This document shows, one piece after another, positions 1 through 55,848 of a stretch of 55,848 bases of DNA (positions are counted from its first letter, which is position 1; every line of letters begins with the position of its first letter). The notes below the pieces were generated by a model, which saw nothing but the letters and a program-made list of their open reading frames with translations, was not told where the DNA came from and searched no databases. The stretch comes from Bacillota bacterium (lineage in GTDB: Bacteria; Bacillota; Clostridia; Clostridiales; Clostridiaceae). The stretch spans positions 1-55,848 of the forward strand of contig JAJXWJ010000014.1 of NCBI GenBank assembly GCA_021781655.1, in the 5' to 3' direction. Made by a program: the position numbers and the translations under genes.

Positions 1-8
1 GTGATATT

Positions 9-1211
9 ATGAAAGCTATAGAAATAAAAAAAGATATTCATTGGATTGGTGCCTTGGACCCTGATTTAAGAATATTTGATATTGTTATGTATACACCCTT
101 TGGTACTACATACAATTCTTATGTTGTCAAAGGAGAAACTAAAACTGCCGTATTTGAAACTGTAAAAGAAAAATGCTTTGATGAGTATGTTGAAAGATTA
201 ACCTCACTTTCTGTAGACATTTCAAAAATCGACTACATAGTTGTAAACCATACGGAGCCTGACCACGCTGGTTCTGTTGCAAAGCTGCTACAAATTTCTA
301 AAAATGCTAAAGTTGTAGGTTCCTCTAATGCTATAAGATTTTTGAAGGCTATAGTAAATCATGATTTTGAATATATTGAAGTTAAAGACGGAGATTCGCT
401 AGATTTAGGCGGCAAAACTTTAAAATTTATATCTGCACCATTTTTACATTGGCCAGATTCCATTTACACATACCTAGAAGAAGATAAAATTCTTTTTAGC
501 TGTGATTCCTTTGGAGCTCACTACTGCTTAGATGAAGTATTTAACGATAAAATTGTTAACAAAGAAGATTATTTATCTGCTTTAAAATATTATTTTGATG
601 GTATAATGGGTCCCTTTAAAGCCTATGTGTTAAAAGTTTATGACAAAATAAAGGATGTCCCAATAGATATAATTTGTCCAGGCCATGGTCCAATATTAAG
701 AGAAAATCCAAAAGAAGTAATAGAGCTATATAAGACTTGGTCTTCTGAAAAGGAAATAGATGAAACAAAAATATCTATATTTTATGTATCAGCCTATGGA
801 TATACAAAAGAGCTTGCCGAGCAAATTGCTAAAGGAATAAAAAGCATTAGCAATTACAACGTTTCTTTGTATGACGTAATATATAATAAGCAAGAGGAAC
901 TTGTAAATGAAATCAACACTTCTAAAGCTGTTTTATTTGGTTCTCCAACAATAAACGGAGATGCCTTAAAGCCAATTTGGGATTTAATAAGCTTTATGAA
1001 CCCTCTAATTCATAGCAAAAAACCTGTTGCAGCTTTTGGCTCCTATGGTTGGAGCGGAGAAGCAGTGCCAAGTATGGAAAAAAGATTTACAGCACTAAGA
1101 TTAAACACTTTAGTACCAGGACTTAAGGTCAACTTAAAACCATCTACAGAAGAACTTGAAGAAGGCTTTAAATTTGGTGTACAATTTGCAGAAAAATTAA
1201 AAACACTGTGA
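9..1211 (+). CDS. fprA: A-type flavoprotein (flavodiiron O2/NO reductase, FprA family)
   Basis: A 400-residue cytosolic flavodiiron protein that reduces O2 to water (or NO to N2O) with electrons from rubredoxin; in anaerobes it protects against oxygen. The N-terminal metallo-beta-lactamase domain (about 1-245) has the di-iron ligands H81-x-E83-x-D85-H86, H147, D166 and H226. The C-terminal flavodoxin domain (about 255-400) has the FMN loop SAYGYTKELA at 261-270 and the GSYGWSGEA loop. There is no rubredoxin or flavin reductase extension, so this is the short class A form. Only 8 bases precede the start, so its promoter and ribosome binding site are outside the window. The start MKAIEIKK is typical of the family. 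It shares a convergent terminator with the next gene. Whether O2 or NO is the main substrate cannot be read from the sequence. Confidence 0.93.
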   Translation: MKAIEIKKDIHWIGALDPDLRIFDIVMYTPFGTTYNSYVVKGETKTAVFETVKEKCFDEYVERLTSLSVDISKIDYIVVNHTEPDHAGSVAKLLQISKNAKVVGSSNAIRFLKAIVNHDFEYIEVKDGDSLDLGGKTLKFISAPFLHWPDSIYTYLEEDKILFSCDSFGAHYCLDEVFNDKIVNKEDYLSALKYYFDGIMGPFKAYVLKVYDKIKDVPIDIICPGHGPILRENPKEVIELYKTWSSEKEIDETKISIFYVSAYGYTKELAEQIAKGIKSISNYNVSLYDVIYNKQEELVNEINTSKAVLFGSPTINGDALKPIWDLISFMNPLIHSKKPVAAFGSYGWSGEAVPSMEKRFTALRLNTLVPGLKVNLKPSTEELEEGFKFGVQFAEKLKTL

Positions 1212-1220
1212 AAAATAAAG

Positions 1221-1247
1221 CAGCCAATAAGCTTTAATTATTGGCTG
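1221..1247. terminator. Bidirectional terminator between fprA and the lipoprotein gene
   Basis: A perfect 10-bp stem (CAGCCAATAA at 1221-1230, TTATTGGCTG at 1238-1247) has a 7-base loop that contains the stop codon of the minus-strand gene. T-rich tracts follow on both strands, so it can serve both convergent genes. Confidence 0.75.
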
Positions 1248-1839
1248 TTTCTAGTTTGCTTAATTCTACTTGTCCATTGTCTAAAAATGTCTTGTTATTT
1301 GTATTGAAGGTATCGCTCATAACTAAAAGCTTATTTATTTCAGTATTTGAACTGATTTGTTCTTGCTCACTAGTAGCAGTAGACTTTATCCAATTTGAAT
1401 CGCTATCGCTTATATTTTGGAAATCATTTACTATGTACCAAATTCCATTTTCCTTTTTTAAAGCAATAACCTCTAGGTCTGGTTTAGGATTTGTTATACC
1501 ATCAAAATATGTGTTGAAGGTACTTGTCATAACCGCATAATTCCCGTGAGTTTTTACATTATATAATTTAATAAGCTGAATTTTCTTCACCTTATAAGCT
1601 TTTATCATTAATTTTACATTCCCCACACCGGACATTTTAGCATTTAAAAAATAATCGCTTAAAGTACTATTAGATGCTGAAGCTTCATTAGAATAATAAC
1701 TTTTTATAGTATTTTCAACAGTTGTCCTATCAGCATTGATGTTTTTTGTAGCCTCACCTGCTCCATTATTACCACAACCACACGCAGCTACAATTACAGC
1801 AAAAATAAAAATAAACAGTTTAATTATTATCTTTTTCAC
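1234..1839 (-). CDS. Predicted lipoprotein, function unknown
   Basis: A 201-residue predicted lipoprotein. The first 20 residues form a lipoprotein signal: basic MKKIIIK, a hydrophobic stretch, and lipobox VAAC with the lipidated cysteine at 20. After a short polar linker, the segment starting near residue 40 (a TVENTIKSYYS-like helix) and the following strand-rich part are reminiscent of NTF2-like or DUF4829-type secreted domains, but I do not recognise a specific family. The start is GTG; an upstream AGTAGGT is a modest ribosome binding site, and the nearby ATG at 1841 is out of frame. The gene is monocistronic, converges on fprA and has its own candidate promoter. Role unknown. Confidence 0.8.
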   Translation of the reverse strand: MKKIIIKLFIFIFAVIVAACGCGNNGAGEATKNINADRTTVENTIKSYYSNEASASNSTLSDYFLNAKMSGVGNVKLMIKAYKVKKIQLIKLYNVKTHGNYAVMTSTFNTYFDGITNPKPDLEVIALKKENGIWYIVNDFQNISDSDSNWIKSTATSEQEQISSNTEINKLLVMSDTFNTNNKTFLDNGQVELSKLETANN

Positions 1840-1886
1840 ATACTTATACCTACTATTCTTAAATTTTTTCCAAACCTTCGAATAGA

Positions 1887-1914
1887 ATTTTACACGAAAA
1901 AAACAAAAATGTAA
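1887..1914 (-). promoter_or_regulatory. Candidate sigma-A promoter of the lipoprotein gene
   Basis: On the minus strand, TTACAT and TAAAAT lie 16 bp apart, about 50 bp upstream of the GTG start at 1839. The match to consensus is moderate. Confidence 0.35.
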
Positions 1915-1931
1915 ATATACATATAAAATGT

Positions 1932-2981
1932 TTATACATTATTAATCACTTTATTTTTCACCTCTTTAATCTTGTCCAAACTATCCTTATGGGCAATTAA
2001 AATAATATCACTACTCTCCACTACCAGTATGTTATCCATGCCCAAAATAACTATAGGCTTATCTTTTGAAACTATTAAATTATTATCGCCATCAATAGCC
2101 ATTCCTTTTCCCTTAAAAATATTGTTACCGTTACTTTTCTCACTATATCTTTCTACCGAATTCCAACTTCCAACATCATCCCAGCCAAAATCACCTATAA
2201 TAACAAAAACATTTTTTGCCTTTTCCATTATTCCAAAATCTACTGAAATGCTATTTACTTTCATATATATCTTATTACAGCTTTCTTTGAAGTGTTCATA
2301 GCTTTTAAAATCTAATCCCTTCAAAATATTATATGTGTCATACAAATATTTTTTTGCTAAAGAAAGCAAAGTATTAACATTCCATATATACATACCTGCA
2401 TTCCATAAATAATTGCCAGCCTCTAGAAAAAGCTCTGCCCTTTTAAGGTTTGGCTTTTCAATAAAGCTTTCAACTTTAATAATTTTTTTATCTGTGTTCA
2501 TTTTGTTATATCTTATGTAACCATAGCCTGTCTCAGCTCTTGTTGGCTTAACCCCTATCGTTATGGTAGCCCCTTTATTGCTCAAAATAAAATCGTAGCT
2601 TTCCTTTAATATATTTCTAAATTTTTCTTCCTCTGTTATTTGATGATCTGATGGAAATACTGCAATAACTGCATCATTACAAATACTTTTGATGTAAAAT
2701 GCAGATAAAATAATAGATGGTGCTGTATTTTTTCCTACAGGCTCAATTATTATATTCTCATAAGGAAGCTGTGAAAGCTGCTCCTTTACTAAAACTTCAT
2801 AAGCTTTTGCCGTAACCACAAATATTCTTTCAATAGGAATTAAACCCTTTAGTCTATTTACCGTCATTTGAAGCATAGTTTCATTTCCAAGCAAACTTAA
2901 AAATTGTTTTGGTTTATTTTCTGTAGATAAAGGCCAAAACCTTTCACCTTTACCACCAGCCATTATTAAAGCACAAAGCAT
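1932..2981 (-). CDS. manC: Mannose-1-phosphate guanylyltransferase (copy 1, divergent)
   Basis: GDP-mannose pyrophosphorylase, 349 residues: GTP + mannose-1-phosphate gives GDP-mannose. The nucleotidyltransferase signature [11 protein letters not shown] lies at 9-19, followed by PKQF, the metal/sugar motif FPSDHQI, the FIEKPNL loop and GWDDVGSW. The length is that of the single-domain form without a fused phosphomannose isomerase. A strong AGGAGG precedes the ATG. This is the most divergent of three manC copies in the window; the other two (20273-21322 and 33612-34661) closely resemble each other. Unlike them, it is not next to a sugar transferase and stands outside the polysaccharide operons, just downstream of a toxin-antitoxin pair and an IS-like scar. 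It may supply basal GDP-mannose. Confidence 0.9.
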   Translation of the reverse strand: MLCALIMAGGKGERFWPLSTENKPKQFLSLLGNETMLQMTVNRLKGLIPIERIFVVTAKAYEVLVKEQLSQLPYENIIIEPVGKNTAPSIILSAFYIKSICNDAVIAVFPSDHQITEEEKFRNILKESYDFILSNKGATITIGVKPTRAETGYGYIRYNKMNTDKKIIKVESFIEKPNLKRAELFLEAGNYLWNAGMYIWNVNTLLSLAKKYLYDTYNILKGLDFKSYEHFKESCNKIYMKVNSISVDFGIMEKAKNVFVIIGDFGWDDVGSWNSVERYSEKSNGNNIFKGKGMAIDGDNNLIVSKDKPIVILGMDNILVVESSDIILIAHKDSLDKIKEVKNKVINNV

Positions 2982-3000
2982 AATTACTCCTCCTATAAAA

Positions 3001-3037
3001 AAACTACTATTTGTAAATATTTTACAAATAGTAGTTT
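3001..3037 (-). terminator. Strong hairpin directly upstream of manC copy 1: terminator or attenuator
   Basis: A perfect 17-bp stem (3001-3017 with 3021-3037) has a 3-base loop and is followed on the minus strand by six T residues, then immediately by the manC ribosome binding site. It can end transcription from hepT. Because no clear promoter lies between it and manC, it may also act as a leader attenuator. Confidence 0.6.
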
Positions 3038-3070
3038 ATCACACTTCCATTTTTTTGTATAGAAAATTCT

Positions 3071-3189
3071 ATCCGATGACTACCATCCGTAACACTCCCA
3101 TCTTCTTCAAAGTGGGAGATGACGGCTGCTATGTCCCTGGATAACGATTTCTAAGTTTCAGATGGAGTAAAAAAAACTCCACCTGAAAC
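3071..3189 (-). mobile_element. IS200/IS605-type right-end / omega-RNA-like remnant (no transposase, no tnpB)
   Basis: On the minus strand this segment has a 14-bp stem with one wobble (3155-3168 with 3176-3189) and an A/T-tract loop. A linker of the form CGTTATCCAGGGACATAGCA follows, then a second stem (CTCCCA/TGGGAG at about 3095-3118, extended by CCGT/ACGG), then GGATGGTAGTCATCGGAT. I recognise this order from the 3' ends of clostridial IS605/IStron elements, where it forms the TnpB guide-RNA scaffold. No tnpA or tnpB is present, and hepT ends 12 bp before it. It is therefore best read as a non-autonomous (PATE-like) copy or a deletion scar. Recognition is from memory, not a search. Confidence 0.5.
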
Positions 3190-3201
3190 CAAGAACTCTG
3201 T

Positions 3202-3615
3202 TTATATGTATTCGATAATTATTTTAACAAATTGCTCCAAATCGGTTAAACTAGAGTTTATTATATCATAAACTAATTCTCTGTCCAATTTTAAATAATC
3301 ATGAACAAGAATATTCCTAAAACCAGCCATATTGCATAAATTATTTTTTAACGTTTCATCAATTATTTTATTTTCATATAAAACTATGAATAAATCTTTA
3401 TTATTTTCTGGTTTTCTATATCTCATGTCTGATATAACATGATTACCTATGTCTAAAATACACTCAATACTCAAATGTAAAAACCTTTCCGAAGAACCAT
3501 ATAGCATTGGTTCACTAATGTAAGTTTTTTTATCATACTTTTTAACAGAATTCAATATACTTATATATTCTTTCAGTTTATCGATTCTTGAAATAACCAC
3601 TGCTCTTTTAACCAT
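3202..3615 (-). CDS. hepT: HepT-like HEPN toxin (RNase) of a type VII toxin-antitoxin pair
   Basis: A 137-residue all-helical HEPN protein (DUF86 family). In this family the toxin is an RNase that is silenced when its partner MntA adenylylates the tyrosine of the R-x4-H-x-Y motif. Here the motif is RNILVHDY, with R100, H105 and Y107, so both the catalytic residues and the modification target are present. I start at the ATG at 3615, which has GGGGAG seven bases upstream; a longer in-frame reading would begin at a TTG lying over that ribosome binding site. The gene lies 4 bases after the mntA stop, giving tight co-expression with antitoxin first. Likely roles are antiphage defence or plasmid/region stabilisation. 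Confidence 0.85.
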   Translation of the reverse strand: MVKRAVVISRIDKLKEYISILNSVKKYDKKTYISEPMLYGSSERFLHLSIECILDIGNHVISDMRYRKPENNKDLFIVLYENKIIDETLKNNLCNMAGFRNILVHDYLKLDRELVYDIINSSLTDLEQFVKIIIEYI

Positions 3616-3619
3616 AATT

Positions 3620-4048
3620 TCACTCCCCAAAATATCTATCTTTCTTTATATTCTCAACAAGTTCATTATCGTAAATATCAGAATAATATTTGAAATCAAA
3701 ATACTCTCTTAGAGTCAATGACTCAAAATCTCCTCTTGTAATTTCATCATCTTTTATTACTATTCCACTTCTAATTATTTCATATTGTAAAAGAAGAGTT
3801 GCTCCTTTTATTGAAACCAAATCAATTTCTTTTTTCAAAAAAGCCTTTCCCTCTTCTATTATTTCTCCTCTTATAAATAATTCCTCTAAAGGATCATAGT
3901 TACACCCAAAGTATACTGCCAAATCCACATCACTAGTTTCTGTGGCATTTTTAGTAGCCTGTGAACCAAATAGATATGCAAATTGTATTTTATATTTTTT
4001 ATCAATTTCACAAATAAATTTCTTGGATAATTCAATAATATCAGTCAT
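3620..4048 (-). CDS. mntA: MntA-like nucleotidyltransferase antitoxin
   Basis: A 142-residue minimal nucleotidyltransferase of the DNA polymerase beta superfamily. It has the GS-x10-D-x-D signature (G28, S29, D40, D42) and a third acidic residue, D76, in EIDLVS. In type VII systems this protein transfers AMP to the tyrosine of HepT's R-x4-H-x-Y motif and so inactivates it. It is the first gene of the pair, with the toxin gene 4 bases downstream. The ATG is preceded by AGGTGAT at a rather long spacing (about 12). The C-terminal about 35 residues are charged and helical, as in other HepT partners. Confidence 0.85.
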   Translation of the reverse strand: MTDIIELSKKFICEIDKKYKIQFAYLFGSQATKNATETSDVDLAVYFGCNYDPLEELFIRGEIIEEGKAFLKKEIDLVSIKGATLLLQYEIIRSGIVIKDDEITRGDFESLTLREYFDFKYYSDIYDNELVENIKKDRYFGE

Positions 4049-4115
4049 AAACTTATTATCACCTACTCATATCAAACTGGTTTTAATGTTTTTTCATCTC
4101 TCTCATCTTTTATTA

Positions 4116-4121
4116 ATTATA
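4116..4121 (-). promoter_or_regulatory. Possible -10 element for mntA-hepT
   Basis: TATAAT on the minus strand lies about 70 bp upstream of the mntA start. I see no convincing -35 element at 16-18 bp, so this is tentative. Confidence 0.3.
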
Positions 4122-4180
4122 CCACCTTTACCAATATAAAATAAGCACCGAATGAAAACTTTACTATAACTAGCAGTATG

Positions 4181-5011
4181 CTAAAAGAAATACTTGTTTT
4201 TAATATATATAGAATTAACTTCTCCTCCTAAAATAATAATAATGGAGCTAATTAAAAGCCAGAGCATTAAAATGATTACTGCTCCTATGCTTCCATAAAA
4301 CTGTGAATAGTTTGAAAAATTATTCACATAATAAGAAAATATAAGCGATAAAAATATCCAACCAACAGAGGCAAAAATAGCCCCTGGCAATAGTAACTTA
4401 AAGCTATACTTTCTGCAGGGTGCATATTTATAAAGTAATAAGAACCCAAGAATCATAATAGCAATGGTAATAACAAACCTAAATATATTCCACGCAATTT
4501 GAAAGCTTCCTGAAAGTCCAAAATATCTTGCTATTATATCTCCATTTATCTTCCCAAAAACCATTAAAAATACTGCAAACATTATTAATATAACTAAAGT
4601 AAAGGTAAAAAATAAAGATATTAGCTGAACTTTAAAAAAACCTCTTCTTTCTTTTTGCTCATAAGCTTTATTTAAGCCACTTATTATTGCATTAAAGCCT
4701 GCAGAGGCTGACCATATAGTAATTATGAGACTTAAAGACATAAGACTCCCATTATGTTTATGTACAACCTCAGAAATGATGTTATTAATAAGACTATACG
4801 CTTCTCTTGGCAAAAACTGCTGCAGTTCATCCGTTATATATTTACTATCTAAATCGCTATAGCCTATCAAAGTTAATAAAAATATTATAAAAGGGAAAAA
4901 TGCCATTAAAAGATTATAAGCTAACTGAGACGAAAGTGCTAAAATGTCTTTGCTTATAGACTTTTTTATGAGTAAAATTGAGTACTTTGACATTTTATTT
5001 ATAAAAAACAT
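4181..5011 (-). CDS. YihY/BrkB family integral membrane protein
   Basis: A 276-residue inner-membrane protein of the YihY/virulence factor BrkB family (formerly annotated as RNase BN in error). It shows about six hydrophobic segments, including ones near residues 30-48, 90-110, 135-155, 175-200, 210-230 and 240-265. The family-typical SQLAYNLLMAFFPFIIFLL lies near the N-terminus and the region around PGAIFASVGWI near the C-terminus. The molecular function of the family is not settled. AAGGAT precedes the ATG. A strong terminator separates it from the cpsB-like gene upstream, so it is probably transcribed alone. Confidence 0.85.
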   Translation of the reverse strand: MFFINKMSKYSILLIKKSISKDILALSSQLAYNLLMAFFPFIIFLLTLIGYSDLDSKYITDELQQFLPREAYSLINNIISEVVHKHNGSLMSLSLIITIWSASAGFNAIISGLNKAYEQKERRGFFKVQLISLFFTFTLVILIMFAVFLMVFGKINGDIIARYFGLSGSFQIAWNIFRFVITIAIMILGFLLLYKYAPCRKYSFKLLLPGAIFASVGWIFLSLIFSYYVNNFSNYSQFYGSIGAVIILMLWLLISSIIIILGGEVNSIYIKNKYFF

Positions 5012-5030
5012 TTATATCAAATCCTTCAAA

Positions 5031-5070
5031 AAAAATTGTTAATAGTATATTTTTACTATTAACAATTTTT
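5031..5070. terminator. Terminator after the cpsB-like gene
   Basis: A perfect 17-bp stem (5031-5047 with 5054-5070) has a 6-base loop. On the minus strand it runs into eight T residues. It ends transcription of the phosphatase gene before the BrkB gene. Confidence 0.75.
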
Positions 5071-5099
5071 AATTTAATTATTCATTTTTTACATTGCTG

Positions 5100-5870
5100 C
5101 TACTTTCCAAACATACGTGAAAAAAAGCCTTTCTTTTCTTGAATAAATCTCATATTTGTTGATATTTCTTTATTATCGATAACGTTTTGACCATTAACTA
5201 AAATCTTTTCATAAAGTCTTCCATAAGATTTTTTCATTAAAGTTAAAACTTCTGTTAAATCTGTATTCCTTTTACCAGTAGAGTGAGCATCTGAAGCTAT
5301 AAATTGACAAACATTATGCTCAATTAAGGTTAAAGCTGTTTGTTCTATTTTGCTCCCAAACAAGCCAGTAATGCTACCAGCATTTATTTGAATAAGGCAG
5401 CCTTCATTAATGAATTTATTTATTTCCGATGGATTTTCAATAACATATCTATATCTTTCCGGGTGTGCCAATATAGGTTTAAAGCCTAATATTTTAAGCT
5501 CATAGATTACATCGAAGGCATCCTTTGGTAAAGCATCCATTGGAAACTCTATTAATAAGTATTTAGAGTCATTTAAACCTCTAATTGCACCTTCTTTTAT
5601 AAAGCCTAAGGTATGCCTATCTACAAAGATTTCTTGACCAGGGTAAAGCTCTATAGGCATTTGCCGTTTTAATATTTCAGCATTTAACTTTTCCAAATGT
5701 TTTGTTACAGAAAGGTAATCATTTTCGTATTGCCCCCAGTAAAAATGAGGTGTTACAATAAATTTTTTAGTTCCAGCATTTATAGCTGTATTAATCATCT
5801 GTAAACTGCTATCTAAATCCTTAGAACCATCATCTATACCAGGCAATATATGACAATGGATATCTATCAT
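5100..5870 (-). CDS. PHP-family tyrosine-protein phosphatase, CpsB/YwqE type
   Basis: A 256-residue metal-dependent (Mn) tyrosine phosphatase of the polymerase-and-histidinol-phosphatase family. It reverses tyrosine phosphorylation of the capsule kinase. Metal ligands appear as H5-x-H7 in MIDIHCH, H42, E80 in PGQE, E108 in LIEFP, H136 in LAHPERY, and D194 and H196 in SDAHS. I start at the second methionine (5870), with AGAGGAGG 8 bases upstream; the ATG at 5888 would put that ribosome binding site inside the gene. It is separated from the cpsC/cpsD genes by about 0.5 kb and has its own good promoter, so it can be regulated apart from the kinase. Confidence 0.9.
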   Translation of the reverse strand: MIDIHCHILPGIDDGSKDLDSSLQMINTAINAGTKKFIVTPHFYWGQYENDYLSVTKHLEKLNAEILKRQMPIELYPGQEIFVDRHTLGFIKEGAIRGLNDSKYLLIEFPMDALPKDAFDVIYELKILGFKPILAHPERYRYVIENPSEINKFINEGCLIQINAGSITGLFGSKIEQTALTLIEHNVCQFIASDAHSTGKRNTDLTEVLTLMKKSYGRLYEKILVNGQNVIDNKEISTNMRFIQEKKGFFSRMFGK

Positions 5871-5919
5871 AGGTTTTCCTCCTCGCATAATAAGTTTTTA
5901 GTCATTAAGTAATGGCTTT

Positions 5920-5948
5920 ATTATACTATCACTAAATACTTTTTTCAA
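5920..5948 (-). promoter_or_regulatory. Sigma-A promoter of the cpsB-like gene
   Basis: On the minus strand, TTGAAA and TATAAT are separated by exactly 17 bp, about 50 bp upstream of the chosen start. This is a close match to consensus. Confidence 0.65.
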
Positions 5949-5972
5949 CAAAAGGCATTTATTGTTTTGTAA

Positions 5973-6314
5973 GTATATATCGAAAATTTAACTATTTGGT
6001 TAAGAGGCTATATTAATACAAATGAAATTGAAACGAGAGGAAATCCAGCTTACAGCTGGATGATAGGAAGAGATTACCTACCTCATATGAAAGTGTTTTT
6101 TTGGGTTCCAATAAAAAGCAGTATTTTGATACCTTATTCAAATAAAGGCGTAAAAACATTTGTAATCGGTCATGGTGCAATAAATAAATGGTCTGTAATT
6201 AATACAGGTGAAATTAATGGTTCCTTAAAGCTAGTATATATATTTGTTCCAAAAACTTTTGTATTTACCCATGGAGTTAACTTTTATAAACTTGTTCACC
6301 TTTATTATGATTAA
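5973..6314 (+). pseudogene. Open-frame remnant, not recognised
   Basis: This frame is open from 5973 to 6314, but the first ATG (6060) has no ribosome binding site at useful distance. The translated frame reads like real protein before the ATG as well (for example around ETRGNPAYSW), suggesting a gene that lost its 5' end. The ATG form would be 84 residues with aromatic and hydrophobic patches and no motif I can name. It runs against the surrounding polysaccharide genes and ends just before a shared terminator. It could also be chance. Confidence 0.25.
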
Positions 6315-6322
6315 TAACAATA

Positions 6323-6362
6323 AAAAAACAGCTTAAAGTAAAATTAATTTAAGCTGTTTTTT
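6323..6362. terminator. Terminator at the end of the cluster B / cpsCD operon
   Basis: A perfect 15-bp stem (6323-6337 with 6348-6362) is flanked by A and T runs and works on both strands. It ends the minus-strand polysaccharide operon 5 bp after the kinase gene. Confidence 0.8.
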
Positions 6363-6366
6363 ATTG

Positions 6367-7050
6367 CTATTTCTTTTTATCATGTTTTCCTTCACCATAA
6401 TAGTAGTGATAGTAACCGTAATTTTTCCCATTACTTACTTCTGCCTTATTTAATACAACACCAATTATATTGGCCTTAACGTGGTCAAGAAGCTCTTTTG
6501 CCTTTTGGGTAGCTCCAATATCAGCTTGCCCTGCTGCTATTACTAGTAGCACTCCTCCAACCATTGTTGAAAGGATTTGAGCATCTGTTACAGCAATTAC
6601 TGGCGGTGTATCTAAAATTACAAAATCAAAATTACTTTTTGCTTCATCTAAAAAATTACTCATCTTTCTAGATGAAAGCATTTCTGAAGGATTGGGTGGT
6701 ATAGTTCCTGAAGTCAATATGTATAAATTTTCATTATATTTTCTTGCAACATCGTTAAATTTATGTTGACCAATAAGAAGATTGGAAAGCCCTTTATTAT
6801 TTGAAATATTAAATTTCTTGTGCAGTGATGGTTTTCTTAAATCACAATCAATTAATAATACTCTTTTACTCGTTTCAGCCATAGCTAGTGCTAAATTTGA
6901 AGCTGTTGTAGACTTTCCCTCTGAAGGTCCTGAACTTGTAACTAATATTACATTCATATCATCATCAAAATTAGAAAATTGAATATTTGTTCTAAGCGTT
7001 CTATATGCTTCTGATATAGGCGACTTAGGATTGTCCTTAACTATTAACAT
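6367..7050 (-). CDS. BY-type tyrosine kinase, CpsD/CapB/YwqD family
   Basis: A 227-residue cytosolic bacterial tyrosine kinase controlling polymerisation of exopolysaccharide. It has Walker A GPSEGKST (41-48), Walker A' LLIDCDLRKP (65-74), Walker B FVILDTPPV (143-151) and a C-terminal tyrosine cluster YGYYHYYYGEG (211-221) for autophosphorylation. The fused membrane domain of Gram-negative Wzc is absent; that role is played by the CpsC-like protein encoded just upstream (11-bp gap). AAGGGGGAT precedes the ATG. It is the last gene of the cluster B operon and probably serves both polymer clusters, since no second kinase is seen. Confidence 0.93.
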   Translation of the reverse strand: MLIVKDNPKSPISEAYRTLRTNIQFSNFDDDMNVILVTSSGPSEGKSTTASNLALAMAETSKRVLLIDCDLRKPSLHKKFNISNNKGLSNLLIGQHKFNDVARKYNENLYILTSGTIPPNPSEMLSSRKMSNFLDEAKSNFDFVILDTPPVIAVTDAQILSTMVGGVLLVIAAGQADIGATQKAKELLDHVKANIIGVVLNKAEVSNGKNYGYYHYYYGEGKHDKKK

Positions 7051-7061
7051 TGGTATCCCCC

Positions 7062-7748
7062 TTATAATTCATCTTGCATTGGAATTGTTCCAAGCAATGG
7101 TAAATCTAAATATCTCTTGATATCGTCTTGCGTTTTTACTGTATTATCCATAAACTCTAGTGCAAAAGATATTCCTATTGAAATAAATAATCCTAATAAT
7201 AATGAAATTGCAATATTAATTATTTTATTTGGTTTAACTGGCTTTTGAGTAAGTTCTCCCTTATCCATTATTCTAATATCGCCTGCATTATAAACATTTT
7301 TCGCATTATTCACCAATGAATTTGCTTCTGCATTTGCATAGTTCATTGCATCCCGTGGATTGCTAGCGTCAGCCGTAATATCTAGAATTTGAGTACCATC
7401 TTCTGGTGTAACCTTTATTAATTTTGCCAATTTGTCTGTTGTCATTCCATTTCCTATAGAATCAGAAGCAATTCCCTCAATATAATTAGATGTAGCAATA
7501 GATGTGTATGTCTTTGTTAAATTCTGATACATCATAACATCATTATATTGTACATCTGTGCTAGACGTTGAACTATTCGCTTTACCAACAATTACTGTAG
7601 CCTTCGACTCATATACAGGTGACATTATAAAAAAGGTCAATACAATAGATATTAATAACGTTACCAATGTAATTGTTAAAATAATTTTTTTTCTTTTTGA
7701 TATTACATAAAATAATTGACCTAAATCAATACTGTTTTCTTCATTCAT
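7062..7748 (-). CDS. Wzz/CpsC/CapA-type chain-length regulator and kinase activator
   Basis: A 228-residue membrane protein with the Wzz fold: transmembrane helix 1 at about 18-42, an extracellular domain, and transmembrane helix 2 at about 175-197 followed by a short cytoplasmic tail that in this family activates the CpsD kinase. The proline-rich motif before helix 2 (LTQKPVKPNK) is characteristic. GAGGG lies 8 bases upstream of the ATG. It sits just before cpsD and 99 bp after the TagA-like gene. Confidence 0.9.
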   Translation of the reverse strand: MNEENSIDLGQLFYVISKRKKIILTITLVTLLISIVLTFFIMSPVYESKATVIVGKANSSTSSTDVQYNDVMMYQNLTKTYTSIATSNYIEGIASDSIGNGMTTDKLAKLIKVTPEDGTQILDITADASNPRDAMNYANAEANSLVNNAKNVYNAGDIRIMDKGELTQKPVKPNKIINIAISLLLGLFISIGISFALEFMDNTVKTQDDIKRYLDLPLLGTIPMQDEL

Positions 7749-7847
7749 ATATTTTTCCCTCTTTCTATAAAATTATAAATAAAACTATATGTGAATTTTA
7801 TTAATCCTATTATTTAAAAATACATCATAAAAATTTATTTTAACAAC

Positions 7848-8609
7848 TTACTTCATATTTTCATTTTCTATTTTTTTTCTTAAAAAAAATAGGTAGAAAA
7901 TAAATAATGAATTTGTAATAAGATATCTTTTCCAAAGCCTTTTTGGTTCTTTAAATAATCTATATAACCATTCTAATCCAGTTTTTTGCATCCATATTGG
8001 TGCCCTCTTTAATGTACCAGAGTGAAAATTAAATGCCGCACCAACTCCAAAAATAACTGAGCCACTTAATTTTTCGAAATGTTGATACATCCAAACTTCT
8101 TGCTTAGGTGCACCTAAGCCTATCCACAATATATTAGGTTTCAATTCGTTTATTTTTTTTATTATATTATCATCTTCTTCCTTCGTTAATTCTCTAAACG
8201 GAGGTGAATACATTCCTAATATTTTCAATTTAGGATATTTTGCATGAAGTTCATTACCTAGTATCTTTATATTATCTTCTGTACCTCCATAAAAATAATT
8301 AGTATAACCTTTTTCCTCACTTAATTTGAATAAATGTGTCATTATATCCGGCCCAGAACATTTTTCCATATCTTTATAACCTCTATGTTTTCCTATCCAA
8401 ACTAATGGCATTCCATCTGGTACAGCTAATGATGCATTATTAGTTATTTTCTTAAATCTTTCATCTTTCACACCTGTTATTATTGTGTGCACATTTGAAA
8501 CACAAATATAATGAGTTTTTTTAGACAAGATTAATTTTTCAACTTTATCTCCCAAATCTTTTATATTTGTAACGTTTATTTTGGAACCAAGTATATTAAT
8601 TTTATCCAT
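7848..8609 (-). CDS. WecG/TagA/CpsF family glycosyltransferase (GT26)
   Basis: A 253-residue glycosyltransferase of family GT26, which moves a (often N-acetylated) hexosamine onto a polyprenyl-linked sugar at the membrane. It has the family motifs VPDGMPLVW with the catalytic aspartate D65, and GLGAPKQEVW (about 164-173), plus a C-terminal basic and hydrophobic tail (RLFKEPKRLWKRY, then a hydrophobic stretch) for membrane binding. Its ribosome binding site lies in the 3' end of the preceding glycosyltransferase gene, 4 bases away, so the two are coupled. The exact donor cannot be read from sequence. Confidence 0.88.
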   Translation of the reverse strand: MDKINILGSKINVTNIKDLGDKVEKLILSKKTHYICVSNVHTIITGVKDERFKKITNNASLAVPDGMPLVWIGKHRGYKDMEKCSGPDIMTHLFKLSEEKGYTNYFYGGTEDNIKILGNELHAKYPKLKILGMYSPPFRELTKEEDDNIIKKINELKPNILWIGLGAPKQEVWMYQHFEKLSGSVIFGVGAAFNFHSGTLKRAPIWMQKTGLEWLYRLFKEPKRLWKRYLITNSLFIFYLFFLRKKIENENMK

Positions 8610-8613
8610 TTCT

Positions 8614-9789
8614 CTACCTCTTAATTAAATTATTATATAAATTCATATGCTTATTATAATATATATCCTCAGTATAATAATTTATATATGTATTATATGC
8701 ATTTTTACTTAATTCTGCAATAAGTTCTTTATTTCTATCTATTAATAGCAACTTTTGTTTAAGATCAAAAACATCTCCACTTTTAAATTTGATACCATTA
8801 TAATCATTCTTTATCATATACTTTAAACCACCAATATCTGAGGCAATAACCATCGTACCCAATGAAAATGCTTCTAATACTACCGTAGGAAAATTTTCAT
8901 ACCACTCTGAAGGAACAATAATTGCTTTCGAAAATCTAATTAAATTATCTTTTTCTATTCCATTTTTAAAACCAATATATTCAATATTATTTATGCCCTT
9001 TTCTTTTATAAAATTTTTAATTTCATTTTCTAATGGCCCAGTTCCAACTATTTTTAAATTAATATTATTTAACATAGAGAATGTTTTTATAATTGTGTTA
9101 ACACCCTTTTCATTGGATATCCTACCAATGTATAGATAGTAATCTTTCTTGTCATAACATTCTAAAGTGGGCTTTTCATTTGTTGAATTAGGTATTATTT
9201 CAATTTTTGCTCCATCATACCCCTTTTCAATCATTTTTTGTTTAACAAAATTATTTAATGCAATAAACTTATTAATCTTATTGAAAACACCCTTATTAAA
9301 TGAGTTGCTTATTAAATTCGAGTACCATAAACTTTGCATATAACTTTCGTGATAACATTTGTTATAAAAACATTCATAATAATTGTTATTTTTTAGGCAT
9401 TTTTCACATACACTATTATTTCTAAACATAAGTCCATTCGGACATATAAACCTATAATTATGAAGCGTTTGAATTATTGGAATATTTCTTTTATAAAAAA
9501 ATTCATATACTCCTGGAGATATTATTGGATAAACATTATGAATATGGACAATATCTGCATTAAAATTTGATGTAATCTCAATCAATTCAGATTCAGTTTT
9601 TTTTGAACTATATGATTCTTTTATCATTTTTATTTTATTTATTATAGATAAACTGTCTATATTATTATTACTTTTAGTATATAATTCCACATCAATACCC
9701 TTTTTTTTATATAATTGATATTGTTTTTCAACTATACTATCTTCTCCACCATATTCTGAATATTTATTATGTACAAGTAAAACTTTCAT
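8614..9789 (-). CDS. Glycosyltransferase family 4 (GT-B fold)
   Basis: A 391-residue retaining glycosyltransferase. The N-terminal domain begins MKVLLVHNKYSEYGGED and contains a cysteine cluster (CEKCLKNNNYYEC) seen in some GT4 members. The C-terminal GT4 domain has YIGRISNEKG and the donor-binding ENFPTVVLEAFSLGT region (E-x7-E type). I start at the ATG at 9789, which has GGAGGT five bases upstream; a longer reading adds 22 residues of no family character. It belongs to cluster B and precedes the TagA-like gene. The sugar specificity is unknown. Confidence 0.87.
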   Translation of the reverse strand: MKVLLVHNKYSEYGGEDSIVEKQYQLYKKKGIDVELYTKSNNNIDSLSIINKIKMIKESYSSKKTESELIEITSNFNADIVHIHNVYPIISPGVYEFFYKRNIPIIQTLHNYRFICPNGLMFRNNSVCEKCLKNNNYYECFYNKCYHESYMQSLWYSNLISNSFNKGVFNKINKFIALNNFVKQKMIEKGYDGAKIEIIPNSTNEKPTLECYDKKDYYLYIGRISNEKGVNTIIKTFSMLNNINLKIVGTGPLENEIKNFIKEKGINNIEYIGFKNGIEKDNLIRFSKAIIVPSEWYENFPTVVLEAFSLGTMVIASDIGGLKYMIKNDYNGIKFKSGDVFDLKQKLLLIDRNKELIAELSKNAYNTYINYYTEDIYYNKHMNLYNNLIKR

Positions 9790-10422
9790 GTTAACCTCCA
9801 TTTCTCTGATATCCCTTACGATACTAATAATATTAAAAAAACAGCAAAGACGCATTATTTCATTTCGCTCAACTTTTTCTGTAAAATCACTTTAATTTTA
9901 TTTGATTACTTTGTTAATATATTTGTTTATTATTCTTTTATATAAATAAGCCTTATGATTTTTTAGCTTATTATATTAAAATTAATAGTTTAATCCATGA
10001 ATATAATTCTATTTTCTTAGTCTCATTATTTATCAGTATCCTTCTCAACTAAATTTAGTTGATTATTATATATTTAAATCATCTATATCATTAAGCATAT
10101 CAACCACATTTATTTGTATATCTTTTATCTTTCTTTTGTATAATATTTTATATACCTCTAAAATCAGGTGATTATAAATACCAATTCCTTATGAAAATAT
10201 AATCTTTCACATATACATCATTTATTATTATATTTGCAAAAAAAATAATTATTGTCAAAATATTGATAAAATCTTCTCATAATTCTATTTAACAATATAA
10301 TCATATTTTATTAATTTAATTAAATAATCTAGAATTTTTAGACATAAATTATCATATTAAAGTCTAACTTTTCATCAGAACATATATATCTCAATATAGA
10401 ATTCATAATTAAAATTTTTTGT
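9790..10422 (-). other. AT-rich 0.63-kb gap, possible decayed gene
   Basis: No intact gene is seen. On the minus strand a 40-codon stretch (GIGIYNHLILEVYKILYKRK-like, about 10080-10190) and a shorter stretch ending near 9898 (HKAYLYKRIINKYINKVIK) read like protein, but they lie in different frames with many stops around them. This would fit a degraded transferase or flippase gene inside cluster B. It could also be chance in AT-rich DNA. No strong terminator or promoter was found here. Confidence 0.3.
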
Positions 10423-10968
10423 CTATATTTTTTTTATCAATTTTGCTGGGCTTCCAGCATACAAACCATTTGATTCTAAAGAATTGGTTACAACAGAATT
10501 TGCACCTACAACTACTCTATCTCCTATATTTACTCCTTTAGTAATAACAACATTAGCTGCTATCCATACATTTGATCCGATATTAACTTTAGAAGTATTA
10601 AATCCTTGCTTACATATTAATATATCATTACTCTCATATTTATGGTTATGGTCATAAATTGATACGTTAGGACCAAAAATATTATTATCTCCTATTTTAA
10701 CTCCATCTAATGCTACTATTTTACAATATGAATTAAAATAATTATTGAATCCTATTTCAATATTAGCATTATCGCATTCTATTTTACAATTATTACTCAA
10801 ATATACTTTATCATCTATTGATAACATTCCTTCTCCATTTATATTAATATCTACATTTTTACCTATAAAATATCTGAAACCTTTAATATTAAACTTATTC
10901 AAATTTATAAACTTAATTAATATCAGCCTTAATATTCCAAATAAATATTTTATTTTAAATTTTTTCAT
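10423..10968 (-). CDS. Left-handed beta-helix acyltransferase (LacA/WbbJ-like O-acetyltransferase)
   Basis: A 181-residue acetyltransferase with hexapeptide repeats, including IGDNNIFGPNVSIYDHNH, where the histidines provide the acetyl-CoA catalytic site, then IGSNVWIAANVVI, IGDRVVVGANSVV and a closing YAGSPAKLIKKI. It probably O-acetylates a sugar of the cluster B repeat unit. The first about 45 residues are basic and hydrophobic, perhaps membrane-associating. GGGAGGAG precedes the ATG. It lies 21 bp after the upstream glycosyltransferase gene. Confidence 0.88.
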   Translation of the reverse strand: MKKFKIKYLFGILRLILIKFINLNKFNIKGFRYFIGKNVDININGEGMLSIDDKVYLSNNCKIECDNANIEIGFNNYFNSYCKIVALDGVKIGDNNIFGPNVSIYDHNHKYESNDILICKQGFNTSKVNIGSNVWIAANVVITKGVNIGDRVVVGANSVVTNSLESNGLYAGSPAKLIKKI

Positions 10969-10989
10969 TGTCTCCTCCCTATTTGTTTT

Positions 10990-12084
10990 TTAAATATTAT
11001 TGAATAAATTAAAATACATATCATAAATGTTTTTACATGAAAAATCCAAGCTAGTTTGATAAGCATTTATACTCACTTTTTTATATTCTTCCGGGTTTAA
11101 AACTAAATTTTCAACTATATCACTCATACAATTCAAAGTATTATCATTTAAGTCTAAAACATATCCATTAATACCATTTTTTAAAACCTCGCTAATTCCA
11201 CACTGTTTAGAAACAATGGCAGGAGTAGAATAACTCATAGATTCAATTGCCGTCAAATTAAAAGTATCAAATTTACTTAAAGCTACACAAAAATGTGATT
11301 CAGCGTATAATTTATTTAATTTTTGCTTATCTAAAATCCCCTTATAACTAATGTAATCCATAAGTTCATTTTTATTTATAAAATCATTATAATCTTTAAG
11401 TATACTTAAAGATTCATAACCACCACAAATATCCATATAGACTTTTGAATTTAAATTTTTTTCATTGTATTCTTTTATAAATTGAAGTAATAAAAATATA
11501 TTTTTAACTTTATATATTCCGCCGGCCATTATTAATTTGACTTTGTTAAAATTTAATTCATGCAATTTATATATATTGGGAATATTTGTTCCATTATATA
11601 TTACATAAACATTATTTTTCCGATTATATTTTTCCTCTAAATAAACTTTCTGTCCATTTGAAACACATATAATATTAGGAAAGTTTTGTATTAATTCTTT
11701 TTCAATTTTATTATACTTTTTGGCATCATTAAAAAATTCCTTATATGTTTCTGAGTCATGTACATATTTGGCCTGTTCGCTTAGTATTCCATGCATAGTT
11801 AAAAAATACTTATTTTTCTTATTTATCTTTGATATCAAATATATATAATATGGTATTTTGTAACCAAATGAATGAACATTAATCACACTATCTTTAATTA
11901 TCATGATCATTATAATATCTTTTAGCAATTTAAGTCTGTAAAGAATGTTATTGCTACATGTATTAATAAATTTTATGTTAGTTCCATTCAATTTAAATTG
12001 GTTTAATATATTATTCAATGCTACGGCTGGTCCAGATGATATTTTTTTATCAATATAACCAATAAATATAATATCTTTCTTCAT
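10990..12084 (-). CDS. Glycosyltransferase family 4
   Basis: A 364-residue GT-B glycosyltransferase. The N-terminus begins MKKDIIFIGYIDKKISSGPA with a GPAVALNNI acceptor loop. The C-terminal domain has the nucleotide-sugar segment VALSKFDTFNLTAIESMSYS followed by PAIVSKQCGISE, equivalent to the E-x7-E motif of GT4. AGGAGG lies 7 bases before the ATG. It is part of cluster B, between a GT2 gene and an acetyltransferase gene. Donor and acceptor are unknown. Confidence 0.87.
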   Translation of the reverse strand: MKKDIIFIGYIDKKISSGPAVALNNILNQFKLNGTNIKFINTCSNNILYRLKLLKDIIMIMIIKDSVINVHSFGYKIPYYIYLISKINKKNKYFLTMHGILSEQAKYVHDSETYKEFFNDAKKYNKIEKELIQNFPNIICVSNGQKVYLEEKYNRKNNVYVIYNGTNIPNIYKLHELNFNKVKLIMAGGIYKVKNIFLLLQFIKEYNEKNLNSKVYMDICGGYESLSILKDYNDFINKNELMDYISYKGILDKQKLNKLYAESHFCVALSKFDTFNLTAIESMSYSTPAIVSKQCGISEVLKNGINGYVLDLNDNTLNCMSDIVENLVLNPEEYKKVSINAYQTSLDFSCKNIYDMYFNLFNNI

Positions 12085-12114
12085 ATTAACCTCCTAAAAA
12101 GAAAATCGGATTCT

Positions 12115-12909
12115 CTATTCAAACTTTAAATTTATTCCCATTCTTCTCAATCCCGCATATATACACCATCTTATAAATCTAAATTGAATTCTTGAAATTC
12201 TTTTGCATTGATTATAATGCTTTTCTTTTCTTATATTAAATATGTCTTTCCAAAACTTTATAGCATTTCCATTTGTCATTGTTTTTGACTGATATTGAAT
12301 TCTAAATTCTCCTACAATTTTATGCAAATTTACTCCATTATTATTTTTTAAAAGTCTTAACCATAAATCATAATCCATAGTAAAATTTATTTTTTCATCT
12401 AAATAATTAATTTCTTTAACTCTTTTAGCAAGATAGAATGAACCCTGCTGATTTATATCTGGATTAACATTTAACAAATAATTATATTCCAAGTCACCAA
12501 TTTTTTTTGTATAACATTTATTACTTTGTTCATCAATAAAATCAATATAACCATAAAATACCGTTGCATCTTGATTTAGTTTATATGCTTCTACAATATT
12601 TTCAACACAATCATATTTTAAAATATCATCTGAATTAATCCAACCAATCAATTCACCTTTTGCCATTTTAAAGCCCTTATTTATAGCTTCAGTTTGCCCA
12701 TTATCCTTCTCAATTATAATTTTTATATTTTTATATTCTCTATATTTTTTCAAAATATCTTCTGTTTCATCATTTGAGCATCCATCAATAATTATATATT
12801 CTATATTTTTATATGTCTGGTTCAATACAGATTGTATAGTTTCTTCTATATATTTTCCTTGATTGTATGATGGCGTTACTATTGTAATCAATGGATTTTC
12901 CTTATTCAT
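12115..12909 (-). CDS. Glycosyltransferase family 2
   Basis: A 264-residue inverting GT-A glycosyltransferase. It has the N-terminal ITIVTPSYNQGKYIEETIQS, the first aspartate in IIDGCSNDET, and the metal-binding GWINSDD region as the D-x-D equivalent. The late MDYDLWLRLLK motif is typical of WfgS/WfeV-like transferases, which often use glucose or N-acetylhexosamine. The start has AGAGGAG upstream, inside the end of the polymerase gene one base away, so translation is coupled. Confidence 0.88.
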   Translation of the reverse strand: MNKENPLITIVTPSYNQGKYIEETIQSVLNQTYKNIEYIIIDGCSNDETEDILKKYREYKNIKIIIEKDNGQTEAINKGFKMAKGELIGWINSDDILKYDCVENIVEAYKLNQDATVFYGYIDFIDEQSNKCYTKKIGDLEYNYLLNVNPDINQQGSFYLAKRVKEINYLDEKINFTMDYDLWLRLLKNNNGVNLHKIVGEFRIQYQSKTMTNGNAIKFWKDIFNIRKEKHYNQCKRISRIQFRFIRWCIYAGLRRMGINLKFE

Positions 12910-12910
12910 T

Positions 12911-14167
12911 TTATTCTCCTCTGTTATTAAAATTTGGGCTAAGCGAATTTAAAATTATTAATGAAAATATTATAGCGATAAATATCGAATTAGCTTCTAT
13001 TAGGCTATTTTCATCGAATAATAATATCAATGATGATATTAAAAATATAATATAACCTTTACTGAATATACTTTTACTTTTATTTACAAGATAACATGTA
13101 TACAAATAATATGCCAAGAAGAATATCGTTCCAAAAAAACCCAATACTATAATCAATTCAGCATAACCTATATCCGCTGTATAGATGCTATGCTGCGATC
13201 CAGAATAGAAATATACTTTTCCTGAATTTTCACTATATGGTCCTAACCCTAAAAGTAAAATATTGTTATTTTCTAGATATGTTATCCTTTCTTCCATCAT
13301 ATTAATTCTTACTCCAGAATCCCCTCCATCTAATCTTTGATTATCTGTAAATGTACTCATTATCCTGTCATTAAGAGATGGTATGTATATAGGAATAATA
13401 AGGAAGAAAATAATTATGAAAGATAAAATTATTGTAATAGGTAAAATAATATTTTTTTTAGAAATACTAAACAATGCCAAAAACGCACAAGAAAGAGCAG
13501 TTATTATTATACTTGCTCTACTTAATGTAAACACAACATTCAAAAATATTGATATAAACATAATTATAGCTGTTCTTTTTTTGAAGTATTTACCATTTAG
13601 TTTTTTATTTATCAATAATGTTTGTAAAAACATTAAGGAAAAAATTGGTAAAATCGAACCTCCTACATACATCCTTAATAAGTTTAGACTACCTACATTT
13701 TGATAAATATAGTATCCATTCAATATTGGCTTTTGTATAATAAATTCAATATTGTAAATTAACGACGAAATAAACTCTAATATTATGATCAGTCTAAAAC
13801 TTTTTGATTCATCTATTCTGTTATTATAAAAACATAGCAATACTAATGGATAAAAGTAATACCTTATTGTTCTTAATGTTTCAGCTAAGCTTTGACCGCT
13901 TAAAATAACTCTTATTGATTCAAAAATTAGATATATTATGAAAACCATATAAAAAACAATTGCAAATTTTATTAGTTTATTTACCTTCTTTTTTTGTGTA
14001 CTAATGGTAAAAATACCTAGTAGTACCATTATCAAAAAGAAAATATCTTCTAACTTTCCAACACCTGATATATTAAAATAACTATCATTAATTAACCCGA
14101 AACAATCTGTTATTGATAAATACAGTGCTACAATTAAAAGGTTGACTATCTTTTCTATTTTTATCAT
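12911..14167 (-). CDS. wzy: Wzy-type polysaccharide polymerase (cluster B)
   Basis: A 418-residue integral membrane protein with about 11-12 hydrophobic helices and one large extracellular loop (RLDGGDSGVRINMMEERITYLENN-like, around residues 280-330). That loop resembles the Wzy_C/O-antigen ligase signature. It would join repeat units on the outer face of the membrane. I start at the second of two adjacent ATGs (14167), with AGAGG six bases upstream; the longer reading lacks a ribosome binding site. It lies between GT4 and GT2 genes in cluster B. Wzy proteins have little sequence conservation, so the call rests on topology and context. Confidence 0.8.
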   Translation of the reverse strand: MIKIEKIVNLLIVALYLSITDCFGLINDSYFNISGVGKLEDIFFLIMVLLGIFTISTQKKKVNKLIKFAIVFYMVFIIYLIFESIRVILSGQSLAETLRTIRYYFYPLVLLCFYNNRIDESKSFRLIIILEFISSLIYNIEFIIQKPILNGYYIYQNVGSLNLLRMYVGGSILPIFSLMFLQTLLINKKLNGKYFKKRTAIIMFISIFLNVVFTLSRASIIITALSCAFLALFSISKKNIILPITIILSFIIIFFLIIPIYIPSLNDRIMSTFTDNQRLDGGDSGVRINMMEERITYLENNNILLLGLGPYSENSGKVYFYSGSQHSIYTADIGYAELIIVLGFFGTIFFLAYYLYTCYLVNKSKSIFSKGYIIFLISSLILLFDENSLIEANSIFIAIIFSLIILNSLSPNFNNRGE

Positions 14168-14238
14168 CATACACCTCTTGTACTTTATGTTATATTTATT
14201 TATAATTAGCATTTAATTGTATAAATCAATTTACTATT

Positions 14239-15321
14239 CTAAAAGTATTTTTCTATTAAATTTCCAAGTTCGACATAATTATCTCTTTCAAAAATTGTAC
14301 ATTTATCGTTTTTTTGCTCATAATGCACATTAATATTAGACATAATAATACTTTTATTCAATGCCTTAGCATCTTCTACTACTGTTCCCCAACCTTCAAA
14401 TAATGATGGCTGTAAAACTACTTTACATGCTATCATTAAAGCTAATTGTTCTCTTCTTGAGATAAATCCTAAAATACGGATATTATTACTTATATTTTTT
14501 TCGTTAATAAATTTCTTTAACTTTGAAAAATAATCGATATTTCTATAATCTTCAGTATTACCAGTACAAACTAGAGTAATATCCTTCTTTTTATTATTTA
14601 CTAAATAACTAATTGCTTTAAATGCAGTTATATGGTTTTTATGTTTCCAAAATTGATTAGGTAAAAAAACAAATTCTTCAGGTACATTGTATTTTTCTAG
14701 CGTTCTTTTTATAAATTCATTATCTATATTCTCAATGTCATCTTCAATAAATGATTCAAAATTTATTACATTTACTCCATTAAGATATTGAGGATATATA
14801 GTTTTATAATCATTATATGCATCATTGCTACTTAAAATTAAATTCAGATGATTTTGGGCAATATTTCTAAATGATTTATTCCTAAAATCAATTTCTTTTT
14901 CCGAAAACATTTCTGGCAAATGAATATGTTGAAAGTCTGGAATCCAATATACACTTTGTTTTTTCAAAAAAAATAAAGGGAATGAATTAACTGGATAAAT
15001 ATAGTCTATTTTATAATTTTTAATAAGTGTTATCATTTGCACATCAAAAATTTTCTTCGTAAATTTTATCGATGCTTTAATTATAATATCATTAAATTTG
15101 TTATTTTTATATTCGATAATATTTACATTTTTATATTTTCTGAACGTTTCAAATATACTAGCAGATTCACCCTTTACTAGTATATAAACACTTGTTTCAC
15201 CTGTAATCATAGACTTTTTAATCATTGTGTAAATAATATTTTTTACATAATATAGACCGCCAATCCATTCCTTACCACCATTGGCAATAAACATTATTTT
15301 CTTATTTTTTAAATCAATCAA
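14239..15321 (-). CDS. Glycosyltransferase family 4/1
   Basis: A 360-residue GT-B glycosyltransferase. The N-terminus has MFIANGGKEWIGGLYYVKN, a glycine-rich acceptor loop, and PVNSFPLFFL/PDFQHIHLPEMF in the middle. The C-terminal domain has LPNQFWKHKNH and QPSLFEGWGTVVEDAKALN, a clear GT4 donor-binding motif. The start is probably TTG at 15321, with GGTGA upstream. It overlaps the end of the epimerase gene by 8 bases. A later ATG (residue 10) has no ribosome binding site. Confidence 0.85.
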   Translation of the reverse strand: MIDLKNKKIMFIANGGKEWIGGLYYVKNIIYTMIKKSMITGETSVYILVKGESASIFETFRKYKNVNIIEYKNNKFNDIIIKASIKFTKKIFDVQMITLIKNYKIDYIYPVNSFPLFFLKKQSVYWIPDFQHIHLPEMFSEKEIDFRNKSFRNIAQNHLNLILSSNDAYNDYKTIYPQYLNGVNVINFESFIEDDIENIDNEFIKRTLEKYNVPEEFVFLPNQFWKHKNHITAFKAISYLVNNKKKDITLVCTGNTEDYRNIDYFSKLKKFINEKNISNNIRILGFISRREQLALMIACKVVLQPSLFEGWGTVVEDAKALNKSIIMSNINVHYEQKNDKCTIFERDNYVELGNLIEKYF

Positions 15322-16219
15322 TTTTCTTCACCCAATCAATATATTTTTTAATTCCTACTTCTAAATCAATCTTTTTTACATAACCTAATTTTTTTATTTT
15401 GTTTATATCAGCTTTCCAATTCATAGGATCACCTTCTTTTACTATGCCATTAAATTTAATTTTATCCTCATCTATTTTTAAACACTTTCCAAATTCAAGT
15501 GCTAACTTCCTGATTGTTACTTCTTCTCCGTTTCCTATATTATATACTAGATCTGAACTATCTTCTTCTACAATTAAATCCATTGCCCTTATTACATCAG
15601 TAATATTTATAAAATCTCTTGTCTCGTTTCCAGTACCATATAATTCTATGATTCCATTTTTAACATATTTATTATACATATCCCATAATATTTGTTTCCT
15701 CAATCCTTCTCCATATGCAGAAAAAATCCTTACAACGACTATATTCTTTTTATTTATTTTTCGATAATAATAACAAATATCTTCACACATTTTTTTATGT
15801 AATCCATATGGAGATATCGGTGATGTCATATCATTTTCTAAAATTGGTAGTTGTAACGGATTACCATATACAGCTGCAGTTGATAAAAATATAAATTTAG
15901 GATTTATTTTAGCCCTTGATAATGATGAAAGTGTTTTATATAAAACTTCAACGTTACTATTAAAATCCATTTCCGGATATTCTACAGATTTTCCAACGCT
16001 GGCATTTCCAGCACAATGTATAAATATATCTGGCGATATTTCCTTATAAATTTTACTCATATCGTCATTTAATAAATCACACTCTATAAATTTATTTCTA
16101 TCTAAACCTTTATTAATCCTTATATCCAAACCATATACATCATAACCTTTATTTTTATAAAATTGAACCATATGGCTACCAATAAAGCCATTACATCCAG
16201 TAATTAGGATTTTCTTCAT
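15314..16219 (-). CDS. NAD-dependent sugar epimerase/dehydratase (extended SDR)
   Basis: A 301-residue extended short-chain dehydrogenase acting on nucleotide sugars. It has the NAD motif ITGCNGFIGSHM (GxxGxxG), the active-site YGLHKKM (Y-x3-K) with upstream STAAVYG, and RDFINITDV in the substrate domain. It resembles UDP-glucose/GlcNAc 4-epimerases and GDP-sugar reductases, and I cannot decide between them. Its ATG overlaps the stop of the acetyltransferase gene (ATGA), with AAGGAG nine bases upstream. It would supply one donor sugar to the cluster B repeat. Confidence 0.83.
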   Translation of the reverse strand: MKKILITGCNGFIGSHMVQFYKNKGYDVYGLDIRINKGLDRNKFIECDLLNDDMSKIYKEISPDIFIHCAGNASVGKSVEYPEMDFNSNVEVLYKTLSSLSRAKINPKFIFLSTAAVYGNPLQLPILENDMTSPISPYGLHKKMCEDICYYYRKINKKNIVVVRIFSAYGEGLRKQILWDMYNKYVKNGIIELYGTGNETRDFINITDVIRAMDLIVEEDSSDLVYNIGNGEEVTIRKLALEFGKCLKIDEDKIKFNGIVKEGDPMNWKADINKIKKLGYVKKIDLEVGIKKYIDWVKKID

Positions 16220-16845
16220 AACTCATTCTCCTTTTTCAAAGTTTTTACAACCTTAGCAGGGTTTCCTGCCACTACAGTATATGGTAGAACATCTTTTGTA
16301 ACTACACTTCTTGCCCCAATAACTGCACCTTCTCCGATGGTTACACCTTTTAAAATAACAACATCAAATCCAATCCATACTTTATCCTTTATTTTTATTG
16401 GTGCTGATTTAACTACATCCCAATTTTTATTTTGTATGAAACCAAATCCGTTATTAATATCTTCTATTGACTGTAAAGTATCATTTTTTCTTTCATACCA
16501 ATTTACCGAATGAGAATTGTGATCATATATTGTGCATCCCCAAGAAATTGTCACATCATCTCCAATTTCTATTGAATTTATGGAAATTAAATTAGTTCCC
16601 CCTCCAATATAACACCTCTCTCCAATAGAAATCTCACCTGAATCTTTTTCAAATATAATATTGCAATTTAATAAACATTTTTTAGATATTGCAACTTTAC
16701 TTTTTTTCAAAATTTCATTTTTAGAAATTATAAAAAATTCTTCTAAAAGCTTAGTTGATTTATCTATTTTAATACTTTGAATATTTTTTTTCAGAATCTT
16801 ATCTAATTTAAATCTTTTATAAATAACCTTAAACTTATTAAACAT
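16216..16845 (-). CDS. Left-handed beta-helix acyltransferase (cluster B)
   Basis: A 209-residue hexapeptide-repeat transferase. It shows IGERCYIGGGTN, IGDDVTISWGCTIYDHNSHS (catalytic histidines), IKDKVWIGFDVVILKGVTIG and the closing VVAGNPAKVVKTL. It is probably an O-acetyltransferase modifying a sugar in the repeat unit. I start at the ATG at 16845, which has GGAGAAG just upstream; a longer reading starts at a TTG overlapping that site. Its stop overlaps the next gene's start by 4 bases. Confidence 0.87.
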   Translation of the reverse strand: MFNKFKVIYKRFKLDKILKKNIQSIKIDKSTKLLEEFFIISKNEILKKSKVAISKKCLLNCNIIFEKDSGEISIGERCYIGGGTNLISINSIEIGDDVTISWGCTIYDHNSHSVNWYERKNDTLQSIEDINNGFGFIQNKNWDVVKSAPIKIKDKVWIGFDVVILKGVTIGEGAVIGARSVVTKDVLPYTVVAGNPAKVVKTLKKENEL

Positions 16846-16883
16846 ATTCTTCTCCAACTTTTTATTATTTAAAAATTATCTAT

Positions 16884-18212
16884 TTAAATTTCATTTTTAA
16901 GTATTTTTCTAGTTGAAATTGGATATAAAATCGCTCCAGGAATTGCTGTCACTATTTGTGCAATCATTATGCCACTACTTCCCATACCCAATGTTTTTCC
17001 AAAATAAAAACAAAGTGGTATATTAACTATACAAGTAAATATACTTATTATTAATTGCAAATTTAAATTATTAATACCATTCATCAAAAATACATAAATA
17101 TTTGTCCAAGAATAAATAAAAACATACACTGCATTTAACACAGTAAGTTCTAATGGAATTACCAATTTATCACCTATCCATACTTTGAATATAAAACCAG
17201 AAAAAATTACCATTAAAATCAATAAAATCGTTTCTGGTAATAAAAGTTTTTTCATTTTATTCATTGTTTTTTTAATCCAAATGATATCCCCTCTTGAATA
17301 TGCTTCAGTATAGGCAGACCATAATGGAGCTAATAATATATTAAACATTATAACAACTGTATTAAATAACTTATATGCCGTATCATATACTCCAACTTCA
17401 GCAGGACCTTTTATTTGTGTTATAATTAAGTTATTTGTTCCAAAATATATTACTACAGCAATTTGAATAATAAAAAATTTTGCACCTAATCCAAGTAAAT
17501 CTTTTGCTCTTTTCAATTTTACATCTTTTAGCCTAGGCAATAAAATTTTATATTTTCTAAAAAAAATCCAAGTTAATAATATACTAGGAATAACTATCGA
17601 TATACCATAACTAACACTAACAAATATTATATTAGGCTTAGTAAATAGTTTCAACAAAATTAGTTCTATAAAGTACGATAAATTAATAAGCACTTGACCT
17701 ATTCCTGTATATGCTGACTTTTGAACTGCATAATACAATTGATTGTATAAAGATATTACAAAATTACTTAAAAAAAATGTCATTACCGTAATAATTAACA
17801 TCTTCAATGTATTGTTACTTTCAGCATTAGTATTAAAGATTCTTTGCCAATTTAAATTCATTATTAAAATAGTTAATGCAATATATAATGCTATTACAAT
17901 TACTATTAATGCAGCATATGTAGTAGCTATATATTCTCTCGCTAATTTATATTTCTTATTACTAAATGCTTCAGCTAACTTATTTCTTAAGCCATTTCCT
18001 AAACCTATATCTGTAAAGCTTACCCAAGATAACATTGACAGTAAAGTAAGCCATATACCATATTGAACATTATCTAAATATCTTATCAATATTGGTACTA
18101 ATAAGAAATTTAATCCCATGCTTATGAACTTATAAACAAAGCTTAAAGATATATTTTTTTTTAAATTTTTATTTCTTGACATATGCTCATTTTTATTATA
18201 GCTTCTTACCAT
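16884..18212 (-). CDS. wzx: Wzx-type polysaccharide flippase (cluster B)
   Basis: An integral membrane protein of about 442 residues in the MOP/MATE exporter superfamily, with around 12-14 transmembrane helices, a family-typical N-terminus (FVYKFISMGLNFLLVPIL) and the G-N-GLRNKLAEA motif near residue 75. It would flip undecaprenyl-linked repeat units outward. The start is uncertain: the ATG at 18227 directly follows the fcl stop with no ribosome binding site, the ATG at 18212 has GCGGGAAA upstream (chosen), and another lies at residue 16. It is the second of two flippases in the window. Confidence 0.85.
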   Translation of the reverse strand: MVRSYNKNEHMSRNKNLKKNISLSFVYKFISMGLNFLLVPILIRYLDNVQYGIWLTLLSMLSWVSFTDIGLGNGLRNKLAEAFSNKKYKLAREYIATTYAALIVIVIALYIALTILIMNLNWQRIFNTNAESNNTLKMLIITVMTFFLSNFVISLYNQLYYAVQKSAYTGIGQVLINLSYFIELILLKLFTKPNIIFVSVSYGISIVIPSILLTWIFFRKYKILLPRLKDVKLKRAKDLLGLGAKFFIIQIAVVIYFGTNNLIITQIKGPAEVGVYDTAYKLFNTVVIMFNILLAPLWSAYTEAYSRGDIIWIKKTMNKMKKLLLPETILLILMVIFSGFIFKVWIGDKLVIPLELTVLNAVYVFIYSWTNIYVFLMNGINNLNLQLIISIFTCIVNIPLCFYFGKTLGMGSSGIMIAQIVTAIPGAILYPISTRKILKNEI

Positions 18213-18227
18213 CAAATTTCCCGCCAT

Positions 18228-19154
18228 CTATTTGTTATTTACATACCATTCATATGCACTTATAATTCCATTTTTAAGCTCAATTTTATGTTTCCATCCT
18301 AAGTTTTTAAGTTTACTAACATCTAACAGCTTTCTTGGTGTTCCATCTGGCTTTTCAGTATTAAATTTAAGTTCACCTTCATATCCAACTATTTCCTTAA
18401 TCATCTTAGCGAGTTCTCCTATGGAAACTTCCTTTCCTGTTCCAATATTTACATGTTCCTCACCATCATAGTTTTCCATCAAGAAAACGCAGCCATCAGC
18501 CATATCATCTACATGCAAAAATTCTCTAAGTGGCTTTCCAGTACCCCAAACTTCAACAAAAGGCTCCTTGTTAACCTTTGCCTCATGAAATTTTCTAATT
18601 AAAGCCGGCATTACATGTGAGCTATTTAAATCAAAATTATCATTTGGTCCATAAAGATTCGTTGGCATACAACTTATAAAGTTTGCTCCATATTGCTTTT
18701 TAAAAAATTGACACATTTTTAGTCCTGCAATTTTTGCAAGTGCATATGCTTCGTTTGTAGATTCCAAATATCCAGAAAGTAGATATTCTTCTTTAATTGG
18801 CTGCGGACAAAGCTTTGGATAAATACATGAACTTCCTAAAAATAGAAGCTTAGTAACTTTAAAATCATAAGCAGCTTTTATTACATTATTTTGTATTTCT
18901 AAATTTTCATAAATAAAGTCTGCCGGTGCAGTGTTATTTGCATTTATTCCTCCAACTTTGGCTGCTGCTAAAAAAACATATTCTGGTTTTTCTTCTTTAA
19001 AAAATTTTCTCACTTCAGCTTGATTTGTTAAATCAAGCTCTGCGTGAGTTTTTCCAATTATATTTTTATAACCTTTATCTTTTAAATTTTTAACTATAGC
19101 TGAGCCTACAAGGCCTCTGTGACCAGCTACATATATTTTACTATTTTTATCCAT
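18228..19154 (-). CDS. fcl: GDP-L-fucose synthase
   Basis: A 308-residue epimerase/reductase converting GDP-4-keto-6-deoxymannose to GDP-L-fucose with NADPH. It has the cofactor motif [22 protein letters not shown], the catalytic YALAK (Y-x3-K), the family-specific [10 protein letters not shown] and the conserved [17 protein letters not shown] precedes the ATG. It follows gmd in the operon, the standard pairing for fucose synthesis, so the cluster B polymer should contain fucose or a relative. Confidence 0.95.
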
Positions 19155-19179
19155 AATATTCTCCTTTAAAATACTTCAG

Positions 19180-20253
19180 CTATTTTGTAACTGCAGCCTC
19201 TAAATATTGTTCTGTTCCCATGCCAGCAATTTCCTTCATATCACTATCCACCATCATTTTTACTAGTGAAGGAAAGTCTACTTTTCTTTCCCAATTTAAT
19301 GTTTTCTCTGCTTTTGTTGAATCTCCCCATAAAAGTTCAACTTCTGCTGGCCTAAAATATCTTGGGTTTACATCTACTAGAACTTTTCCTGTTTTCTTAT
19401 CTATTCCTTTTTCATCCACGCCAGTTCCTTGCCACTCTATTTCAATTCCAACTTCTTTAAAGGATAGTTCAACAAACTCTCTAACGGTATGAGTTTCATT
19501 TGTTGCAATTACAAAATCCTCAGGTTTATCCTGTTGAAGAATTAACCACATAGCTTCGACATAGTCTCCGGCAAAACCCCAATCTCTCTTTGCATCCATA
19601 TTACCTAACGATAGCTTTTCTTGTTTTCCTGCCATTATACTTGCAACTGCTCTAGTGATCTTTCTAGTTACAAAAGTTTCTCCTCTTCTAGGTGATTCAT
19701 GATTAAAAAGTATTCCATTGCAAGCAAACAAGTCATATGATTCTCTGTAATTTACAGTTATCCAATATGAATATAGTTTTGCAGCGCCATATGGACTTTT
19801 AGGGTAAAATGGTGTCTTTTCGCTTTGTGGTGCAGTTCCTGGAAGTCCTCCAAACAATTCTGAAGTTGATGCTTGATAAAATTTGCATTTAAGTCCTGTT
19901 TCTTTTATTGCATCTAATATTCTAAGAGTTCCAATACCATCAGTTTCTGCAGTGTATTCTGGAACTTCAAAGGAAACCTGTACATGGCTTTGTGCTGCCA
20001 AATTATATATTTCATCTGGTCCTATTTTTTCTATTAATCTATTTAAATTACTGGAATCTGTTAAGTCTCCATGATGTAAAAATAATTTTTTATTTCCTAT
20101 TTCAGGATCTTCAAATAAATAGTCAATTCTCTTTGTATTAAAGGAACTTGCTCTTCTTATAATACCATGTACTTCATATCCTTTTTCTAATAATAACTCT
20201 GTTAAATATGAACCATCCTGTCCTGTTATTCCTGTAATTAATGCCTTTTTCAA
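19180..20253 (-). CDS. gmd: GDP-mannose 4,6-dehydratase
   Basis: A 357-residue dehydratase turning GDP-mannose into GDP-4-keto-6-deoxymannose. It has [33 protein letters not shown]-type Y-x3-K in [10 protein letters not shown], and [17 protein letters not shown], all diagnostic of Gmd. I start at TTG (20253, giving LKKALITG), with GGAAGGTGG 7-8 bases upstream; the in-frame GTG four codons earlier lies within that ribosome binding site. It lies between manC copy 2 and fcl, so the operon runs mannose-1-phosphate to GDP-fucose in gene order. Confidence 0.95.
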
Positions 20254-20272
20254 AGTTAAATCCACCTTCCAT

Positions 20273-21322
20273 TTAAATAAAGTTATTTTTTATATGTTTT
20301 ATGTCTTTGATGTCATCTTTTTTCCCTATTAAAATAACATCATCGCTTTCCACTACAAATATATCTTCAAGCCCAGATATTATTACTGGCTTATTATTCC
20401 CAACAATTATATTGTTTTTACTATTTATATTTATTATATTTCCAATACAAACATTGTTGTTTTCGTCTTTATCTCGATATCTTTCAACAGAATACCAAGT
20501 TCCCACATCATCCCATCCAAATTCACTTGGAACCACATAAATATTTTTAGCCTTTTCCATTATAGCATAGTCAATCGATTCATTATCGACCATTTTATAA
20601 TTACACTTTAGTTTTTCTTCATAATTGTCTTTTCCAGAATCAACTATATCCTTAAGTATATTATATGTATTTCTTAAATATAGCTTTGTAAGCTCCAATA
20701 TTGTATCAGCTTTCCATACAAACATTCCACCATTCCATAAAAAGCTTGAATCCCTTAAATATTGTTCTGCTTTTTCAAGATTTGGTTTCTCAACAAACAT
20801 ATCCACTTCTTTTATTTTAAGTCCATTTACTATAGAAGTGCTTTTTGAAGCTTTAATATATCCATAACCTGTTTCTGCTCTGTTTGGCTTCATGCCTATT
20901 GTTACAATTGCATTTTCATTTTCTTTTACAAAGCAATCAGCTGCTGCAATTACGTTTCTAAACTCTTCTTCGTCCTTAATTAAATGGTCTGAAGGTAGCA
21001 CCGTTATAGTTGCATTATCATAGTATCTTTTAATTAAAAAAGCAGATAATGCAATGCATGGTGCAGTATTTCTTCCAATTGGCTCAACAATTATATTTCT
21101 TTCAGGAAGTTTAGGCAGCTGCTCCTTAACAAGACCAATATATCTGTCGCCAGTTACAATAAATATTCTCTCAATTGGAATTAATTTTTTTAGTCGATTT
21201 ACAGTCATTTGTATCATGGTTTCTTCACCTAAAAGCTTTAAAAACTGTTTCGGCTTTTCATCTGTGGATAGGGGCCAAAATCTTTCTCCTTTTCCACCAG
21301 CCATTATTAATGCACAAAGCAT
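20273..21322 (-). CDS. manC: Mannose-1-phosphate guanylyltransferase (copy 2)
   Basis: GDP-mannose pyrophosphorylase, 349 residues, single-domain form. It has [41 protein letters not shown] and GWDDVGTW. It closely matches the copy at 33612-34661, including a long near-identical C-terminal stretch from RYRDKD through [13 protein letters not shown], and is clearly more distant from the copy at 1932-2981. It lies directly after the cluster B sugar-phosphate transferase and before gmd. Its ATG follows AGAGGTGAAGGA. Confidence 0.95.
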
Positions 21323-21369
21323 TTTCCTTCACCTCTTTTGTAGTTTTATTTTCCCCTTAAATAGTAAAC

Positions 21370-22032
21370 TTAATGTGCATTTTCATCTCCAAACAAAACA
21401 AAAAAAGTTTTAAAAATAAGCTTAATATCAATCCATAGGTTTCTTTCTTCAATGTATTTTATATCTAGATTTATCCATTCTTCAAAACCTATATTGTTTC
21501 TTCCCATAACCTGCCAGTAACAAGTTAACCCTGGCTTTGCTAAAAGCTTAAGTTTATGAAATTCACTAAACTTTTCTACTTCTCTAGGAAGATTAGGTCT
21601 GGGACCTACTAATGACATTTCTCCTTTTAAAACATTAAACAATTGTGGAAGTTCATCTATACTTGTCCTTCTTATAAATCTTCCAACCTTTGTTATTCTC
21701 GGATCTTCTTTAATTTTAAACATAGGACCTGACATTTCATTTTTGTGCATTAATTTTTCAAGTAAATCTTCTGCATTGTCTATCATTGACCTAAACTTAT
21801 ACATTTTAAATACTTTTCCATTAAGTCCTACTCTTTCTTGAGAAAACAATACCTTTCCTTTTGAATCTAGTTTAATAAAAATACTAACTGCTATAAATAT
21901 TGGACTAAACAATATAATTGCAAATAATGACCCAAAAATATCTATAGCTCGTTTTGCAAAATAATATAATATACATTTTTCATATTTATTTACTAGATTT
22001 TTATCTAACTCAATATTTTGCAAAATTTCCAC
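21370..22032 (-). CDS. Initiating undecaprenyl-phosphate sugar-1-phosphate transferase (cluster B)
   Basis: A 220-residue small (monotopic) phosphoglycosyl transferase that loads the first sugar phosphate onto undecaprenyl phosphate. It has a single N-terminal re-entrant hydrophobic segment (about 30-52), then the family core: VLFSQERVG, KMYKFRSM, RRTSIDELPQLFNVLKGEMSLVGPRPNLP and LLAKPGLTCYWQV. It closely resembles the protein at 34709-35386 (shared ending FFVLFGDxNAH). It is the first gene of cluster B, with AAGGGGTGG upstream of its ATG and a candidate promoter about 60 bp upstream. First sugar unknown. Confidence 0.93.
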   Translation of the reverse strand: MEILQNIELDKNLVNKYEKCILYYFAKRAIDIFGSLFAIILFSPIFIAVSIFIKLDSKGKVLFSQERVGLNGKVFKMYKFRSMIDNAEDLLEKLMHKNEMSGPMFKIKEDPRITKVGRFIRRTSIDELPQLFNVLKGEMSLVGPRPNLPREVEKFSEFHKLKLLAKPGLTCYWQVMGRNNIGFEEWINLDIKYIEERNLWIDIKLIFKTFFVLFGDENAH

Positions 22033-22417
22033 CCCTTTAACTCATATAAATGTCACTTTTTTAGATATTATAAGTTTTTTTCTCCTACAATATTATAACT
22101 CATTATTTTTGAAATTTAAATGAATTGGGGCTACAAAATGACTGTTTATCAATATTTCGATAGTCAGATTTCGACACATAATTTCTTTTATATGTTAATT
22201 GAACTTCTATTTGTAATTTTTATTAAAATCATTATTAACAAATTTTATAATTTATGAATAATATATTTCTGCATTTTTAAAAATTTGATAACAAATCATA
22301 GAAAAAGTTCCAAATTGCTATTACTGTTTTTATAAAAAACATTTAACAAATGGAACCATTTTAACAATCTTTTGAGAAGATTAGGCCTTAATTACATTTA
22401 ATAAAAATCCATAATTA
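22033..22417 (-). promoter_or_regulatory. Junction between clusters A and B; candidate promoter of cluster B
   Basis: This 385-bp AT-rich stretch contains no gene. TATAAT (minus strand, 22092-22097) with a weak TTTAAA-like -35 lies about 60 bp upstream of the transferase gene. I see only short hairpins and no strong terminator after the cluster A flippase gene, so readthrough from A into B is possible. Confidence 0.4.
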
Positions 22418-23854
22418 TTATGCATTTCTTCTAATCTTTATATTGAATTTTCTCATTACTTTATTAATATCTTTTCTATATAAATAGCAATATATAGCAA
22501 ATATTATAACACCTAGCATCAAACTTAAAACTATATTTTCTTTAAATATTATTCTCCAGAAACAGAAAAACAATACCATCAATAAACAACTTATTTTAAA
22601 TTCTTTTGATATTATTACTAATTTCATCTTAGAAAGAACAATTGCACAAATAAACACGGATATAACATAACCTGATAAAGTTCCTAAAGCAGCGCCCTCT
22701 ATTCCAATTATAGGTATCAAAAATACATTTACAGCTACATTTGTAATTGCTCCAAATACCAATATTATTGCAGAAGGAGCTGTATTTTTCTTAACCAAAA
22801 ATTGGTTTCCTATTGTTTGATATAACATAAGTAATAGCGGTGATAAGAACATATATGGAAATACTATGTAGCCTTTAATATAATCTCCTACAAAAAATAA
22901 TTTGAACAAAAGTATTGCTATTGAAGTTAAAAATATAGTTGATACAAATGAAATAATACCTAAATACTCAAATATTTTCGATGTTAATTCTACTTGATCA
23001 TCACTTTTCATAGTTGAAAAGGCAAAATATTGCCATCCACCTGCAAAGGCAGTATAGATAAATTGACTAATAGAAGCTACCCTTGCACCTACTCCGTATA
23101 TACCTACATAGCTATCTCCTAAATATTTTCCTATCATTAGTCTATCACAAGAGTTGAATATCCAATATATAAGAAAATTTGGAAGTAGCGGTAGCCCAAT
23201 TTTTAACATTTGCTTTATTATTCCCATATCCACCTTTTTAACACTAAACCAGCTTGCATTTAAAATATAAAATGATACAAGCATTGCAAAGGCTGAAATC
23301 AATGCAGAAATTGGTAAAGCCATAACATACATATGATTGATTAATAAAGGAACCGATATACTATATGATAAAATAGGGGTTAACGTATTTGTAACCAAGT
23401 ATATTTTTCTTTTATTTAACATTCTAGTAGGGGCTGAAATTATCGTATTTGTGGATCCAATTAATATTGTTAAGGCTGAAATAATTAATAAATTACTGTA
23501 CTTATACGAATTAAAAAAAAGATTTGAAAAAAATCCTCTAAATAATATTAGTAAAATAAAAATAATTATTGATGTTATAACAATAAAATAAAATGCACTA
23601 GAACATACTTCTTTTTTATATTCAATGTCATCTTTATCATAAAATGTACGAAACATAGCATCATACATACCCATAATTGCGATTGCTGAACCAAAGGATA
23701 CTACAATATTTGATATATCGTTTAATCCATAATAAAAAGTACTTGGCATTAATCTAGTAACAATTGGTAGCATAATTAATGGTACTATTTTACTAATAAC
23801 ACTGCTAAATCCATATACTACAAAGTTTTCAATAAATAGTTTTGCTCTACTCAT
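22418..23854 (-). CDS. wzx: Wzx-type polysaccharide flippase (cluster A)
   Basis: A 478-residue MOP-superfamily flippase with about 14 hydrophobic helices. The N-terminus VYGFSSVISKIVPLIMLPIVTRL and the LLPNFLIYWIFNSCDRLMIGKYLG segment near residue 230 are typical of PST/Wzx proteins. It would export cluster A repeat units. It is the last gene of cluster A. Its ribosome binding site (GGAG) overlaps the end of the aminotransferase gene at a long spacing. Confidence 0.9.
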   Translation of the reverse strand: MSRAKLFIENFVVYGFSSVISKIVPLIMLPIVTRLMPSTFYYGLNDISNIVVSFGSAIAIMGMYDAMFRTFYDKDDIEYKKEVCSSAFYFIVITSIIIFILLILFRGFFSNLFFNSYKYSNLLIISALTILIGSTNTIISAPTRMLNKRKIYLVTNTLTPILSYSISVPLLINHMYVMALPISALISAFAMLVSFYILNASWFSVKKVDMGIIKQMLKIGLPLLPNFLIYWIFNSCDRLMIGKYLGDSYVGIYGVGARVASISQFIYTAFAGGWQYFAFSTMKSDDQVELTSKIFEYLGIISFVSTIFLTSIAILLFKLFFVGDYIKGYIVFPYMFLSPLLLMLYQTIGNQFLVKKNTAPSAIILVFGAITNVAVNVFLIPIIGIEGAALGTLSGYVISVFICAIVLSKMKLVIISKEFKISCLLMVLFFCFWRIIFKENIVLSLMLGVIIFAIYCYLYRKDINKVMRKFNIKIRRNA

Positions 23855-23862
23855 TATTCATT

Positions 23863-24960
23863 CTATCTCCAGTCATTTACTTTTTCCACTATGTACTCAA
23901 TTTCTGCATCCTTCATTCCATACCACATTGGAATACTTATTACTTCATCAGCAATTTTTTCTGCAATTGGAAGAGCACCTTTATTTATATTAAGTTCTTT
24001 ATATGCTTCTTGAAGATGTATAGCTTTAGGATAATGAATAGTTGTTCCTATCCCATTTTCGGATAAATATCTTTGAAACTCATCTCTTTTCTCTGTTCTC
24101 AAGGCAAAAATATGCCAAACATGATTTGAAAAGTCACTTACAATAGGCTTTATTACCCTATCATTATTTATTCCTTCTAAATATTTTCCTGCCACTTTAC
24201 CTCTAAAATTGTTCCATTTATCTAAATTTCTTAATTTTATTCTTAGAAATGCTGCTTGGACTTCATCCAGCCTTGAATTTACACCTTTATACATGTGGTT
24301 ATACTTAACATTTGAGCCATAATCTGATAACGCTTTTACTTTTTCAGCTAATTCTTTATCGTTTGTAACAACTGCACCGCCATCTCCTAAGGCACCTATG
24401 TTCTTCCCTGGATAGAAACTAAACCCAGCTGAATCTCCAAGATTCCCAGTTTTTCTTCCTTTATATAAGGCTCCGTGAGCTTGTGCAGAATCCTCTATAA
24501 CCTTTAAATTATATTTTTTTGCAACTTCATTTATTGCATCCATATCTGCAGGTTGTCCATATAAATGTACTACAATAATAGCTTTTGTTTTTTTATTTAT
24601 AACTTTTTCAATGTTTTCTGGGTTGATATTATATGTATTGATATCCGGTTCAACAAAAATTGGTGTTGCACCAACGTAAGATACTGCTAAAGCTGTAGCT
24701 ATATAAGTATTAGATGGTATTATTACTTCGTCACCTTGTTTTATATCATATGCTCTTAAAATTAAATGCAGTGCATCCAGTCCATTTCCACAGCCAACAC
24801 AATATTTACTTCCACAATATTTAGCAAACTCACTTTGAAATAATTCTACTTCTGTTCCATTAATAAACCAATTTTTTTCATACACTTCTTTAAATTTATT
24901 TAATATCTCTTCCTCAATTTCATTATGCATAGGCTCAAAACTAACAAAAGGTATTTCCAT
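23863..24960 (-). CDS. Sugar aminotransferase, DegT/DnrJ/EryC1/StrS family (QdtB/FdtB-like)
   Basis: A 365-residue PLP-dependent aminotransferase acting on a 3-keto-6-deoxy nucleotide sugar. The PLP-binding lysine is K186 in [16 protein letters not shown]. Also present are [24 protein letters not shown] and [10 protein letters not shown]. The combination with the adjacent 3,4-ketoisomerase and acyltransferase genes matches QdtA/QdtB/QdtC or FdtA/FdtB/FdtC, which make 3-acylamino-3,6-dideoxyhexoses. AAAGGAG precedes the ATG. The expected dTDP-sugar precursor genes (rmlA, rmlB) are not in the window. Confidence 0.9.
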
Positions 24961-24975
24961 TACAATATTTCTCCT

Positions 24976-25383
24976 TTAAAATCTTTTTTTTGCTTCTTCC
25001 AAATAAAAATCGTAATTTCTTATATAATCATTTTCATCATAAAATTCTGATGCTAGAACTAGAAGAACACTGCCTTCTGAAAAATCAAACATTTCTCTCC
25101 AAATATATGGGCCAATATATAAACCCTTAGATGGATCATTTAATTCAACAACTTCTTCTTCATCAGGATTTTTTAATCTTATTTTTACAGTTCCATTTAA
25201 ACAAACTAATACTTGATGCAATTTTCTATGAGAATGAAATCCTCTTGTAACTCCAGCTTCAACTTTAGTAATGTAATATACTCTCTTAATTTCAAAAGGT
25301 ATATCGTTTCTCGATTCAATAGGTGTCAAATGTCCATATTTATCATCGATATTTTTAAACTTTAACATTCCTGTGTTAATCAT
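24976..25383 (-). CDS. Nucleotide-sugar 3,4-ketoisomerase (WxcM-like; QdtA/FdtA family)
   Basis: A 135-residue cupin that moves the keto group of a 4-keto-6-deoxy nucleotide sugar from C4 to C3. The family motif RVYYIT...GVTRGFHSHRKLHQVLVCLNG carries the catalytic histidines in HSH and H-Q-V-L. The C-terminal part is YIGPYIWREMFDFSEGSVLLVLAS. I start at the ATG at 25383, with GGTGA six bases upstream; a GTG three codons earlier is less likely. It overlaps the end of the acyltransferase gene, so the three amino-sugar genes are translationally coupled. Confidence 0.9.
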   Translation of the reverse strand: MINTGMLKFKNIDDKYGHLTPIESRNDIPFEIKRVYYITKVEAGVTRGFHSHRKLHQVLVCLNGTVKIRLKNPDEEEVVELNDPSKGLYIGPYIWREMFDFSEGSVLLVLASEFYDENDYIRNYDFYLEEAKKRF

Positions 25384-26200
25384 TATTTTCACCAGCTTTT
25401 CGAATTTCTAAACTATTTATCCAAGTTTCATAATCTGATTCCTCCCAAGGCATACCTCGCTTAAATGTAAATCTCCATGGGTATACAGACTCACCTGTTT
25501 GTTTGTTCTTTATCTTTTCAATATTACAAATTACTTTTGCAGGATTCCCAGCAACAACATTCTTCTCTAATACATCTTTTGTTACAATTGATCCGGCAGC
25601 TATAAGAGAATCTTGGTATATATGAATACCAGGTAAAACTACACTTCCCGTTGCAATTATGGCAAAGGATTCTATTGTAACACCTATTAAATTATCTGAA
25701 GGTGGCGTTGGGTCATTTGTTAATACTACATATGGAAATATCCAAACATAATCATTTATTTTACTTTTTTGTCCAATATGAACATTACTATGTAAACTAA
25801 CATAATTACCAATTTCACAATAACCTTGTATATCTGATAAAGTTCCTATTTTTACACTATTTCCTATTTTAGCATTTTCTCTTATTGTTACTTTATGACC
25901 GCTTTGAAAATTATCCCCAATTTCAGAGTCTCCATAAATTATATTTTCAGTCCTTATTAATGAATTTTTACCTATAACTAAAGGATGTACTTTATTAACT
26001 TTATCTTTGTAAAAATCCATTAAATATTCACCTAAAATGCTTCTTGCTCCAATGAAAGATCCACTTTTTATGTGCACATTGTCTCTGATTATGCAACCAT
26101 AATCTATATATACATTATCTTCTATAATTACATTTTCACCAATAATTACATCGTCCTTGATTATTGCACTTTTATCGATAATAGCAGTTTTACTTATCAT
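25376..26200 (-). CDS. Left-handed beta-helix N-acyltransferase (QdtC/FdtC-like)
   Basis: A 274-residue hexapeptide-repeat acyltransferase, longer than the O-acetyltransferases in cluster B. Repeats run from residue 1 (IIDKSAIIKDDVIIGENVII) to about 220, ending VVAGNPAKVICNIEK, followed by a tail with VYPWRFTFKRGMPW that resembles QdtC-type enzymes. Its likely role is to acetylate the 3-amino group made by the neighbouring aminotransferase, giving for example Qui3NAc or Fuc3NAc. Histidines in IGDNFQSGHKVTI and VSLHSNVHIG could be catalytic. Confidence 0.85.
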   Translation of the reverse strand: MISKTAIIDKSAIIKDDVIIGENVIIEDNVYIDYGCIIRDNVHIKSGSFIGARSILGEYLMDFYKDKVNKVHPLVIGKNSLIRTENIIYGDSEIGDNFQSGHKVTIRENAKIGNSVKIGTLSDIQGYCEIGNYVSLHSNVHIGQKSKINDYVWIFPYVVLTNDPTPPSDNLIGVTIESFAIIATGSVVLPGIHIYQDSLIAAGSIVTKDVLEKNVVAGNPAKVICNIEKIKNKQTGESVYPWRFTFKRGMPWEESDYETWINSLEIRKAGENND

Positions 26201-26235
26201 TTTTTTCCCCTTCCTAATTTAACATATATTTTTAA

Positions 26236-27117
26236 TTAAATCCTTTTCTTTAAATAATCTCTTATTCTTTTTGTATCAAAATAATATATCTGACTTATGA
26301 AAATATCTTTGATTTTACCAATTTGATTTTTGTTTCTTTCTTTATTTCTTATATATAACTCAGACATTGCTTTCTTTTTAATATTTGTTGGCAAATCATA
26401 CATTTCAAAAAATTTATTCAATACTTGCTTCTCAATAATAAACATATTCTTTTTATTTGTTTGAGTATTGTTACCATGAATTCTATAATAGCATAAATTT
26501 TCATTTATAAAATCTATTTTAAAGTCTCTTGATGCTTTTACATAATACGGCCAATCTTCAATTTTAGAATTTTCATCAAATTTTCCTATTTTCTCAATGA
26601 CCGATTTATTTATCATTACTGTTGGTGAGCTAATAAAATAATTAATAATTAAATTATAAAACTGATTTCCTTTATATTGTAGCTTCAATTTTTCATTTAT
26701 TATAGATTTACTACTTTTTGTATTCTCATTTAATATCAATGAATTTCCGCAACTGATTGAGCTATTATTTAAATTCATGTATTCAACCTGCTTTTTTATT
26801 CTTCCTTCAATCATCATATCATCAGAAGCAATGAAGCATATAAATTTACCTTTAGATAATTCAATCCCTTTATTAAGGGTTTTGCTTACACCTTCATTTT
26901 CTTTATTTATTATTTGAAAATTTTTAAATCTAGTTAAGCATTTATCTTTGTATTCTAAGATTTTAGAATACGTATTATCTTTAGAGCCATCATTTAATAC
27001 AATTAGTTCTATGTTATCATAATTTTGAGCAATTATACTATCCAAACATTGTTGTATATAATTTTCATGATTATATGCAGGAACAATTACGCTAACTAAG
27101 CTGTTTTCACATTCCAT
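26236..27117 (-). CDS. Glycosyltransferase family 2 (cluster A)
   Basis: A 293-residue GT-A glycosyltransferase. It begins VSVIVPAYNHENYIQQCLDSI, with ELIVLNDGSKDNT and FIASDDMM as the D-x-D region, then GKFDENSKIEDWPYYVKAS, a late ED motif. It overlaps the preceding GT4 gene by 11 bases. Donor unknown; it is one of five or six transferases that assemble the cluster A repeat. Confidence 0.88.
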   Translation of the reverse strand: MECENSLVSVIVPAYNHENYIQQCLDSIIAQNYDNIELIVLNDGSKDNTYSKILEYKDKCLTRFKNFQIINKENEGVSKTLNKGIELSKGKFICFIASDDMMIEGRIKKQVEYMNLNNSSISCGNSLILNENTKSSKSIINEKLKLQYKGNQFYNLIINYFISSPTVMINKSVIEKIGKFDENSKIEDWPYYVKASRDFKIDFINENLCYYRIHGNNTQTNKKNMFIIEKQVLNKFFEMYDLPTNIKKKAMSELYIRNKERNKNQIGKIKDIFISQIYYFDTKRIRDYLKKRI

Positions 27118-28183
27118 TTTTATATTCCCCCATATCCATTAATATTTTTTCAAACTTATCCACAGATTTTTGCCAAGAAAAATTCAATACCGTATTATTT
27201 CCATTATTGCTTATACGTTCTAATAAATCATTGTCTTTTAATATTTTTAATAAATTATTTGCAAGACCGTTAATATCCTCTGGTTCAGATATTAACATAT
27301 TTTCACCATTAATACCAATTTCTTTTACTGCTCCAGTATTAGTACCTACAACAGCACATTTACAAGCCATAGCTTCTAATGGTGTCAACCCCCAACCTTC
27401 AAATCTACTAGGAAAAACAAAAACATCTGACTTGCTATATATTTCTCTCAATTCATTTTTATTCGGTTTCAGATGAAATTCTGCATATTCTGGTACATCT
27501 ATTCCTTTTTCTAATCCAAAAACTATTAATTTCAAATTATTAATTTGTTTTTTTACAATTTGGAAAGCCTTTATACCATCTTCAAAGCCTTTCCAATTAA
27601 TTTTACTATACATAATGCAAACTGTTTGATTGTTAATAATTTTATTATGGTTGTAAAATTCATTAAAATCAATGCCATTATGAACTAGCTGCACTGCTTT
27701 ATTGTTAAACTTGTCCTTCATTAAGTCTTGTAACCATTTTGCGACAACTATTTGATTTAAATCTAATTTATAACTATTATCTACCTTATTTAATGGTCCA
27801 CTCCAAGTTTCATAATGCTGAATTAAATAAAACTTTTTTCCTTTTGTTTTATTTAATTTATTAACATCGTATGCTGTTGGCCAAGCCGTTGCTATTGATA
27901 TATCTGCTTCTCTAATAAATGTATTATTAATTAAAGGCACCAATTTTATTGGTACTTTTAATTTAAACCAATTTACCGTTTTCCCTCTTACAATTGAATT
28001 ACCAATTGAAGCCTTAATGTTTTTTATAACACCTTTAAAACCAACATTATCAAATTTATATGCTTTCATTGGCACATAACAAATTACATCATGTCCCTTT
28101 TCAGAAAGCCTATTAGCATATTCAAAAATCACTTTTATTCCGCCAGTTTTACCTGTAAACGGAATTATAAAATTAATTTTCAT
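27107..28183 (-). CDS. Glycosyltransferase family 4 (cluster A)
   Basis: A 358-residue GT-B glycosyltransferase. The N-terminus is MKINFIIPFTGKTGGIKVIFEYANRL. The C-terminal half has MYSKINWKGF, VFVFPSRFEGWGLTPLEAMACKCAVVGT (GT4 E-x7-E-type donor motif) and LNFSWQKSVDKFE. It begins 44 bases after a GT2 gene and ends inside the next GT2 gene. Specificity unknown. Confidence 0.88.
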   Translation of the reverse strand: MKINFIIPFTGKTGGIKVIFEYANRLSEKGHDVICYVPMKAYKFDNVGFKGVIKNIKASIGNSIVRGKTVNWFKLKVPIKLVPLINNTFIREADISIATAWPTAYDVNKLNKTKGKKFYLIQHYETWSGPLNKVDNSYKLDLNQIVVAKWLQDLMKDKFNNKAVQLVHNGIDFNEFYNHNKIINNQTVCIMYSKINWKGFEDGIKAFQIVKKQINNLKLIVFGLEKGIDVPEYAEFHLKPNKNELREIYSKSDVFVFPSRFEGWGLTPLEAMACKCAVVGTNTGAVKEIGINGENMLISEPEDINGLANNLLKILKDNDLLERISNNGNNTVLNFSWQKSVDKFEKILMDMGEYKNGM

Positions 28184-28227
28184 AGCAAATCTCCTATAGT
28201 TATATGACTTCTTAGTAAAGCTTTTTT

Positions 28228-29037
28228 TCAGATATCGGTCTTAGTAGCATTTTTTTGCCACACTTTTACATTGATTGCGAATTCATAAAATGCAGATGAA
28301 AATGCCATTATAAATCCAACTTTACCATCTAAAATTCCTAGTTTAAATATGTATCTATAAACAAACATTAAAAACGTTCTAAAAGGGATTTTACTTTTAA
28401 TTTTGTTTTTATCTATAATCCTATTACTGGATGATTTTACAGTAGATTTATTTTGAATTTTTGATAAAGCTTCTAGTTCCGTGTATTTGTTTAACTTTTC
28501 TATATAGGAATTAAAATCAAAATAAGTATAATGCAAAATATCACCGTTTAATTTTCCTATTTTATTACTATCTACTTTTAACTTTTCATGAATTGTTTGC
28601 TCTTCATCAAACAAACCTTTCCCATTTTTAAACATTCTTGCATATGGTATGTCTGGATAAAACCCACCATGTTTTACCCATTTCCCAAACATTATATTTT
28701 TACGTGGCATATAATAAGCATCATATTCATTTTTTTTATTCGTAATAATAATGTTTATTTCATTTGCTAATTGTTTTGTTATAACATGGTCAGCATCTCC
28801 AATTACAATCCAATCATATGTACATCTTTTTATGCCAAAATTCCATTGCTTAGCATATCCATCCCATTTGTTGTAAATAACGATTGCACCCATTTCTTTT
28901 GCTATTTTAACTGTATTGTCAGTGCTCCCTGAATCTATAACTATTATTTCATTAGCGATTTTATTGTGGCTTTCTATAAAATTCTTTATATTTTTTTCTT
29001 CATTATACGTTATTGTAACAACACTTAATCCTTCCAT
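28228..29037 (-). CDS. Glycosyltransferase family 2, WaaE/KdtX-like
   Basis: A 269-residue GT2 enzyme of the short WaaE/KdtX type: LSVVTITYNEEKNIKNFI, EIIVIDSGSTDNTVKIAKEMGA, DWIVIGDADHVI as the D-x-D, and RKNIMFGKWVKHGGFYPD with DEEQTIHEKLKV later. A C-terminal hydrophobic segment (FLMFVYRYIFKLGIL, IMAFSSAFYEFAI) suggests membrane contact. Its start overlaps the polymerase gene by 13 bases. Members of this type add glucose or heptose in other bacteria; here the sugar is unknown. Confidence 0.87.
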   Translation of the reverse strand: MEGLSVVTITYNEEKNIKNFIESHNKIANEIIVIDSGSTDNTVKIAKEMGAIVIYNKWDGYAKQWNFGIKRCTYDWIVIGDADHVITKQLANEINIIITNKKNEYDAYYMPRKNIMFGKWVKHGGFYPDIPYARMFKNGKGLFDEEQTIHEKLKVDSNKIGKLNGDILHYTYFDFNSYIEKLNKYTELEALSKIQNKSTVKSSSNRIIDKNKIKSKIPFRTFLMFVYRYIFKLGILDGKVGFIMAFSSAFYEFAINVKVWQKNATKTDI

Positions 29038-30368
29038 AACTTAAAGCCGACCCTTCTATCTTCTGCAACTAATTTTTCTTTTGAATTAACATTACTAAGT
29101 ATAACAAAAATGCAAATTAATAATAAGTAATCTCCAAAGAAAGTGACATTAAACAAACTTCTTACTAAGAATGAAGATAAAATTCCCATTATACCTATTT
29201 CAAAGTAATTAAATTGCTTTAAACAATTTTTCACAAGATATAACCATAATCTAGCAAAGAAATTCAAAAACAATATTAATCCTAATATTCCTTGATATAA
29301 AAGCAAAGAAAAATATGTATTGTCGATTGCTATATTTTTACTGACTGCAAATTTATCATTTTGCATAAGCCCATAGCCAAATAAAACATTAAAAATATTT
29401 CCCTTCATAATATATTTATTAAAATAACTGCCCCAGCTATTTATTCTATATATTAAAGACATGCTATTAGACATTCCTTGCGTACTGTAATTTGAAAAAT
29501 GAGTTAATGTTCCATATAGTTTAAATAAAACTACGAATACAACAAATATATACATAAAGGGTAAAACCCTAAGAATATAAATATTTATTTTTCTTTCCTT
29601 TGTCATTTTAACAAACTTTATAAAAATTAATGTCACAATTGTTATAATAGTAAAAATATATACGTTCCTAGTTAAACTTATATAAATACAAACTAACGAC
29701 AAACATAAAACTATAATATCTAAAACATTTATTTTTTTGAACAATAACCTGCTTAAGGATAAGCTTAAAACTATTGCAAAGAATGTTCCAAAGTCTAGAG
29801 CAGAATTAAAAAAACCAATTGCTCTTAAGCTACCATAAAAACTTTGACTTAGAATCTTATAATATGAGTCGCTATTGTTTGAATTAAATAGTTGAAAATT
29901 GAACTTATATTGCAAAATCCCAATTATACCTATTACAATGGATATTCCATATAGAATTTTACAAATTGTATCGTAAATACTTGCATTAATTTCAATTGTA
30001 TTATTGCTTTTCACACAATATACAAGCATTAAAGCTGGATAAAACAACATAGCAAAAAATGAAAATACTGTATAAGTAACTCCATAATTAAATCTAAACA
30101 ATAACAAAAAACTTATAAAAGAATATGCTATCCATAATAGAAAAGAAAACATAACTTTTTTATTTACCGCAAGCTTCAACTTATATTTTTTTAATTTGAA
30201 ATAATAAAAACCAAAAAATATAACTATAGCAATAATTATAAACTTTAAATATATGCTCTCAAAAATCACTTTTTTAAAAATTAACAACTGAACATAAGCT
30301 ATTAATCCATAAAATACATTAAATACTACTATCAATAGTGAAAGCATTAATAAAAATTCATCGTACAT
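29025..30368 (-). CDS. wzy: Wzy-type polysaccharide polymerase (cluster A)
   Basis: A 447-residue integral membrane protein with about 12 hydrophobic helices and a large extracellular loop near residues 290-335 (around RINSWGSYFNKYIMKGN, then LFGYGLMQND and DNTYFSLLLYQGILGLILF). That loop matches the Wzy_C/O-antigen ligase pattern. It would polymerise cluster A repeat units. A second polymerase lies in cluster B. The call rests on topology, loop motifs and position among transferase and flippase genes. Confidence 0.82.
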   Translation of the reverse strand: MYDEFLLMLSLLIVVFNVFYGLIAYVQLLIFKKVIFESIYLKFIIIAIVIFFGFYYFKLKKYKLKLAVNKKVMFSFLLWIAYSFISFLLLFRFNYGVTYTVFSFFAMLFYPALMLVYCVKSNNTIEINASIYDTICKILYGISIVIGIIGILQYKFNFQLFNSNNSDSYYKILSQSFYGSLRAIGFFNSALDFGTFFAIVLSLSLSRLLFKKINVLDIIVLCLSLVCIYISLTRNVYIFTIITIVTLIFIKFVKMTKERKINIYILRVLPFMYIFVVFVVLFKLYGTLTHFSNYSTQGMSNSMSLIYRINSWGSYFNKYIMKGNIFNVLFGYGLMQNDKFAVSKNIAIDNTYFSLLLYQGILGLILFLNFFARLWLYLVKNCLKQFNYFEIGIMGILSSFLVRSLFNVTFFGDYLLLICIFVILSNVNSKEKLVAEDRRVGFKLWKD

Positions 30369-30388
30369 ATTTTATCTCCAATACTTAA

Positions 30389-31348
30389 TTATAAATTTTC
30401 AATTCTACCAAATCTATTTTTTAAAAAATCAACATATGCTTTATTAATATAATTAATTTCATCAAATTTAAACTTAATAATTCTTTTTATAACCTTAAAT
30501 AAATAACCAAATACTAGCATAAAACTTAAACCTTTTATGTTGTTTTTTTTATAAAAATATAAACAATTTCTAGTATAATAGTATAATGGTAAATATTTCA
30601 CCTTATTTGTAGTACCACCCTCCTTATGCATAATTTTTGCTTCTGGGCAGTAAACCATTTTCCAATTTTTATTTTTTGCTCTAAAACATAAATCCGTCTC
30701 TTCCCAATAAAGAAAAAATTTTTCATCAAAATAACCAATTTCTTCAAAAAGCCTTGAAGGCATAAACATACTGGCACCATTTATGTAATCTGGCTCATAA
30801 ACAAGGTTATACTCCTCACTGTCTTTAACATTATTTCCATAACTTTTACCTGTAATCATATCTTTTATTTTTAAACTTCCACCAATTGATTGTATTATAT
30901 TATTATTATAATAATATATCAATTTTGCACCTATTATAGCATTTTTATATTCCAGTGAGTATTGTAGCAACTTATCAAGCACATCTTTTTCAACTTCAGT
31001 ATCATTATTTAATAACCAAGTATATTCCATATTAAACTGCTGTGATAATTTTATACCAATATTTGTACCCCCAGCAAATCCTGAATTTCTGTCATTTTTA
31101 TATATTATTATTTTATTATTTTGCCAAGTATCATTATCAATTTCATTATTATTTATTACAAAAAACTTTACGTTATCTTTAATACAATATTGGCATAAAT
31201 TTTCTACTGAATTATCCATAGAATTATTATCCACTATAATTATTTTATATTTCTTATATTGTAATTTCAATAAAGACTTTAAACACTCAATCGTATCTTT
31301 ATAATTGTTCCAATTAACAATTACTATACTAACTTTATCATTATTCAT
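30389..31348 (-). CDS. Glycosyltransferase family 2, rhamnosyltransferase-like (WbbL type)
   Basis: A 319-residue GT2 enzyme: VSIVIVNWNNYKDTIECLKSL, IIIVDNNSMDNS, NSGFAGGTNIGIKLS, WLLNNDTEVEKDVL (D-x-D equivalent), INGASMFMPSRLFEEIGYFDEKFFLYWEETDLCFRAK. This pattern is typical of WbbL/RfbN-like transferases, many of which use dTDP-rhamnose. Rhamnose genes are not present here, so the donor is uncertain. It lies 22 bp after the preceding GT4 gene. Confidence 0.88.
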   Translation of the reverse strand: MNNDKVSIVIVNWNNYKDTIECLKSLLKLQYKKYKIIIVDNNSMDNSVENLCQYCIKDNVKFFVINNNEIDNDTWQNNKIIIYKNDRNSGFAGGTNIGIKLSQQFNMEYTWLLNNDTEVEKDVLDKLLQYSLEYKNAIIGAKLIYYYNNNIIQSIGGSLKIKDMITGKSYGNNVKDSEEYNLVYEPDYINGASMFMPSRLFEEIGYFDEKFFLYWEETDLCFRAKNKNWKMVYCPEAKIMHKEGGTTNKVKYLPLYYYTRNCLYFYKKNNIKGLSFMLVFGYLFKVIKRIIKFKFDEINYINKAYVDFLKNRFGRIENL

Positions 31349-31370
31349 TCTTTCACCTATTTAATAGAAA

Positions 31371-32477
31371 TTAAAATATTTTTTCATATTCCTTTAATGT
31401 TTTACGCACCATATCTTCCCAATTAAATTTTGTAGCTTGTACCATTCCTTTATTTCTCATATCATTATATAATTTTTCATCCTGTATAACTTGATCTATT
31501 TTTTCAGATAACTCTTCTTCATCTAATGGATTAAATAAAAGAGCTGCATCACCAACTACTTCAGGTAGGGATGATTTGTTAGAACAAATAACTGGGCACC
31601 CACAAGCCATAGCTTCAAGCGGTGGTAATCCAAACCCCTCATACAATGATGGAAACACAAATATTTTTGCCAAATTTAATAATATTGGCAAGTCCTCTTC
31701 TTCTACATAACCTATAAATCTAACTTTATTTTGCAAATTTCTTTCTTCTATAAATTCTTTTATTCTATCATTTTCTTTCCCATTGACTACTAAAACAACA
31801 TTGCTTTTAATAATTTTCATGGATTTTAATAAAGTTTCTAAATTTTTATGTGGCTTTAAATTTCCTATGTATAATATGAACTTTTCCGTAAGGTTATATG
31901 CTTTTTTAACCTTTTCTAATTGAATTGCATCGTCAATTTTACAGTACTTCTTATCTACACCATTATAAGTAACCTCAATCTTGTTATCATCACAATTTAA
32001 CCAATTCATAATTTGCAATTTTGAAAAATTAGATACTGTTATAACCTTATTACATTTTAATGCAGAAGGCTTAACTATATATTTATAGTAATATTTATGA
32101 AATCTTGAGTACATTTGAGGAAGCTCCAAATGATTCAAATCATGTATTGTCATAATTGATTTACAATTTATAAAAGGACTAGAAACAAAGGACGGTGAAT
32201 GAAATATAGCGTTTGGCTCTATATTATTTAAAATTAAAGGTAGCTCTATTTGTTCAAATAACGATAAAAACTTAGCTTTAATTTTAATAAATTCAATATT
32301 ATCTATCCCCTTAAATATTTTTGATGCACTTTCTAAATCATTAACTAATAATTTAATATGTATATTTTCCCCATAAATAGATATCCCTTTTATTAATTCA
32401 TAAGTGTATCTACCAATTCCATGCAAATGAGCATTAACCATTCTTGCATCTATTATAACATTTTTAACTTGTTTCAT
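31371..32477 (-). CDS. Glycosyltransferase family 4, likely mannosyltransferase
   Basis: A 368-residue GT-B enzyme resembling the MtfB/WbdB class: [23 protein letters not shown] at the N-terminus, [27 protein letters not shown], then [15 protein letters not shown] and [26 protein letters not shown]. Proteins of this class usually use GDP-mannose, in line with manC three genes upstream. I start at the ATG at 32477, with AAGGT upstream; a TTG two codons earlier is too close to it. It overlaps the preceding gene by 14 bases. Confidence 0.88.
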
Positions 32478-33597
32478 TTTCAATTACCTTCCATTTTTCT
32501 ACACTTTTGAATTCTTTGTATTTTTCTCCTATGAAATTTTGAATTTTTAATTTAAATATCTTTTCATCAAAGTTTTCTGCATGTCTTCTAATTATTTTTT
32601 TATCAAATTTCATATTTTCAAATCTATATATTGCATTTCTCAAGCTATTTACACTATAATCTTCAAAAAATACTCCTGTTAAGCCCTCAACAACTGTTTC
32701 AAGAGCCCCACCTTTTCCATATGCGATTACAGGTCTGCCACTTGCTTGTGCTTCAAGCGGTGTTATTCCAAAATCTTCTTCACCAGGAAAAATAAAAGCT
32801 CTACATTTTGAATAATATTCTTTAATAACCGAATCTGGTTGCCTTCCTAAAAACTTAATATTACTTTTAGCTTTACTTTCTAGCTTTTGCTTCTCTGGTC
32901 CATCACCAATAATAACAAGCGGCAAACCAAGTTCATTAAATGCTTCTACTGCTAAATCAATTTTTTTATATGGTACCAACCTTGATAATATCAAAAAATA
33001 ATCTTCATCTACATCACTTATATTAAATAAATCACACCTAACTGGAGGGTGAATTACTACACTTTCTTTTTTATAATGTTTCCAAATCCTTTTTGCCACA
33101 TTTTCCGAATTTGCAATAAAAAAGTCCACTCTATCTGCTGAAACTCTATCCCATACTCTTATATAATTCATTACATACTTCAAAAATATACCTTTAAGCT
33201 TATTTAGCCCCCAATTATTAGCATATTCATAATAGTATTCCCAAGCATATCTCATTGGAGTGTGACAATAACAAATATGCATAGTATCTGGACTTGTCAC
33301 AACTCCTTTTGCACATGATGAGCTGCTACTCAAAATCACATCATATTCATTTAAATCAAAACTTTCAAAGGCCATGGGCATAAAGGGAAGTAAACTTTGA
33401 TGCCCTTTTTTTAAATTTCGATTGTTTTGTAAAAATGATGTCCTTACATCTATATTTCTAAGTTCTTCATCAAGATTTTTAGGATTGTATAACGTAGTAT
33501 AAATTGGAGCCTCTTTAAACAATTGTTTAAAATTGATTACTACTCTTTCTGCCCCACCCATATTGGTTAACCAATCGTGCACTAAAGCAACCTTCAC
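32464..33597 (-). CDS. Glycosyltransferase family 4, likely mannosyltransferase (MtfA/WbaZ-like)
   Basis: A 377-residue GT-B enzyme: VALVHDWLTNMGGAERVV at the N-terminus, ICYCHTPMRYAWEYYYEY, ILSRLVPYKKIDLAVEAF, LGRQPDSVIKEYYSKCRAFIFPGEEDFGITPLEAQASGRPVIAYGKGG. These are marks of the MtfA/WbaZ mannosyltransferase group. I start at GTG (33597, giving VKVALVHDW), with GGAG eight bases upstream; the longer ATG reading at 33615 overlaps the manC stop and lacks a ribosome binding site. It directly follows manC copy 3. Confidence 0.87.
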   Translation of the reverse strand: MKVALVHDWLTNMGGAERVVINFKQLFKEAPIYTTLYNPKNLDEELRNIDVRTSFLQNNRNLKKGHQSLLPFMPMAFESFDLNEYDVILSSSSSCAKGVVTSPDTMHICYCHTPMRYAWEYYYEYANNWGLNKLKGIFLKYVMNYIRVWDRVSADRVDFFIANSENVAKRIWKHYKKESVVIHPPVRCDLFNISDVDEDYFLILSRLVPYKKIDLAVEAFNELGLPLVIIGDGPEKQKLESKAKSNIKFLGRQPDSVIKEYYSKCRAFIFPGEEDFGITPLEAQASGRPVIAYGKGGALETVVEGLTGVFFEDYSVNSLRNAIYRFENMKFDKKIIRRHAENFDEKIFKLKIQNFIGEKYKEFKSVEKWKVIENETS

Positions 33598-33611
33598 ATT
33601 TCCAACTCCAA

Positions 33612-34661
33612 TCATAGTACTGTTCTCTTAATTTCTTTTATATTTTTAATGTCTTCTTTTTTCCCTATCAATATTACATCATCGCTTTCAACAACAAATA
33701 TATCTTGAAGTCCTGAAATAATGACTGGTTTATTATTACCTACAATTATATTGTTTTTACTGTTTATATTTATTATGTTTCCAATACAAACATTGTTGTT
33801 TTTATCTTTATCTCTATATCTTTCTATAGAATACCAGGTTCCCACATCATCCCATCCAAATTCACTAGGAATTACAAATATATCTTCTGCTTTTTCCATT
33901 ATTGCATAGTCTATAGAAACATTTTCAACTCTTTCATAATATTCCTTAAGCCTTTTTTCATAATCTGCTTCTGAAGAGCTGGCTATAGCTTTAAGAATAT
34001 CAAAAGTACTCTTTAAGTATTTTTCTGTAAGCCTTAAAATATTTGTAGCCTTCCAAACAAACATTCCACCATTCCAAAGAAAGTCACCATTTTTTAGATA
34101 CCTTTCAGCAGTTTCTAAATTTGGTTTCTCCACAAACATTTCTACTTCTTTTATTTTAAGTCCCGATACTATAGATGCTGTTTTCGCACATTTTATATAT
34201 CCATATCCTGTTTCTGCTCTATCTGGCTTCATGCCTAAAGTTACAATTGCTTCTTCATTGTCCTTAATAAAGCCTTCTGCTGAAGCTATTACATTTCTAA
34301 ATTCATCTTCGTTTCTAATCAAATGATCTGAAGGTAAAACTGCAATAGTTGCATCTTTATAGTACTTTTCAATTTGAAAGGCAGATAAAGTAATGCAAGG
34401 TGCTGTATTTCTTCCTATAGGCTCTATTATTATATTCCTATCTGGAATTCCTGGTAATTGTTCTTTAACTAAAGCTTTATATTTTTCACCTGTAACAATA
34501 AATATTCTTTCAATAGGAATTAAATCCCTTAATCTATTTACTGTCATTTGTATCATTGTTTCTTCCCCTAGAAGTTTCAAAAACTGTTTTGGTTTTTCAT
34601 CAGTAGAAAGAGGCCAAAATCTTTCGCCTCTACCTCCTGCCATTATAAGTGCACATAGCAT
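33612..34661 (-). CDS. manC: Mannose-1-phosphate guanylyltransferase (copy 3)
   Basis: GDP-mannose pyrophosphorylase, 349 residues, single-domain. It has [41 protein letters not shown] and GWDDVGTW. It is nearly the twin of copy 2 at 20273-21322. A clear GGAGGT precedes the ATG. It lies between the cluster A sugar-phosphate transferase and two probable mannosyltransferase genes, so it directly feeds mannose into cluster A. Confidence 0.95.
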   Translation of the reverse strand: MLCALIMAGGRGERFWPLSTDEKPKQFLKLLGEETMIQMTVNRLRDLIPIERIFIVTGEKYKALVKEQLPGIPDRNIIIEPIGRNTAPCITLSAFQIEKYYKDATIAVLPSDHLIRNEDEFRNVIASAEGFIKDNEEAIVTLGMKPDRAETGYGYIKCAKTASIVSGLKIKEVEMFVEKPNLETAERYLKNGDFLWNGGMFVWKATNILRLTEKYLKSTFDILKAIASSSEADYEKRLKEYYERVENVSIDYAIMEKAEDIFVIPSEFGWDDVGTWYSIERYRDKDKNNNVCIGNIININSKNNIIVGNNKPVIISGLQDIFVVESDDVILIGKKEDIKNIKEIKRTVL

Positions 34662-34708
34662 CCTTTGTTACCTCCAAATTTTTAGTTAAAATTATAAGTA
34701 TCTTTTGA

Positions 34709-35386
34709 TTAGTGAGCATTTTTATCTCCAAAAAGCACGAAAAAGGTTTTAAAAATCAGCTTTATATCTATCCATAAATTTCTTTCTTCAATATACCTTA
34801 TATCAAGCTGCATCCATTCTTCAAAACCTATCTTATTTCTTCCCATCACCTGCCAATAGCAGGTAAGTCCTGGTTTAGCCAGAAGCTTTAACTTATGATA
34901 ATCATCAAATTCTTTAACTTCCCTAGGTAAATTTGGTCTTGGACCAACTAAGGACATTTCACCTTTTAAAACATTAATTAATTGCGGAATTTCATCTATG
35001 CTTGTCTTTCTAATAATTCTTCCAACCCTAGTTATTCTAGGATCTCTTTTAATTTTAAACATTGGCCCAGACATTTCGTTTTTATCTTTCAACTGTGATA
35101 ACAACTCTTCAGCATTTACTACCATAGACCTAAATTTATACATTTTAAACGTTTTCCCATTCAGTCCCACTCTCAATTGAGAAAAAAATACTTTTCCTTT
35201 TGAATCTAATTTAATAGCAACTGAAGTAATTAAAATTACTGGGCTAAGCAAAATTATACCGATTAAGGCTCCTAATATATCAATTAATCTTTTAAAAAAA
35301 TAATATGCTTCACTCTTTGTATACTTGTCTATATTATTTCCATTTTGAACTATGTCTAAGTCTTTATCTGTGTGTATATTTTGCAA
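34709..35386 (-). CDS. Initiating undecaprenyl-phosphate sugar-1-phosphate transferase (cluster A)
   Basis: A 225-residue monotopic phosphoglycosyl transferase with an N-terminal re-entrant hydrophobic segment at about 33-58, then VFFSQLRVG, KMYKFRSM, RKTSIDEIPQLINVLKGEMSLVGPRPNLP and LLAKPGLTCYWQV. It starts cluster A polymer assembly. The start codon is TTG at 35386, preceded by GGGGGATGAGGA. It is a close relative of the transferase at 21370-22032; in both cases manC follows directly, so transferase plus manC form a repeated two-gene module. It is the first gene of the minus-strand locus. Confidence 0.93.
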   Translation of the reverse strand: MQNIHTDKDLDIVQNGNNIDKYTKSEAYYFFKRLIDILGALIGIILLSPVILITSVAIKLDSKGKVFFSQLRVGLNGKTFKMYKFRSMVVNAEELLSQLKDKNEMSGPMFKIKRDPRITRVGRIIRKTSIDEIPQLINVLKGEMSLVGPRPNLPREVKEFDDYHKLKLLAKPGLTCYWQVMGRNKIGFEEWMQLDIRYIEERNLWIDIKLIFKTFFVLFGDKNAH

Positions 35387-35676
35387 GTCCTCATCCCCCT
35401 TTACAAAAAAATATAAAATTCATTAAAAAAGCCGTAATTTTTCTATATTTAAATATTATGATAACATTATACAACATTATAATATTAAAATAAATACATA
35501 AATTATTTATGCATATTTTTGCCACAATTTATGAAATTATTGTATGAATTTTTTGTTTATTTAAAATAACTTTATATATAAATAAAATATTAATATTGTA
35601 CCCTTCTCCCTTTTAAAAATATTGCTATTAAACTATAATTATATAATAAAAATAATATATGACCTTGGAGGTATTT
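35387..35676. promoter_or_regulatory. Divergent promoter region of the polysaccharide locus
   Basis: This very AT-rich 290-bp gap lies between the cluster A operon (minus) and the epimerase gene (plus). On the minus strand TATAAT (35466-35471) has a TTTATT -35 at 17 bp. On the plus strand TATAAT elements lie near 35630-35645 with weak -35 boxes. No gene is seen. The exact promoters are uncertain. Confidence 0.4.
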
Positions 35677-36591
35677 ATGAAAGTTTTAGTCACTGGGGGA
35701 GCTGGTTTTATAGGCTCACATATTGTTGATATGCTAATAGAAAAAAATTATTCCGTAGTTATTATAGATAATTTAAGTCACGGTAAAAAGGCATATTTAA
35801 ATAAAAATGCTGTTTTTTATGAAAAAGATATTTGCGATAAGTCACTTGTGGATATATTTGAAAAGGAAAGGCCAGACTTTGTAATTCATAATGCTGCTCA
35901 AATAAGCGTTCCAAATTCTATTTTAGACCCTATCAATGATGCCAATATTAATATTATTGGTTCAATTAATGTACTGGAAGCTGCTGCAAAGGTTGGTGTA
36001 AAAAAAATAATATATCCTGCTTCAGCTGCTATTTTTGGTGAGCCAAAATATCTTCCTATCGATGAAGCTCACCCACTTGAAATGGTATCTGGTTATGGAG
36101 TTTCTAAGCATACTGTAGAGCACTATTTAAATATGTATAAAGCTCTTTATAACCTTGATTTTGTTAGCTTTAGATATTCCAACGTATACGGCCCAAGGCA
36201 GGATAGTTCTGGTGAAGGTGGCGTTGTTGCTATATTTTGCGAAAAACTACTTGGTAATGAAAGCCCGTTTATTTATGGTGATGGTTTGCAAATTAGAGAT
36301 TTTATTTATGTTAAAGATATAGCCCTTGCAAATATTTTAGCTTTAGAAAGTAACCTTTCGGGAATTTACAATGTGTGTACAAATGAGCAGGTTACTGTTA
36401 AGCAATTACTAACTCATATAAATTGTATATTAAACAAACAAATAGCTCCTATTTATACTTCTGAAAGAAAGGGAGATATAAAAAACAGTTATATGTCTTA
36501 TGATAAAATATACAAACAATTTGGTTTTAAGCCAATGACTTCAATTTCAGAAGGCTTAAAAGAAACCTTGGAATATTATAAACAAAAATAA
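35677..36591 (+). CDS. UDP-glucose/UDP-GlcNAc 4-epimerase-like SDR
   Basis: A 304-residue extended SDR: NAD motif VTGGAGFIGSHIVD, upstream PASAAIFGEP, catalytic YGVSKHT (Y-x3-K), RYSNVYGPRQDSSGEGGVVAIF, DGLQIRDFIYVKDIA. It resembles GalE/WbpP 4-epimerases, but the precise substrate is undecided. I start at the ATG at 35677, with GGAGGT upstream; an ATG six codons earlier would bury that site. It is divergent from cluster A and upstream of the LCP gene, which has its own promoter. It probably supplies UDP-galactose or UDP-GalNAc to the polymers. Confidence 0.87.
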   Translation: MKVLVTGGAGFIGSHIVDMLIEKNYSVVIIDNLSHGKKAYLNKNAVFYEKDICDKSLVDIFEKERPDFVIHNAAQISVPNSILDPINDANINIIGSINVLEAAAKVGVKKIIYPASAAIFGEPKYLPIDEAHPLEMVSGYGVSKHTVEHYLNMYKALYNLDFVSFRYSNVYGPRQDSSGEGGVVAIFCEKLLGNESPFIYGDGLQIRDFIYVKDIALANILALESNLSGIYNVCTNEQVTVKQLLTHINCILNKQIAPIYTSERKGDIKNSYMSYDKIYKQFGFKPMTSISEGLKETLEYYKQK

Positions 36592-36628
36592 TGGCAACCT
36601 TTTCTTTATAGTATTTACTTATAATTTC

Positions 36629-36657
36629 TTGACATATATTGTATACAAATGTATCAT
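36629..36657 (+). promoter_or_regulatory. Sigma-A promoter of the LCP gene
   Basis: TTGACA and TATCAT are separated by 17 bp, about 40 bp upstream of the LCP start. The -35 is perfect. Confidence 0.65.
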
Positions 36658-36698
36658 TTAAAGCATGTAAATTAATTCATTAAACTTTGGAGGAAATG

Positions 36699-37754
36699 AT
36701 GAGAAAAAAAACGGTTAAAAATAAAAAGTTTAAAAAGCCACTAATAGTATTATTAGTAATACTATTAATTTTAGTAATCATAGCTACTTCTGCTGGATTC
36801 TTTATATTAGGCAAGTTATCGAAAATTAAATCAACGAAAATCGACAAATCATCTACAGCACTCGGAATTAACACTGCACAATTTAACAGCGATTATATTA
36901 ATAATAATTACATTAATATATTATTAATTGGCGTTGATACTAGAGATCCTTCTACAGACCCAGGTCTTGCCGATTCTACAATGATTTTAACTATAGATAA
37001 AGTTCACAATAAAATAAAATTAACTTCTCTTATGAGAGACATGCTACTTGATAATCTTAGAGGTGAAGGTGCAACCGCAGGAACGGACCAAGATAGACTT
37101 AATGTTATTTACAAGCAAGGCGGCGGCGTTAACGGCGGTGGACAATATGCAATAAAAGCTATTAACAGCAATTTTGACATGAACATTAAAGACTACATTA
37201 AAGTTGACTTTGGCGACTTCGACAAAATAGTAGATGCTGTTGGCGGTGTTGATATAAATGTATCTGCTGCAGAAGTTCCTGTAGCAAATGACTATATTGA
37301 TGAAGTTTCAAAACTTGAAGGCATAACTCCAGACCACATAACACATGCAGGAATGCAGCACTTAACAGGTATACAAGCTTTAGGCTACTGCAGAATTAGA
37401 TATGTTGGTGATGAAGATTTCCAACGAACTGAAAGACAAAGAACAGTTTTACTTCAGGTTTTTAAAAAGTTAACTACCTTGAGCCCTACTCAAGCTTCCA
37501 GTACTTTAGATACTATTTTACCATATGTGGAAACTTCGCTTTCAAATACGGAAATACTTTCTGATGCTTCATATATTTTAACACATAAGATGAGTAATAT
37601 GGAGCAATTTAGACTTCCAGAAGATAAACCAGGTTATAACTTTACAACATATATTAAGGGCGTATACTTTTTAGGCTGGGACAAGGCTAAAAACGATGCT
37701 GATTTATTAAAATTTATTTATGAAGATGATGCTTCTAAGGTTCAAACTAACTAA
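36699..37754 (+). CDS. LytR-CpsA-Psr (LCP) family glycopolymer ligase
   Basis: A 351-residue membrane-anchored enzyme that transfers lipid-linked glycopolymers to peptidoglycan on the outer face of the membrane. It has a basic N-terminus, one transmembrane helix (about 14-37), then the LCP domain: NILLIGVDTRD, TSLMRDMLLD, NGGGQYAIKAIN, VDFGDFDKIVDAVGGVDI and the arginines in CRIRYVGDEDFQRTERQR, which bind the pyrophosphate of the lipid donor. I start at the second of two adjacent ATGs (36699), with GGAGG five to six bases upstream. It probably attaches one or both exopolysaccharides to the wall. Confidence 0.92.
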   Translation: MRKKTVKNKKFKKPLIVLLVILLILVIIATSAGFFILGKLSKIKSTKIDKSSTALGINTAQFNSDYINNNYINILLIGVDTRDPSTDPGLADSTMILTIDKVHNKIKLTSLMRDMLLDNLRGEGATAGTDQDRLNVIYKQGGGVNGGGQYAIKAINSNFDMNIKDYIKVDFGDFDKIVDAVGGVDINVSAAEVPVANDYIDEVSKLEGITPDHITHAGMQHLTGIQALGYCRIRYVGDEDFQRTERQRTVLLQVFKKLTTLSPTQASSTLDTILPYVETSLSNTEILSDASYILTHKMSNMEQFRLPEDKPGYNFTTYIKGVYFLGWDKAKNDADLLKFIYEDDASKVQTN

Positions 37755-37780
37755 GCAGGGGATTTCCCTGCTTAGTTTTT
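37751..37780 (+). terminator. Terminator after the LCP gene
   Basis: A perfect 10-bp stem, CTAAGCAGGG/CCCTGCTTAG, has a 5-base loop and is followed by TTTTT. The stop codon lies in the stem. Confidence 0.8.
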
Positions 37781-37801
37781 CTTAGAGACAAAAAACAAAA
37801 T

Positions 37802-37846
37802 AGCCAATCTACCACTTAATCAGTTACTATAGGTGATAGGTTGGCT
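37802..37846 (-). terminator. Terminator of the chemoreceptor gene
   Basis: On the minus strand AGCCAACCTATCACCT pairs imperfectly with its downstream arm ending TTGGCT, followed by a T-rich tract. It lies just after the chemoreceptor stop. Confidence 0.55.
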
Positions 37847-37851
37847 GGATT

Positions 37852-39555
37852 TTATTTAGTTTTAAACTTGTTAACTTCTTCAAGTACCTTTTTTGTCATG
37901 TTATCTAGCTTTTTAGTAGTACTTGTTACATTTTCTGTAGAAGACATCATTTCATCGGCTGATGCCACAATTTGTTCTGATGAAGCAGTTATCTCTTCTG
38001 ATACTGCTGAAGTTTGCTCTATCTTTTGTAAAATGTTGTTTTTTTCATTATTGATTTCTATGGCCGAATTGTTTATTGCATTTATCTTAGGAGCATTATC
38101 ATTTAATTCTCTAATTATATTAGTAAAGGACTCAATGGCACTTTTTACAACCTCTATTTGATTTTTAAGCTCCTTATCCATTTCATTAGTGGTTTTAACC
38201 ATTACATCTTTATCGTTTGAAGTATTTACTATTAATACATTAATATTTTCAGAAGAAATCTTTGTTTGTTCTGCCAGTTTTCTAATTTCATCTGCCACTA
38301 CTGCGAAGCCTTTTCCATGTTCCCCTGCCCTAGCAGCTTCTATGGAGGCATTTAAAGCAAGTAAATTGGTTTCATCAGCTATACTGTTTATTAAAACCGT
38401 TATTTCATTTATTTTATTTATATTAATCTGTAACGCATTCACCTTTTCAATTAAATCCTTAAAGGAATCGCTTAAACCGTTAATTGAAAGATTTAATTTA
38501 TTCATGCTATCTCCGCTTTGCTGTGCTACTCTTCCAATATGCTTTGAATTATCTTCAACATTTTTTATAGAATTTACTATATCCTCAATTTTTTCTCCAA
38601 ACATATTAAGTATTCTAGTAGTATCCATTAAATCTTCGCTTTGAGAGGCTGTCCCCTCAGCAACTTCACGAATTGCTTTTGTAACATTTTCAGAAGCTGA
38701 GTACATTCCTTCTGAAACATTTGATAACGCTGCCGCTTCAGCATTAATTTCATTAGAGTTAAGTTTTACATTATTAATTAATGAAGAGACATTATCAACC
38801 ATGTCTGCTAAATTAGAAGAAACAATACCAAATTCATTATTATTATTATTTCTAGATAAACCTACTGTAAAATCTCCCGTTGCTAATACCTTTATGCTAT
38901 TTATCATATCATTAGAAGCTTTTCTAATATTGCTTACTACAATTATAGAGAGCAACACAAATATTACTACACCAGCCAATAGTAAAATTATAAAAAACTT
39001 GATAGAGTTGTTATAAATAGATGAACTTTCTACTTCTAAACTTTTAGCTTGACTTATATTATAGGTTTTTAAATTAAATAAAATTGTTTCTCCATCTAAA
39101 GAAACCTTTGACATATTATCATAATCGGTCTGTGAAACTTTTAGACCTTTGCTTAAATCATCATTTATTTTTGCCCATATTTGTTCATATGAGTTAAAAT
39201 CCGATATAAATTGGTTTATGTTTTTAGTTCCATATGTATCTAAACTCAAAGCTTCATATTTACTTAAATAATTTTTAATGTTTTTTTCATGGGTTAAAAT
39301 AGCAGTGTTATGTGAACTGCTGTAACTTATTATTGCTTCATAAGCTTCAATTCTACTATTTGCAAACTCACCTCTAATACCTGCCACTAGCCCTAAGGGT
39401 TCTACTCTTTGATTGTACATCGTATTTGAATTGCTATTTACTTTTAAAATGGATATATAACCATAAATACCTATTGCCAAACTTAAAACAATTGCTAGAA
39501 TAGCTAAAAATATTATGCTTCTTGTAATTTTAATATTCGTAAATACATTAACCAT
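37852..39555 (-). CDS. Methyl-accepting chemotaxis protein (4HB sensor)
   Basis: A 567-residue chemoreceptor: transmembrane helix 1 at about 11-33, a helical extracellular domain of about 150 residues of the four-helix-bundle (4HB_MCP_1) kind, helix 2 at about 187-207, a HAMP region, and a long coiled-coil signalling domain. The conserved hairpin tip reads [44 protein letters not shown] start at the ATG at 39555, just downstream of AAGGGGTGGAG; the longer reading starts at a GTG inside that site. The ligand is unknown. It stands alone, flanked by terminators. Confidence 0.92.
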
Positions 39556-39628
39556 ATACTCCACCCCTTCGACTTAAATTACTTTATATTTATATATTTC
39601 TACCTAAACATTTACTATTATTAAATAA

Positions 39629-39658
39629 ATGATATCACTTTTTATAGCAATTATTCAA
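39629..39658 (-). promoter_or_regulatory. Candidate promoter of the chemoreceptor gene
   Basis: On the minus strand TTGAAT and TATCAT are 18 bp apart, about 75 bp upstream of the start. The rest of the 300-bp gap up to adhE holds only the adhE terminator and AT-rich DNA. Confidence 0.4.
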
Positions 39659-39798
39659 GTATTATTTGTATATTTTAACTATTTTTTTAACATTTTATTA
39701 ATATAATTATAAACCCTCGCAAAATATTCGTTTTTCATATTTTATAGCTGTTTGTAATAATAATTTTTTTGTGTTATTCACTGCTACCATACATATAT

Positions 39799-39841
39799 AA
39801 AAAAAGATATCAGCCTAACTATATAAGTTTTGACTAATATC
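39799..39841 (-). terminator. Terminator of adhE
   Basis: On the minus strand GATATTAGTC (39841-39832) pairs with GGCTGATATC (39815-39806) through ten pairs including two wobbles, then seven T residues follow. It lies about 20 bp after the adhE stop. Confidence 0.65.
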
Positions 39842-39859
39842 CTTATCTTTAATTTTCTT

Positions 39860-42448
39860 TTACTCTTCTTTATCAAAAGCACTAATGAACATATCCTTTA
39901 TTTCACTTATTAAAGGATATCTTGGATTTGCTCCAGTGCATAAATCGTCAAAGGCAAGCTCAGACATTTTATCTAAAGTTTTGTAGAAATTTTTCTCTGA
40001 TACTCCTGCCTCTTTTATACTCATTGGTAGATTTAATTGTTCTTTTAACTTATGAATTGCTTTTATTAAAAGCTCTACTTTATCATCATCTGTCCTTCCA
40101 CCTAATTTTAGATGGTCTGCGATTCTTGCATATCTCCATTTTGCATTTGGATATTTATATTGTGGATATGCTGTTTGTTTTAAGGGTGCATCTTCTGAGT
40201 TAAATCTTATAACTTCTTCAATTACTAATGCATTTGCTGTTCCGTGGGCAATGTGGTGTTCTGCTCCTAATTTGTGAGCCATGGAGTGGCATACTCCTAA
40301 AAATGCATTTGCAAAGGCCATTCCAGCTGTTGTGGAGGCATGAGCCATCTTCTCTCTTGCCTTTATATTTGTTGTTCCTTCTTCATAGGCAAGTGGTAAA
40401 TACTTGAATACTAATCTTATCGCTTCTAGTGCTAGACCATTGGTATATTCGGATGCTAGTACTGAAGTATAAGCTTCTATAGCATGAATCAATGCATCTA
40501 TTCCTGAAGCTGCTGTTAAGCCTTTAGGCATATTCATCATAAGTTCAGCATCAATTATGGACATTTCTGGTATTAATTCATAGTCTGCTAACGGATACTT
40601 TATTCCTTTTTTATCGTCGGTTATAACTGCAAAGGGTGTGACCTCGGAGCCTGTTCCTGCTGTTGTTGGGATTGCAACCATCATCGCTTTCTCCCCTAAT
40701 TTAGGGAAAGTATAAAGTCTCTTTCTTATATCCATAAATCTCATTGCAAGATCTTCAAATTTTTCTTCTGGATGTTCATATAATACCCACATTATTTTAG
40801 CTGCATCCATAGGAGAACCGCCACCAAGTGAAATTATTGTATCCGGTTTAAAACTCATCATCTCCTCTACGCCCTTCTTAGCTGTGGATATAGTTGGATC
40901 TGGTGCAACATCTGAGAATATTTTGTAGCTAATACCTATTTCCTCCAGCACCTTAGTAACACTATCTACATATCCTAAGTCCTGCAATATTCTATCGGTT
41001 ACAATAAATGCTCTTTTTTTATTCATATCTCTTAATTCCCTTAAAGCAAAACCTAAACATCCGTACTTAAAATAGATTTTTTTAGGAACTTTAAACCAAA
41101 GCATATTCTCTCTCCTCTCTGCAACACTTTTTATGTTTAACAAGTGTTTTGGTTTAACATTTTCAGATACAGAATTTCCTCCCCAAGAACCACAACCAAG
41201 GGTAAAGGATGGAGCTATTTTAAAGTTGTACAAGTCTCCGTTTGCACCTTGAGATGCTGGCATATTTATAAAGGTTCTAACAGTTTTCATTTCACTTCCA
41301 AAGCGGTCTATTTTTGCTTTTTCCTTTACTGCATCTACATATAATACGGAGGTATGTCCAAGTCCACCAAGCTCAAGCAGTGCCTTTGCCTTTTCTATTC
41401 CTTCATTAAAATTCTTTGCTTTATACATTGCAAGTATAGGTGATAATTTTTCATGAGCAAAAGGTTCTTCTTCTGAAATTACTTCAACTTCCCCAATAAG
41501 TACCTTTGCACTTTCTGGAACCTTAATTCCTGCCATTTCAGCTATTTTATAGGCAGATTGCCCAACTATAGCTCCATTAATGCTTCCATTTATAAATATA
41601 GCTTTTCTTAGCTTATCCTTTTCTTCCTCATTTAAAATATATGCTCCTCTTTCTTCAAATTCTTTTTTAACCTTGTTATATATTGGCTCTAATACTATGA
41701 CTGATTGTTCTGATGCACATATGACTCCATTATCAAAGGTTTTGGAAATAAGGATTGAATTTACCGCCATTTTTATATGGGCAGTTGTATCTATTATGAC
41801 TGGTGTATTTCCTGGTCCAACACCTAGTGCTGGCTTTCCTGATGAATACGCAGATTTAACCATGGATGGTCCACCTGTGGCTAAAGTTATATCTGCTTCA
41901 CTCATTAATGCTTTTGAAAGTTCTATACTGGGCTCATCTATCCAACCTATTATCCCTTCTGGTGCACCTGCTTTAACTGCAGCTTCAAGTACTATTTTCG
42001 CAGCTTCAATGGTGCAGCGCTTTGCTCTTGGATGAGGAGAAAGAATGACACCATTTCTAGTTTTCAAACAGATTAAACACTTGAAAATCGCTGTTGAGGT
42101 TGGATTTGTCGTTGGGATTACTGCTGCTACAACTCCTATTGGCTCTGCTATCTTGGTCATTCCAAAAGCTTCATCTCTTTCTATAACCCCACAAGTTTTT
42201 TCATCTTTATATTTGTTATAAATATATTCTGATGCAAAATGATTTTTTATAACCTTATCTTCTACTATTCCCATACCACTTTCTTCCACTGCCATTTTTG
42301 CAAGGCTAATTCTATAATTTGCTACAGTCATGGCAGCTTCTCTAAATATTTCGTCTACCTGTTCTTGTGAAAATTTTGCAAAAGCTTTTTGAGCACGTCT
42401 AACCTCTTCAAGTTTTAAATTTAATTCATCAATATTTGTAACCTTCAT
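39860..42448 (-). CDS. adhE: Bifunctional acetaldehyde-CoA/alcohol dehydrogenase
   Basis: An 862-residue fusion reducing acetyl-CoA (or butyryl-CoA) to the aldehyde and then to the alcohol with two NADH. The N-terminal aldehyde dehydrogenase half (about 1-440) has the nucleophile C244 in DNGVICASEQ. The C-terminal iron-dependent alcohol dehydrogenase half has GGGSPMDAAK, TTAGTGSEVTPFAV and the metal-binding HSMAHKLGAEHHIAHG. I start at the ATG at 42448, with AAGGAG eight bases upstream; a GTG six codons earlier overlaps that site. The length matches the solventogenic clostridial AdhE proteins. A Rex-type operator lies about 105 bp upstream, so expression should rise when NADH is high. Confidence 0.95.
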   Translation of the reverse strand: MKVTNIDELNLKLEEVRRAQKAFAKFSQEQVDEIFREAAMTVANYRISLAKMAVEESGMGIVEDKVIKNHFASEYIYNKYKDEKTCGVIERDEAFGMTKIAEPIGVVAAVIPTTNPTSTAIFKCLICLKTRNGVILSPHPRAKRCTIEAAKIVLEAAVKAGAPEGIIGWIDEPSIELSKALMSEADITLATGGPSMVKSAYSSGKPALGVGPGNTPVIIDTTAHIKMAVNSILISKTFDNGVICASEQSVIVLEPIYNKVKKEFEERGAYILNEEEKDKLRKAIFINGSINGAIVGQSAYKIAEMAGIKVPESAKVLIGEVEVISEEEPFAHEKLSPILAMYKAKNFNEGIEKAKALLELGGLGHTSVLYVDAVKEKAKIDRFGSEMKTVRTFINMPASQGANGDLYNFKIAPSFTLGCGSWGGNSVSENVKPKHLLNIKSVAERRENMLWFKVPKKIYFKYGCLGFALRELRDMNKKRAFIVTDRILQDLGYVDSVTKVLEEIGISYKIFSDVAPDPTISTAKKGVEEMMSFKPDTIISLGGGSPMDAAKIMWVLYEHPEEKFEDLAMRFMDIRKRLYTFPKLGEKAMMVAIPTTAGTGSEVTPFAVITDDKKGIKYPLADYELIPEMSIIDAELMMNMPKGLTAASGIDALIHAIEAYTSVLASEYTNGLALEAIRLVFKYLPLAYEEGTTNIKAREKMAHASTTAGMAFANAFLGVCHSMAHKLGAEHHIAHGTANALVIEEVIRFNSEDAPLKQTAYPQYKYPNAKWRYARIADHLKLGGRTDDDKVELLIKAIHKLKEQLNLPMSIKEAGVSEKNFYKTLDKMSELAFDDLCTGANPRYPLISEIKDMFISAFDKEE

Positions 42449-42551
42449 AATTACACTCTCCTTCACTTTGATAATTATTTAACATCAAAATTTACATTAA
42501 TCCTTCAAATTAACGAAAATTTAATATAGACTTCAACAAACTTGATATTTC

Positions 42552-42569
42552 TTGTTATTTTTTTAACAA
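42552..42569. promoter_or_regulatory. Rex operator upstream of adhE
   Basis: TTGTTATTTTTTTAACAA fits the Rex consensus TTGTTAANNNNTTAACAA with one mismatch, and its TTGTTA/TAACAA arms are perfectly inverted. Rex is the NADH/NAD+-sensing repressor that controls adhE genes in clostridia. The left arm could overlap a -35 element. Confidence 0.7.
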
Positions 42570-42599
42570 TAAAGGCTAAAAAAAATAACTTTTATTTTA

Positions 42600-42637
42600 T
42601 AGCTGCAGCTCCTAATTTTATAGCAGAGCTACAGCTA
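42600..42637 (-). terminator. Terminator of the lactate operon
   Basis: A 12-bp stem (42600-42611 with 42626-42637, one wobble) has a 14-base loop and is followed on the minus strand by an A/T-rich tract. It isolates the lactate operon from the adhE promoter. Confidence 0.65.
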
Positions 42638-42648
42638 AAAAAATTGTG

Positions 42649-44055
42649 TTATTGACAAACTTTACCTGGATTTAAAATGTTTTTAGGGTCAAAGGCTAAT
42701 TTAATATTTCTCATTAAAGTTATATACTCATCACCAAATTGCTTAAACATATATGGTTTTTTAGCAAAGCCTATTCCATGCTCGCCAGAAACTAAACCTT
42801 TTAATTCAGAGGCTTTGTTGTACATCGCATCGAATATTTGTGAAAGTTTATTTTCCCATTCTCTTTGCTCTAAATCATCTCTTAATATATAAACATGTAA
42901 ATTTCCATCACCAGCATGACCAAAGCTTCTAATTCTAATATTAAATTCTTTTTGAAGTTCATCTGTATATTTTATAAATTCACCAACTTTATTTCTAGGA
43001 ACAACAACATCGCACTCATCCATTTCTGTTGTTGAAGCTTTAACTGCTTCAAGAAAGGCTCCTCTTGCAGACCATACTGCTGTATTTCTTTCTTCAGTAT
43101 CAGAAATATAAACGTCTAATGCCCCTTCTTTTAAGCAAATGTTTGCAACCTTTTCATAATCTCTTTCTATTTCTTCTTTTGTATTTCCATCAAACTTTAA
43201 CAAAAGATAAGCATCTGAAGAGTTATCTGGAAATTTTTTTCCTAGGAACTCTTCTGCGGCTAAAATAACTTCTCTTTGCATGAATTCTATAGCTGTTGGT
43301 ATGGACTTTGATTTAATTATTTTAGGAACTGTATTAATAGCACTATCCAAATCAGGAAATGGAACTAATAAACTAATATTCTTTTTTGGTAATGGTAAAA
43401 GCTTTAATACAGCCTTAGTTATAATTGCAAGTGTACCTTCTGAGCCTATTACTAAATCTTTTATACTGTAACCAGATGAATTTTTAACAACATTGCCTCC
43501 AACATTTACTATTTCTCCATTTGGCAAAACTAATTCTAGTTCTCTTACATAATCTCTTGTAACTCCATATTTAACTGCTCTCATTCCACCGGCATTTGTA
43601 CTAATATTTCCAGCAATTGTAGCGGATTTTTCGCCTGGATCTGGTGGATAGAAGAAATCATTATCTTCTACATATTTACTTATTTCCATTAACAAAACTC
43701 CTGGTTCAACAGTTAAAGATAAATTTTCTTCATCAAGCTCTAAAATTTTGTTCATTAGTGTCAAATTTATCATTATTCCACCATACATAGGAACTGAGGC
43801 TGCAACTAAACCTGTACCTGATCCTCTTCCTACTACAGGAATATTATTATCATATGCATATTTCATTATTTTGGAGACTTCTTCTGCAGAAATTACATTT
43901 ACCATTACATCTGGTTTTCTGCTAATTCCACCTAGTTCATCATGGCTAAAATCTTCATTTATATCTTCTCCAGTAAAAATTCTATCTTTATCAACTATAG
44001 AAGAAATATATTCGATATCTTTACTATCAACTGTTTTATAATTTTGTACTATCAT
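42649..44055 (-). CDS. lctD: FAD-linked lactate dehydrogenase subunit (GlcD/LctD family)
   Basis: A 468-residue flavoprotein of the GlcD family, oxidising lactate to pyruvate. It has an FAD-binding domain ([16 protein letters not shown], near 75-90, and [20 protein letters not shown]) and an FAD-oxidase C-terminal domain with [17 protein letters not shown] and the closing [15 protein letters not shown]. Next to EtfA and EtfB genes it matches LctD of the Acetobacterium woodii LctBCD complex, which couples lactate oxidation with NAD+ to oxidation of reduced ferredoxin (confurcation). GAGGG precedes the ATG. It is the last gene of the operon. Confidence 0.9.
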
Positions 44056-44083
44056 AACTTTCCCTCACTTTACCATTTAAATA

Positions 44084-45292
44084 TTAAACGCAAGCAGCAA
44101 TATCTTTTCCTTCTTTAATTTCTGCTATTAATTTTGGAATTATTTCATAAATATCGCCAACTATTCCGTAGTGAGCAACATTAAATATTGGAGCATTTTT
44201 ATCCTTGTTTATGGCAAAAATATATTCTGTGCTGTTCATACCTGCTGTGTATTGTACTGCACCTGAAATTCCAAGAGCAAATATTAGCTTTGGTTTTACC
44301 GTTCTTCCAGAAAGACCTATTTGCTGCTTGTTGTTTATCCAGCCAAATTCTACCAGTGGTCTTGTTCCTGCTATTTGTGCCCCTAATAAGTCTGCAAATT
44401 CTTTTATCATCTCCATATCCTTTTCGGATTTTAGAGCTCTTCCAACAGATATGATTATATCTGCATCAGATATGCTTTCTTCAACTTCTTTTTTAGTTAC
44501 TTGTAACACTTTAATATTAGAATTTAATTTTTCTTTATCTATGTTACAAATAGTAACTTTACCTCTCTTGACTAATTGTCTCTCAGCAGCATCCATAACT
44601 TTATATCTTACTGTAGACATTTGAGGTCTTGTATTTGGGCATACAATTTGTGCCATTATGTTTCCGCCAAAGGCTGGTCTTATTTGAACCATATCTGTAT
44701 TTTCCTTCATCTCAAGTATTGTACAATCCGCTGTAAGACCTGTTCTAAATCTTGCTGCAATTCTTGGTGCCAAAGACCTTCCTATTGTAGTAGCACCAAC
44801 TAATAAAGCTGATGGCTTTAGCTTGTTTACAAAATCCTCAAAAGCAGCAGTGTATGGCTCTATTGTAAAATCCTTTAATTCTTCGTAATCATAAACAAAC
44901 ACTTCATCAACACCATAATATAATAGTTCTTCTGCTTTATCTTTTATGTTATGTCCTAAAAACAAAGCATACACAGGAAAATTAACAACCTTAGCAAGTT
45001 CCTTTGCTTTTCCAATTAGCTCCATAGTTACAGGGTGAATGTTACCTTCTACATGGTCAACATATATGGCAATGCCCTTCCAAAGACTTTTATCTATTTC
45101 TTCAACCTTTTCTTCAATAAACTCCATTACACCAGCTGGTCCTTTTTTTACACAAAGTCTGCACATTTTACAACCAGCATTTACTTCTACTTTACCATTA
45201 TTATTTTCTAATGCCCCAAAGGGACAAATTTTTATTAACTCGTTAATATTTGATTCATTTACTTTTTCTTGATGACATATTAATTTTCCCAT
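44084..45292 (-). CDS. lctC: EtfA subunit with N-terminal [4Fe-4S] domain (LctC type)
   Basis: A 402-residue electron-transfer flavoprotein alpha subunit. An extra N-terminal ferredoxin-like domain of about 60 residues has C23 in ICPFGA and C41-x2-C44-x2-C47, fitting one [4Fe-4S] cluster. This extension marks the confurcating lactate type. The Etf alpha domain follows, ending in the FAD-binding LSGRTVKPKLIFALGISGAVQYTAGM. It forms a complex with EtfB (next gene upstream) and the lactate dehydrogenase (next downstream). AAGGAGGA precedes the ATG. Confidence 0.92.
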   Translation of the reverse strand: MGKLICHQEKVNESNINELIKICPFGALENNNGKVEVNAGCKMCRLCVKKGPAGVMEFIEEKVEEIDKSLWKGIAIYVDHVEGNIHPVTMELIGKAKELAKVVNFPVYALFLGHNIKDKAEELLYYGVDEVFVYDYEELKDFTIEPYTAAFEDFVNKLKPSALLVGATTIGRSLAPRIAARFRTGLTADCTILEMKENTDMVQIRPAFGGNIMAQIVCPNTRPQMSTVRYKVMDAAERQLVKRGKVTICNIDKEKLNSNIKVLQVTKKEVEESISDADIIISVGRALKSEKDMEMIKEFADLLGAQIAGTRPLVEFGWINNKQQIGLSGRTVKPKLIFALGISGAVQYTAGMNSTEYIFAINKDKNAPIFNVAHYGIVGDIYEIIPKLIAEIKEGKDIAACV

Positions 45293-45327
45293 TTTTATCC
45301 TCCTTTTTTTGCAACCAAATAGCTACT

Positions 45328-46116
45328 TTAAATAAACTTCAAATCTCTAAGCTTAGTACTTAATTTTTTTACAATTTCATCACTATTTCCAGTCCAAGTT
45401 TCCCTGTCATTGTTTACGCTTGGTGGAAATATTCTTTCAACCTGTGTTGGTGAACCATTAAGTCCATATTTTTTTTCATCTTGATCATAAAGTTCCTTAA
45501 AAGTAATCATTTTTACATCTCTATCTTTAGTCTGTAGCTTTAATTTATAAGAAGGAAGTCTTGGCTCAGCTATGTCCTTTTCTACAGTTAATAAACAAGG
45601 ATATTTAATTTCTGCAACCTCTATTGTTTTTGGCATATCCATTTCTACTACAATAGAAGCTTCCTTTACCTCAATTATTTTTAAAACATTTGCAATATGA
45701 GGAATCCCTAGATATTCAGCCATTTCAGGTCCAACCTGAGCTGTATCTCCATCTGTAGTCTGTTTCCCACAAAGTATTAAATCAAATTTACCCATTTGTC
45801 TTACACCTTGAGATATAGCATAGGATGTCGCTAAAACATCTGCACCTGCAAATTTTCTATCAGATAACAATGCTCCCTCATCTGCTCCCATCATATATGC
45901 TTCTTTAATTACATCACTAGCTTGTAATGGTCCCATGCTAATTACTTTAACCTTGCCTCCCTTTTCTTCTTTTATTTTTAATGCGGTTTCAAGAGAATAT
46001 AAATCATAAGGATTCATTTTTGAATCTACTCCATCTCTTTTTAATACTCCTGTAACTGGATCTACTTCAACCTTTGATGTTCCTGGAACTTGCTTTATGC
46101 ACACTAAAATATCCAT
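45328..46116 (-). CDS. lctB: EtfB subunit of the lactate dehydrogenase/Etf complex (LctB type)
   Basis: A 262-residue electron-transfer flavoprotein beta subunit. It begins MDILVCIKQVPGTSKVEVDP, with NPYDLYSLETALKIKE, the nucleotide-binding LCGKQTTDGDTAQVGPEMAEYLGI and a C-terminal arm that contacts EtfA. The FAD at this subunit's site would be the bifurcating one. I start at the ATG at 46116, with TTGGAGGT upstream; a reading 31 codons longer would run into the permease gene and lacks family character. Same operon as the permease, EtfA and dehydrogenase. Confidence 0.92.
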   Translation of the reverse strand: MDILVCIKQVPGTSKVEVDPVTGVLKRDGVDSKMNPYDLYSLETALKIKEEKGGKVKVISMGPLQASDVIKEAYMMGADEGALLSDRKFAGADVLATSYAISQGVRQMGKFDLILCGKQTTDGDTAQVGPEMAEYLGIPHIANVLKIIEVKEASIVVEMDMPKTIEVAEIKYPCLLTVEKDIAEPRLPSYKLKLQTKDRDVKMITFKELYDQDEKKYGLNGSPTQVERIFPPSVNNDRETWTGNSDEIVKKLSTKLRDLKFI

Positions 46117-46142
46117 TTTGTACCTCCAATATGTTTTATTAT

Positions 46143-47663
46143 TTAAAATCCTAAAAGTTTTGCTCCGAAAAATGAGATTAAACCAAGTACAATTACATAT
46201 ACTAAACAAAACTTAACTGTGGCATTAAGTATTTTTCCTTCCTTCCCCGAAATACCTGTAGCTGCTGCTGCAACAGCAATACTTTGAGGGGATATCATTT
46301 TTCCTGCTGTTGCGCCACAAGTATTGCTTGCTGCTAACCAATATGGACTCATAGAAAGTTTATCTGCCGCTGCCACTTGTAAGCCGCCAAATAATATATT
46401 TGCTGATGTATCACTGCCAGTAACAAAAGTTCCAAGTGCGCCGATTAACGGTGCAATAAGTGGATAATATGGTCCAGTAATTGTAACCAGGACATTTGCT
46501 ATAGACTTTATCATGCCACAATAGCTCATTACATTTGCTAAGGCAATAATTGCAATAATCGTTACTGCCGTTTTACTCATTTGCTTTATTGTCTCGATTA
46601 AAACTTTTAGTATTTCATTAAATTTAGCTCCTTGAATTAGCCCCCCTATAAATGTTGCAATAATTATTAACGTACCAGGAGTGGCTAACCATGTAAAAGT
46701 ATCTGGCTTAGCACCTGGCCCTATGTATATTTGTATGGTAGTTTGAATTTGGGACATAGGTTTACTAATTATAGGAAACAATGAACTTGTAAATATTATG
46801 AAAAAGAAAACTAGTATGAATGGAAGCCACGCTAAGATTACTTCTTTAACTGTAATATGTTTGTCACTCTTAACTGCGGTTTCTTTGTAAAATATTTTTG
46901 CAATAACTATAGTTAGGCCTAAACTAACAATTGATCCAATGATGGCTGGTAGCTCAGCGCCAAGATATTTTGCTGCCAAAACTTGTGGTAGTGCAAAGCC
47001 TAAACCTGATATTAAAGTTATAGGAATTACCCCTTTTACTGCTTTTACGCTTTTACCTGTAATCATTATAAGAATGAATGGAACAACGATAATCAATATA
47101 GCTAGCTGCAAGGAAACTGCATAGGATAGTGGCAACACCTTTATATTTGCTACCTTTGCAAGAGTTGTTATAGGAAGTCCAATTGCACCAAAGGCGGTTG
47201 GAGTAGTATTAGCCATTAAACAAAGAATAGCTGCAAAAACAGGGTCAAAACCTAAACCAGACATTATACTAGCTGGTATTGCTACAGATGTACCAAACCC
47301 AGCAACCGCCTCAAGAAAGCCACCAAAGGCCCACGCTAATATTAGAACCAAAATTCTTTTATCCGTGGTTACAGTAGATAACATATTTTTTATTTTTTCC
47401 ATGTTCTTAGTATAGACAGACAGGTTATAGGTAAAAACAGCTCCAATAATAACAATAATAATAGGCCATATTGCTGTTGCGGCCCCTTCTATTGTAGCTG
47501 TTGCTGCAGAAATAATAGGCATGTTAAAACACACTAAAGCCAATAGTAAAGCTAAAATTAATGCTACTACACACGCCTTGTGCCCTGGCATTTTCATTAC
47601 ACCTAATGAAATTATAAGCCAAATAATTGGAATCATTGAGAAAAAGAAATGCGTTAAATCCAT
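46143..47663 (-). CDS. lctP: L-lactate permease (LctP/LldP family)
   Basis: A 506-residue integral membrane lactate:H+ symporter with about 13 hydrophobic helices. Family signatures include AGFGTSVAIPASIMSGLGF, LMANTTPTAFGAIGLP, GALGTFVTGSDTSANILFGGLQ and ASNTCGATAGKMISPQSIAVA. It is the first gene of the lactate operon. The ribosome binding site is weak (GGGATG). It is preceded by an operator overlapping a TATAAT box, so uptake and oxidation of lactate should be induced together. Confidence 0.93.
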   Translation of the reverse strand: MDLTHFFFSMIPIIWLIISLGVMKMPGHKACVVALILALLLALVCFNMPIISAATATIEGAATAIWPIIIVIIGAVFTYNLSVYTKNMEKIKNMLSTVTTDKRILVLILAWAFGGFLEAVAGFGTSVAIPASIMSGLGFDPVFAAILCLMANTTPTAFGAIGLPITTLAKVANIKVLPLSYAVSLQLAILIIVVPFILIMITGKSVKAVKGVIPITLISGLGFALPQVLAAKYLGAELPAIIGSIVSLGLTIVIAKIFYKETAVKSDKHITVKEVILAWLPFILVFFFIIFTSSLFPIISKPMSQIQTTIQIYIGPGAKPDTFTWLATPGTLIIIATFIGGLIQGAKFNEILKVLIETIKQMSKTAVTIIAIIALANVMSYCGMIKSIANVLVTITGPYYPLIAPLIGALGTFVTGSDTSANILFGGLQVAAADKLSMSPYWLAASNTCGATAGKMISPQSIAVAAAATGISGKEGKILNATVKFCLVYVIVLGLISFFGAKLLGF

Positions 47664-47702
47664 AAATTTTCATCCCTATCTTATAATATTATCCCACGTG
47701 GT

Positions 47703-47721
47703 AATATGGTACGACCAATTA
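47703..47721. promoter_or_regulatory. LctA/FadR-type operator O2 overlapping the lctP promoter
   Basis: TGGT-ACG-ACCA (core 47707-47717) is an imperfect copy of the AATTGGT-N3-ACCAATT palindrome. On the minus strand it directly follows a TATAAT box, where a bound repressor would block transcription. Confidence 0.6.
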
Positions 47722-47863
47722 TAAGATAATGATATCACATCGTTTACATGATTTCTATATTGTTTTATAAATTAATACTTTTTTAACATAATTTAATATA
47801 GAAGTTAGGTGATGTATGAGCTTGTGACGATACTGCTTGAATTTGACACATTTCATAACTCAA

Positions 47864-47880
47864 AATTGGTATGACCAATT
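47864..47880. promoter_or_regulatory. LctA/FadR-type operator O1
   Basis: AATTGGTATGACCAATT is a perfect 7-bp inverted repeat around ATG. It matches the TTGGT-N3-ACCAA pattern known for GntR/FadR-family regulators such as PdhR and LldR. It lies about 155 bp upstream of O2, allowing looping. The remaining 300-bp gap between lctP and lctA holds only these sites and the lctA terminator. Confidence 0.65.
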
Positions 47881-47923
47881 TCTAAATTTATATTATCACA
47901 CCTTATTATGAATTGCAATATAA

Positions 47924-47965
47924 AAAAATAAGAATGCAGTATTTTTTTACTACATTCTTATTTTT
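47924..47965 (-). terminator. Terminator of lctA
   Basis: A stem of about 16 bp with one mismatch (47924-47941 with 47948-47965) lies just after the regulator stop, with T-rich sequence following on the minus strand. Confidence 0.65.
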
Positions 47966-47969
47966 ATAT

Positions 47970-48662
47970 TTAAAAATTATAATTTTCTTCTATAAGTCTA
48001 AAATGTTCCTTCATAGCTTCATAAGCTTTTAGTTCATTTCTTTCCTTTAATGCATCATATACATATTGGTGCTGCTTCATTAATTTAGCTCTATTAGACT
48101 CTTTGGACAATATATTTAATCTTGAGTCCTTTATAAAGTTATCCATAAGCTGAGAAGTTACTTCAAGAAAATTTATGATAAGTAGATTTCTAGATGCTTT
48201 TGCTATAGTATAATGAAAGCTTTTGTCCAGACTTAAGTTTTTGTTTTCATCTATGCAGTTACGCATCTCATCAACTATGCTACTTAAAAATTGCAGCTCT
48301 TCTTCATTAATTTTTTTAGAGGCTAATGCAGCAGTTTCTAATTCTAATACTTTTCTTATTTCTAAAATTTCATGTGGACTGCTTTCTTGAAGTATAAACA
48401 TCATAGATAAGGGTTCAAATAAACTATTTTCAAAGTTTTCTCTTATGTAGTTTCCTGCTCCTTGCCTGCTTTCTAAAATTCCTATTACTTCAAGCGCTCT
48501 TATTGCTTCTCTAACTGAAGCTCTGCTTACATTTAACTTTTCAGACAAGTCTCTTTCCGTTGGCAGCTTATCTCCTTTTTTTAAAGTTCCTTCTATTATC
48601 ATCTTTTTTATCTGTTCCACAACTTGATCATATACTTTTGAATTTTTTACTGGTGTAAACAT
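47970..48662 (-). CDS. lctA: GntR/FadR-family lactate regulator (LctA/LldR type)
   Basis: A 230-residue transcription factor. The N-terminal winged helix (about 8-70) has LPTERDLSEKLNVSRASVREAIRALEVIGILESRQGAGNYI; the C-terminal FCD ligand domain is all-helical with acidic and histidine residues (for example H148/H204-type positions) that bind metal and acid. It probably represses lctP-lctBCD until lactate binds. I start at the ATG at 48662, with TAGGTGAT upstream. The gene lies immediately upstream of the operon it likely controls, as lctA does in Acetobacterium. Confidence 0.88.
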   Translation of the reverse strand: MFTPVKNSKVYDQVVEQIKKMIIEGTLKKGDKLPTERDLSEKLNVSRASVREAIRALEVIGILESRQGAGNYIRENFENSLFEPLSMMFILQESSPHEILEIRKVLELETAALASKKINEEELQFLSSIVDEMRNCIDENKNLSLDKSFHYTIAKASRNLLIINFLEVTSQLMDNFIKDSRLNILSKESNRAKLMKQHQYVYDALKERNELKAYEAMKEHFRLIEENYNF

Positions 48663-48701
48663 ATTTATCACCTACAATTAATTTAGTAATTACCTTTATT
48701 T

Positions 48702-48730
48702 ATTATATTGTGAACAGATTGTTCTTTCAA
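48702..48730 (-). promoter_or_regulatory. Promoter of lctA with an operator-like palindrome in the spacer
   Basis: On the minus strand TTGAAA and TATAAT are exactly 17 bp apart, about 40 bp upstream of the lctA start. The spacer contains the palindrome GAACA-GAT-TGTTC (48712-48724), unlike the TTGGT-type sites near lctP. Confidence 0.6.
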
Positions 48731-48737
48731 GTAAAAC

Positions 48738-49643
48738 TTATTTCCTTACAAATTTATTCACATAGTTAAAATAAGCTCCAATAAGATTTGAATCATTAAA
48801 GTATTTGCAAGGAACAACTTTGGGCTTTTCCATTAAAAAATTTCCAAGTTTATCAGCATACTTGTCAATATTTTTTTGAATACATTCAATTAAAATGCTT
48901 TGCTGACTAATTCCTCCCCCTATTGCAATCTTTTCAGGGTCGAATATATATTGCAAATTAAATAACTGTGCAGCCATGTTGCTGCAATACTTATTAAATA
49001 TTTCTTTTGAAACTTCATCACCGCTATTTACATATTCAAAAACCTTATATCCATCAACAGCCTCTATTGGAAGGTTTTTAGCCTCTGCTACTGCCACACA
49101 TAATGCTGGAACGCCATTTTGTCCTCCCCAAAACTGATTAAAATCTGAGTTAAATTCCTTTCCATCGCTAAATATCATGCTAAATTCTCCTGCCATAAAG
49201 TGTTTTCCCTTATGCAGCTTTTTATCCTTTATTATTCCCCCTCCTATTCCTGTTCCTAAAATAACAACGATTCCATCGTCTATATCCTTAAGATTACCTA
49301 CCTTTGCTTCAGCCAGTGCTGCACATTTTCCATCGTTTTCTATAGAAATTGGTACATCACATCTTTTCTTGAGTATATCTATAATATTTATATTATAATT
49401 GTATTGTAGTGAACCACCCGAATATAAATAACCAGTATCACTATTCATTCTCCCAGGAAGACTCATAGCTATTCCTGATATCCTACTTTTATATTTTTCA
49501 AAAAGCTCACCAATTACGTCTACAAAACTTTCAATAGTATCCATAGGTGTTGAAATTTTCCCTTTTTCACCCATTTCAACGTTTTCATTTATAAGGGCAT
49601 ACTTTATAAAAGTGCCGCCAACATCTAAAACTAAAACTTCCAC
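48738..49643 (-). CDS. ROK-family sugar kinase
   Basis: A 301-residue cytosolic kinase of the ROK family, probably phosphorylating glucose or an amino sugar. It has the phosphate-1 motif VLDVGGTFIKYAL at the start, IENDGKCAALAE with the catalytic aspartate, LGTGIGGGII, and the C-terminal IAIGGGISQQ. The zinc motif C-x-C-G-x2-G-C-x-E of classical ROK glucokinases is not seen. I start at GTG (49643), with AGGAG eight bases upstream; a reading 32 codons longer has no family character and overlaps the upstream promoter region. Divergent from an AraC regulator gene. Confidence 0.87.
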   Translation of the reverse strand: MEVLVLDVGGTFIKYALINENVEMGEKGKISTPMDTIESFVDVIGELFEKYKSRISGIAMSLPGRMNSDTGYLYSGGSLQYNYNINIIDILKKRCDVPISIENDGKCAALAEAKVGNLKDIDDGIVVILGTGIGGGIIKDKKLHKGKHFMAGEFSMIFSDGKEFNSDFNQFWGGQNGVPALCVAVAEAKNLPIEAVDGYKVFEYVNSGDEVSKEIFNKYCSNMAAQLFNLQYIFDPEKIAIGGGISQQSILIECIQKNIDKYADKLGNFLMEKPKVVPCKYFNDSNLIGAYFNYVNKFVRK

Positions 49644-49783
49644 TAAAAACACTCCTCGCATATTTAATATGTTTTTTATAGTAGCACTTTTTATCGAAGC
49701 AATTTTGTATATTTTCTTTATTTTTATTACAAAATCCACTATAATTATTTTAAAAATATGCTTTATGTTAAAAGGGAGAGTTT

Positions 49784-51013
49784 ATGTTTTTTCAAAGTGA
49801 TACAAATTTAAATGAAGAAATAGCTTATATGTCAAAAATATTTTTCAATCTTTTCAAAATCCCTATATACTTTTTAAATAGTGGTAATAAACTAATATTT
49901 TCTTTTGAAAATGAACATAGTAACAACCCAGTAGCTAACAATAATGAATATTTTGTAGAACTTTTTAAAAATAGCAACTCAAAGCTACCTATAATTAAAT
50001 CAACAATATATTTAGAAAATTATATATCGGTAAACTTAATTAAAGATGATATTTTTTTGGGGAAATTTATTTTAGGTCCAACAATTTTTTATAAAGCAAC
50101 AGAAGAAACTATAAACAAATTGCTTTTAGCTAACAAAATCCAAATGCATTATAAAATTGATTTAATTAAATTTTACTCTTCACTTAAAGTTATAGACTTT
50201 ACCAATTTAGTAAATATAGGAGGCTTATTATACTATTGCATATATAACAGTATGCTAGAACCTTTGGAAATAATAGAAAATAACAGTTCTATTATTACTT
50301 TAGAAAAACAAATTAGTACACAAAACAATAAAGTTCTTTCCAGTAACCGTGAAAATACAATTTTTCATCATTCTATAACTTACGAAAAAAATATTTTTGA
50401 AAGTATACGACAAGGCGATAAAAAAGGCTTGCTTTACTATATTAATTCAGACCCACAAGGTGAATTTGGAGTTCTTTCGTCAAATCCTTTAAGAAATAAA
50501 AAAAATCTTGCAATATGTATAATTACTTTAGCTACAAGAGCAGCTATAGACGGTGGCTTAGAGCCAGAACTTGCATATTCCTTAAGCGATTCATATATAC
50601 AAACTTTAGACATAACCGATAATATTAACGATGTGGAATATTTAAAAGTAAAATCACTTTGTGACTTTGCTGAAAAGGTTAATAAAATAAAAGAATTTAA
50701 ATTTCCTAAAGCTATTTATTTATGTCAAAACTATATTTCAAAGCATTTATATGAAAATATTACCCTTTCTGAAGTAGCTGAAGCTTTAGGGCTTAGCAAA
50801 AAATATTTATCTAGTTTATTTAGTAAAACATTAAATATTACATTAACCCAATATATACAAATGCAAAAAATTGAAGAAGCTAAATTTTTATTAGCTTCAA
50901 CTAATTATTCTATACTTACCATTTGCGAACTTTTAAAGTTTCACGATCAAAGTCATTTTACAAAAGTTTTCAAAAAATTTGCAGGCATAACTCCCAAAAA
51001 ATTTATTGGCTAG
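49784..51013 (+). CDS. AraC-family transcriptional regulator
   Basis: A 409-residue regulator. The C-terminal about 100 residues form two helix-turn-helix motifs: YISKHLYENITLSEVAEALGLSKKYLSSLF and TNYSILTICELLKFHDQSHFTKVFKKFAGITPKKF. The first about 300 residues are a sensory domain I do not recognise specifically; overall layout is YesN-like. AAAGGGAGAG precedes the ATG. It is divergent from the ROK kinase gene across a 140-bp gap, so it may control that gene, possibly in response to a sugar. No transmembrane segment is evident. Confidence 0.87.
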   Translation: MFFQSDTNLNEEIAYMSKIFFNLFKIPIYFLNSGNKLIFSFENEHSNNPVANNNEYFVELFKNSNSKLPIIKSTIYLENYISVNLIKDDIFLGKFILGPTIFYKATEETINKLLLANKIQMHYKIDLIKFYSSLKVIDFTNLVNIGGLLYYCIYNSMLEPLEIIENNSSIITLEKQISTQNNKVLSSNRENTIFHHSITYEKNIFESIRQGDKKGLLYYINSDPQGEFGVLSSNPLRNKKNLAICIITLATRAAIDGGLEPELAYSLSDSYIQTLDITDNINDVEYLKVKSLCDFAEKVNKIKEFKFPKAIYLCQNYISKHLYENITLSEVAEALGLSKKYLSSLFSKTLNITLTQYIQMQKIEEAKFLLASTNYSILTICELLKFHDQSHFTKVFKKFAGITPKKFIG

Positions 51014-51018
51014 TGCTC

Positions 51019-51870
51019 TTAATTTAGAGGTTCTGCATGGATAAGAACATGGGATTTGGGAAATAGCAATTTTATTTCATTTTCAATATTATCACATATA
51101 ATATGAGCCTTAAGAAGAGTTGTATCCCCCTCCAATTGTAGGTGGATATCAATTTCTTTCGTTTCTCCGCAAGCTCTTGTTCTAAGCTTATGATAAGCTT
51201 TAATTTCATTGTGCTTTGATATAGTATTAATAATTTTTTCTATATCTTCACTACTAAGACTAGAGTCTACAAGGTCTTTCATTGATTTATTTATTAAACC
51301 TATAGATGTTTTTATTATTAGCAATGCCATTATTATAGCTGTTATTCTATCAAAAATTACCATACCTGTTATTTTTACAAGCACAAGACCTAAAAATACT
51401 CCAAAGGATGTAACAGTATCTGTTAATAAATGCATCCCATCCGCTTCTAAAGCTAAAGATTTAGTCTTTTTAGAAATCCTTAAAAGATTCAAAGAAATAA
51501 CAAGGTTAATTACGGCAGAAATAATCATTACCACCAACCCTAAGTCCAGATTCTCTACCTTTGAACTAAAAATCAATTTCATAATAGACTCATATATTAT
51601 AATTATTCCTGCTATTAAAATTAATATAGCTTCAACAAAGCCCGAAATATTTTCATATTTTCCATGACCAAAGGGATGCCCATTATCAATAGGCTTAGCA
51701 GCAATTCTAATAAAAACAAATGCTATTACGCTAGCAACTAAATCTATTAAAGAATGAATTGCTTCAGAAATAACACTTATAGAGTTCATAGCTAAGCCTG
51801 CTATAAGTTTAAAGATTATTAAAATAGTATTTGAAAATACCGATAATAAAGCTGCTGTTTGTTTGTTCAT
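51019..51870 (-). CDS. Cation diffusion facilitator (CDF) metal exporter
   Basis: A 283-residue membrane transporter exporting divalent metals (Zn, Fe, Mn or similar) in exchange for protons. It has six hydrophobic helices. Site-A ligands are H39-x3-D43 (HSLID) on helix 2 and H147-x3-D151 (HLLTD) on helix 5; PFGHGKYENISGFVEA is a family signature. The cytoplasmic C-terminal domain (about 205-283) ends in HVLIHAEP. H39 and H147 instead of aspartates suggests Zn/Cd rather than strictly Mn, but this is tentative. GAGGT precedes the ATG. It converges on the AraC gene with a gap of only 5 bp. Confidence 0.9.
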   Translation of the reverse strand: MNKQTAALLSVFSNTILIIFKLIAGLAMNSISVISEAIHSLIDLVASVIAFVFIRIAAKPIDNGHPFGHGKYENISGFVEAILILIAGIIIIYESIMKLIFSSKVENLDLGLVVMIISAVINLVISLNLLRISKKTKSLALEADGMHLLTDTVTSFGVFLGLVLVKITGMVIFDRITAIIMALLIIKTSIGLINKSMKDLVDSSLSSEDIEKIINTISKHNEIKAYHKLRTRACGETKEIDIHLQLEGDTTLLKAHIICDNIENEIKLLFPKSHVLIHAEPLN

Positions 51871-51894
51871 TTTGTTACCTCACTGGAAATATTA

Positions 51895-51949
51895 TTTTCA
51901 ATTGATAATATCTTTTTATTATTATACATTATAATATGCTTATTTACAA
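51895..51949 (-). promoter_or_regulatory. CDF gene promoter and downstream operator
   Basis: On the minus strand TTGTAA and TATAAT (51921-51926) are exactly 17 bp apart. Between the -10 and the start lies TTATCAATTGAAAA (51895-51908), a near copy of the palindrome at 51990-52005. Confidence 0.55.
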
Positions 51950-51989
51950 TAGTTTGATTACTTTTTAAATTATTTTTGCATTGAAATGT

Positions 51990-52005
51990 ATTATCAATTG
52001 ATAAT
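51990..52005. promoter_or_regulatory. Upstream operator of the CDF gene
   Basis: ATTATCAATTGATAAT is a perfect 16-bp palindrome about 40 bp upstream of the -35 box of the CDF promoter. A second copy with one core mismatch lies downstream of the -10. The pair suggests a dimeric repressor of MarR or ArsR type; which one is unknown. Confidence 0.5.
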
Positions 52006-52051
52006 TAACTTTATTTGAAGTGACGAAGCAAATAGTAAATATTATCATATG

Positions 52052-52109
52052 AAAAAAGCTCCCATTATGATAAGCTTTATTTTTATAACTTATTTCATAA
52101 TGAGAGCCT
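52052..52109 (-). terminator. Terminator of the small membrane protein gene
   Basis: On the minus strand an 18-bp stem with few mismatches (about 52089-52109 with 52058-52075) is followed by six T residues, just after the gene's stop. Confidence 0.7.
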
Positions 52110-52117
52110 ACAGCAAT

Positions 52118-52543
52118 TTATGCTTCTATATTTTCTAATTTGGAACCTATCCCAAATACATCCTTCTTTTTGAAAATCAATATTCCCATAATTACTGGCA
52201 ACACTAAGTTTAAAAGTATTAGTATGGAAAATCCACTTATAACGATTGAATATACAATATTTACAACTGCTACAAGGAAATATCCGTACACACCAACAGC
52301 CATTTTCATTAGAATCATTATTATGGATACCATAAGCACTATTCCAAATGCAATACTTATAATATAAGAAGTTTGAGAAGGTGGCTTAGCAGCTACTCCA
52401 TTTGCTGACATCATTTTATTAACTGTATTATAATTAGCTAAAATCATAACTGCACCTATTGTTCCTATTGCACTTAATATTAGTTGAATTAATGAAATGG
52501 CTATTATTCCTCCGCCTAATCCTTTATTCTCTTTTTCATTCAT
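52118..52543 (-). CDS. Small four-helix membrane protein, function unknown
   Basis: A 141-residue protein. It has a short polar N-terminus (MNEKENKGLGG), then about four hydrophobic helices (about 12-36, 58-82, 84-105, 108-127) and a short cytoplasmic tail beginning KKKDVFGIG. I recognise no family. AAGGGGG lies about ten bases upstream of the ATG, and a good promoter lies farther upstream, so it is a real, separately transcribed gene. Nothing in the neighbours (CDF exporter, protease) fixes its role. Confidence 0.75.
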   Translation of the reverse strand: MNEKENKGLGGGIIAISLIQLILSAIGTIGAVMILANYNTVNKMMSANGVAAKPPSQTSYIISIAFGIVLMVSIIMILMKMAVGVYGYFLVAVVNIVYSIVISGFSILILLNLVLPVIMGILIFKKKDVFGIGSKLENIEA

Positions 52544-52669
52544 TATTTAAGTCCCCCTTAATGTATATGTATTTTTATGTTAAGGTTATTTTATAACCAG
52601 TTAACCATTTATTATTTTGTATTTTTTCACCTTCTTTGGTGAACATATATTATTCTTCATATGTTTTGT

Positions 52670-52699
52670 ATTATATCATGCAATACCAATATTTTTCAA
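52670..52699 (-). promoter_or_regulatory. Promoter of the small membrane protein gene
   Basis: On the minus strand TTGAAA and TATAAT are 18 bp apart, about 125 bp upstream of the start. The 350-bp gap to the protease otherwise holds only this promoter, a small TTCACC/GGTGAA hairpin near 52629-52646, and the hairpin at 52827-52874. Confidence 0.5.
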
Positions 52700-52826
52700 C
52701 ATGTTTCCATCGCAAATTATTCCACATTAATACATAATTCTAGATTTTTCACACTTTTCTCTAGCTATTTTTTAATTATTTTAAATATAATTAATTTCAC
52801 AATAAAACTGTTGTGACAATTATTGC

Positions 52827-52874
52827 ATGCCAAAAAATCCAACACTTCATATGGAAGCATTGGATTTTTGGCAT
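52827..52874. terminator. Hairpin after the sedolisin gene
   Basis: A long stem of 15 bp plus a one-base bulge (52827-52842 with 52860-52874) has an inner CTTC/GAAG pairing. It lies 22 bp after the protease stop. There is no clear T run after the stem, so terminator function is likely but not certain. Confidence 0.5.
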
Positions 52875-52895
52875 ACAATCTTTCAATATCCAAAT

Positions 52896-53864
52896 TTAAT
52901 TTTTGATATTTATCGTTACTTCCTTTAAGCTTGTTTGTACATTATTATTTCCCGTTTCTCTTATTACTATAGTGTGGGTACCATTGCTTAGCTTTGTTGT
53001 ATCTAAGCTATAGTGATAGCCTCCATTTGTCGTGTTGTAGCTTGGAAATACATTATATACATCATTCCTTTGATCTCCATAGGTTGCTGTTCCTACTACA
53101 TTCCCATTTACTAAAACTTCAACCTTCTGCACTCCATAATCATCTAAAAACCATCCTCTTACTGTATTTATCCCACTTATTGTACTTCCATTTGTAGGTG
53201 TATCTATACAACCTATTGCATTATTTAGAACGGTTACTCTTACAGCATTTAAGCTTGTTTGTACATTATTATTTCCCGTTTCTCTTATTACTATAGTGTG
53301 AGTACCATTGCTTAGCTTTGTTGTATCTAAGCTATAGTGATAGCCTCCATTTGTCGTGTTGTAGCTTGGTAATACATTATATACATCATTCCTCTGATCT
53401 CCATAGGTTGCTGTTCCTACTACATTCCCATCTACTAAAACTTCAACCTTCTGCACTCCATAATCATCTAAAAACCATCCTCTTAATGTATTTATCCCAC
53501 TTATTGTACTTCCATTTGTAGGTGTATCTATACAACCTATTGCATTATTTATAACGGTTACTCTTACAGCATTTAAGCTTGTTTGTACATTATTATTTCC
53601 CGTTTCTCTTATTACTATAGTGTGGGTACCATTGCTTAGCTTTGTTGTATCTAAGCCATAGTGATAGCCTCCATTTGTCGTGTTGTAGCTTGGAAATACA
53701 TTATATACATCATTCCTTTGATCTCCATAGGTTGCTGTTCCTACTACATTCCCATCTACTAAAACTTCAACCTTCTGCACCCCATAACTATCTAAAAACC
53801 ATCCTCTTACTGTATTTATCCCACTTATTGTGCTTCCATTTGTAGGTGTATCTATACAGCCTAT
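52896..53864 (-). repeat. Three tandem 324-bp repeats encoding Ig-like modules
   Basis: Units at 53864-53541, 53540-53217 and 53216-52896 each encode about 108 residues beginning IGCIDTPTNGSTISGIN, then RGWFLDxYGVQKVEVLV and ending HTIVIRETGNNNVQTSL. The DNA is nearly identical between units; the last unit changes only in its final codons. Similar G-I-D-x-P modules occur in secreted clostridial proteins and look like Ig-like wall- or carbohydrate-binding domains. Confidence 0.85.
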
Positions 53865-54507
53865 TGGAGCTAAAATTTTAGTCCACTTAGCATAAAGTGT
53901 AATATTAGAATTTTCCATAGTAAAGCTACTATTAGCTAAATAAGTTGTCCCAGTCCCATCCTCTTTAGTATTCCATCCTGAAAAAACATAACCTGTTCTT
54001 ACTAAATTTCCTATATTACCATAAATTGAAACCTTATTTCCTGAAAGATATTCATTTGAATCAATAGGTACATTTCCTCCAGTATTACCATTTCCGTTGT
54101 ATGAAACATAGTAAGTTTGTGTATTTAAATTATCTATTGTAGTAATTAACTTCCAAGTATCTACTGAGCCAAGTCCAGTTACCATATCATAACCAAGCAA
54201 ACAAGAGTAATTGCCATTAGAACCACTCGTAATATCATTAAATACATTTTGATTTGACAACGAATATAAAATAGGATTAGCAAGACCTATAGGCTGCAGA
54301 CCATTATTTTTTCTAGCTTCATCGACTAATGAAAATATAGCTGCCCATTCTGGCGTTGAAGCACTTGTTCCTCCGAAATCATTCCATGAACCATTATAAT
54401 AAATTTGATAACCAGTATATGGATCTGCATCAAGAGAAACATCTGGAATCATTCTATTATTACTCAGATTTGTTACAGAACTTTGCCAATTAGGCTCAGA
54501 AAAAAAA
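52896..54507 (-). pseudogene. C-terminal part of a frameshifted sedolisin (S53) protease
   Basis: This part continues the S53 catalytic domain after the frameshift: SEPNWQ, then PDVSLDADPYTGYQIYY, the catalytic serine in DFGGTSASTPEWAA, and the calcium-site region FNDITSGSNG...GYDMVTGLGSVD. A Listeria/Bacteroides-type repeat follows (YYVSYNGNGNTGG, RTGYVFSGWNTKEDGTG, ITLYAKW), then three about 108-residue Ig-like repeats. An apparent ATG reading starts at 54533, but its first nine residues are out-of-frame noise. Without the upstream part it has no signal peptide and lacks the Glu/Asp of the triad, so it cannot act alone. Confidence 0.85.
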
Positions 54508-55767
54508 ACTACTTTCTCCCCCACCGCTACCATTACCGTTAATATCTAAACTCCATCCTGTTTCACTTGTAATCGCTCCTGTAGTACTATTTGTATTTAA
54601 CGAAGTTCCACCAATTGCAGTTACATAAGGATCAGATGCTGGATAATCAACTTCGCTACTACCATTATCTCCAGAAGCAATTACAAAAGTTATCCCTTTT
54701 GCAGCACCAGTCATAAATATATTATCCATTTCATTTATTTCCGCTTGACTATAGTAAGTTTCATCAATCCCCCATGAATAACTTACTACATTAGCCTGTC
54801 CATCATCTACTATTTGCGTAAACATATCAGTTTGAGTAACTGAATCTGGATTAGCTCCATCATAAACAAGTAGCTGGGCACCTGGTGCACTTGACAAGGC
54901 ACATTCTATATCCATGGTTGTTTCTGCAGAACCATTAATATCATATTGAGGTGTCCCATCTATCGGAACTATTTTTATAGCATTTGTTGGATTAATATTA
55001 AATCTATTCATAAAAAAATTGATATCATTTTGATTAAACGAGTAATATGAGGCTATAGCCAATTTTACTCCACTTCCATTTATATTATTAGAATAAGCAG
55101 TGGTCATATTATAAGCCTTCTGAATTTGACTAGGAGGGTAAACTTGTCCAATAACTTTTGATTTTATAGTAGTAAAATCACTCATTGAATTTTGTAATTT
55201 AAAATTATTTAAGCCATCAATATTTTCAACTAAACCTACAATATCAATTGGTAATTGTGGTTGATTACTATTTGCAAAAAACACCTGCCTATTTTTAGAA
55301 TAATAATTCAAGCTAACTTTAAATGCTGATTCTATTTCCTTTGCAGTTCCTTTTGCTTGTATTGACAAAAAGCTACTATATGTTTTACTTATTATTAGTC
55401 CATTACTTTGTAGAAAATTAATCAATTCATCCTGAGAATCTTTAGCTGGTAAATAGTTATTTTTTAAATCTTCACTACTTATTACCTTATTATATTTTTT
55501 TTCATTATGTGCATTTTGAATTATTTTCTTCAAAGTATTTTTGTTTCTGATTTTTAGTCCAATGGTTATAGTAAGTTCTTTGTTGTCCTCTACACTCCCT
55601 AATTTTTGCACGTTATTTTTATCTAAAAAGGGTAATACATTGCTATCTTGTAAGCATATATAATCATTTTTGAGATAATAGTTTTCTTCTCCTTTTACTG
55701 TACTGGATAGCGTAAATATTGATACTATAATTGCTGTTAAAATAAAAAATATCATTTGTTTTTTCAC
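54496..55767 (-). pseudogene. N-terminal part of a frameshifted sedolisin (S53) protease
   Basis: Secreted serine-carboxyl peptidase. Signal peptide about 1-26 (MKKQMIFFILTAIIVSIF), an activation pro-domain of about 160 residues (with FLQSNGLIISKTYSSFLSIQ), then the catalytic domain with E282 and D286 in AETTMDIECA and the oxyanion aspartate D367 in ASGDNGSSEVDYPASDPY. The reading stops at TGA just after GGGESSFFF, where the family continues S-x-x-F-x-x-P-x-W. The start is GTG at 55767, with GGAG upstream. One T fewer in the 9-T run restores a single protein with the C-terminal part. Reads as a pseudogene, a phase-variable gene or a sequencing error. Confidence 0.88.
54500..54508 (-). other. 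9-T homopolymer at the frameshift in the sedolisin gene
   Basis: Nine T residues on the coding (minus) strand. With eight, the frame reads SSFFSEPNW and joins both halves in the order expected for S53 peptidases. With nine it hits TGA at once. Confidence 0.85.
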
Positions 55768-55848
55768 TTTTCATCACTCCGTCATTTTGCCATTTTTAAA
55801 TGTATCAATATTTTATTTTCGGATAAATATAAAATATATTTAGTCAAA

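Follow-up and report, generated by a model that had tools for sequence, protein, structure and literature searches.

A kumamolisin-like protease gene interrupted at a run of nine Ts in an AT-rich clostridial genome

Organization of the sedolisin locus

The window, that is, the whole stretch of 55,848 nucleotides that was analysed, is one whole contig (28% GC) of a host genome of 3.71 Mb, assembled in 168 contigs and 97.7% complete. A gene for a kumamolisin-like S53 protease lies at the end of this contig (C159), its first codon 81 bases and its T9 run 1.34 kb from the terminus. The gene is made up of the following features:

55767 to 52896, minus strand: S53 sedolisin (kumamolisin-like) gene as a whole, one protein encoded in two frames
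55768..55780, minus strand: putative ribosome-binding site GGAGTGATGAAAA, identified by eye directly 5' of the GTG start
54496..55767, minus strand: 5' part of the gene, 423 aa from GTG, with its stop just 3' of T9
54500..54508, minus strand: T9 run with the frameshift, reading GAA AGT AGT TTT TTT TTC TGA in the upstream frame
52896..54506, minus strand: 3' part of the gene in the other frame, within an ORF of 545 aa (54533-52896)

The first frame starts with a hydrophobic N-terminus that by eye resembles a signal peptide, and continues with a Pro-kuma_activ pro-domain (PF09286, residues 52-189, E=4.5e-24) and most of the S53 catalytic domain, including E282, D286 and D367. In the second frame the catalytic domain is completed, with the serine of GGTSAS, and is followed by a tail composed of one Flg_new (List-Bact repeat) domain and three Ig-like Big_7 repeats, each 108 aa long. 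Membership in family S53 is indicated by the Pro-kumamolisin activation domain and by the Ser-Glu-Asp triad and oxyanion Asp, all of which are present but split over two frames in the assembly. The three Big_7 repeats (window 52896-53862) are near-alike in their DNA (pS 0.07-0.09, pN 0.02-0.05), which suggests that duplication or gene conversion has recently taken place in this part of the protease.

Immediately past T9, the first frame terminates with ...GGGESSFFF*. The second frame stays open across the run and reads on ...FFSEPNWQ..., matching the frame that eight Ts would give. Residues 63-422 of the first half match residues 38-413 of the kumamolisin pro-enzyme chain (E=7e-26), and residues 14-116 of the second half match residues 244-347 of the mature chain (E=8e-14), collinear with the first. 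To judge from the sequence, the frameshift in the assembly is genuine and the two halves have not come together by chance, since the halves are collinear with kumamolisin and the alignment to uninterrupted relatives runs straight across the junction. The preliminary description had reported a sedolisin gene broken by one T in a run of nine, with catalytic residues intact on both sides and halves that would join with eight Ts. Each of these points is borne out: the run is found at 54508-54500, the numbering of E282, D286 and D367 before the break is correct, and the GGTSAST serine follows in the second frame, together with the Flg_new and Big_7 repeats.

As assembled, translation ends before the catalytic serine, so that the encoded product consists of the pro-domain and an incomplete catalytic domain. 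A separate second gene starting from the internal ATG at 54533 was considered and rejected, because it would encode a protease fragment with neither pro-domain nor signal peptide.

The run lies in the middle of the gene, on the codons of S-F-F-S, a motif that is conserved in part, and it owes its existence to these codons in an AT-rich genome. It does not represent an excess, as the window holds two nine-base T or A runs, compared with a mean of 23 in dinucleotide shuffles. Such a scarcity would fit selection that removes slippery runs from coding sequence. The RNA structure predicted at T9 is not unusual (z = +1.4).

Uninterrupted relatives and the age of the lesion

Searches of the host's family and order returned two close relatives in all, both among the 206 genomes of the family, a set that holds one genome per species and in which the host is the only member of its genus. 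Both are single open frames with approximately 58% identity, one of 1174 aa (genome G149, C1:917785-) and one of 1034 aa (genome G150, Clostridium sp. MAG STD2_219, JAQUXS010000026.1). The catalytic domain and the Big_7-like tail resemble those described here, and G149 also possesses a Flg_new-like stretch. At the junction the two proteins read GSGGGSSSFFSTPSWQ and GSGGGISTSFSIPSWQ, respectively, and the DNA has T7 and T5, in contrast to the two frames and T9 of the host gene. The length of the run is therefore not conserved, which argues against a maintained tract. Among the genome contigs searched for same-species sequence elsewhere, only the G150 relative was matched, while the plasmids searched yielded only distant S53 genes. 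The genome of a further relative (G141:C25:123117-126323; L009, L016 and L017) carries three tandem S53-like catalytic domains.

Substitution rates are similar on the two sides of the break. In the comparison with G149, dN within the catalytic part amounts to 0.236 before the break and 0.249 beyond it, and in the tail to 0.29; G150 gives 0.247, 0.319 and 0.307 for the same three segments. Of the aligned sites, 26 of 224 before the break and 18 of 123 after it carry a change found only in the window gene, much as in the other two proteins, so that the downstream part shows no clear decay. No further stop or frameshift was found in the approximately 950 codons of the gene, in agreement with the earlier remark that little other decay is seen. 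These comparisons indicate that the lesion is probably recent or artefactual, because dN is similar on both sides and there is no second lesion. “Recent” is a coarse term here, as even the nearest relatives are only about 58% identical in protein sequence; given this distance and the near saturation of synonymous sites, the lesion is not closely datable.

Nine- and ten-base runs across the genome

The genome contains 134 A/T runs of exactly nine bases and 12 of ten. All 146 were located by a pattern search and then judged in their surrounding sequence. Seventy of them fall inside an ORF of at least 100 aa, mostly as A9 in the sense strand, and one of these ORFs is the second sedolisin frame. 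About 69 other runs, some 66 of them nine bases long, are located within unbroken ORFs; as ORF length rather than homology underlies these counts, single cases may be misclassed. Five frameshift candidates emerged. Two of them (L063 and L070) were rejected, being ordinary neighbouring genes, while three look like true frameshifts, namely sedolisin at T9 and two loci at A10:

L117, G000:C139:45281-48620, minus strand: A10 at 1827-1836 of the locus, in a split gene for a small membrane-anchored protein
L142, G000:C70:16001-19012: A10 at 1502-1511 of the locus, with an HD-CE gene followed by a PRTase-like segment in another frame

L117 belongs to an operon whose gene order looks PilM/PilN-like by eye, with an efp-like gene close by and an Xaa-Pro aminopeptidase gene after it, and shows a faint match to PilO (E=0.039) that is below the cut-off. 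At L142 the HD-CE domain matches PF24391 (E=3e-22) and no start codon is found near the junction, so that the locus looks like a second homopolymer frameshift; a homology check in 38 other genomes returned no relatives. The HD-CE and PRTase-CE families of Pfam are linked to conflict (defence) systems.

Of the runs inside ORFs, those of nine bases number about 67, with one broken gene, and those of ten bases about five, with two. With about 69 runs in unbroken ORFs and three broken genes, a T9 is common and usually harmless in this genome. This is the distribution that sporadic slippage produces, whether in the cell or during sequencing, as it becomes more frequent in longer runs, and it differs from that of a genome with a set of contingency genes.

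Interpretation and comparison with known systems

We favour, with moderate confidence, the explanation that recent slippage has added one T to a gene which is intact in all other respects and encodes a secreted S53 protease of the kumamolisin type; an evolved switch need not be invoked. The base would have been gained in a T run made by codons, and the insertion would be a simple loss-of-function mutation that arose recently in the sequenced strain, its short product presumably inactive. The assembled sequence would be compatible with a real mutation, an assembly error, a mixed population or leaky rescue by transcriptional slippage. The run could revert by replication slippage at some rate, as could any T9, and by analogy with other bacteria, RNA polymerase slippage may yield a little full-length protein. 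Reversible slippage of this kind is expected at any T9 and by itself is not phase variation.

A sequencing or assembly error, the other option raised in the preliminary description, in which case the real genome would keep the frame at the run and the gene would be intact, is a less probable alternative. The absence of any other lesion in the gene and its position at a contig end in an assembly of 168 contigs are both consistent with an error, as is the fact that the other two broken genes of the census also lie at long A runs. The roughly 66 other nine-base runs that stay in frame, however, show that run-length errors at nines are rare in this assembly, and a mechanical scan of 439 kb revealed no crowd of homopolymer frameshifts. 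Homopolymer errors throughout the assembly are accordingly unsupported.

The preliminary description had also put forward slipped-strand phase variation of the protease. The protein is predicted to be secreted and bears repeats, its catalytic residues are intact, a T9 is prone to slippage, and A/T-run frameshifts are known in surface genes such as the poly(A) tract of Listeria inlA (PMC2831843). An evolved switch is nevertheless improbable. The run is neither kept in the relatives, which have T7 and T5, nor longer than the genome background, as nine-base runs are ordinary in the intact ORFs of the host; it sits mid-gene on the S-F-F-S codons; and among the nine-base runs of the census it is the only one that breaks a gene, and no family of switch-like genes was seen. 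We regard as still less probable the stronger proposal that T9 is a high-frequency on/off switch of acid-protease secretion, with like breaks at A10 in pilus-like and defence-like genes. A search of the open-access literature returned no paper that contains both “sedolisin” and “phase variable”.

Programmed slippage, whereby RNA polymerase or the ribosome would slip on U9 to give a fixed share of full-length protein as in Shigella mxiE, appears very unlikely. Runs of nine serve in this way in other bacteria (PMC1088944), and the downstream frame shows no relaxed constraint, but a recent mutation accounts for that constraint equally well. Neither G149 nor G150 has two frames or a T9, so that neither the two-frame layout nor the run of nine is conserved in the homologues, and the RNA at the run has no unusual structure. 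By analogy, a low-level leak through slippage is plausible, while a slippage programme is not. The least probable reading is that of an old pseudogene under decay, which the preliminary description had likewise disfavoured and which we reject: the frame is broken in the assembly, but the catalytic residues are kept, dN is similar on both sides, and neither another stop nor another frameshift is present.

An AT-rich genome can be expected to have an occasional frame that is broken at an A/T run of nine bases, and such a break alone does not demonstrate phase variation. In annotations, we suggest describing the gene as an S53 protease with a frameshift, from which full-length product may still arise at a low level.

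The protein shares with kumamolisin and sedolisin (MEROPS family S53; PDB codes 1t1e, 1gt9 and 1ga1) the pro-domain, the ExxxD motif, the oxyanion Asp and the GGTSA block, in a collinear arrangement over both halves. It differs from kumamolisin in being encoded in two frames and in having its catalytic domain followed by Flg_new and Big_7 repeats. In Listeria monocytogenes inlA, reversion from A6 to A7 was measured at approximately 5.5e-7 (PMC2831843). Both inlA and the sedolisin gene have a frameshift at an A/T run in a gene for a surface or secreted protein, but in inlA the variation was shown among strains and measured, and the poly(A) run is near the 5' end, whereas the sedolisin run is in the middle of the gene. 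Contingency loci are generally credited with higher rates than that of inlA reversion.

A further resemblance is to the “pseudo-pseudogenes” described by Baranov et al. (2005; PMC1088944), in which a frameshift that turns a run of eight into a slippage-prone run of nine As or Ts can leave some functional product. In the assembled sequence the sedolisin gene has the same layout, with a one-base insertion that gives a nine-base run and a remainder that is intact. The case is an ordinary one.
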